NCBI GenBank assembly: GCA_031274555.1
Contig: JAISPZ010000139.1
Coordinates: 1 to 36,080, forward strand
Length of the DNA: 36,080 nucleotides
Direction of reading: 5' to 3'
Origin: Bacteroidales bacterium
GTDB lineage: Bacteria; Bacteroidota; Bacteroidia; Bacteroidales; P3
Of this stretch, positions 1 to 36,080 are shown piece after piece. A program made the translations under genes and the position numbers. Each line of letters begins with the position of its first letter. Position 1 is the stretch's first letter. Below the pieces are notes generated by a model. It had not been told where the DNA came from and made no database searches. It was given only the letters and a program-made list of their open reading frames with translations.

Positions 1-54
1 AGACGTGTCTGCGGACGTGAGAGATGTTAAAAATACGGAAGACAGATTGTTCAT
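1..54 (-). CDS. Possible start of a minus-strand gene cut by the window edge
   Basis: An ATG on the minus strand at 52-54 opens a frame of 18 codons that stays open to the left edge and reads MNNLSSVFLTSLTSADTS. The upstream side (55-110) is AT-rich and carries TATATTTC, a loose match to the Bacteroidota -7 element. Nothing in 18 residues identifies a family. It could equally be a chance open frame; the case rests on position, orientation (same as dnaE and dapA) and the AT-rich promoter-like upstream. Confidence 0.25.
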   Translation of the reverse strand, partial: MNNLSSVFLTSLTSADTS

Positions 55-177
55 TTTTTGACTTTTGAAATATACTATACGAAAATCAGCAGGACGACAT
101 AATTATAACAAAAAGACCAACAGCGGTCAATACCGCAAAGTTACACATAAATTTTTGAATTACAAACACGGGCATTT

Positions 178-247
178 GGCACATTTGCAATTTGAGGCTA
201 TAAATTGTTAGTAATTTGTAATCAGCACCTCAAATTGCAAAAGTGCC
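178..247. repeat. Palindromic repeat, family 1, copy 1
   Basis: Two arms of about 22 bp, 177-196 and 224-247, are nearly perfect inverted repeats (ggcacatttgcaatttgagg against its complement near the right end) around an AT-rich loop. Related copies lie at 12465-12536 and 21502-21574 with the same arm sequence, similar length (70-73 bp) and AT-rich loops. No gene is inside. It looks like a non-autonomous palindromic element; it could also work as a bidirectional terminator-like hairpin. Confidence 0.75.
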
Positions 248-370
248 TTGAAAAACCAGCAGACATCTTTTTAGCAGATATTTTATAACTTCGCTCGTTG
301 AATCTAAATCGCTGAAAGAAGACGGCAAAATTACTCCTTTTTTTACACAATTTAACGCACTAATAGATCG

Positions 371-412
371 CTTTTTTGTATTCATTTTTTATGATTTTTG
401 TGTAAACCTGTT
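371..412 (+). promoter_or_regulatory. Promoter-like motif with no gene behind it
   Basis: About 40 bp here (attcatttttt, then gatttttgtgtaaacctgtttc) match, with a few indels, the region just upstream of the S41-family gene (minus strand, 11046-11085). There the shared block contains TATTTTTG, a good Bacteroidota -7 element. Here the motif points to the right, towards the repeats, where no gene is found. It may be an orphan promoter or leader left after loss of its gene. Confidence 0.4.
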
Positions 413-491
413 TCGGGACTAGACAAGGTGGTGGGTTTGGGGCGGAGAGCTTGCTAAAGTCTGGCGGCGGGGGCGGACGTGCGGGGGGCTT

Positions 492-655
492 GCGTTAGGG
501 ATTGAGCGGAAATCCTTTTTGCTGCTGGCGGGTATAGTGAATGGTGGTGGGTTTTATGTTTGTTGATGGGTTGATGTGTCGTGGTGGAATTGGCAAAAAG
601 ATTGGAGTGAAAGCCCGACCCCGCCCACGAGCTTGCGAGGGGGCGGGGGAACGCC
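492..655 (-). repeat. GC-rich interspersed repeat, family 2, copy 1
   Basis: Read on the minus strand, the element starts with a GC hairpin (ccccgccc paired with gggcgggg), then gtcgggctttc and caatctttttgcc, a variable interior of about 70 bp, and ends with aaaggatttccgct and atccctaacgc. The same ordered blocks occur at 5376-5582 and 34403-34644. The 3' flank of each copy is C-rich on the element strand. There is no coding potential. It could be a mobile non-coding element or a structured RNA. Confidence 0.7.
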
Positions 656-696
656 ATAATTCAAATTGCAAACGTGCTCTTTCTTGCGCCTGTACG

Positions 697-837
697 CCTT
701 GCCACAAAAAGCCCTGCACACCTTGCTACAAAAAGCCCAACACGCCTTGCCACAAAAAGCCTCGTACACCTTTGCCACAAAAAGCCCTGCACACCCCGCT
801 GCGAAAGCCCGCACACCCCGCTGCAAAGAGCCGCACG
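697..837. repeat. 24-bp minisatellite next to the dnaE stop
   Basis: Six units run head to tail: 697-720, 721-744, 745-768 (24 bp each), 769-793 (25 bp), 794-815 and 816-837 (22 bp). The consensus is built round ccttgccacaaaaagccc. The first four units are well conserved and the last two drift and become GC-richer. The 25-bp and 22-bp units break any 8-residue repeat frame, which argues against translation. It ends 10 bp from the dnaE stop. Confidence 0.8.
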
Positions 838-847
838 TGCCCTGCGC

Positions 848-3800
848 TTACTGCAAAAGTTTCACGTCCAACGCCTCCGCGAAGTCTTGCTGCTGCAGGT
901 CGCGGATAAATGCCGCAGGACTTACGGTGTCATTTGATGGCATTGTTACGGAAAGTCCTGCTACAACGTCTTTGACGATAAAGGTGATGTCGGCGGTTTT
1001 GCTCGACGATTTGGCTGCGCGATACTTCTCTATCAGTGATTTTACTCCGTCTTTCACTGTTGTATCAAGTTGTGAAAGCTCCACTTCCAATTTTATATGA
1101 CGAGTGAATTTGTCGAGCAACTCGTCCAACAAAAACATTTCGGTGACCATTAATTCGTAATTCACGCTGTCGCCAAAGCCGCGCTGTACAACCGCCGCGA
1201 GAATGAAGACGGGAGTATTAACATCAAGAAGATGACGAAACTTCATGTACGTTTCCCCAAAGAGTGCAAGGCGAACAGAGCCGTCTTTATCGGTCAGCGT
1301 CATCTGCCCGAAATTCTTTCCGTACTTTGTCTGACGATGTTCCACCGCAGACACAAGCCCTGCAAAGCGAACATTTCTTCCAACAAATTTTGCCGTATCT
1401 CTAACTATCTCATCTATCTGACGCACATTGGCATTAGAAAACTGCTCTATCTCAAGATAATATTTACTTAACGGATGTCCCGAAATATAATAACCTGCGA
1501 CTTCCTTTTCGTGCATAAGTTTTACAAGCTCGTCCCACTCCTCAACATCAGGAAGCGCAAGTTCTGCGGCAGAGCCAGCCGTCTCGTCATCAAACAAACT
1601 CCCGACAGAAACGTTTTGACTTGACTTCCTTGCAAACTGCAAAAGCTGCTCCACAAAATCAGGGTCGGCATCCCGTTCTTTGTAAAAATAAGCATTACGG
1701 CTTGGCTTACCGAAAACATCAAATGCCCCCGCTTTTACAAGTGCTTCTATCGCCTTTCTATTAACTGTTTTCAGATCAATCCTTGTGATAAAATCAATTA
1801 TATCTTTATATTTTCCATGTTCGTTTCTCTCCCTGACAATATCTTCTACCACCCCTGCGCCAACACCTTTAAGACCATTGATACCAAAACGTATTCCACC
1901 ATTTTCCCCAACAGAAAAATGCCCTACACTTTTGTTTATATCGGGCGAAAGAACTTTTATTTTGTGATGAAAACAGTCATCTATAAAAAATGCTATCTGA
2001 TCTACATTTCCGAGATTACTCGTCAGAACCGCAGCCATATATTCTTCGGGATAGTGGGCTTTAAGATAGGCTGTCTGGTAGGCAATATAAGCGTAACAGG
2101 CAGCATGACTTTTGTTGAAAGCATACGAGGCAAACGCTTCCCAATCTTTCCAGATTTTTTCGCATATTTTTGGGTCGTAATTATGTTTTGCACATCCTGC
2201 CAAAAATTTCTCTTTCCACTTTGGCAAATCTTCCTTTTTCTTCTTCCCCATTATTTTACGCAGAGAGTCCGCCTCGCCGCGTGTGAAGTCGGCAAGTTTG
2301 CGGGACAGAAGCATAACCTGCTCCTGATATACCGTTACACCATACGTTTCTTCGAGCACATCTTTCATATCGTCCAAGTCGTACTCTATTTTTTCCAAGC
2401 CATGCTTTCGCATAATATAAGTCGGAATATATTCCATCGGACCCGGACGATACAGCGCATTCATTGCTATCAGGTCCTCGAAGCGAGTCGGCTTAAGCTC
2501 GCGAAGATGTTTGCGCATTCCGTCAGATTCAAACTGGAAAATACCTGTCGTTTCACCGTTTCCAAACAGATGAAATGTTTTTTCATCGTCAAGCGGAATT
2601 GCATCTATATCTATCTCAATATTATGTCTGTCTTTTATGTTTTTAAGTGCGTTACCAATGATTGTAAGGTTTTTAAGACCCAGAAAATCCATCTTTAAAA
2701 GTCCGACATTTTCCACATACGAGCCTTCGTACTGCGTCACAGGCATATCGGAATCCTTCGCTGTGGCAAGGGGAACGTAGTCGATAATATTTTCTGGAGC
2801 GATAATCATCGCACACGCATGTACTCCTGTGCTTCTGTTACACCCCTCTAACTTCAAAGCGTTGTCAATAACCTCGCGCGTTTTAGTCCCTGTTGATTTT
2901 TCATAAAGAGTAGAAAATTCCGGGATTATCTCTAATGCCGTTTTTAATGTTATACCCGGAGTGTTAGGGATTATCTTTGAAATCTGCTGAGCTTCGGACA
3001 GTGGCACTTCCAAAATTCGGGAAACATCGTTGAGTGCGCTCCTCGCAGCCATAGAACCGTACGTTATGACCTGCGCAACTTTTTCGTGTCCGTATTTGTT
3101 CCTGACATAGTCTATCACTTTCTCTCTACCAGCATCATCGAAATCAATATCAACATCGGGCAGAGATATACGTTCTGGATTTAGAAAACGTTCAAAAAGT
3201 AATCCGTATTGTAGTGGGTCAAGATTTGTAATATGAAGCGCGTACGCTATAACAGAACCTGCGGCAGAGCCTCGCCCGGGTCCAACGCGAACACCCATCT
3301 CGCGTGCTTTCTTTATAAGATCCCACACTATTAAAAAGTAACCGGGAAAGCCCATTGTTCTCACCGTATCAAGCTCAAACTCTATACGTTCTTTTACTTG
3401 TTCCAACAATGGGTCGCCGTAACGCTCCTTTGTTCCCTCATATACTAAATGGCGCAAATATTCATTCTCATCATTAAATTCAGCTGGTATGTCGAACTTC
3501 GGAAGAAGTACAGGACGTGTTATTTTAAATGACTCGACCTTATCTACTATCTCTCTCGTATTTGTAAGCCATTCGGGATTATCGGGGAAAAGTTCAGCCA
3601 TTTCTTCGGCTGTCTTCATATATTCTTCACCCGAATACGAGAGCTTGTTATACTCGCTTATTTTTGTATTTGTATTAACGCGAATAAGAATATCGTGAGC
3701 TTTGTAATCATCTTTACTCACAAAATGAATATCATTTGTTGCAATACATTTTATGCCATACTGCAACGAAAGTTCTGCGATTTTTCTACGCACTTTTTCC

Positions 3801-4345
3801 TGCTCGTCAATCCCATGATTTTGACATTCAAAATAATAATCGTCCCCAAAAACTCGCTTAAAAAAAGAAATACTCTCATGGAGTTTTTCGTCCTGTCCGC
3901 TTAAAATAAGTTGAGGAATTTCGCCCGCAATGCAGGCGGAGCAAACGATAAGACCCTCATGATATTTTTCTAAAAGTTCGTGGTCGATACGTGGCTTGTA
4001 ATAAAATCCCTCAAGAAAACCGAGCGAGCAAAGTCGAACAAGATTGTGGTAGCCGACTTCATTTTTCGCGAGAACGATAAGATGATAACCGCTTCTGTCT
4101 TCCGTCCCCTTTTTGTCGAAACGACTGTTTTCCGCAACGTACATTTCACAGCCCACAATCGGCTTTATCCCATTTGCATCGCAAGTAGAAACAAACTCCA
4201 CAACACCATACATATTGCCATGGTCGGTGATTGCAAGCGCATCCATCCCCGCCTCTGTTACTTTTTCTACAAGCGATTTTATAGATGCCATCCCATCAAG
4301 GATAGAATAGCGGGTATGGACGTGAAGATGTGTGAAGTCAAGCAT
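848..4345 (-). CDS. dnaE: DNA polymerase III, alpha subunit
   Basis: This is the catalytic subunit of the replicative polymerase, 1165 residues, close to E. coli DnaE (1160). An N-terminal PHP domain begins at HLHVH (residues 6-10). The GRGSAAG loop lies near 354 and the catalytic PDVDIDF motif near 394-400. A helix-hairpin-helix (GINGLKGVGAG) follows near 820, a clamp-binding-like QNVSVGSLF near 918, and an OB-fold near 1000-1040. The PHP domain keeps all the usual metal-ligand positions (H8, H10, D17, H42, E67, H88, C138, D205, H207), unlike E. coli, so it may have proofreading or phosphatase activity (inference). It lies 82 bp downstream of dapA on the same strand. Its first codons form the last, diverged unit of a 45-bp tandem repeat. 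Confidence 0.98.
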   Translation of the reverse strand: MLDFTHLHVHTRYSILDGMASIKSLVEKVTEAGMDALAITDHGNMYGVVEFVSTCDANGIKPIVGCEMYVAENSRFDKKGTEDRSGYHLIVLAKNEVGYHNLVRLCSLGFLEGFYYKPRIDHELLEKYHEGLIVCSACIAGEIPQLILSGQDEKLHESISFFKRVFGDDYYFECQNHGIDEQEKVRRKIAELSLQYGIKCIATNDIHFVSKDDYKAHDILIRVNTNTKISEYNKLSYSGEEYMKTAEEMAELFPDNPEWLTNTREIVDKVESFKITRPVLLPKFDIPAEFNDENEYLRHLVYEGTKERYGDPLLEQVKERIEFELDTVRTMGFPGYFLIVWDLIKKAREMGVRVGPGRGSAAGSVIAYALHITNLDPLQYGLLFERFLNPERISLPDVDIDFDDAGREKVIDYVRNKYGHEKVAQVITYGSMAARSALNDVSRILEVPLSEAQQISKIIPNTPGITLKTALEIIPEFSTLYEKSTGTKTREVIDNALKLEGCNRSTGVHACAMIIAPENIIDYVPLATAKDSDMPVTQYEGSYVENVGLLKMDFLGLKNLTIIGNALKNIKDRHNIEIDIDAIPLDDEKTFHLFGNGETTGIFQFESDGMRKHLRELKPTRFEDLIAMNALYRPGPMEYIPTYIMRKHGLEKIEYDLDDMKDVLEETYGVTVYQEQVMLLSRKLADFTRGEADSLRKIMGKKKKEDLPKWKEKFLAGCAKHNYDPKICEKIWKDWEAFASYAFNKSHAACYAYIAYQTAYLKAHYPEEYMAAVLTSNLGNVDQIAFFIDDCFHHKIKVLSPDINKSVGHFSVGENGGIRFGINGLKGVGAGVVEDIVRERNEHGKYKDIIDFITRIDLKTVNRKAIEALVKAGAFDVFGKPSRNAYFYKERDADPDFVEQLLQFARKSSQNVSVGSLFDDETAGSAAELALPDVEEWDELVKLMHEKEVAGYYISGHPLSKYYLEIEQFSNANVRQIDEIVRDTAKFVGRNVRFAGLVSAVEHRQTKYGKNFGQMTLTDKDGSVRLALFGETYMKFRHLLDVNTPVFILAAVVQRGFGDSVNYELMVTEMFLLDELLDKFTRHIKLEVELSQLDTTVKDGVKSLIEKYRAAKSSSKTADITFIVKDVVAGLSVTMPSNDTVSPAAFIRDLQQQDFAEALDVKLLQ

Positions 4346-4440
4346 AATTTTAATGTCTTATTTAACGTGAGAATATGTGAAGTTAAGCGTGATTTTAATG
4401 TCTTATTTAACGTGAGAATATGTGAAGTTAAGCGTGAATT
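4341..4440. repeat. 45-bp tandem repeat spanning the dapA stop and dnaE start
   Basis: The block ttaatgtcttatttaacgtg recurs exactly 45 bp apart (from 4350 and 4395), followed by agaatatgtgaagttaagcg each time. The dnaE start (cgtgaagatgtgtgaagtca at 4321-4340, plus-strand view) is a diverged third version of the same unit. The dapA stop codon (4428-4430) lies in the distal unit. The dapA-dnaE spacer is therefore made of duplications of the dnaE 5' end. Confidence 0.85.
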
Positions 4441-5294
4441 TTTAATTCGTTTAGCATTTTTTCTTTATTTGCTTTTTCCATCGGATAGAGTGGCAGACGG
4501 AAGCCCCCGACACCGAGACCCAGCTCATTCATCGCTTCCTTGACAGGAATAGGGTTCGGCTCTATAAAAAGTAAATCCATTATTTTTGCATACTTAACCT
4601 GTAACGCAGTCGCGCCAGCGACATTTCCCTCTTTATAAAGACGACAAATATCAGATATTACTTTTGGGAAAACATTTGCCACAACAGATATAACCCCCAC
4701 CCCGCCGAGCGACAGGACAGGAAGTATCTGGCTGTCATTCCCCGAAAACATCGCCAAATCAGGACATTCGTGCGCCACTTGAAGGATACGCTCCGTTTCG
4801 GTATGCGCCTCTTTTATCGCAGCAATATTCGGGTGTTTAGCAAGCGATTTAAGCACCTCTATCGGGATATTTACGGTTGTTCTACTCGGAACATTATATA
4901 AAATTATTGGCGTTTTCACCCTGTCGGCAACGTATGCAAAATGCTGATACAGACCCTCATCATTCGTTTTAAGATAATAAGGAGTTATCAGCAGGAGAGC
5001 GTCCGCGCCAAACTTCTCCGCTTCCCGCGAAAGATGTAAACTGTACTCCGTGTCGTTAGAGCCAGTCCCCGCAACCACAGGTACGCGCGAGCCAACAACC
5101 TTTATAACATGACGAATAACTTCCAGATGTTCCGTGTCCGAAAGCGTTGCATTTTCGCCTGTCGTTCCGCAGGCAAGAATACCATTTGTCCCATTGGCAA
5201 TATGCCATTCAACCAACTCCGATATCTTATCATAATTAACCGTCAGGTCATCATTAAACGGAGTAACGAGTGCCACAATAGATCCTGAAAACAT
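4428..5294 (-). CDS. dapA: 4-hydroxy-tetrahydrodipicolinate synthase
   Basis: This cytoplasmic enzyme condenses pyruvate with aspartate semialdehyde, the first committed step of lysine and meso-diaminopimelate synthesis, so it also feeds peptidoglycan. The 288-residue TIM barrel has the usual length. Key residues fall at E. coli numbering: T44-T45 in CGTTGE, Y133 in YNVPSRT, R138, and the Schiff-base lysine K161 in IKEAH. The start at 5294 gives the normal MFSGSIVALVTPF beginning. dnaE follows on the same strand after 82 bp of repeat DNA, so co-transcription is possible but not shown. Confidence 0.98.
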   Translation of the reverse strand: MFSGSIVALVTPFNDDLTVNYDKISELVEWHIANGTNGILACGTTGENATLSDTEHLEVIRHVIKVVGSRVPVVAGTGSNDTEYSLHLSREAEKFGADALLLITPYYLKTNDEGLYQHFAYVADRVKTPIILYNVPSRTTVNIPIEVLKSLAKHPNIAAIKEAHTETERILQVAHECPDLAMFSGNDSQILPVLSLGGVGVISVVANVFPKVISDICRLYKEGNVAGATALQVKYAKIMDLLFIEPNPIPVKEAMNELGLGVGGFRLPLYPMEKANKEKMLNELKIHA

Positions 5295-5318
5295 AAAAAT
5301 TCAATTTTTGCTGCTAAT

Positions 5319-5372
5319 TTACGACTTTTTATTTAATTACGATTTTTTATTTAATTACGATTTTTTATTCAA
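5319..5372. repeat. 18-bp tandem repeat, three units, upstream of dapA
   Basis: Units at 5319-5336, 5337-5354 and 5355-5372 follow ttacgattttttatttaa with one change in the first and one in the last. They begin 24 bp upstream of the dapA start codon, within its expected promoter and leader region. On the minus strand the unit reads ttaaataaaaaatcgtaa, with no clear -7 element. Changes in copy number could alter dapA promoter spacing (inference). Confidence 0.85.
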
Positions 5373-5375
5373 TAG

Positions 5376-5582
5376 GGCGTGCCCCTGCCTGTGGCTGCCA
5401 CAAAAAAAACACATCACAAAACCCCCACCGTCCAACGTATCGCCACTCACAGCCACAGGCAGGGTCGGGCTTTCCGCTTCAATCTTTTGCCACCGACTAA
5501 AATCAACATCCGCCACAATAAAACATACGCCCTCGTCCAGAAACACCGACGGCAAAAGGATTTACGCTGCAATCCCTCACGC
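5376..5582 (+). repeat. GC-rich interspersed repeat, family 2, copy 2
   Basis: It starts with a 15-bp inverted repeat, arms at about 5383-5397 and 5450-5464 (ccctgcctgtggctg and its complement) with a loop of about 50 bases. Then come gtcgggctttccgct and caatcttttgcc, a variable interior, and aaaaggattta plus gctgcaatccctcacgc. Block order matches copies 1 and 3. The hairpin arms differ in sequence from the other copies yet still pair. Confidence 0.75.
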
Positions 5583-5913
5583 GCCCCACCGTCCGCCCAT
5601 CCCCACCGTCTGTTACTCTCCCCCACCGACAAAGCCCAACACATAAGCCCACCCGCCCCGCCGCCCGCCCGCCGCCCGCGCACCACTCACCACTCTCACA
5701 CACCACCCGCTCACCACTCTCACCCGCCGCCACCCATCCCATCATCCACCCACACCATTCACCGTTCGCAAAGTCCCGCCCCCAACCCACCGCCGACCCG
5801 CCCACCACCACCCAACCCGCCCACCGCCCGCGCACCCGACCCAAAACCCGCCGTCCACCCACACCCACGAGCCCCACCCACACCCGCCCACTGCCTGCCC
5901 GCCCCCCCCCACT
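5583..5913. other. Strand-asymmetric C-rich tract
   Basis: About 330 bp are dominated by C on the plus strand with very little G, made of irregular CCCACC, CCGCCC and CACCC runs and ending in a run of ten C. There is no fixed period. The minus strand is correspondingly G-rich with many GGG and GGGG runs and could form G-quadruplexes. It directly follows the 3' end of the GC-rich interspersed repeat; shorter C-rich tails follow the other copies. Confidence 0.75.
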
Positions 5914-5980
5914 GACATCAAAAGCATTGTAATGATTTTTATGACGTTTAGATAAGAATGTAGAATTGTGGCAGACACAA

Positions 5981-6011
5981 TTGCTGTGCCGGAGTTTTTT
6001 TTGTAATTTTG
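5981..6011 (+). promoter_or_regulatory. Bacteroidota-type promoter of the methyltransferase gene
   Basis: TTG at 5981-5983 and TAATTTTG at 6004-6011 match the -33 and -7 (TAnnTTTG) elements with a 20-bp gap. Transcription should begin near 6016, downstream of the TTG codon at 6009. This supports the ATG at 6042 as the start of the gene and leaves a short leader. Confidence 0.65.
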
Positions 6012-6041
6012 CACTCAAACGTCAAATATAAAAATACACAG

Positions 6042-7376
6042 ATGTACACTATAGGTCACATACTGAAAGAAATCAGAGAAGAAAGCGGTTATCCATTACA
6101 AGAAGTCCAACAACAAGTGGACATTGACTTAACTCAATTAAGCAAAATCGAGAATGGAAAACGTTTGCCTACTACCGAGCAACTTCTTAAATTGGCGAAA
6201 TTCTACAACTACGATGAAAAGTCGTTGATAATCCAAAAAGAAAGCGACAAAATAGCATACTCTTTTGAATATCCTGAAATTGCTGTAGAGACATTGCAAG
6301 TTGCAGAGGCAAAAGTGATGTACGGCAAACAGTATTTGCCGATGTTTCAAAATGCGATTTACCGAAAACCTATCTCTTTGGAAAGTCGCCGTTATATTGG
6401 CAGCAAGGCAAAATTAACTGATTGGATTATGGATTTGATAGACAGCGAAACCAAAAATGTAAATACTTTTGCAGATATTTTTGCAGGAACTGCATCTGTT
6501 TCAAATCAGGCAATCCTAAGATATAACAAAGTAATAATCAACGACATATTACATTCCAACAATATCATTTACAAAGGCTTTTTTGAAGCAGGAAAATGGA
6601 ACGAAAGCAAATTGAATAATATTATCACACGATACAATACGCTAAACCCTGACAATCTCGAAGAAAATTATTTTTCCAAGAATTTTGGTGGCAAATTTTA
6701 CGAACACAATATCGCAAAAACTATCGGTTACATAAGACAGGATATTGAAGATAGGAAAAGCAAACTCACAGAAAAAGAGTACAGTATTTTGCTCGCAACG
6801 CTGATTTACAACATTGATAAAATTGCAAATACAGTCGGGCATTTTGATGCTTACATTAAAAAGCCAATAAAACCGCAACCGTTGCATCTGCGTTTAATCA
6901 ATGCGCAAGATTTCGACAATGTGGAAATTTACCGTGAAGATGCTAACAAACTTGCCAAAAAACTTAAATCCGATTTGGTTTATATTGACCCGCCGTATAA
7001 TTCGAGGCAATACTGTTCGGCATACCATTTATTAGAAAATTTGGTTCTGTGGAAAAAACCTGAACTAAAAGGTGTGGCAATGAAGCCTGCAATAATCGAT
7101 GGCAAAAGCGAATATTGTACGAATGATGCAACAACGACTTTTGAGAATTTAGTTAATAATCTAAATACTCATTATATTGTATTGTCCTACAACAATATGG
7201 CGAATAAGGGCAATTGTCGTTCAAATGCAAAAATAAAAGACGAAGATATACACAGAATATTATCAAAAAAAGGTGAATTAAAAGTGTTTTCCCGACCATA
7301 TAAAGCATTTTCAACAGGAAAATCAAATATAGAGAACAATGAAGAACGAATTTTTTTGTGCAAAATAAAAATATGA
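6042..7376 (+). CDS. XRE-type HTH fused to D12-class adenine-N6 DNA methyltransferase
   Basis: The 444-residue protein has two parts. Residues 1-70 form an XRE/HTH_3 domain (IGHILKEIREESG ... LSKIENGKRLP). The rest is a class-alpha (Dam/D12) adenine methyltransferase: RRYIGSK near 115-121, AdoMet-binding DIFAGTAS near 146-153, and catalytic DPPY at 316-319 in VYIDPPYNSRQY. It should transfer a methyl group from S-adenosylmethionine to adenine in a specific site; the site cannot be read from sequence. The frame can start earlier at a TTG (6009), but that codon is inside the promoter, so ATG 6042 is preferred. No restriction enzyme gene is visible on either side, so it looks like an orphan or remnant methyltransferase, perhaps self-regulated through its HTH. 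Confidence 0.9.
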   Translation: MYTIGHILKEIREESGYPLQEVQQQVDIDLTQLSKIENGKRLPTTEQLLKLAKFYNYDEKSLIIQKESDKIAYSFEYPEIAVETLQVAEAKVMYGKQYLPMFQNAIYRKPISLESRRYIGSKAKLTDWIMDLIDSETKNVNTFADIFAGTASVSNQAILRYNKVIINDILHSNNIIYKGFFEAGKWNESKLNNIITRYNTLNPDNLEENYFSKNFGGKFYEHNIAKTIGYIRQDIEDRKSKLTEKEYSILLATLIYNIDKIANTVGHFDAYIKKPIKPQPLHLRLINAQDFDNVEIYREDANKLAKKLKSDLVYIDPPYNSRQYCSAYHLLENLVLWKKPELKGVAMKPAIIDGKSEYCTNDATTTFENLVNNLNTHYIVLSYNNMANKGNCRSNAKIKDEDIHRILSKKGELKVFSRPYKAFSTGKSNIENNEERIFLCKIKI

Positions 7377-7645
7377 AACGAGCATGACAATTGTTGGAGC
7401 AGCGAGAGCAATGGAAGATTGCTTACATTGCCGAGTCGCGAACAACAATCATGTAAATAACTGTTTGACCCCCACGACAAACGTTTATATGCGAGTTCCA
7501 TACGACCTATTGACAACAATTTATAAGCGTATGAAAAAATAGACAAACCTATGAAGGTATGCATAATAAACTTATTTTCAGATTTTGACCTTATTTTATT
7601 TATTCATACCTTCGATTTAAATTAAAAACTGAATACTTAAACATC
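7377..7645. other. Gap after the methyltransferase gene
   Basis: A 52-codon open frame (7384-7542, starting 7 bp after the methyltransferase stop) reads MTIVGAARAMEDCLHC at its start. It resembles nothing I recognise and I cannot support it as a gene. Beyond it, 9-bp perfect arms gaaggtatg (7553-7561) and cataccttc (7605-7613), with weaker AT-rich pairing inside, could form a stem-loop. The stretch is otherwise AT-rich and featureless. Confidence 0.5.
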
Positions 7646-7869
7646 ATAAAAACTATTAAACCCATCAAATTTGCTACAATGCTCTTAGCGTTAGTAAGTG
7701 TAACTTTTCTTCAGGCACAACTTCAAGTACTTTCCACTATGGATGCAGGGCTATGATAAAAAATTCAGTTATAAAGGGCGGTGCAAAATTAACAATAGCT
7801 GTTGATGGCGAAACAATCATTTCTAATTCATTTGAGGTGAAGATAGGAAGCGAATTGGAAATAAAATAA
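7646..7869 (+). pseudogene. Remnant of a secreted protein: signal peptide joined out of frame to a C-terminal beta segment
   Basis: One frame from about 7646 reads (ATA)KTIKPIKFATMLLALV and on to SVTFLQAQ, a typical Sec signal peptide, then stops at 7754-7756. Its expected ATG appears as ATA; the first usable ATG is 7679. A second frame beginning at ATG 7753, overlapping that stop as ATGA, gives 38 residues ending GAKLTIAVDGETIISNSF and EVKIGSELEIK. That type of C-terminal beta-strand ending is common in exported Bacteroidota proteins. I infer a large secreted-protein gene reduced by deletion to its two ends, which are now out of frame. The next gene, a lipoprotein, starts 6 bp later. Confidence 0.55.
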
Positions 7870-7874
7870 CGATT

Positions 7875-8276
7875 ATGAAACAATACTTTAAAATCATTTT
7901 ACTGTGTGTTATTGTGTGTTTCCTTTTGGGATGCTATGATGCTCCGCGTGCAAAAGTTATTGGCGTAGTTATTTACTATCCTGAAATTGATGCAACTCAA
8001 AATCCAGAACAAAGGTTTATGCACATAAGAACAGAAAAAAACAATATGCTACATATTTTAGACACTTTGCGTAGTACCGCTTATTCTTCGATAGATGTCA
8101 TGACGTCCGTAGATTTTGAAAAAAGCAGTAATAACCCAAATTATATTATCTGCTTGTTGAACACCAAATATAGGGATACCATTTCGGACATAATTGTTGA
8201 TACAGAGAAAGAGAAAGTTGTAAGTTACAGGCTGAATGGCACTTTAAGGACAGAAACAACTATAGAAATAAGGTGA
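7875..8276 (+). CDS. Small lipoprotein of unknown function
   Basis: The 133-residue product starts MKQYFKIILLCVIVC and has a lipobox FLLGC with the lipidated cysteine at position 20, so it should be a membrane-anchored lipoprotein outside the cytoplasm. The mature part (about 113 residues) alternates short hydrophobic and polar stretches, suggesting beta structure, and contains two further cysteine-poor halves without a motif I recognise. It follows a secreted-protein remnant by 6 bp and may have been co-transcribed with it. No family assignment is offered. Confidence 0.75.
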   Translation: MKQYFKIILLCVIVCFLLGCYDAPRAKVIGVVIYYPEIDATQNPEQRFMHIRTEKNNMLHILDTLRSTAYSSIDVMTSVDFEKSSNNPNYIICLLNTKYRDTISDIIVDTEKEKVVSYRLNGTLRTETTIEIR

Positions 8277-8605
8277 ATGTTTTCTGCGAAAAATGAAAAG
8301 CAGAGATAGCAACCTCTTATACGAATAGAATGGATATGGCTCTTGGGCGATGGTTGTTCAGATGCCAATTATACATACAAACCTCGGTAAAACTCGAAGT
8401 TCTATGGGGCGAAATTATACCTCCTATTTTCCGCACTTTTTTTCTCACAAAAAAATCTTGATTGAATTACAGTGTTTTATTTGTTAAAAATTTGCAAAAA
8501 AGGTGTCCCGCGATTAGCTTTGCAAAATGTTTGTGCGTAGAAAACCTAATAAATTTGCCCAAAAAAGTTCTTTGGCATAAAAAAGTGAACGGGTACGGAG
8601 CGAAA
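8277..8605. other. Gap between convergent lipoprotein and S41 genes
   Basis: About 330 bp between two convergent genes. I see no gene, tRNA or clear terminator. An 11-bp direct repeat, gtgaa(c/t)gggta, occurs at 8585-8595 and 8609-8619; the second copy encodes the end of the S41-family protein (IPIH and stop), so the first looks like a small duplicate of that gene's tail. The remainder is AT-rich. Confidence 0.5.
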
Positions 8606-11041
8606 TCAGTGAATGGGTATGACCGAATTATGCGCCTTTATGTTCTTCAATGCTATTTCTACTGCTTTTTCCAAAACCTCATCTCGTCCTTCGGCAATGC
8701 CTTGCGGAGTGGGATACACATATATATCGGGAGGAATACCTGTTCCTTGATAAGACATGGGGTTATTGTCCAAGCCTACAAATTGTCCTGTGGTATAAAC
8801 CAAAGTGATATTATCGGTGATTTTTGTTTTACAAACAAACCCTGCTGCTCCAGCTGTATTGCTGCCTATGAGTGTTATCCGTCCTGACCTTATTGGATCT
8901 AATAAATTCATTTCAGGAGCACTCATTGTATTATAATCAATCAAAACATAAACAGGAATTTTGATAAGCATGTCTTTTCTTTCTCTCTCCTGCACATAGT
9001 CAAGCGTGTCGCGCTTGAATTGAGCAACGGGATAAAAAGCTGTTTTTAATATATCTGTTTTTCTATGCAAATCAACGCCCATACATTCATTGAGATAAGA
9101 TAAAATATTACCGCTTGGATGCCCTCGCACATCCAATATCAATGCCCTGCACTGGTTCATCTCTGTTATTAATGAGTCGGTCGCATGACGACGTGGTGTC
9201 CGTTCCATGCCTGATAAAAGAAAGTTGCTGAATGTCTCAGGTGGATACATCGTGTTTAGATAAAACAAATCATCTTCCTCTTTTAAAGAATTTTGTAATG
9301 CCTTATATTTTTCTCTGTTTTCTTTTTCCAAAGGCACGAGATTAGTCCTTCCTTGTCGTGTGTAAGTTGAGAATACAACATTTACTATTTTACCATCACG
9401 CAACAATCGTACATTTATTTCAGGTTCTACACGTGTTCTCATCAGCATTTCTAATGTACGAAGTTGATAAAACCTGCTGATATTGTGCGTTTTGTATAAT
9501 TGCAATAAACTGTCTATAGATACGCCGTTTATTTGTAATATTACATCTCCTACGCGCAAGTCCGTCACATCATCAATCACGTTAGCGACTACGCATTGTG
9601 TTTCAGTTAGGCAGATTGAATTGGGGCGTTTGACAGGAATATTGACTTCTTTATTTTGGATACTTTCGTCTATAAAATTATTTTTTCCTCTCCATTCCAA
9701 ACGCAAATGCGGATCATTTATCCATATCAGAAAATCGTTTACAAGAATTGTATAAAAATCTGTAGCCTTTGCAGTATTTAACTTGTAGATAGTTTGGAAT
9801 AATAATCGGTTTATTTTATTTTCAAAATTATCTTCGCGATAGGAATAATCGTGATACAATGCAGCCCAAGTCTGAATGATACAAGCAATAGCCAACTGAT
9901 TGGCACTAAGTGTTTGGGTGAAATCTTTAATTGTCTGTTTATCGCTCACAGGAAAAACTGTCTTGTCGTCTGCATACAATTGCAAAGGCACGTATGCTTT
10001 ATATCCTATTGGCAGCAAAATAGTATGAGGTCGGTTTATATCGACAGGAGGATACAACAATTTATCCTGTACAGCAGGAAGTTTTAAGTAATATTTACCA
10101 TTCATGGCATTTATGCTGTCAGCAATAACCAACGAACCAAAAGCATACATCACATCCCATCCGCCCAAGTATCCTGACGGAGAATAGCCCTCAAAATCGG
10201 CATTATCAATTTCTATTTCTTCCCAACTCTCATTCTCAAACCGCTCCAATTTCAGGTCATCCAAATAGACTGTTCCCTTTTTCGGGTGGTAGATTACCAA
10301 ATCGGAAAAAACAATACTATCGGGGTGTTCCATTTCCGCCACATAGCGTTTCCATTCATTGCCAGCAACCTTGATGGTAATATTCGCTTTTTTTGCTCCT
10401 TTTTCATCGCACTCCAAGCCGTATGCAGCAGGTTTTAGGTCGGCAACACTCATTCTCTTTGCTTCTTTTCTACTAATGGCGGTATAGAAAGAAAAAGCCC
10501 TCACAGTATCATCATTGCCTTCAACTTTAGCCTGCAACGAAAATCGTAGTTTCTTTCCAAGTAACCCTTTGGGGTTTGCTACTATCCTTTGATATAGTAG
10601 ATAATTATCCATCGGCTTTTTATAAATATAATTAAGGGTACTTGCATTAGAAAACGAGGCGCGTTCTACATTAAGTCCACCTCTATGTTGCCAAAACGCC
10701 CTTTCCGAATAAAGTGAAGTGTCTTTTGGAGTTATGTGAGCAATGTTAAATTCTTTCTTGCTTATCTGTACGCCAGGGGCAATCGCTCGAAAAAGGCTCT
10801 CTGTTTTTTTAATAAAATCTTTGTCGTTTTTTGAAGTTGAGGCAATTTTATAGCCCTGATAGGCAAAGGCATCCCAAGAAAAATCTTGCAGATTTGGGTC
10901 GGGGTAGTAGTACTTTACTGTGCTGTAAAGTTTGCAAAACGACAAAAGGCGTTGTTCGCCGTCTTGGGAAAGTGGTTGTGAAAAGGCGATTGTTAGCGAG
11001 AAACAGAAGATTGTGACAAAGGAAAACACTTGCTTGTTCAT
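8606..11041 (-). CDS. Secreted S41-family peptidase-like protein
   Basis: The 811-residue protein has a Sec signal peptide (residues 1-21, ending IAFSQ), a helical N-terminal segment (25-110), and a beta-rich, carbohydrate-binding-like region (about 110-330, with VYLDDLKLERF). A PDZ-like stretch near 490-520 (LRVGDVILQINGVSID) precedes a C-terminal S41 fold with RALILDVRGHPSGN. The presumed nucleophile is S707 in TMSAPEM. The following IGSNTAGAAG loop has no lysine where C-terminal processing proteases (GKGxxQ) have one, so it resembles the tricorn/IRBP-type branch of S41. The substrate is unknown; peptide cleavage in the periplasm or at the surface is likely. A good -7 element lies at 11069-11076. 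Confidence 0.85.
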   Translation of the reverse strand: MNKQVFSFVTIFCFSLTIAFSQPLSQDGEQRLLSFCKLYSTVKYYYPDPNLQDFSWDAFAYQGYKIASTSKNDKDFIKKTESLFRAIAPGVQISKKEFNIAHITPKDTSLYSERAFWQHRGGLNVERASFSNASTLNYIYKKPMDNYLLYQRIVANPKGLLGKKLRFSLQAKVEGNDDTVRAFSFYTAISRKEAKRMSVADLKPAAYGLECDEKGAKKANITIKVAGNEWKRYVAEMEHPDSIVFSDLVIYHPKKGTVYLDDLKLERFENESWEEIEIDNADFEGYSPSGYLGGWDVMYAFGSLVIADSINAMNGKYYLKLPAVQDKLLYPPVDINRPHTILLPIGYKAYVPLQLYADDKTVFPVSDKQTIKDFTQTLSANQLAIACIIQTWAALYHDYSYREDNFENKINRLLFQTIYKLNTAKATDFYTILVNDFLIWINDPHLRLEWRGKNNFIDESIQNKEVNIPVKRPNSICLTETQCVVANVIDDVTDLRVGDVILQINGVSIDSLLQLYKTHNISRFYQLRTLEMLMRTRVEPEINVRLLRDGKIVNVVFSTYTRQGRTNLVPLEKENREKYKALQNSLKEEDDLFYLNTMYPPETFSNFLLSGMERTPRRHATDSLITEMNQCRALILDVRGHPSGNILSYLNECMGVDLHRKTDILKTAFYPVAQFKRDTLDYVQERERKDMLIKIPVYVLIDYNTMSAPEMNLLDPIRSGRITLIGSNTAGAAGFVCKTKITDNITLVYTTGQFVGLDNNPMSYQGTGIPPDIYVYPTPQGIAEGRDEVLEKAVEIALKNIKAHNSVIPIH

Positions 11042-11068
11042 AGTTCTCTAATTTTGAAACAGGTTACA

Positions 11069-11076
11069 CAAAAATA
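11069..11076 (-). promoter_or_regulatory. -7 element upstream of the S41-family gene
   Basis: On the minus strand this reads TATTTTTG, an exact TAnnTTTG match, leaving a leader of about 25-30 bases to the ATG at 11041. The surrounding 40 bp recur at 371-412. No strong TTG at the -33 position was identified. Confidence 0.5.
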
Positions 11077-11205
11077 GTAAAAATGAATAAAAAAACGCAG
11101 CCTTTTTTTCAGGACGATACAATTTTAATTTTCGTTTTCAATAATATCTTCGTTCTCAATAATACTAAATCAAAGGCACAAAATCCTCGCCCTTGCAAAA
11201 TAGAC

Positions 11206-11213
11206 TATTTTTG
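11206..11213 (+). promoter_or_regulatory. -7 element upstream of the CPBP protease gene
   Basis: TATTTTTG matches TAnnTTTG exactly and predicts a start site near 11218 and a leader of about 40 bases. A -33 TTG at normal spacing is not evident; the nearest (11193-11195) is too close. Confidence 0.45.
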
Positions 11214-11257
11214 CAGACATTTGCATTTCGGAAAGCAAAATAAACCAACTCTCACTA

Positions 11258-12445
11258 ATGCAAAAAATATTTAACTCTCTCAAACCGTATTCCTTGCTTT
11301 TAGCGGGAGGACTGTTGCTTGCAGCGGGTATCTTGCTATCCGTCTTTTTTACGCCTATATCCAACTCCCCCGAACGTATAGTTTTTGCTTTGAAAAGCTA
11401 TTCTGGATGGATGGCACTTTTTTTCCTTTGCTTACTGTCACCTGCCATTGAAGAAACGGCATTTCGTCTATGGCTGTTAAATAAGAAATGGATAAAATAC
11501 CTGAGTTGTTGTCTTTTCGCCCTTTTTTCGCTTGGAAGTAGCGAAAATGTTTTTTTTGTTGCAGGTGTAATGATTTGCTATATCTATTTGATTTTTTTCT
11601 TGAAAAACAAAAAGTACAGACAAATTTTATTAATTGCTTTAACGTCCACGATTTTTTCTCTTGCTCATATCGGAAACTTTACCAACATTGTTTCTTTTTA
11701 CGCTGCAATTCCTTGTTATTTAGGTGTATCCTGCGTTTGTTGTTGGCTTGTTATTCGATGGTCATTCTTCGCTGCCATTATTTTTCATGGACTTTGGAAT
11801 TTTTGTATATTGGGAATTAACGGCTATTGGGGCACGTTTAACAATGAAAAAATAATATTTGAAAACAGCAGTTATACAGCCACAATTCAGCGCGTATCGG
11901 CTTTTACAACTCAACAAAGTCTTATTGAAAAGAACACCATTAAATTGAACCGTTACACGGCTTCGTCCGCACTCTCTCTATTGATAAAAGACGGACAATT
12001 TGATGTTATTGACAACGGCGAGAATCTCGCTTTTTTTTCTATCTCTGTCACATCCAAAGACACCACAGTTCCCATTGATTTTGCGGCTGATTACATCAAA
12101 CAAATGAATTTGCGTATAGACACTTCCGTAGTGGAAAAAACAGTGTATATACTAACTGTTGCTGACACATCTCTCTTTGCGCATGCAACAGCGCAGGGCG
12201 CAGCAACTACCACCTTTAATCTTTTGGCAGAAAATATCGGCGAAAGAACAAACAATATCGTTCGTGCGGACACCACCCTCGAAACTGACAAAACATTCAA
12301 TATTGATCTGGTTGAAATCCTCAAAACAGCAAACCGTTTCTCGCAAGACCCTGACAAGACAACAACCTTACTTCAGCAAAAATATGGGCTTGCGCTCATC
12401 GCCCAAAAAGAACTGAGAACTCAACTTACCATTTTTGATTTTTAA
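11258..12445 (+). CDS. CPBP-family intramembrane metalloprotease with a large soluble C-terminal part
   Basis: The N-terminal half (about residues 1-200) is a multi-span membrane domain with the three CPBP (Abi/CAAX) motifs: EE at 65-66 with R70 (IEETAFR), H137 in SLAHIGNF, and H177 in IIFHGLWNF. These place a metal site within the membrane, as in Rce1-type proteases. Residues 200-395 are soluble and repeat-poor, with no domain I recognise, and probably lie outside the membrane. Family members process prenylated or other membrane-associated peptides, and in bacteria some confer bacteriocin immunity; the role here is not known. It stands alone: the S41 gene is divergent, and a palindromic repeat starts 20 bp downstream. 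Confidence 0.88.
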   Translation: MQKIFNSLKPYSLLLAGGLLLAAGILLSVFFTPISNSPERIVFALKSYSGWMALFFLCLLSPAIEETAFRLWLLNKKWIKYLSCCLFALFSLGSSENVFFVAGVMICYIYLIFFLKNKKYRQILLIALTSTIFSLAHIGNFTNIVSFYAAIPCYLGVSCVCCWLVIRWSFFAAIIFHGLWNFCILGINGYWGTFNNEKIIFENSSYTATIQRVSAFTTQQSLIEKNTIKLNRYTASSALSLLIKDGQFDVIDNGENLAFFSISVTSKDTTVPIDFAADYIKQMNLRIDTSVVEKTVYILTVADTSLFAHATAQGAATTTFNLLAENIGERTNNIVRADTTLETDKTFNIDLVEILKTANRFSQDPDKTTTLLQQKYGLALIAQKELRTQLTIFDF

Positions 12446-12464
12446 TTTATCGACAAATATTTTT

Positions 12465-12536
12465 GGCGCGTTTTCATTTTGAGTTGCTGATTGCAAATTA
12501 TTAGCAGTTTACTGCACTGCAAATTGCAAATGTGAA
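12465..12536. repeat. Palindromic repeat, family 1, copy 2
   Basis: Starts ggcgcgttttcattttgag and ends gcactgcaaattgcaaatgtg, with an AT-rich loop containing attgcaaattattagcag. It matches the other two copies in arm sequence and length but the arms pair less well. It sits between the CPBP gene and the first toxin-antitoxin remnant, and its right arm may supply the TTG (12524-12526) of that gene's promoter. Confidence 0.65.
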
Positions 12537-12549
12537 ATAGAATTTTACT

Positions 12550-12557
12550 TACCTTTG
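12550..12557 (+). promoter_or_regulatory. -7 element almost touching the antitoxin-like start codon
   Basis: TACCTTTG fits TAnnTTTG. Only 4 bases separate it from ATG 12562, so a start site a few bases downstream would make a leaderless or nearly leaderless message. TTG at 12524-12526 is 23 bp upstream, slightly long for a -33 element. Confidence 0.45.
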
Positions 12558-12561
12558 TTCC

Positions 12562-12942
12562 ATGAAATCTTCCAATACAGCAAAAATAGAGTTGGTGAAA
12601 TCTCTTAATTGGGACTACAATATTTCGGCAGAGGATATATTAGACGTTGTAGAAAACAGGAAAATCAAAGCAGGTGCTTTTGATAAAGAAAGTATCTTTC
12701 TGCGGAGTTTGGAGCGACTTAATTGGTCAGATATAATTACTCTGTGGGACATGGAAGATATGAAGAATTTATATACTTCGGAGTTATCATCAAAATTGTT
12801 TCCTCGATCATTAAAACAAAAATATGACATCACATTCTCTATACTACGAAAACACCCTGTACCCTTTGCAGGATGGGGTTCTGAGCGTGCTCGAAAAATG
12901 CAAAACACCTTTCTTTCTCACAGGTGGGACCGCTTTAAGTAG
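12562..12942 (+). CDS. Antitoxin-like protein of a nucleotidyltransferase (AbiEii-type) module
   Basis: The 126-residue protein is charged, with no signal peptide or membrane segment. I do not recognise a domain in it. The functional call comes from its 3' end, which overlaps in another frame the start of an AbiEii/AbiGii-type toxin (12824-12985); paired genes of this size and overlap are common in Bacteroidota. The C-terminus (GWGSERARKMQNTFLSHRW) is encoded by the overlap. With the toxin truncated, it is probably a leftover. A role other than antitoxin is possible. Confidence 0.6.
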   Translation: MKSSNTAKIELVKSLNWDYNISAEDILDVVENRKIKAGAFDKESIFLRSLERLNWSDIITLWDMEDMKNLYTSELSSKLFPRSLKQKYDITFSILRKHPVPFAGWGSERARKMQNTFLSHRWDRFK

Positions 12943-12985
12943 AGCATATTATAAATATCAAGAAATATCAACAAAGACTTACTGA
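12824..12985 (+). pseudogene. Truncated AbiEii-type nucleotidyltransferase toxin hidden in an overlapping frame
   Basis: The ATG at 12824 opens a 53-codon frame, shifted relative to the antitoxin-like gene and overlapping it by 119 bp. It reads MTSHSLYYENTLYPLQDGVL at the start and contains FFLTGGTALSRAYYKY. FxLTGGTALSR is the hallmark start of the AbiEii/AbiGii family, where GG binds nucleotide. Intact members continue with HRYSDDLDFF, which gives the catalytic DxD. Here the sequence turns to KYQEISTKTY and stops. The catalytic aspartates and about 200 further residues are missing, so the toxin is dead. Confidence 0.75.
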
Positions 12986-13051
12986 AATAGTTGGTAATTT
13001 TGCAACTTCTTGAAAATATTTTGTATATTGGCAGGATAAAATAGATAAAAT

Positions 13052-13279
13052 ATGATACGAACCGTTGTAGTACCTTCTAACAATGCAATTAATCTGTCTA
13101 TTCCTCTTGATTATATTGGAAAAAAGATAGAGATTTTGCTCTATAAATCTGATGAGGTGAAAGAGAAGCCGCTCGAATTACATCATTGTGATGTGGCGAA
13201 TTTCAAAGGTATTTTGACTTCAGATGAAGCAGACAAGTACAATCAATATTTGCAAAATGCCCGCCTCTGTATAAACTGA
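13052..13279 (+). CDS. Orphan antitoxin-like protein (VapB-like, partner of PIN toxins)
   Basis: The 75-residue protein starts MIRTVVVPSNNAINLSIP followed by DYIGKKIEILLYKSDEV. This two-part beginning, then a KGILTSDEADKYNQYL segment, resembles small Bacteroidota antitoxins that pair with PIN-domain VapC toxins. Such proteins usually end in RNEWDRNI or similar; here the end is NARLCIN, so the tail is altered. No toxin frame follows: the next gene starts within 33-45 bp. It may be a decayed or solitary antitoxin. A TAATTTTG at 12995-13002 could be its -7 element. Confidence 0.6.
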   Translation: MIRTVVVPSNNAINLSIPLDYIGKKIEILLYKSDEVKEKPLELHHCDVANFKGILTSDEADKYNQYLQNARLCIN

Positions 13280-13311
13280 AAGTTTTATTGTCTCTTTGCA
13301 GTATTGTCTAA

Positions 13312-13539
13312 ATGATTATTGATATGGAAACAGCACTTTTACAAATTAAAGATCATAAGGCATACGCTTTTTTAGAAAGTTTAGAAGACCTGAACATCAT
13401 TAAATTACTAAGAAAAGACAAAACGTCACAACAAAAATTGTCAGAGAAGTATGCAGGAAAATTACCTGCCAAAGTTGCCAATGAATTACAGGATTATATC
13501 ACTAAAAGTCGCAACGAATGGGACAGTCGCAGTATTTAA
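13312..13539 (+). CDS. Antitoxin-like protein paired with a broken VapC
   Basis: The protein is 75 residues long, or 71 if it starts at the second ATG (13324), which gives METALLQIKDHKAYAF and looks like the more usual beginning. It ends KSRNEWDSRSI, the common ending of Bacteroidota antitoxins of PIN toxins. The TAATG at its end overlaps the start of the VapC remnant by one base, the normal antitoxin-toxin arrangement. Antitoxin of a now inactive module is the best reading. Confidence 0.7.
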   Translation: MIIDMETALLQIKDHKAYAFLESLEDLNIIKLLRKDKTSQQKLSEKYAGKLPAKVANELQDYITKSRNEWDSRSI

Positions 13540-13640
13540 TGGATAGCAATGCTGTTATTGATTTTTTCGGGTAGAAACTCCCGACTAAAGGTATGCTCTT
13601 CTTAAAGGACTTGCGAGTAATCAATCCCCATGAAATCTAA
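13539..13640 (+). pseudogene. vapC: VapC (PIN-domain RNase) pseudogene with an internal stop and a large deletion
   Basis: From the ATG overlapping the antitoxin stop, one continuous frame reads MDSNAVIDFFG, TAG, KLPTKGMLFLKDLRVI and NPHEI, stop. The first part is the PIN N-terminus, with the first catalytic aspartate in LDSNxxIDF form. KLPxKGM is the next stretch of such toxins. LKDLRVINPHEI is the typical VapC C-terminus (LKVINPYEL type). About 100 residues between, with the remaining acidic catalytic residues, are missing, and an amber codon interrupts the start. The remnant overlaps the last 4 bases of the convergent alpha-2-macroglobulin gene. Confidence 0.7.
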
Positions 13641-16600
13641 TCCGATTCGGAAACTTTAACCCTCACCCCCTCGCTGTGGGCACTAAATTCTGGTGCGTAC
13701 ATACACTGAAAAGTAGTTATGCCGTTGGAGAAATCGCCTGAATGAGTTACACGCAGTTCGTATTCAAACACATAAGTGCCTTTCGATAATGTGGGGAAGA
13801 AAAAGTTTGTTGAAGCATCCTTAATGCTTTCATAATACCACAGTCCGTCCTGATAGCGGTATCCTGACAGCGTTTTTACAGGCTCTAAACCAGCCGCTCG
13901 CATATCTTTCAGATGTACGTATTCATAATCACGGTCTGCACGAAGCTCCATCCGTACAGTCACAATATCACCAACGTATAGCGTATTGCTACCGTCTAAG
14001 GGTAGAAGTTCAGCCCCGCGCTCCGTAAATTTTTTCAAAAACAGCTGCTTGTTCATCTTCAAATTAGTTTCCGCACTCGTTATCTTGTCCAATTGCTCAA
14101 AGTACTGCCAATAGACACCACCCCACGCAATGCCGCTTTTATTGGGATTATTCACAGTGATTTCCGCCATGCCAGACTTAATGTCACCGTCCATCCATGC
14201 GGTTTTTACGTAACCTGTTCCAGCTTCAGGACGAACATCTTCTTTCGTAGCTTCGGAAAGCGGTTTACCACCCATATTGATTTCCAATGACTGATTATCT
14301 TCCAACAGATTGTCGCCTGTCATAAGTAACGCATAACAAGCCTCTGCTGTGGCTTTGGTAGTGCGCCAATCATTAGTTTGCTTGTTGCGTAACAGCCATA
14401 TTTTCATTTCTTCAACAGCCTTGCTGTCATTGGTAACTTCATTAAACGCCTCTATCATCATTGATTGCGTTTCGACAGGTGCTTGATACCAAAAGTAACC
14501 CCACACGTTATCTCTCCAATACATCCCCATTTCGGGCGATTGGACTGAATGTTCTTTTAACGAACGAATAATCGCTGACGCTGTCTTTTTGTCGCCAAAT
14601 CTGTGTAATACAAGTGCAATCATCGCTTGTGAGTAACGGTTAAATTTTGTCCAATATTTGGCAGCTTGTTTGTAGTAGTACTCAAATGCTTCGTTATTCG
14701 GTTTGTGACCACTAAAACTACAGGCATATAGATAATGCACCTGTATAACACTTATCTGCTGTTTTTCCAAGTCTTCTTTCCATTTCAGCAATTCCGCGTA
14801 ATCCTTAGCAATACATTCATCAAGATATGCAAGCCCTTTTTCTGTCATGTTCTTCGTACTCGCTACAAAATCACCGTTAATGGCGTTCAGTTTTTGCAGA
14901 TGTCCCAGCCCTGCGACAATATACTGTGTGATGTAGCGACTTGGCGGCAGTCCATCAAACCATGCGAAGCCACCATTACTTAGTTGAGCTTTCTGCAACT
15001 TGCTAAATGCACGTCTTTGCTCGTTTCCCATACGGTTAAGGTCGAACAGCAGCCCAACACGTTTTTTACGTTCTGTTTCATTAGTCGCCTGCATCACCCA
15101 TGGTGTTTCCTCAAGCATTACTTGTTTGAGTTCCTGATTTTTTTCGAGGTTGGAAAGTAGCGCGTCTTTGCTTTCTGGCAAGGTTCTCCACATATCGAAC
15201 ACTTCTCGGATACGTGGCGAACTGCTCGAAACTGCTGCTGCCAACGAATTGGCGTAAAAACGCGAGAAAGTTTGCTCTGCACATTCATAAGGATATTCCA
15301 TCAGGTAAGGCAGTGCCTGAACAGCGTACCATGCAGGATTTGATGTAAATTCGAGTGTCAGCCGATGATTGCGTAGCGTTGTAGAACGGTTGTCTTTCAA
15401 GCGGGTGAAAGTAAAGTCTTTGGTTTCCCCGCCACGCACACTAAATGGCATTGTTTCGGTTACAAGCATTGAGTTAGTGAGCACAGGGACTGTCTTTTCT
15501 TCGCCGTCGGTGTGGTTGCCCGCCTGTGCTGTCAATCTATAAGTTATGGCACTTATACCGACAGGTATCGCCAAAGTCCATTTTACGCCCGCACTTTCGC
15601 CCGCTTTCATGCTGAACGGTTGCATTTGTTGAGAGCGGACTGTTTGAGGCATGGTTGCTGTATCCCGCTGCGACCTTGCACTCACAGATAGCCCCATTTG
15701 CGAGTCTATCGGCTGCATGGTTGTCGCGTCATAAAGGCGCAGTAATGCTTGCCCGCTTAGGTCGTTTTCGGTGATATTGTTTACTTTGGCGGTAAATTCT
15801 ATCACATCACCTTCTCTGAAAAAACGTGGCGCATTGGCACTTATGGCTACCTGTTTTTGTGTGATAAGTTCGTTGGAAACGCTGCCGACTTTAAAATCTT
15901 TCGTATGTGCAAATCCCAACATTTTCCAGCGAGTGAGTGCTTCGGGAATAGTAAACTCAATAAGTATTTCACCGTTTTCGTTAGTGAGTAATTGCGGATA
16001 GAAAAATGCCGTTTCATTGAAATTTTGGCGGGTGGCAATCTCGGTGAGGGATTGCGGGGTTTCGGAATCTTTCGCCGCTCCGACATATTCATAATTCGAC
16101 ACAGAAATGTCTTCAAGCTCGGATGACACATTCTCACTACTACCTCTTATACGAACAGGCTCAGACGACCTTTCTTCGGCTTTCGCCTCTTTCTCATTAT
16201 GCACATTTCTTCTCCTTGTCGTAGCAACACCACGAACACTACCTGTTAGGAATGCAATTATCGGATGAGTCTGCAACGCTCTTTTATAATTCTTATGCAA
16301 CATATTCAGAGATGGACCGTACCTAAAAAAAATCGGGGATCTATATTCGGAATATCTAAAATATTGTGAGTTCTTTAAATCGGAGTGCCAAGACTTATGC
16401 CACTTCTGTAGCAGATTTTCCCGCTGTGGATAAAAGTAGTCAAACCCATCCCACTGATGAGGTACGAACGCATCAAGCGAAGCATCGTATAGCGTAGCCA
16501 CCATTTCAGCCATTTCCTTTTCACCTTGTTTGTTTTTTACCGTCAGCGACCATTTTTCCTGCTCATTTGGCATAAGCTGCTCTCTAAACGTAGTAAAGTT

Positions 16601-19600
16601 TATATCCAATTGTTTGTTGGTGTAGGGCACTTTAATATCAATCATACTCTGGTATGTCCGTTGGCTTTGAACCATTACAAATTGTACTGCAAAACCACCA
16701 CGGTATTCTTCCTTTATCGGAATTACTACGCGCTCAGGCGATGTACCCGCAATTATTGTTTTTTGTTCCACTATTTTGTTTTTGAACAAAACATCATAAC
16801 GAATGTATGATTTTTCTCGTCCCCCTCCGACCCAAAATTCGGTATGTTCATTCGGTTCACCTGCACTTTTAACAACAGTCAGCCAATCTTTCATATTTGT
16901 GATTTGAGCCGGTTGTCCCGATGGCTCACTTCTTAACTCTAAATATTTTTGTTCTTCCACCTCAACACCATCTTTATTTCGTGCAGTTATATCTAAACGA
17001 TACCAACCCGCAGGGATTGATTTAAGTGATGATAGTTGAAACTTTTTATCTTTTTCGGTATTGAAACTCTCACTTGCAATTTGTTTATCAAGAGCGTATT
17101 TTTCGGGATTATCTTCATCACCATAAGCATCAAAAGGAAAGTCTTTTTCAAATTCTGTACGCGAAAGGGCAAATGTATCAGGCATACTCCATAAGCGACT
17201 GTGCAATATACGTGCAGGCTGTTTGAGTGCTGTCAATTTTATAACTATATCAGCAGGCGTAAAATCACCATTAAGGTTTGTTGTAGTCAGGTCAAAAGTA
17301 TTCTGTTCTCTATCTATGACTTGGTCTGGTATATTTGTTACTATAAGTAACGGTTTTTTACTTATTTTTACTGTCAGTACAGCACTGCGAGTTTCTCCGT
17401 TTACATCTGTTATATCGGCTGTTATAACATAATCGTATATTAAATGGTCGTTACGCACATCATCGGCTTCGGCTTTGAAATTAACGGTAAATGCACCTTT
17501 GCTGTCGGTGGTAGTTTCGCCTAATGCAATCTCACGTTGTGGCTGCGCTATGGTTGGAAACCACCACCGCAATGAGCGGTAATGCGCATTACGCACTACA
17601 TGATACCGCACTTTGGCGTTGTCCACAGCATATCCCGCCAATGCCTTTGCTGTTCCATTTATCTGTACTATATCATTTAGACTGTAATTTTTATTTACTG
17701 CGTCGTATTTCACTTCAAAAGTTGGGCGTTTATATTCCTCTACGGTGATACTTTTGCTAAAACCCTGATTTGTCCACAACGTCATCTTACCGTTCAGTAA
17801 GCCTTGCGGAATAATAAAACTTCCTTGCACTGTTCCATATTCGTTGTACTTCAAATTCTGTGAAGATATTGTTTTTCCATTAACGTCCTTAAGTTCTACA
17901 TTGACAGATGGAGCAGAGATTAGTATGTTGTTTTCGTAGTCGTTACCTACAACACGAGGACATAGTGCTTTGAAGTAAACAGTCTGCCCTGGACGATATA
18001 TTGCTCTATCGGTAAAAAACGTGCCCCACCTGTAAAGATCTCGGTTATAAAAAGAGTATCCCAAAGTTCCATTAAATACAACAAGTCGGTCGTCCGAATG
18101 AGTAACTATTATTTTTTCGAAATAATATACATTTTTTGGCTCAACCAAATATGCAATACCCTCATTATCTGAATAAAAACTACCTTCAAATTTACTTTTT
18201 GTTTTTCCCAAGGAATAACGTTCCGAGTAACATTTTATTTTCGCATTTGGCACAGGCTTACCTGTTTTACTGTCGGTAAGATAAACTTGTATAATGTCGC
18301 TTCCATTCATCCAGACACTATTTTTCTGTTTGCCGAATATTTCACTGCCTCCCTTGCGTATTACCATATTCAACGAGGATACTTGAAATATTACACTTGA
18401 TACGAGTTCACCTTGCATATCCTCTTTTCCTCTTTCCAATAAATCATTCCTGTCGGATACGAACATCAAATAGGAAAAACCCTTTGGTAAGGCATCAATT
18501 TTTATCTCGGCTGAATAGCTTTGATAATCCGCTTGGGACGGTACTGCGATTTCCTGTACCTGATATGGTCTAATATCTTCCGATTTAAATATAAAATCAT
18601 GATTTCTCAAATTGCCATTTTTATATTTCTGTACATCTTCATCTGTGAGTTGATAAGTATATATATATAATTTGCTGACGTTTCGATATGTGGCGAGTGC
18701 CAAAATAGGTCTGTCGGGATATTGTACCTGTTCCATCGTCAATTTTACCGACTTGTTTTTTATTTCGGCTTGCAACTTTTCTGCAAACCCACGCTCTACT
18801 ATTGTACCACGACCTTTTTCTATGATTTTTGAACAGAAATTGTACGCCTCAACGTACTTTGACCGAAATTTGTCGTTTTTTGTCTGTCGCCATTTATCCC
18901 CTTGATTTTTATAATGAACGGCAAGCATATACGCTGCATAACTCCACACAAAAGAGTCTTCTTCGGTTTTATCCATCAAATCTTTCAGAGCATTTTCGTA
19001 CATCATATCACTGTCATCATATACTCCGTGAGCATGAACGTACTTTAATCTTTCTACATTTATATAGGCAAATATATCGTCGGTTGATGACTGTTGCAGA
19101 CGAAAGTCAAGTAGTTTTTGATAGAGAGAAATGATGTTGTATTCAGCAGATAATGTGTCTGTCGTATTGATTTTATAATTAACAAATGTTTGTGCATCTG
19201 CAAAATATTCGGGTTTGTCTAATAAAAAAGACTGTTGCGGAAGTGTTACTCCTACTTCTCTACTAAGGGCTTGTATTGCTTGATATGTTACAAAGTCGTA
19301 TAATGTTGGCAAACGAACCAAGCGTTCATTATCGCGACCATAATTAATCAAACCGTCATAATCGGTTAGTGGGGTTTCTTTCAAAATCTTTTCATCACTA
19401 ATGGATAGCATATAATATTTAAGTGCTTCTTCTAACAAACGAGTAACGTCCCAAGTACTAATATCCTCACCAACCGCAGTAGTATGAGTTCGTTTCTGTA
19501 TATACCATTTGTTTATATCGCAGTAAGACTGATATACCTCGGCAATAATAGAATAAACAACCGAACGAGCAGGTTGAGGCAGTCGTAAAACATCCTGTTT

Positions 19601-19870
19601 CAAAGAGTCGAGCATGGATGTAGCGGCATATTCCCCTATTCGTCCCTGGCAGTTCATCCGATAGATAATCGCTTTAACCGCCTGTGCATAATTTTTTTCG
19701 CTCAAAGCCGTTTGATAGACTTTCTGTATTTCCGTCAGTGCAGACTGTGGAAGCCTTTGATTGTTTTGCAAATCGTCAATGTTTTTCCATTGTGCGTTGT
19801 AATCTATTTGTGCATTTACCACTAAATTGCAGATAACAAACAAGCATAGAGATAATACTTTTTTTGTCAT
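13637..19870 (-). CDS. Alpha-2-macroglobulin family protein with thioester motif
   Basis: The 2077-residue exported protein has a Sec signal peptide (ends CNLVVNAQ; no lipobox). An N-terminal region (about 30-500) absent from the shorter E. coli YfhM (1653 residues) precedes a series of macroglobulin beta-domains, including the FFTDRAIYRPGQTVYFKA signature. A polar linker at about 1220-1270 (RRRNVHNEKEAKAEERSSEP) is the likely bait or flexible segment. Next comes the conserved A2M segment ETAFFYPQLLTNENGEILIE. The thioester motif CAEQ is at 1530-1533, followed by an alpha-helical thioester domain and a C-terminal receptor-like beta domain. It should trap proteases that attack the cell. pbpC, a frequent neighbour elsewhere, is not here. 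Confidence 0.95.
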   Translation of the reverse strand: MTKKVLSLCLFVICNLVVNAQIDYNAQWKNIDDLQNNQRLPQSALTEIQKVYQTALSEKNYAQAVKAIIYRMNCQGRIGEYAATSMLDSLKQDVLRLPQPARSVVYSIIAEVYQSYCDINKWYIQKRTHTTAVGEDISTWDVTRLLEEALKYYMLSISDEKILKETPLTDYDGLINYGRDNERLVRLPTLYDFVTYQAIQALSREVGVTLPQQSFLLDKPEYFADAQTFVNYKINTTDTLSAEYNIISLYQKLLDFRLQQSSTDDIFAYINVERLKYVHAHGVYDDSDMMYENALKDLMDKTEEDSFVWSYAAYMLAVHYKNQGDKWRQTKNDKFRSKYVEAYNFCSKIIEKGRGTIVERGFAEKLQAEIKNKSVKLTMEQVQYPDRPILALATYRNVSKLYIYTYQLTDEDVQKYKNGNLRNHDFIFKSEDIRPYQVQEIAVPSQADYQSYSAEIKIDALPKGFSYLMFVSDRNDLLERGKEDMQGELVSSVIFQVSSLNMVIRKGGSEIFGKQKNSVWMNGSDIIQVYLTDSKTGKPVPNAKIKCYSERYSLGKTKSKFEGSFYSDNEGIAYLVEPKNVYYFEKIIVTHSDDRLVVFNGTLGYSFYNRDLYRWGTFFTDRAIYRPGQTVYFKALCPRVVGNDYENNILISAPSVNVELKDVNGKTISSQNLKYNEYGTVQGSFIIPQGLLNGKMTLWTNQGFSKSITVEEYKRPTFEVKYDAVNKNYSLNDIVQINGTAKALAGYAVDNAKVRYHVVRNAHYRSLRWWFPTIAQPQREIALGETTTDSKGAFTVNFKAEADDVRNDHLIYDYVITADITDVNGETRSAVLTVKISKKPLLIVTNIPDQVIDREQNTFDLTTTNLNGDFTPADIVIKLTALKQPARILHSRLWSMPDTFALSRTEFEKDFPFDAYGDEDNPEKYALDKQIASESFNTEKDKKFQLSSLKSIPAGWYRLDITARNKDGVEVEEQKYLELRSEPSGQPAQITNMKDWLTVVKSAGEPNEHTEFWVGGGREKSYIRYDVLFKNKIVEQKTIIAGTSPERVVIPIKEEYRGGFAVQFVMVQSQRTYQSMIDIKVPYTNKQLDINFTTFREQLMPNEQEKWSLTVKNKQGEKEMAEMVATLYDASLDAFVPHQWDGFDYFYPQRENLLQKWHKSWHSDLKNSQYFRYSEYRSPIFFRYGPSLNMLHKNYKRALQTHPIIAFLTGSVRGVATTRRRNVHNEKEAKAEERSSEPVRIRGSSENVSSELEDISVSNYEYVGAAKDSETPQSLTEIATRQNFNETAFFYPQLLTNENGEILIEFTIPEALTRWKMLGFAHTKDFKVGSVSNELITQKQVAISANAPRFFREGDVIEFTAKVNNITENDLSGQALLRLYDATTMQPIDSQMGLSVSARSQRDTATMPQTVRSQQMQPFSMKAGESAGVKWTLAIPVGISAITYRLTAQAGNHTDGEEKTVPVLTNSMLVTETMPFSVRGGETKDFTFTRLKDNRSTTLRNHRLTLEFTSNPAWYAVQALPYLMEYPYECAEQTFSRFYANSLAAAVSSSSPRIREVFDMWRTLPESKDALLSNLEKNQELKQVMLEETPWVMQATNETERKKRVGLLFDLNRMGNEQRRAFSKLQKAQLSNGGFAWFDGLPPSRYITQYIVAGLGHLQKLNAINGDFVASTKNMTEKGLAYLDECIAKDYAELLKWKEDLEKQQISVIQVHYLYACSFSGHKPNNEAFEYYYKQAAKYWTKFNRYSQAMIALVLHRFGDKKTASAIIRSLKEHSVQSPEMGMYWRDNVWGYFWYQAPVETQSMMIEAFNEVTNDSKAVEEMKIWLLRNKQTNDWRTTKATAEACYALLMTGDNLLEDNQSLEINMGGKPLSEATKEDVRPEAGTGYVKTAWMDGDIKSGMAEITVNNPNKSGIAWGGVYWQYFEQLDKITSAETNLKMNKQLFLKKFTERGAELLPLDGSNTLYVGDIVTVRMELRADRDYEYVHLKDMRAAGLEPVKTLSGYRYQDGLWYYESIKDASTNFFFPTLSKGTYVFEYELRVTHSGDFSNGITTFQCMYAPEFSAHSEGVRVKVSESD

Positions 19871-19890
19871 AATGATCTTTTTTAGTCGCG

Positions 19891-19921
19891 TAAAATTACG
19901 TTAAAATTCCCAATTTACAAA
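19891..19921 (-). promoter_or_regulatory. Promoter of the alpha-2-macroglobulin gene
   Basis: On the minus strand TTTG (19918-19921) and TAATTTTA (19891-19898) are 19 bp apart, matching the Bacteroidota -33/-7 pattern with one mismatch in the last base of the -7. The leader to ATG 19870 would be about 15 bases. The promoter lies in a sequence also found upstream of dnaX. Confidence 0.55.
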
Positions 19922-19970
19922 CAGGCGGATAAAATATTTTATCGAATTTTTGGGCAGAGTCTTTGAAATA
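19892..19970. repeat. Upstream repeat shared with the dnaX region, copy 1
   Basis: The block from aaattacgttaaaattc through caatttacaaacaggcggat to cgaatttttgggcagag matches 21577-21655 over about 75 bp with scattered changes. Both copies lie directly upstream of a gene, but the genes point in opposite directions relative to the block. Confidence 0.7.
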
Positions 19971-19982
19971 TTTTAAAACTTC

Positions 19983-20082
19983 TAATGCGGATTTGGATTA
20001 AAGTTCTACCTCATGCGCCCCACCACCGACCTCATCTCACCGTCCGTTACTTTCCCTCACAGCTTGACCTTATTCCCCCGCC
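19983..20082 (+). repeat. Partial copy of the GC-rich interspersed repeat (3' end and tail)
   Basis: Compared with 5555-5625, the order ggattt, cctca(c/t)gcgccccacc, then caccgtc(c/t)gttact(t/c)tccc is kept. The 5' hairpin and the gtcgggctttccgct block are absent, so this is a fragment or a strongly diverged copy. Confidence 0.45.
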
Positions 20083-20258
20083 CGCCACTCCACCCTCCGA
20101 CCCACTCCACAGCCAAAACCGCCACTCCCACCCGCCTACCTCATCCTCACCGCCCCAACAAGTGAAGCTGTGGGCGCACCCACATATCCCAAAATGTGCC
20201 GGCAGAGCGGCTGCGCATTTTCTGTGCCCTCAAATTACAAATTTGCCAAAATAATAAC

Positions 20259-20266
20259 TATCTTTG
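20259..20266 (+). promoter_or_regulatory. -7 element upstream of the second antitoxin-like gene
   Basis: TATCTTTG matches TAnnTTTG. A start site near 20271 would place the GTG at 20284 about 13 bases and the ATG at 20320 about 49 bases downstream, so it does not decide between them. Confidence 0.45.
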
Positions 20267-20319
20267 CATACTGACATTTATATGTGTCATTATGCAAAAA
20301 TATTGTCAATATAGTGTTT

Positions 20320-21279
20320 ATGAATGAGTTGAGCAAATATTTATTTGATACTTTGGGCGTGGAAATTAGTATAATTCCATTAGAGAAAAGGTTGCTTCAA
20401 AACCTGCCACTTTACATAACGACCACATATAAATTTTATGAAGCAAATATCTATGGGCAACGAATTTGTTTATTAACACCCACTGATACGGAGAACCATA
20501 AAACGCCTGACGTACTTGCTAAACAAATAACACTTATAACCGAAAAAATTGGTTTTCCCGCTGTTTTTGTATTTGATAAAATCGTTTCTTACAATCTGAA
20601 ACGCTTTATACGAAAGAGAATAAACTTCATTATGCCAAACAAACAGTTATTTATTCCTGTTTTGATGATGGATTTGAAGAAAGCACCTGCGACTATTTCT
20701 CAAAAAGCAGTTTTACTTGCGCCTATCGCCCAATTAATACTGCTTTATCACTTGCAAAAAGAGTTGTTGAACGGTCTAACTACAAAACAATTATCTGAAA
20801 AAGTTGGAAAAACTTACAGGACAACAAATAGAGCTGCTAAAAATTTGGAAAAATTGGGATTAGTCCAACTTGTGGGTGGAAAAGAAAAACATATTATTTT
20901 TTCAGGAAAAGGCAAGAGTTTATGGAACACAGCGCAGGATTTTCTTCAACATCCAATTGATAGAATTGTTTATACAGACGATCTCACCAATTTGACACAG
21001 AGCAATATAAATGCTTTGGCGCATTACACAATGCTGAATGATGAGCCGAAACAGTACTATGCCATTGACACAAAGGAATTTAATAAACTGAAAATGGAAA
21101 CCGATAAACAATTTGGCGAACATCAAATAGAAATATGGCGTTACAATCCCATTCTCTTATCCAATAATGGGTTTGTGGACAAATTGTCGCTATTTTTAAT
21201 CCTCAAAAATAATGTGGATGAACGTGTTCAAATTGAATTGGAACAAATGATATACGACATAAAATGGTTAGAGGAATAG
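20320..21279 (+). CDS. Winged-helix (MarR-like) putative antitoxin of a nucleotidyltransferase toxin
   Basis: From ATG 20320 the product is 319 residues (MNELSKYLFDTLGVEIS). A GTG at 20284 would add 12 residues but gives a poor N-terminus. The middle (about residues 140-205) is a helix-turn-helix: LTTKQLSEKVGKTYRTTNRA followed by LEKLGLVQLVGGKEK, a winged-helix DNA-binding unit. The flanks are alpha/beta without recognised motifs. The stop overlaps the next gene, a nucleotidyltransferase-type toxin, by 16 bp, so the two are translationally coupled. This size and order fit antitoxin/repressor genes of AbiE-like modules, though the HTH is central rather than N-terminal as in AbiEi. No other partner is visible. 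Confidence 0.7.
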   Translation: MNELSKYLFDTLGVEISIIPLEKRLLQNLPLYITTTYKFYEANIYGQRICLLTPTDTENHKTPDVLAKQITLITEKIGFPAVFVFDKIVSYNLKRFIRKRINFIMPNKQLFIPVLMMDLKKAPATISQKAVLLAPIAQLILLYHLQKELLNGLTTKQLSEKVGKTYRTTNRAAKNLEKLGLVQLVGGKEKHIIFSGKGKSLWNTAQDFLQHPIDRIVYTDDLTNLTQSNINALAHYTMLNDEPKQYYAIDTKEFNKLKMETDKQFGEHQIEIWRYNPILLSNNGFVDKLSLFLILKNNVDERVQIELEQMIYDIKWLEE

Positions 21280-21533
21280 AAAAATTCAAAGAATACTTTG
21301 CCGAATACAAGAACAATTACATCATCATCGGCGGAACGGCTTGTGATATTTTGGAAGAAAATGTCGGACAGCAGCCGAGAGCGACTAAAGATATAGATAT
21401 TATCCTGATTGTGGAAGCACTTACATCCGAATTTGTCAGGCAATTTTGGAAATTCATTAAAGCAGGTAATTATGAAACAAGACAAAAGAGTGGCGGAAAG
21501 CGGCGCATTTTCATTTTGAGGTGTCAATCATAA
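21264..21533 (+). pseudogene. Nucleotidyltransferase (AbiEii-like) toxin truncated by a palindromic repeat
   Basis: The open frame gives 89 residues. IIIGGTACDIL (about 21-31) holds the GG nucleotide-binding motif and ATKDIDIILIVE (about 40-51) the DxD metal-binding pair, so the catalytic start is intact. Related proteins continue after KSGGKR... for about 100 residues or more. Here the last ten codons and the stop lie inside the palindromic repeat at 21502-21574, and reading ends at FILRCQS. The toxin should be inactive unless the short form folds. It overlaps the upstream antitoxin-like gene by 16 bp. Confidence 0.7.
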
Positions 21534-21574
21534 ATTAATTAACGGTTTTCAGCACCTCAAAAAGGAAATGTGCC
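21502..21574. repeat. Palindromic repeat, family 1, copy 3
   Basis: Arms ggcgcattttcattttgagg (21502-21521) and cacctcaaaaaggaaatgtg with cc (21553-21574) pair round an AT-rich loop (caatcataaattaattaacg). The left boundary lies inside the toxin frame and provides its stop codon. The second shared repeat (21577-21655) follows within 2 bp. Confidence 0.75.
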
Positions 21575-21576
21575 TG

Positions 21577-21655
21577 AAATTACGTTTAAATTCTCAATTT
21601 ACAAATAGGCGGATTAAAAATTTCATCAAATTTTTAACGAAGTTTTTGTGCAGAA
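21577..21655. repeat. Upstream repeat shared with the alpha-2-macroglobulin region, copy 2
   Basis: Matches 19892-19970 (aaattacgtttaaattctca, then atttacaaataggcggatta). On the minus strand it keeps TTTG and TAATTTCA at 19-bp spacing, so a weak leftward promoter may remain. The rightward dnaX promoter is probably just after it, near TATCTTTA (21659-21666). Confidence 0.65.
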
Positions 21656-21684
21656 ATTAGTATCTTTACGAGATTTGGTAATTT

Positions 21685-23541
21685 ATGGAGAATTTCGTTG
21701 TTTCCGCAAGAAAATATCGTCCTGACGCGTTTAATTCTGTTGTCGGGCAAAGTGCTATCACAAATACATTGCGTAATGCCATAAAAAATGGGCATATTGG
21801 GCAGTCGTTTTTATTTTGTGGTCCGAGGGGTGTCGGTAAAACGACCTGTGCAAGAATTTTTGCAAAGACTATCAATTGCATAAATCCTACGCCTGAAATG
21901 GAAGCGTGTGGACAATGCGAGTCCTGCCAAGCGTTTGAACAAAACTCCTCTTTCAATGTCTATGAACTTGATGCAGCATCTAACCGCAATGTGGAGTCTA
22001 TGCGCCACCTTATTGAGCAGGTTCGGATACCGCCCCAAATGGGCAAATATACCGTCTATATCATCGACGAAGTACACATGCTGACAACAGAGGCGTTTAA
22101 CACATTTCTCAAAACACTCGAAGAACCGCCCAAATACGCAAAGTTTATCCTCGCCACGACCGAAAAAAATAAGATTATTCCAACTATCCTTTCTCGCTGT
22201 CAAATTTTCGATTTTAGACGAATAGGCATATCGGATATTGTTCATCAATTAGCAGCTGTCGCCACGCAAGAGAATATAAAAGCCGATGAAGACGGACTTA
22301 GAATTATTGCTCAAAAGGCGGACGGAGGGATGCGTGACGCTCTTTCGATGTTCGACCAGATTGTAAGTTTTTCGGGCAATACGCTCAATTACAATCAGGT
22401 TATTGCTATGCTTAATATTCTTGACTACGAATATTATTTTAAAATTTGTGATGATTTTATCGGTGGACAAGAGGCAACTGCGCTTAATCTTCTGAATGAG
22501 ATTTGGGAAAATGGTTTTGACCCGCAAGAGTTTCTGGGCGGACTAAGTCATCACCTGCGAAACCTGTTAGTTATGCAGGATCCACAAACAATTTCTCTTT
22601 TGGAAAGTTCGGAAAACTTACGCGGAAGATATGCAGAACAGGCGAAAAAAAGTAATGTGTCGGTTTTGTTGAGAGCATTGGATTTATGCGCACAATGCGA
22701 CCTTAACTATAGGGCGAGTAATCATAAACGGTTGCTTGTAGAAATTTTACTTTTGCAGTTGTGTGAACTTATGGGTGGAAAAGCTGCAGTGCCGCTACAG
22801 CCCATACAAGCGGGAACAGCATCCTCTCTAAATAGTTCATCTGTTCCCGTCACACCTGCAGCTCAAACAAACAGCGCGACCGCGACACAGCAGCAGCAGC
22901 AGCAACCAACCGCCCCACAACAGCCAACCGCCCCACAACAACCAACAGCAACACAACAGCCAACCGCAACAACACAACAGCAACCAACTACCCCTCCACA
23001 GCCCGCGACACAACAACAGCAGCAGCAACAACAGCAACCAACAGCGACACAGCAGCAGCAACCAACCGCCTCACCCCCCCAGCAGCAGCCCCCAAAAAGC
23101 ACATTCATCTCAATAAAAGAAATAGCAGGACAACCAACCGACACGACTGCCACAATCCCTCAACAAAACGAAAAATTCACCGAGGCCGACTTGACCATAG
23201 AATGGAAAAATCTCCTCGCAGAGAAAAAAAATGAAAGTTTCCCGTTTTACAGCATACTCATACATTCCACAATTTCAATCAAAGAAGACACTTTGCTCGA
23301 AATTGCTGCAGAAAACAATATACACGCAAAGGAAATATCAAACAATATCAGGGACATTCGCGACAGCCTTAGACACAAATTAAAAAATAATTTAGTTGAA
23401 ATCACAGTATCTGTTTCCACCACACAGGCACAAAAAGAAAGAACTCCATATACAGCAAAAGAAAAATTTGATGCTCTCAATAAAATAAATCCCTTGCTTC
23501 AAGATTTCAAAAATGAACTTGGACTTGAAATAGAAATGTAA
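21685..23541 (+). CDS. dnaX: DNA polymerase III tau/gamma subunit
   Basis: This is the clamp-loader ATPase that opens and loads the sliding clamp and holds polymerases at the fork. Residues 1-370 are the AAA+ and collar region: Walker A GPRGVGKT at 46-53, zinc cysteines at 65, 75, 78 and 81, Walker B IIDEVHML at 126-133, and the arginine-finger motif SRC at 170-172. Residues about 400-470 form a low-complexity Gln/Thr/Pro/Ala linker encoded by CAG/CAA-type repeats. A basic and acidic C-terminal domain (470-618) resembles a tau-type tail. No classical slippery site was found for making gamma. It is the first gene of a compact four-gene run. Confidence 0.97.
   Translation: MENFVVSARKYRPDAFNSVVGQSAITNTLRNAIKNGHIGQSFLFCGPRGVGKTTCARIFAKTINCINPTPEMEACGQCESCQAFEQNSSFNVYELDAASNRNVESMRHLIEQVRIPPQMGKYTVYIIDEVHMLTTEAFNTFLKTLEEPPKYAKFILATTEKNKIIPTILSRCQIFDFRRIGISDIVHQLAAVATQENIKADEDGLRIIAQKADGGMRDALSMFDQIVSFSGNTLNYNQVIAMLNILDYEYYFKICDDFIGGQEATALNLLNEIWENGFDPQEFLGGLSHHLRNLLVMQDPQTISLLESSENLRGRYAEQAKKSNVSVLLRALDLCAQCDLNYRASNHKRLLVEILLLQLCELMGGKAAVPLQPIQAGTASSLNSSSVPVTPAAQTNSATATQQQQQQPTAPQQPTAPQQPTATQQPTATTQQQPTTPPQPATQQQQQQQQQPTATQQQQPTASPPQQQPPKSTFISIKEIAGQPTDTTATIPQQNEKFTEADLTIEWKNLLAEKKNESFPFYSILIHSTISIKEDTLLEIAAENNIHAKEISNNIRDIRDSLRHKLKNNLVEITVSVSTTQAQKERTPYTAKEKFDALNKINPLLQDFKNELGLEIEM
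22880..23095 (+). repeat. Gln/Thr/Pro codon repeat tract inside dnaX
   Basis: Irregular repeats of cagcagcag, caaccaaccgcc and acacaacagc encode blocks of poly-Gln separated by PTA, PTAP and PTAT. The tract is in frame and lies between the collar and the C-terminal domain. Such DNA tends to change length by slippage, which would only alter linker length here. Confidence 0.8.
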
Positions 23542-23573
23542 CAATAAACTCATAAATCATAAATCATAAAATC

Positions 23574-26519
23574 ATGAAAAAAACTTTTTTATCTTTAATC
23601 ACCTCCGTTTTGTTTCTGACGGTTATACTGATTTCATCTGCAACAGCTGATGCCGCACCAAAGAAAAACAAAACAACAAAAGCCACACCAGAAAAAGTCA
23701 CACAAACCACACCGGAAAAAGCCACACAAGCCACACCTCTCGACTTAAGCACCGTCCTTCCACTCGACCCCAGCGTACGCTACGGCGAACTCCCCAACGG
23801 CTTGAAATACTATATCAAGCATAATGAAAAGCCCAAAGGACGCGTGAGTATGCGCCTTGCAGTCAATGCCGGCTCTATAAACGAAACAGACGCACAGTCA
23901 GGCTTGGCTCACGTTACAGAACATTTGCTCTTTAACGGCACAAAAAATTTCCCCAAAAACGAACTTATCAACTTCCTGCAAAAAACAGGAATGAAGTTCG
24001 GCGCAGACATAAACGCTTACACAAGTTTTGACGAAACCGTATATATGCTCGAATTAGCTACCGACAACCCCGATTTTGTAAAAAAAGGAATGCAGGTACT
24101 CGAAGACTGGGCACATCAAGCCTCGCTCGAAGACAGTGCCATTGATGACGAAAGAGGCGTAATTATTGAGGAGTGGCGTGGAAGATTGGGCGCAAGCGAC
24201 AGGATGATGAGAAAAACATTTCCTGTACTTTTCAGCGGGTCACTTTATGCCAACCGTTTGCCGATAGGTTTTGGCGAGGAACAACTTAGAACTTTCAAGC
24301 ACGAAGAATTAAGAAAATTCTATCGTGATTTTTATCGTCCCAATTTACAGGCAGTAGCAGTTGTGGGCGACATTGATGTTGATGATATTGAAAAACAAAT
24401 TAAAGAACATTTTTCACCTATCCAAAATCCTGCCAATCCTGTGAAGCGCATATCCGTTACAGTTCCCGACAACAAAGAACCTTTAGTTGTTGTAGCAACC
24501 GACAAAGAGGCTATGTCCAGCATGGTGCAGCTTCTTTTTAAGAAACCCAAACAAACTCTTGCTACTGTGGGCGATTATCGCAAAAACATGATAGAACAAT
24601 TGGCAGGACAGATGATTAATGCACGTTTTGAAGAAGCAGGACAAGATCCACAAGCACCGTTTATTTATTGTTTTGTAGGAAACGGCTCATACGTTCGCAC
24701 AATGGATATGACCTATCTTTATGGGGTAGCCAAAGAAAATCAGATTGAGGCTACACTTGCCGTACTTTTGCAGGAAGCCAAGCGCGTAGAAACGTATGGT
24801 TTTAATCAATCGGAATTGGACCGCGCCAAAGAAAGTATGCTTAAACAATACGAAAGCCAAGCCAAAGAAGCAGACAAGACTAATTCAGACGCATTTGCCA
24901 GAGAATATGTAAGTTTGTTCTTAGAGGGAAACGCTGCCCCAGGTATTGCATACGAATACGACTTGGTTAAACGTATTTTGCCTACTATCACTGTCGAAGA
25001 TTGCTCCAACATGGCGCAATCAAATATTACCGAAGAAAATCAAGTTGTGATTGTACAAGCCCCCGAAAAAGAGGGTGTTAATGTGCCGACCGAAGACGTT
25101 TTAAAGCAAATTCTTACCATGATGAAAGACGTTCCTGTTGAGCCATACAACGACAACTTCGTAGCAGAGCCATTAGTTGTACTTCCCAAAAAACCTGCGT
25201 CTGGAGCAAAAACAGAATTAGTAAGTCAATTACAATTAATTTATAAAATAACACTTTCCAATGGGGTCACAGTCACCGTAAAACCAACGCAACTTAAAAA
25301 TGATCAAATTCTTTTCAGTGGCTATGCACTCGGAGGAACTTCTACTGTTGATTTAAGCAATTTTCTTTCGGCACAGGAAGCGTCAAGTATCCAGAGTGAA
25401 AGCGGCACAGGAAAATTTGATTATATCGAATTGACAAAACAACTTCAAGGCAAAAATGTAAGCTACAATGCGTCCGTTGGAGGGTTAAGAGCCAATATTT
25501 CGGGTAGCGCATCCCCTGATGATTTGGAAACATTGTTACAACTCAACTACCTTAATTTCACCGCGCCAAGAAAAGATCCTAAAGCCTTTGAAGCATACAT
25601 CTCAAAAATGGAAAATCAACTTAAAAATATGCTTTCCAATCCTACCTACTCATTTTACGACACACTGTTAAGGACTGTAAGCAATAACGATCCACGCTTC
25701 GTGTTTGTTATGACTCCAGAACAATTAAAGCAAGTTAATTTGGATAACGCGTATAACTTTTATGTAAGTCAATATTCCAATCCTGCCAACTTTAATTTTT
25801 ATATGGTAGGAAATTTCACTATTAACGATAATCTCCTGTCCCTTTTGGAAACATATCTCGGCTCACTTCCCGTACAACCCCGTAACGGCGCATGGAAAGA
25901 TGTTTCAGTTCCTTTCCCGCCTAAAACTATAGACGGAAAATTTGTAAAAGGAATGGAAGAAAAAGGTATGGTCGGCTTAGTGTTCGACATAGAGGGATTT
26001 GACTGGGATAGCGAGGAACGGTTAGCACTCTCGTTCTATAAAGAAATTGTTCAGATAAAATTAACCGAAGTTATTCGCGAAAAACTCGGTGGCGTTTATT
26101 CCCCGCAAATGCAACTCGGTTTTGAGAAATATCCCAAGCCAGAGGGAAATCTTATGATTTTGTTCGGTTGCGACCCTCATCGTGCAGACGAGCTGACAAA
26201 TGCTGTATTTGAGGAAATGAAAAAAATCCTTGCAGATGGTCCTACGCCCGAAGATTTGGCAAAAGTTCAGGAATTACATAAACGTAATTTTGAAACAGGA
26301 ATGCAGGAAAACCGTTTTTGGCAAAGCCGTTTACAAGATGTTGATTACATCGGATATGATATAAACCAAGCAGACTTGGATGTTCAGATTAAACGTGCTC
26401 AAGCTGTTACGGCAGACATACTCAAAACTGTTGCAAACAAGTATATCAACCTTAATCATTACGTTAGAATGGTGCTCGTGCCTGAAAGCACACCTGAAAG
26501 CACACCAGAGAAGAAATAA
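23574..26519 (+). CDS. Exported M16 (pitrilysin-like) zinc peptidase
   Basis: The 981-residue protein has a Sec signal peptide (1 to about 27, ending SSATADA) and a Thr/Lys/Pro repeat linker (TTPEKATQATP, about 36-57). Two M16 half-domains follow. The inverted zinc motif HxxEH is HVTEH at 113-117, with the downstream acidic ligand in the DERGVIIEEW cluster (192-201). The second half (about 560-960) lacks HxxEH, as usual, and carries the R/Y-type substrate region GGVYSPQMQLG. The C-terminus repeats PEST (PESTPESTPEKK). It should degrade peptides in the periplasm. It begins 32 bp after dnaX, across an ataaatc repeat, and ends 1 bp before ruvA. Confidence 0.95.
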   Translation: MKKTFLSLITSVLFLTVILISSATADAAPKKNKTTKATPEKVTQTTPEKATQATPLDLSTVLPLDPSVRYGELPNGLKYYIKHNEKPKGRVSMRLAVNAGSINETDAQSGLAHVTEHLLFNGTKNFPKNELINFLQKTGMKFGADINAYTSFDETVYMLELATDNPDFVKKGMQVLEDWAHQASLEDSAIDDERGVIIEEWRGRLGASDRMMRKTFPVLFSGSLYANRLPIGFGEEQLRTFKHEELRKFYRDFYRPNLQAVAVVGDIDVDDIEKQIKEHFSPIQNPANPVKRISVTVPDNKEPLVVVATDKEAMSSMVQLLFKKPKQTLATVGDYRKNMIEQLAGQMINARFEEAGQDPQAPFIYCFVGNGSYVRTMDMTYLYGVAKENQIEATLAVLLQEAKRVETYGFNQSELDRAKESMLKQYESQAKEADKTNSDAFAREYVSLFLEGNAAPGIAYEYDLVKRILPTITVEDCSNMAQSNITEENQVVIVQAPEKEGVNVPTEDVLKQILTMMKDVPVEPYNDNFVAEPLVVLPKKPASGAKTELVSQLQLIYKITLSNGVTVTVKPTQLKNDQILFSGYALGGTSTVDLSNFLSAQEASSIQSESGTGKFDYIELTKQLQGKNVSYNASVGGLRANISGSASPDDLETLLQLNYLNFTAPRKDPKAFEAYISKMENQLKNMLSNPTYSFYDTLLRTVSNNDPRFVFVMTPEQLKQVNLDNAYNFYVSQYSNPANFNFYMVGNFTINDNLLSLLETYLGSLPVQPRNGAWKDVSVPFPPKTIDGKFVKGMEEKGMVGLVFDIEGFDWDSEERLALSFYKEIVQIKLTEVIREKLGGVYSPQMQLGFEKYPKPEGNLMILFGCDPHRADELTNAVFEEMKKILADGPTPEDLAKVQELHKRNFETGMQENRFWQSRLQDVDYIGYDINQADLDVQIKRAQAVTADILKTVANKYINLNHYVRMVLVPESTPESTPEKK

Positions 26520-26520
26520 T

Positions 26521-27117
26521 ATGTACGCTTATTTAGAAGGAAACATAGCCGATCTTAATCCCGCCTGCGCTGTTATTGACTGCGCAGGCGTGGGTTATGA
26601 GGTTAATATTTCACTTACTACTTTTTCGGCACTTAAAGGTATGCAACGTGCAAAACTTTACACTGTGCATATCGTAAGAGAAGACGAACATCTTCTTTTC
26701 GGTTTCCACACATTGGAAGAAAAGAAGATGTTTCTTCTATTAATTTCTGTTTCGGGCATTGGTCCTAACACTGCACGAACAATTCTTTCGGCATTCAGCA
26801 CTGTCGAAATCGGGAGAGCTATCGCATCAGGTGATGCAAAAAAAATTCAATCGGTAAAAGGCATCGGCATAAAAACTGCCGAACGTGTTATTGTTGATTT
26901 GAGAGATAAGGTGGACGTTTCGTCATTAAACGAATTAAACGAGCTGCCCGCAACTAAAACATTCATTTCTTCTGCAAGCAGAGGCGAAGCACTTGCAGCA
27001 CTTGTCACCCTCGGTTATCCGAGAAATGCTTCGGAAAAAATACTTGATAAAATTCTTTTGTCTAACTCCGAATATAATTCGGAAGAACTTATTAAACAAG
27101 CTCTACGACTGCTATAA
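26521..27117 (+). CDS. ruvA: Holliday junction DNA helicase subunit RuvA
   Basis: At 198 residues it has the standard RuvA length. An N-terminal OB-fold (MYAYLEGNIADLNP to about 65) is followed by two helix-hairpin-helix motifs, VSGIGPNTA (about 76-84) and VKGIGIKTAER (about 111-121), and a C-terminal helical domain that contacts RuvB. It binds four-way junctions and guides RuvB branch migration. A longer open frame upstream lies inside the M16 gene, so ATG 26521 is the start. sprA begins one base after its stop; ruvA-sprA adjacency is known from other T9SS-bearing Bacteroidota. Confidence 0.97.
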   Translation: MYAYLEGNIADLNPACAVIDCAGVGYEVNISLTTFSALKGMQRAKLYTVHIVREDEHLLFGFHTLEEKKMFLLLISVSGIGPNTARTILSAFSTVEIGRAIASGDAKKIQSVKGIGIKTAERVIVDLRDKVDVSSLNELNELPATKTFISSASRGEALAALVTLGYPRNASEKILDKILLSNSEYNSEELIKQALRLL

Positions 27118-27118
27118 A

Positions 27119-30100
27119 ATGCGATTACTATGTGTCTTTTTTGTGACTTGCTTAGTCTTTACGCAAACAATCTTTTCGCAAGGGAGTAGTCTGCCGTTTC
27201 CTATTCCACAACAAGGTCCTGACGAAAAGCAAGCACAGAACAAATCACTCTACATAAAAGCCCCATCTTCCGAAGAGGTAACGTACAACCCTAAAACAGG
27301 TGAATATACTGTCGTAAAAAAGATGGGAGGCTATCCTGTGAGTACACAGGTGATGACTGCCGACGAATATTCAAGATACAGTCTTAACAAATCCGTAAAC
27401 GACTATTGGAAATCAAAATCAACATACACTCCGACTGCATCTTCGGGGTTGGGAAATCTCTTGCCCGGACTAAATTTAAACACTTCTTTTTTAGACAAGC
27501 TCGGCATGGGAAAAGATTTTTTGAAGTTCGATCTAAAAGGCTCGATAGAACTCACATTTGCTCTCGTGTATAACCGCAGAGATGACCCTGCTATAGATTT
27601 AAAAAACCGTCAAACATTTAATTTTAACTTCGACTCAAAAATAGATATCAATCTCAATGTAAAAATTGGCGACAATATAAGTTTTGACCTTAACCATAAC
27701 ACAGACGCACTTTTTAAGTTCGACAACAAATTAAAATTGCAGTACGAGGGAAAAGAAGACCAGATAATAAAAAATGCACAGGCAGGTAATGTCAGCTTTC
27801 AACTTCCGACAACGCTTATCAGAGGTGTGCAAGATCTTTTCGGTTTGAATTTTAAGTTGCAATTCGGAAACACGTACATTACCGCCGTCTTTTCGCAACA
27901 ACGGTCGGAAAGTAAAAATATAAAGGTTGAGGGTGGTGCGCAGAGCACAGAATTTAATTTCAAGGCTGACGAATACGAAGAAAACAGACATTATTTTCTC
28001 AACCATTATTTTCGTGACCATTATCACGACGCCTTGTCCCAGCTGCCTCTTGTAAACACTCAAATAAAAATTGTAAAGATAGAAGTATGGGTTACAAATA
28101 TTGGTTCACCTGTACAGAATAATCGTAACATTGTTGCATTTACGGATCTTGGCGAACTTCACCCTTACGACACGCGCCTTACAAATCCGTGGCAAACACA
28201 GGCTGATGACGAGGCAAACGATTTGCTCCATCTTCTTGACAGAGAAATGATGAGAAATATCAGCTCCGTAAATCAATATGTTTCCAATACGGCAGGATAT
28301 ACGTCAGGCAATCAATACGAAAAAGTAGAAAGCGCACGGCGGCTAAATACTAATGAATACACGTTCAATTCCCAACTCGGCTTCGTTTCGCTCAACCAGC
28401 CGTTAAATAACGATCAGGTACTTGCTGTTGCATATCAATATCAAATTATCGGCGACTCCACCACATATCAGGTCGGCGAATTTTCCGACCAGGGTATTCT
28501 TGACCCGAAAGTACTTATCGTGAAACTTTTGAAAGCCACTACTCTTGACGTCTCAAATCCTCTGTGGAAGCTCATGATGAAAAACGTCTATTCGTTAAAG
28601 TCATATCAGGTCAGCTCGGAAGATTTTCGCTTGAATATTCTTTATGCAGGGGACGAACTTGGTATTCCGACAGGATATTTCAAGGACGGACCGCGTAGCG
28701 GTATTCCTCTTATTCGCGTGTTTGGAATGGATAATCTCGACAATCAGCAAAATCGTCATTCGGACGGTGTGTTTGATTTTATTGATGGTGCTGCCGAAGG
28801 CGCAGGTTACGTTCAGGCAGACAAAGGTCTTATCTATCTGCCATACGTTGAGCCGTTCGGGAAAGATCTTATAGAAATATTTGGTGGCGACAGCGTCGTT
28901 GCCAAACAGTATGCGTTTAATGAGCTTTACACGAAAACAAAAACAGAAGCGCAACAATTTCCCGACAGAAATAAATATTACTTTAGTGGCAATTATAAGA
29001 GTTCACACGGAAGCGAGATTTCACTTGGGGCATATAATCTTCCGCAAGGGTCGGTAACAGTAATGGCAGGAAACAATCCTCTCACCGAAAATGTCGATTA
29101 TACGGTTAATTATACTTCGGGTATAGTGCAAATCACAAATCAGGGCGTGCTTAATTCTGGCGTTCCTATCAATATCTCGACAGAAGCGGAGTCCATGAGT
29201 ACAATGATGACAAAACGTATGATAGGACTTCGTGCGGAACATTTCTTTTCTAAAAACTTCAAGGTCGGTGCAACGTTTATGAACTTGCACCAAAGCCCTA
29301 TTCAGACTAAGGTTGTTTATGGCGAAGAACCTATCTCAAATACTATTTATGGATTTGATGTTTCTTACGAAAAAGAGAGTCGCTGGCTGACAAAGGCTGT
29401 TGATGCTATTCTTCCTTTCGGCAAGAGCAAGTCGCCGTCAAGAGTAAGTCTATATGGTGAGTTTGCACATTTTATTCCTGGTCATGCGTCTGCAATCAAT
29501 AAGTCAGGAAGCCGTGAGGGTGTAACATATATGGATGACTTTGACGGGTCAAAAAGAACGTTTAATCTAAAAGAGGCGTACTCCTGGTATCTTGCGAGTG
29601 TTCCACAGAAGCAGCCTGTCCTTTTCCCCGAATCAGAAAATGCGTTTCTCGGAACAACGGTGTCGGGTGTCAATCGCGCTAAGATTGCATGGTATATTAT
29701 CGACCCTGTTTTTTATAACAAGAATAATAATCCGCCGAGCCTTTCGGACAGAGAAGATTTATCCCAGCCGTATTCGCGCCGCGTAACACTGTCGGAAGTC
29801 TTCCCCACCAGAGAGCTTGCCAATGCCGAAGCAGACCAAATCTCAACTCTTAACATTGCTTTTTATCCAGACGAAAAAGGTCCTTACAACTACGATGTGA
29901 ACGGTGTCGGGCTTGTTTCTTACGGCATAGACAGAACAGGCAAACTACTGCGTCCCGAAAGCCGTTGGGGTGGTATAATGCACCGAATAGACAACACCGA
30001 TTTTGAAGCCTCAAACGTTGAATATATAGAGTTTTGGCTTATGGATCCGTTTATCGGCACAAGCGGAACAGGCAATGAGCCATTACATTCGGGAGGAAAA

Positions 30101-33100
30101 CTTTATTTTAATCTTGGGGATATTTCGGAAGATATTCTTCGCGACAGCAGAAAGTCCTTTGAACATGGACTGCCCATTTCGAGTACTGTTATAGACGTTG
30201 ATACTACGCAGTGGGGACGTGTTCCAAAGCTACAACCTATCGTTAATGCTTTTGATAATGCTCCAGATGCAAGACGGTATCAGGATATTGGTCTTGACGG
30301 ACTTTCCACCACAGATGAAAATACTTTTTTTTCGGACTATTTGGAAGAAATCAGAACTATTATTGGGATGGAAGCATACTCGGAAGCATCTAATGACCCT
30401 TCAAGCGACGACTTCCGCTATTTTCGCGGTTCGTACTGGGATCAAATACAGTCGGAAGCAAATTGGCAGGGCGACAAAATTCTTGCTCGATACAAATATT
30501 TCAACAACCCCGAAGGCAATTCCCCGTCAAGTGACGACAACACCGAAACATATCCCACTCAAGCCACAAACTACCCGACTTCCGAAGATATTAATGGTGA
30601 CAACACTCTAAGTGAAGCCGAAAATTACTTTCAGTACGAGGTTTCACTTTCACCCGACAAAATGTTTGTCGGACAAAATAATATTACAGACGTGAGAGAG
30701 TCCACCGTTCGTTTAGAAAACGGATTAGACGAAAAAGTAAAATGGTATCAATTCAAAATCCCCATTCGCAAGCCAGACAGAACTGTCGGCACTATCCAGA
30801 ATTTTCAGTCCATCCGTTTTATAAGAATGTTTTTACAGGAGTTCAAACAGCCTGTGATACTCCGTTTTGCAACTCTTGATTTAGTAATATCAGACTGGCG
30901 CAAATACACTCAAAACCTTTACGAGGACAACATCCATCTCCCGCCTGTATCTGCCTCTACGACTGTCGATGTTTCTGCTGTCGGTATAGAAGAAAATTCC
31001 GACCGCACCCCTGTCCGTTACGTTCTGCCCCCAGGTCTTGAACGTCAGCTCGACTATAATATGACACAAAGTCGTCAGATGAACGAACAGTCGATAAGTT
31101 TAAAAATAACGAACCTTGCGGACGGGGATGCACGTGGTGTCTATAAGACTGTCAGCTACGATATGCGTCAGTTTGAGAAATTAGAAATGTTTGTACATCT
31201 CGAAAAAGTAAATTCACAGGATGTGGTACATGACGGCGATGTTGTCGCGTTTGTCCGCTTTGGTACGGACTTTCAGGATAATTATTATGAGTACGAAATT
31301 CCGTTAAAATATACTAATTGGGGCGAAAGCGCACGCGATCTTGTCTGGCCTGCGGAGAACAATGTTGCTATTGATTTGAAAAAACTTGTAAAAGTAAAAG
31401 AAAATCGAGACGGAAAAGTACGTCAAAATGGGTCTAATTTTTCGTACAATATGATCTATACCGAATATATCGACAATGCTCGTTACACGGTGAAAGGTAC
31501 GCCAACTATAAGTGCGGTAAAGTCTGTCCTTATCGGTGTGCGGAATCCGCAAAAACGCAGGATGGGTGATAATGATGACGGCGAAGCAAAATCGATAGAA
31601 GTGTGGATGAACGAACTTTCACTTGCAGGCTTCAGCAAAGAGAGTGGCGTTGCAGCCACAGCGCGTATGCAGACAACGCTTGGGGATGTTGGCAATATCA
31701 GTGTTGCAACAAGTTTTACGGAAGCAAATTTTGGACAGATAGAAGACCGCATTATGGATCTTTCTCAAGAGAATATTCTCTCTTATGACGTTGCGGTAAA
31801 CATGGAGGGGGGGAAGTTCCTGCCAGAGAAAGCGGGTATTCGTCTTCCCATTCACTACGATATTTCCTCTACGATAAACAATCCCGAATATAACCCTCTT
31901 AACCCCGATGTAAAGACTGCAAACGATCTTAAAACATATTCTCCTGAAGAAAGAGCAGAAAGAAAAAAGCAGATACAGGATTACACGATAAAGCAAAATG
32001 TAAATTTTATAAACGTCCGCAAAGATCGCGTTTCTTCCGATAAAAAACCCATGCCATGGGATATAGAAAACTTTAATGTGTCATATTCTTACTCCGAAAC
32101 GAAGCACAGGAATGTTGATGTCGAGTATGACAATCAAACAATGCACAGAGGCGGTATCGGATACGACTTTTCCATTCAACCGAAGTATTTCGTCCCACTT
32201 GGAAAAACAAAAATGGCAAAGAATAAACTTTTTGCTTTTATCTCTGATTTTAACTTCAACTATATCCCAAATAAATTTTCCTTTTCCACAAATCTTCAAC
32301 GCGACTACAACGAAAATAAACTTCGCGACAAATCTTCTTTCGGCGAAATTCTTATAGAGCCTACGTTTTTCAAAAGGTTTGACTGGATAAGGACATATAC
32401 TTTCAGGTATGACCTCACCAAATCGATAACTCTTACATATAACGCAAATGCAAATTCTTTTTTGAGAGAGCCGTTCGGCGCGATTGACACAAAAGAGAAA
32501 AAAGATTCCATCTGGCAAAGTTTTTTGCAGGGTGGCAGCATGAGAAACTTTGACCAGGTTGTAAAAATAACATACGATTTGCCTGTGCATAAACTGCCTT
32601 ATATGGACTGGGTAAAAGCTAATGTGGGATATGGTGCAACGTACCGCTGGGACGCTGGTGCGCTCGCGATACAGGACCGTCTTGGAAATACCATTTCAAA
32701 TAACAGGAGTATGGATGGGACAGGAAAACTTGACTTTGTAAAACTTTATAATTTTGTTCCATACTTAAAGAAGATAAACACTACAAACACATCAAACCGC
32801 AGGGCACGAACGCAGCGCAGCAATCAAGTTCAGGGGAAGGATAACGAAAAAGACCCGAAAGAAGAAAGTGTCGGTGAAAAAATCGCAAAAGGATTTTTGC
32901 GTTTTTTAATGCTTGTGCGGGATGCGAGTATCACATATAATCGCAACGAAAGCACTGTTTTGCCGGGCTTTATGCCACAGCCAGATTTGTTCGGTAACGA
33001 CTTGAAATTGGCTGCTCCGGGCTTTGGATTTTCTTTCGGTTCACAAAAAGACATCCGCGCTTTTGCCGCAGAGAGTGGCTGGCTCTCAAAAGACAGTTTA

Positions 33101-34267
33101 TTAAACACACCTTTCTCTCGAATTTTCTCGCAAACGATGACTGCTCGTGCAACTATCGAACCGTTTACAGATTTCAGAATAACCCTGTCGATGGATTACG
33201 GTCAGTCCGAAAATCATTCCTCATACTACAAGTACAATTGGAATGAGGGCGTATTTAAGGAAACAAATCCCATGATGGGTGGCAACTACAAAATCAGCAC
33301 AATTCTTATTGCCACTGCGTTTGCGAAAGCCGACAAGCAGGGGAACAGCGATGTGTTCGACAAGTTTTTGGACAATCGTGTTATTGTTGCCGAACGTCTT
33401 GCCAGCGAAAACCCATATTATAACGGTCAAAAAATTTTTGATACCTCGTCAGGGCAATGGTTTCCTTACGGCTACAAATCAAATCAGCAGGAAGTTATGC
33501 TTATGGCATTTTTAGCAGCGTATAGCGGTTCGGATGCGTCAAAAATAAAGCTCTCACCAATGGGGCGTTTTCCGCTACCGAATTGGAACTTAAATTATAA
33601 CGGTCTGACAAAAATAAAAGCGATGCGCAAAGTGTTCAAGAACTTCACCCTCTCCCACGCTTATACATCATCGTACAACGTCGGCTCATACACGAACAAC
33701 CTGCTTTTCAAGGGTTGGGAAGATATGCGTTACGCCTTAGACCCAAGCGAGAATTACATCTCGCAATACATTATGGACGGTATTGTTTTGAGGGAAGATT
33801 TTGCGCCGCTTATAAAAGTCAGTGCAACGCTGCAAAACGATTTGTCTTTGAATTTTGAGTACAGGAAAAGTCGTCAGCTCGGTTTATCCTTTGTGAATAA
33901 TCAGCTCACCGAAAGCAATCGTTCTGAGTGGGTTATCGGTGCGGGATACCGTATCAAGGATGTCGGCTTCAGGGTAAATTCAGGTGGCAGTGGAAAGCGT
34001 GCCGTCAAGAGCGACATCGTCCTGCGGGCAGACCTTTCCCTGCGTGACGAGCAGGTTCTCGTGCGCCGAATAGACCAAAATCACGTGCAGCCCTCGTCAG
34101 GTGCTTTTATGTGTTCCCTCAACACCTACGCCGAGTACGAGATAACGAAGCAACTCTCTGTAAAAGCCTTCATCGACTTCACCTACAACAGCCCATACGT
34201 CGCCAGCCAATATCTAACAATCACGAGCAAAGGCGGCTTCACGATAATCTACAAGTTAGTGCAGTAG
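27119..34267 (+). CDS. sprA: T9SS outer-membrane translocon / gliding motility protein SprA (Sov)
   Basis: The 2382-residue product compares well with SprA of Flavobacterium johnsoniae and Sov of Porphyromonas gingivalis (about 2400-2500). ATG 27119 gives a Sec signal peptide (MRLLCVFFVTCLVFTQTIFS). The frame is open further upstream, but only across ruvA. The body is typical SprA: an N-terminal Tyr/Asn/Asp-rich beta region (LKGSIELTFALVYNRRDDP), many amphipathic strands, the GVTYMDDFDGSK segment near 800, and a long C-terminal barrel region rich in alternating residues and ending FTIIYKLVQ. It forms the giant outer-membrane pore through which T9SS cargo with C-terminal signals is exported. 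It is the last gene of the dnaX run. Confidence 0.97.
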   Translation: MRLLCVFFVTCLVFTQTIFSQGSSLPFPIPQQGPDEKQAQNKSLYIKAPSSEEVTYNPKTGEYTVVKKMGGYPVSTQVMTADEYSRYSLNKSVNDYWKSKSTYTPTASSGLGNLLPGLNLNTSFLDKLGMGKDFLKFDLKGSIELTFALVYNRRDDPAIDLKNRQTFNFNFDSKIDINLNVKIGDNISFDLNHNTDALFKFDNKLKLQYEGKEDQIIKNAQAGNVSFQLPTTLIRGVQDLFGLNFKLQFGNTYITAVFSQQRSESKNIKVEGGAQSTEFNFKADEYEENRHYFLNHYFRDHYHDALSQLPLVNTQIKIVKIEVWVTNIGSPVQNNRNIVAFTDLGELHPYDTRLTNPWQTQADDEANDLLHLLDREMMRNISSVNQYVSNTAGYTSGNQYEKVESARRLNTNEYTFNSQLGFVSLNQPLNNDQVLAVAYQYQIIGDSTTYQVGEFSDQGILDPKVLIVKLLKATTLDVSNPLWKLMMKNVYSLKSYQVSSEDFRLNILYAGDELGIPTGYFKDGPRSGIPLIRVFGMDNLDNQQNRHSDGVFDFIDGAAEGAGYVQADKGLIYLPYVEPFGKDLIEIFGGDSVVAKQYAFNELYTKTKTEAQQFPDRNKYYFSGNYKSSHGSEISLGAYNLPQGSVTVMAGNNPLTENVDYTVNYTSGIVQITNQGVLNSGVPINISTEAESMSTMMTKRMIGLRAEHFFSKNFKVGATFMNLHQSPIQTKVVYGEEPISNTIYGFDVSYEKESRWLTKAVDAILPFGKSKSPSRVSLYGEFAHFIPGHASAINKSGSREGVTYMDDFDGSKRTFNLKEAYSWYLASVPQKQPVLFPESENAFLGTTVSGVNRAKIAWYIIDPVFYNKNNNPPSLSDREDLSQPYSRRVTLSEVFPTRELANAEADQISTLNIAFYPDEKGPYNYDVNGVGLVSYGIDRTGKLLRPESRWGGIMHRIDNTDFEASNVEYIEFWLMDPFIGTSGTGNEPLHSGGKLYFNLGDISEDILRDSRKSFEHGLPISSTVIDVDTTQWGRVPKLQPIVNAFDNAPDARRYQDIGLDGLSTTDENTFFSDYLEEIRTIIGMEAYSEASNDPSSDDFRYFRGSYWDQIQSEANWQGDKILARYKYFNNPEGNSPSSDDNTETYPTQATNYPTSEDINGDNTLSEAENYFQYEVSLSPDKMFVGQNNITDVRESTVRLENGLDEKVKWYQFKIPIRKPDRTVGTIQNFQSIRFIRMFLQEFKQPVILRFATLDLVISDWRKYTQNLYEDNIHLPPVSASTTVDVSAVGIEENSDRTPVRYVLPPGLERQLDYNMTQSRQMNEQSISLKITNLADGDARGVYKTVSYDMRQFEKLEMFVHLEKVNSQDVVHDGDVVAFVRFGTDFQDNYYEYEIPLKYTNWGESARDLVWPAENNVAIDLKKLVKVKENRDGKVRQNGSNFSYNMIYTEYIDNARYTVKGTPTISAVKSVLIGVRNPQKRRMGDNDDGEAKSIEVWMNELSLAGFSKESGVAATARMQTTLGDVGNISVATSFTEANFGQIEDRIMDLSQENILSYDVAVNMEGGKFLPEKAGIRLPIHYDISSTINNPEYNPLNPDVKTANDLKTYSPEERAERKKQIQDYTIKQNVNFINVRKDRVSSDKKPMPWDIENFNVSYSYSETKHRNVDVEYDNQTMHRGGIGYDFSIQPKYFVPLGKTKMAKNKLFAFISDFNFNYIPNKFSFSTNLQRDYNENKLRDKSSFGEILIEPTFFKRFDWIRTYTFRYDLTKSITLTYNANANSFLREPFGAIDTKEKKDSIWQSFLQGGSMRNFDQVVKITYDLPVHKLPYMDWVKANVGYGATYRWDAGALAIQDRLGNTISNNRSMDGTGKLDFVKLYNFVPYLKKINTTNTSNRRARTQRSNQVQGKDNEKDPKEESVGEKIAKGFLRFLMLVRDASITYNRNESTVLPGFMPQPDLFGNDLKLAAPGFGFSFGSQKDIRAFAAESGWLSKDSLLNTPFSRIFSQTMTARATIEPFTDFRITLSMDYGQSENHSSYYKYNWNEGVFKETNPMMGGNYKISTILIATAFAKADKQGNSDVFDKFLDNRVIVAERLASENPYYNGQKIFDTSSGQWFPYGYKSNQQEVMLMAFLAAYSGSDASKIKLSPMGRFPLPNWNLNYNGLTKIKAMRKVFKNFTLSHAYTSSYNVGSYTNNLLFKGWEDMRYALDPSENYISQYIMDGIVLREDFAPLIKVSATLQNDLSLNFEYRKSRQLGLSFVNNQLTESNRSEWVIGAGYRIKDVGFRVNSGGSGKRAVKSDIVLRADLSLRDEQVLVRRIDQNHVQPSSGAFMCSLNTYAEYEITKQLSVKAFIDFTYNSPYVASQYLTITSKGGFTIIYKLVQ

Positions 34268-34270
34268 CAG

Positions 34271-34305
34271 TTGTTAATTGTTAATTGTCAATTGTCAATT
34301 GTCAA
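34271..34305. repeat. 7-bp tandem repeat, five units
   Basis: Units ttgttaa, ttgttaa, ttgtcaa, ttgtcaa, ttgtcaa run from 34271 to 34305, 3 bp after the sprA stop. Because caatt and aattg alternate, the array is partly self-complementary. Confidence 0.85.
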
Positions 34306-34402
34306 TTATGGCTGACGCTATTGTTGTTAATGCATAGTATTTGTGCACGTAATGGTTGCTGATTTTCGTAATTCGTAATTGAAAATTCGTAATTGAAATT
34401 TG

Positions 34403-34644
34403 GGCGTTCCCCCGCCCCCTCGCAGGCTCGGGCGCGGGGTCGGGCTATCCGCTGCAAAGTCGCGAGTAAGCGAGGGCAGAGAACGCGCTTGCGCGGACTA
34501 TGCCGAGCGAGAGCGACTTCATTGCGAAGCAATAATCTTTTGCCTCAAAGACAGTCGCCGACACCACTTGACAGAGGACACGAACAGTCTGTCCCCCGCC
34601 AGCTTTATACTTCGCAAAAGGATTTCCGCTGCTATCCCTAACGC
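34403..34644 (+). repeat. GC-rich interspersed repeat, family 2, copy 3, with an extra inner hairpin
   Basis: Begins ggcgttcccccgcccc, pairs ccccgc with gcgggg, and continues gtcgggctatccgctgcaa. At that point about 75 bp not present in copies 1 and 2 intervene, itself hairpin-like (aagtcgc at about 34457 with gcgactt at about 34513). The element then resumes at aatcttttgcc (34531-34543) and ends aaaaggatttccgctgctat with ccctaacgc. Confidence 0.7.
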
Positions 34645-34689
34645 AGCAACGCGCATAATCCGCGCCCCCGCCCCCACAAAACCCCACGT

Positions 34690-34746
34690 CTATCTGGGCG
34701 AGGTCGGGTACGCAAAATAGTGCACAATGTTCCAAAATTGTTCCAT
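34690..34746 (-). pseudogene. N-terminal stub of a second copy of the 182-residue membrane protein
   Basis: The minus-strand frame from ATG 34744-34746 reads MEQFWNIVHYFAYPTSPR and stops. The first 13 residues match the start of the intact 182-residue protein (MEQFWNIIHYFAYR) with one change. Identity then ends abruptly inside the C-rich tail of the interspersed repeat. It lies the same distance (74 bp) downstream of the 131-residue gene as its intact counterpart does from the upstream paralogue. Confidence 0.75.
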
Positions 34747-34820
34747 ATTATAAGAGTTTTAAGGTTGAAAATAAAAATAATTATGTGTGTTGTCTCCAAA
34801 CCAAGAACCCCCAAAATCCA

Positions 34821-35216
34821 TTACCATGTCATAAGGTAACCGGGTTTATAGAACATTAGCGCAAATATTATAATTACAAGGGCAATCACATAAACTATTA
34901 AAAAGAAATGTCCCCTCTTTCTTTGTCTTTCAGACTCTTTTGAAAATATGCTAATTATAGCTTTTGCTCTATTTCCACGAAAATATATGTAAAACAAAAT
35001 CGCTAATATAACAGATATAACAGATGGCATTATTTGATCATCCTTTCTATACATAAAAGGCAAAATATCCAACTTAGCAAGCAATAAACTTAAGCTAAGA
35101 ATGCTGAGGTGTATTAGCAGACTAAACGATAGTGCAGCAAAAAAAAAGGGAGTTTCGTTTAGAGAAGACTTTAGTGCCGCCCTGTATATTTTATACCATA
35201 CATACTTAAATATCAT
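34821..35216 (-). CDS. Small three-span membrane protein, copy 2
   Basis: The 131-residue protein has hydrophobic spans at about 28-48, 64-80 and 103-125, separated by basic loops (YFRGNRAKAII, KESERQRKRGH). It ends KPGYLMTW. No family was recognised. A close paralogue (35850 to beyond the right edge) shares most of the last 76 residues with a few changes. It starts 10 bp after the 182-residue gene, so the two probably form one transcript. The repeated pairing suggests a functional unit of two membrane proteins, perhaps immunity- or transporter-like, but nothing shows which. Confidence 0.7.
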   Translation of the reverse strand: MIFKYVWYKIYRAALKSSLNETPFFFAALSFSLLIHLSILSLSLLLAKLDILPFMYRKDDQIMPSVISVILAILFYIYFRGNRAKAIISIFSKESERQRKRGHFFLIVYVIALVIIIFALMFYKPGYLMTW

Positions 35217-35226
35217 TTTCTTTTAA

Positions 35227-35775
35227 CTATTCTGACATTGCTACAAAACTTGAAATTAGAACTATCAACGGAAACAAAATCACCCCAAAACTTATCCACG
35301 CCCATTTTACTTTCCATTTATGTGGTTTTTTATTAAATTTCTTAAAATATTTTAGATATTTGTCTTTGCGAAATAAAAAAATATAACTTATTAGGTATGA
35401 TATGACACCATAAATAAATATCGGATAAATAAACACCTGAAAATCTGTAATTTTAAAACTGAGAACTTCAAAATTGGGGATTTGTTTCTCCCAAAAAATC
35501 ATAAAATAAAAAATATGAATTCCGAACAATAAAATAAAAGGTAGGAAACCAACCAGTGCTCCGGCAAAAATATTGCTAAGACCTGTATCTGGATTGTTAT
35601 TCAAATCCATTAGCCATTTTTTAGGGTCATCAACTCCAAATTTATTTTTAAACCTTCTTTTCAAAAAAGGTATGTCATAAATTTTGAAAATTCCTGTATA
35701 TTTATAAAAATAGTAAGTCAATTTGCAATCTGCTCGGTACGCAAAATAGTGTATAATGTTCCAAAATTGTTCCAT
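35227..35775 (-). CDS. Membrane protein of unknown function, paired with the small three-span protein
   Basis: The 182-residue protein starts MEQFWNIIHYFAYRADCKLT and has a polar N-terminal 60 residues (FGVDDPKKWLMDLNNNPDTG). Three hydrophobic spans follow at about 68-92 (GALVGFLPFILLFGIHIF), 112-136 and 158-178. A basic loop (KDKYLKYFKKFNKKPHKWKVK) lies between spans two and three. No domain was recognised. It sits between two paralogous 131-residue-type genes on the same strand. A truncated second copy of its 5' end lies at 34690-34746, so the pair was once tandemly duplicated. Confidence 0.7.
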   Translation of the reverse strand: MEQFWNIIHYFAYRADCKLTYYFYKYTGIFKIYDIPFLKRRFKNKFGVDDPKKWLMDLNNNPDTGLSNIFAGALVGFLPFILLFGIHIFYFMIFWEKQIPNFEVLSFKITDFQVFIYPIFIYGVISYLISYIFLFRKDKYLKYFKKFNKKPHKWKVKWAWISFGVILFPLIVLISSFVAMSE

Positions 35776-35849
35776 GTTATTAAAATTTTAAGGTTGAAAA
35801 TAAAAATAATTATGTGTGTTACTCCCAAACCAAGAACCCCCAAAATCCA

Positions 35850-36080
35850 TTACCAGCTCGGAAGATAACCTGGTTTATAGCCCCCTATCGTACATACTAT
35901 AATTACAAGGGCTACCACATAAACTATTACAAAGAAATTTCCCATCTTTCTTTTCCTCTCGGACTCTCTTGAAAATCTGCTAATTATGGCTTTTGCTCTA
36001 TTTCCACGAAAATATATGTAAAACAAAGCCGCTAATATAACAGATATAACAGATGGCATTATTTGATCATCCTTTCTATA
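35850..36080 (-). CDS. Small three-span membrane protein, copy 1 (cut by right edge)
   Basis: The last 76 residues are present; the frame is open to the edge and reads YRKDDQIMPSVISVILAALF, identical in register to residues 56-75 of the 131-residue paralogue. A methionine within it (36059) is not the likely start, because the paralogue continues upstream. Differences from the paralogue are few (SRFSRESERKRKMGNFF against SIFSKESERQRKRGHFF), which points to a recent duplication. Confidence 0.75.
   Translation of the reverse strand, partial: YRKDDQIMPSVISVILAALFYIYFRGNRAKAIISRFSRESERKRKMGNFFVIVYVVALVIIVCTIGGYKPGYLPSW

Follow-up and report, generated by a model that had tools for sequence, protein, structure and literature searches.

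ERIC elements, which are about 100-130 bp long, are imperfect palindromes of intergenic regions that have conserved ends and an unknown mobiliser. The attC sites of integrons are imperfect hairpins whose ends are conserved and whose terminal structure varies, and one strand of them is used. REP and REPIN elements, which are associated with RAYT (Y1) transposases, are short, intergenic and palindromic, are present in tens of copies per genome and fold on one strand. Flavo-1 RNA was described by Weinberg et al. (2010; PMC2864571) and is held in Rfam as RF01705 with the type 'Gene; sRNA'; a review counted it as one of the most abundant small-RNA families in Rfam, without a function (PMC9029176). 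Here, we analysed a GC-rich repeat in a 36,080-nt stretch of a Bacteroidales genome (contig JAISPZ010000139.1, referred to as the window) and found that it is a member of Flavo-1, on the strand opposite to the one on which it had first been read. The family is therefore a known one, and in this lineage it has an extended architecture. A literature search with sequence words returned nothing relevant.

The repeat behaves as a short, intergenic, dispersed element of the REP/ERIC kind: it folds, is maintained by paired changes, is dispersed in tens of copies, stays at fixed sites in different species and exchanges its terminal hairpin. The short length, intergenic position, palindromic form, copy number in the tens per genome and single folding strand of REP/REPIN recur in it, as do the intergenic imperfect palindrome and conserved ends of ERIC and the imperfect hairpin, conserved ends, variable terminal structure and single-strand use of attC. 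Unlike REP/REPIN, Flavo-1 has conserved internal loops and is retained at fixed sites, and two genomes that carry copies, of which one is nearly complete, have no Y1 transposase. It is unrelated to ERIC in sequence and host phylum and differs from it in the exchange of the terminal hairpin. In contrast to attC, it is dispersed and lies outside cassette arrays, and its ends (GGGCGTT..CCCTAACGC here, TAGC..GCTA in the genome G051) do not fit the attC R boxes RYYYAAC / GTTRRRY.

Copies, family membership and architecture

The first-pass annotation had described three full copies and one partial copy, and the three full copies were recovered (Table 1). The common ordered blocks that it had listed are present, but the copy 1 block reads CTTTCACTCCAATC, one base shorter, and the second block of copy 3 is interrupted by an insertion of about 79 nt. 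The perfect complementarity of the copy 2 stem arms, CCCTGCCTGTGGCTG and CAGCCACAGGCAGGG, was borne out, and a CCCCGCCC-type stem is present in both copies 1 and 3. The partial copy, which had been placed at about 19983-20082, retains the 3′ end (CCTCATGC) and the C-rich tail but lacks the hairpin and body. It aligned to the tail of copy 2 with a score of 79, compared with 46 for the best of 300 shuffles, and was not matched by the Flavo-1 model at E values up to 5. Genome-wide, two block patterns produced 63 and 67 hits and their reversed controls none, so that the repeat exceeds chance.

Table 1. Coordinates of the repeat copies and of the copy 2 features within the window
Feature	Position	Strand	Remarks
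Copy 1	492-655	-	RF01705 hit at 489-624 on the + strand; 35.8 bits, under the cut-off
Copy 2	5376-5582	+	closing stem starts at 5375
Copy 3	34402-34644	+	nested insert of ~79 nt within left block, about 34457-34534
Copy 4 (partial)	20008-20140	+	3′ end and C-rich tail only
Flavo-1 (RF01705) match, copy 2	5459-5589	-	46.6 bits, E 3.9e-7
Closing stem, 5′ half GGGCGTG	5375-5381	+	pairs with CACGCGCCC at 5578-5586
Extra side hairpin	5383-5464	+	arms 5383-5397 and 5450-5464; absent from Rfam model
Left conserved block GTCGGGCTTTCCGCTTCAATC + T4	5464-5488	+	
A4 + right conserved block GGATTTACGCTGCAATCCCTCACGC	5554-5582	+	
C-rich tail	5583-5720	+	common to remnant at 20008-20140

The likeness to blocks of other Bacteroidota genomes, which the first-pass annotation had pointed out without naming the element, was correct and is explained by Flavo-1. 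With the RF01705 gathering score of 42 bits, copy 2 passes the cut-off and copy 1 does not, while copy 3 was missed by the model, probably because its insert splits the left block. About 60 copies in the genome of the window (2.76 Mb, 157 contigs, 78% complete) exceed this cut-off. The main stem of RF01705 and its conserved GAUUG/AGCGGAAA blocks are present and base-paired, and the core hairpin, the GAUUG..AGCGGAAAUCC / AAAAGAUUG..AGCGGAAAGC blocks and the phylum are those of the described RNA. In addition, this lineage carries a closing stem, a basal side hairpin, a long C-rich interior and a tail; the closing stem and the side hairpin both lie outside the Rfam model. On the strand first read, the closing stem GGGCGTT is followed by the side hairpin, GTCGGGCTTTCCGCTGCAATC, T4-6, the interior, A4-6, GGATTTCCGCTGCAATCCC and TAACGC. 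Copy 2 folded at -89.7 kcal/mol (z -3.6), the side hairpin being a long stem of that structure. The stability of copy 1 was not above background (z -0.2), which makes single-sequence folds weak evidence.

Other sequences were noted within and around the copies. The 79-nt hairpin-like insert of copy 3 (AAGTCGCGAG...GAGCGACTTCATTGCGAAGCAATA) occupies the same left-block point in loci L083-L086, and two Flavobacterium loci (L288, L294) carry unrelated inserts at that point. On the strand first read, 12 nt past the right block, 73 of 207 cases (L148-L267, L308-L387) have a TTTTCATAAGAA-like motif that lies outside the Rfam model, compared with a background of 13 out of 190, and the spacing is exactly the same in 50 of the 73. 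At window positions 660-800, short near-repeats of a gccacaaaaagccc unit occur in the gap that separates copy 1 from the end of a dnaE-like gene. The gene adjoining copy 2 (6009-7376) resembles, by eye only, a D12-type adenine methyltransferase with an N-terminal helix-turn-helix-like region.

The genome of the window presented 97 Flavo-1 matches at E ≤ 1 and the only sampled congener 2, and no match was obtained in the other 35 genomes of the family; such a load of about 100 copies in one genome, with most relatives having none, distinguishes this lineage from the described RNA. Elsewhere in the order, one distant genome had 17 matches and two others 1 each. Across the phylum, 59 out of 392 genomes contained matches, mostly in one genus, which the named loci indicate to be Flavobacterium, and in its relatives, and individually counted genomes held 6 to 106 copies each. 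In the genome G491, copies at five rRNA operons (L310, L311, L313, L324 and L325) lie about 660 nt upstream of the 16S rRNA genes, in the opposite orientation to the rRNA; in G282 and G457, copies near contig ends may also be upstream of rRNA operons. Spread by phages or plasmids was considered as well, and plasmid, phage and viral-contig records gave no matches; for plasmids and phages this absence is weak, because those collections contain few Flavobacterium entries.

Paired changes and the folding strand

The proposal that differing arms which still pair reflect selection on a structure, in RNA or single-stranded DNA, was supported by 71 copies of this genome and more than 160 elements of other species. 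The T-run and the A-run were equal in length in 75 out of 75 scored copies (4/4 in 15, 5/5 in 31 and 6/6 in 29). The closing stem was GCGTT/AACGC in 54 copies, GCGTG/CACGC in 7, GCATT/AATGC in 6 and GCGTA/TACGC in 1, with 3 mismatched, and the side hairpin presented more than 20 different arm pairs, nearly all complementary (for example, CCTTTGTTTGC/GCAAACAAAGG and CCCTTTTTTGC/GCAAAAAAGGG). Covariation was assessed with an R-scape-like, tree-based null written for this analysis. The ten top-scoring of 2080 column pairs all fell within the structure; one pair was far past the null (80.1, E about 0), but E was already about 1 or higher for the next pairs, which limits the significance of individual pairs. 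In an alignment of 161 Flavobacterium-type elements, the consensus energy was -41.95, compared with -10.75 (sd 2.71) for column shuffles (alifold z -11.5), and one pair appeared as AU in 117 elements, UA in 18, GC in 16 and CG in 4, with no wobble. Many orthologous copies in two related genomes differed by ordinary paired substitutions, and such in-place changes could come partly from gene conversion between copies. The outcome that would have spoken against the proposal, with neither covariation above background nor polymorphism of position, was not obtained.

Wobble mismatches were then used to distinguish the strands. Among 146 distinct terminal segments, 28 G.U mismatches were counted on the Flavo-1 strand and 4 on the other, which corresponds to a p of about 2e-5 for independent sequences, although these are related and not fully independent. 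The ratio was about 24:4 when a family sharing C.A at position 5 was counted once, and one sub-variant position showed the opposite direction (32 cases). Since a double-stranded cruciform would give equal wobbles, this asymmetry indicates that one single strand folds. The folding strand is the Flavo-1 strand, which is the minus strand at copy 2, and RNA and single-stranded DNA are each compatible with it. In Flavobacterium, many different stems carry two conserved tips on this strand, the pentaloops GGGUU and UCUUU.

Fixed sites and exchanged tips

In the congener, the element is missing at the dnaE end and the dapA start, which are orthologous to the neighbourhoods of copies 1 and 2; the genes beyond differ, so this is an absence at a rearranged site and not a clean empty site. 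For the comparison of target-site duplications, flanks at unoccupied sites were too diverged for junctions to be defined. Flavobacterium loci with the same neighbours had blocks 96-100% identical (medians), flanks 53-71% and the terminal loop 58%, with the block values biased because an exact block pattern had served to retrieve these loci. In an unbiased sample of the genus, the site that separates kdpC from a porin gene was occupied in 12 out of 12 closest orthologues, by the element as such or by a version that is decorated or truncated. At this site, the terminal hairpin was swapped while the blocks and nearby flanks were almost constant, the tip types being GTGCCGAACCCCGGCAC, GTGTCTCGTTAAAGAAACGAGACAC, CCTGGCTAAAGAAGCCAG, (A/G)CTTTTTAAAGAAAAAAG(T/C) and GTGTCCGCCGCGGCGGAC. 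Mapped on the flanking-gene tree, these types required 15 changes, compared with a mean of 13.5 for shuffled labels, and hence had no phylogenetic signal. Selection clearly maintains the folded shape even as the hairpin tips are swapped. We found no description of this combination of site retention and tip exchange for Flavo-1 in the literature searched.

In L278-L281 and L289, small palindromes such as TCCCGAAGCTTCGGGA lie inserted within Flavo-1 loops and within another dispersed hairpin (CCTAACAGGTTT..AAACCTGTTAGG), suggesting that they are mobile mini-hairpins targeting hairpin loops. At the kdp site, the element is present in L278-L281, where hairpins have been inserted into it or replaced.

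The pairing might also be kept by mutation instead of selection, with quasi-palindrome correction by template switching and gene conversion perfecting the stems and swapping the tips. Wholesale exchange of tips with no phylogenetic signal, unusually perfect stems and the insertion of small hairpins in loops would all fit such a process. However, the bulged base, the pentaloops and the internal loops with their mismatches are all conserved, although such a process should remove them, and it predicts no strand asymmetry of wobbles, so we consider it an improbable account of the structure.

Genomic context and the nature of the element

Copies lay between tandem, convergent and divergent genes at near-background proportions and on either strand, and no preference for gene orientation was found. 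No replication-strand bias was detected in four single-contig genomes. Around copy 2, a consensus scan revealed neither a promoter nor a terminator, and no intrinsic-terminator pattern. RNA-seq of F. psychrophilum placed Flavo-1 hits sense and antisense to transcripts alike and many outside transcripts, and several copies coincided with structured 5′ regions (PMC9723704). Taken together, the lack of a strand rule relative to genes or replication, of a promoter and of a terminator at copy 2, along with the RNA-seq data, makes it doubtful that Flavo-1 simply consists of stand-alone small RNA genes, with every copy transcribed and acting in trans. The Rfam type, the wobble asymmetry and the conserved pentaloops agree with such genes, and we still regard this explanation as unlikely, with the evidence here pointing to a dispersed intergenic element and not to single sRNA genes. 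A cis-acting role in mRNA, as a bidirectional terminator, a 3′ stabiliser or a 5′ regulator of the neighbouring gene, would suit the intergenic position, the F. psychrophilum copies at structured 5′ regions and the G491 copies upstream of 16S rRNA genes. Yet the three kinds of gap are occupied near background in both orientations and copy 2 has no terminator pattern, which leaves this role with a slim chance.

Candidate mobilisers were also sought. The terminal inverted repeats expected of MITEs are present (GCGTT/AACGC and variants, with TAGC/GCTA-type ends in other genomes). An autonomous version enclosing a gene was not found, as no gene-separated left and right halves appeared among the loci examined and the own-genome pattern lists. 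No PF01797 (Y1_Tnp) domain was detected in the genome of the window (78% complete) or in G051 (98% complete, 17 copies). Dispersal, intergenic location, a single folding strand and lineage-specific expansion are all what would be expected of REP-type non-autonomous DNA whose hairpin, once single-stranded, is recognised by a Y1 transposase (RAYT or IS200/IS605-like). Movement of this kind is nevertheless very unlikely, as PF01797 is missing from these two genomes yet present in several with 0-1 Flavo-1 copies, and positional retention over long divergence is unlike decaying products of transposition.

We give about an even chance to the explanation that Flavo-1 is an intergenic, REP-like element that is bound to the chromosome and functions as a folded single strand, and is not a classical sRNA gene. 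The Flavo-1 strand, once single-stranded as RNA or DNA, folds into a rod with a closing stem, an optional side hairpin and a main stem interrupted by two conserved internal loops, continued by a T/A helix whose two runs match exactly in length and by a terminal hairpin that can be replaced and in Flavobacterium ends in a GGGUU or UCUUU pentaloop. A host protein may read the conserved loops once the strand is folded, new copies would arise inside the chromosome by some route, and tips may be exchanged through recombination between copies or insertion of small hairpins. A more specific version is tentative and somewhat doubtful: that this family, filed as a small RNA, is a chromosome-bound folded-strand element at fixed intergenic sites, whose tip is a cassette swapped between copies so fast that it has lost all phylogenetic signal, whereas the remainder of the element is constant. 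Altogether, the lack of a strand rule, the fixed sites, the patchy presence among close relatives and the interchangeable tips suggest that Flavo-1 may be misfiled, and they advise caution in that a covarying Rfam motif need not be an sRNA gene.
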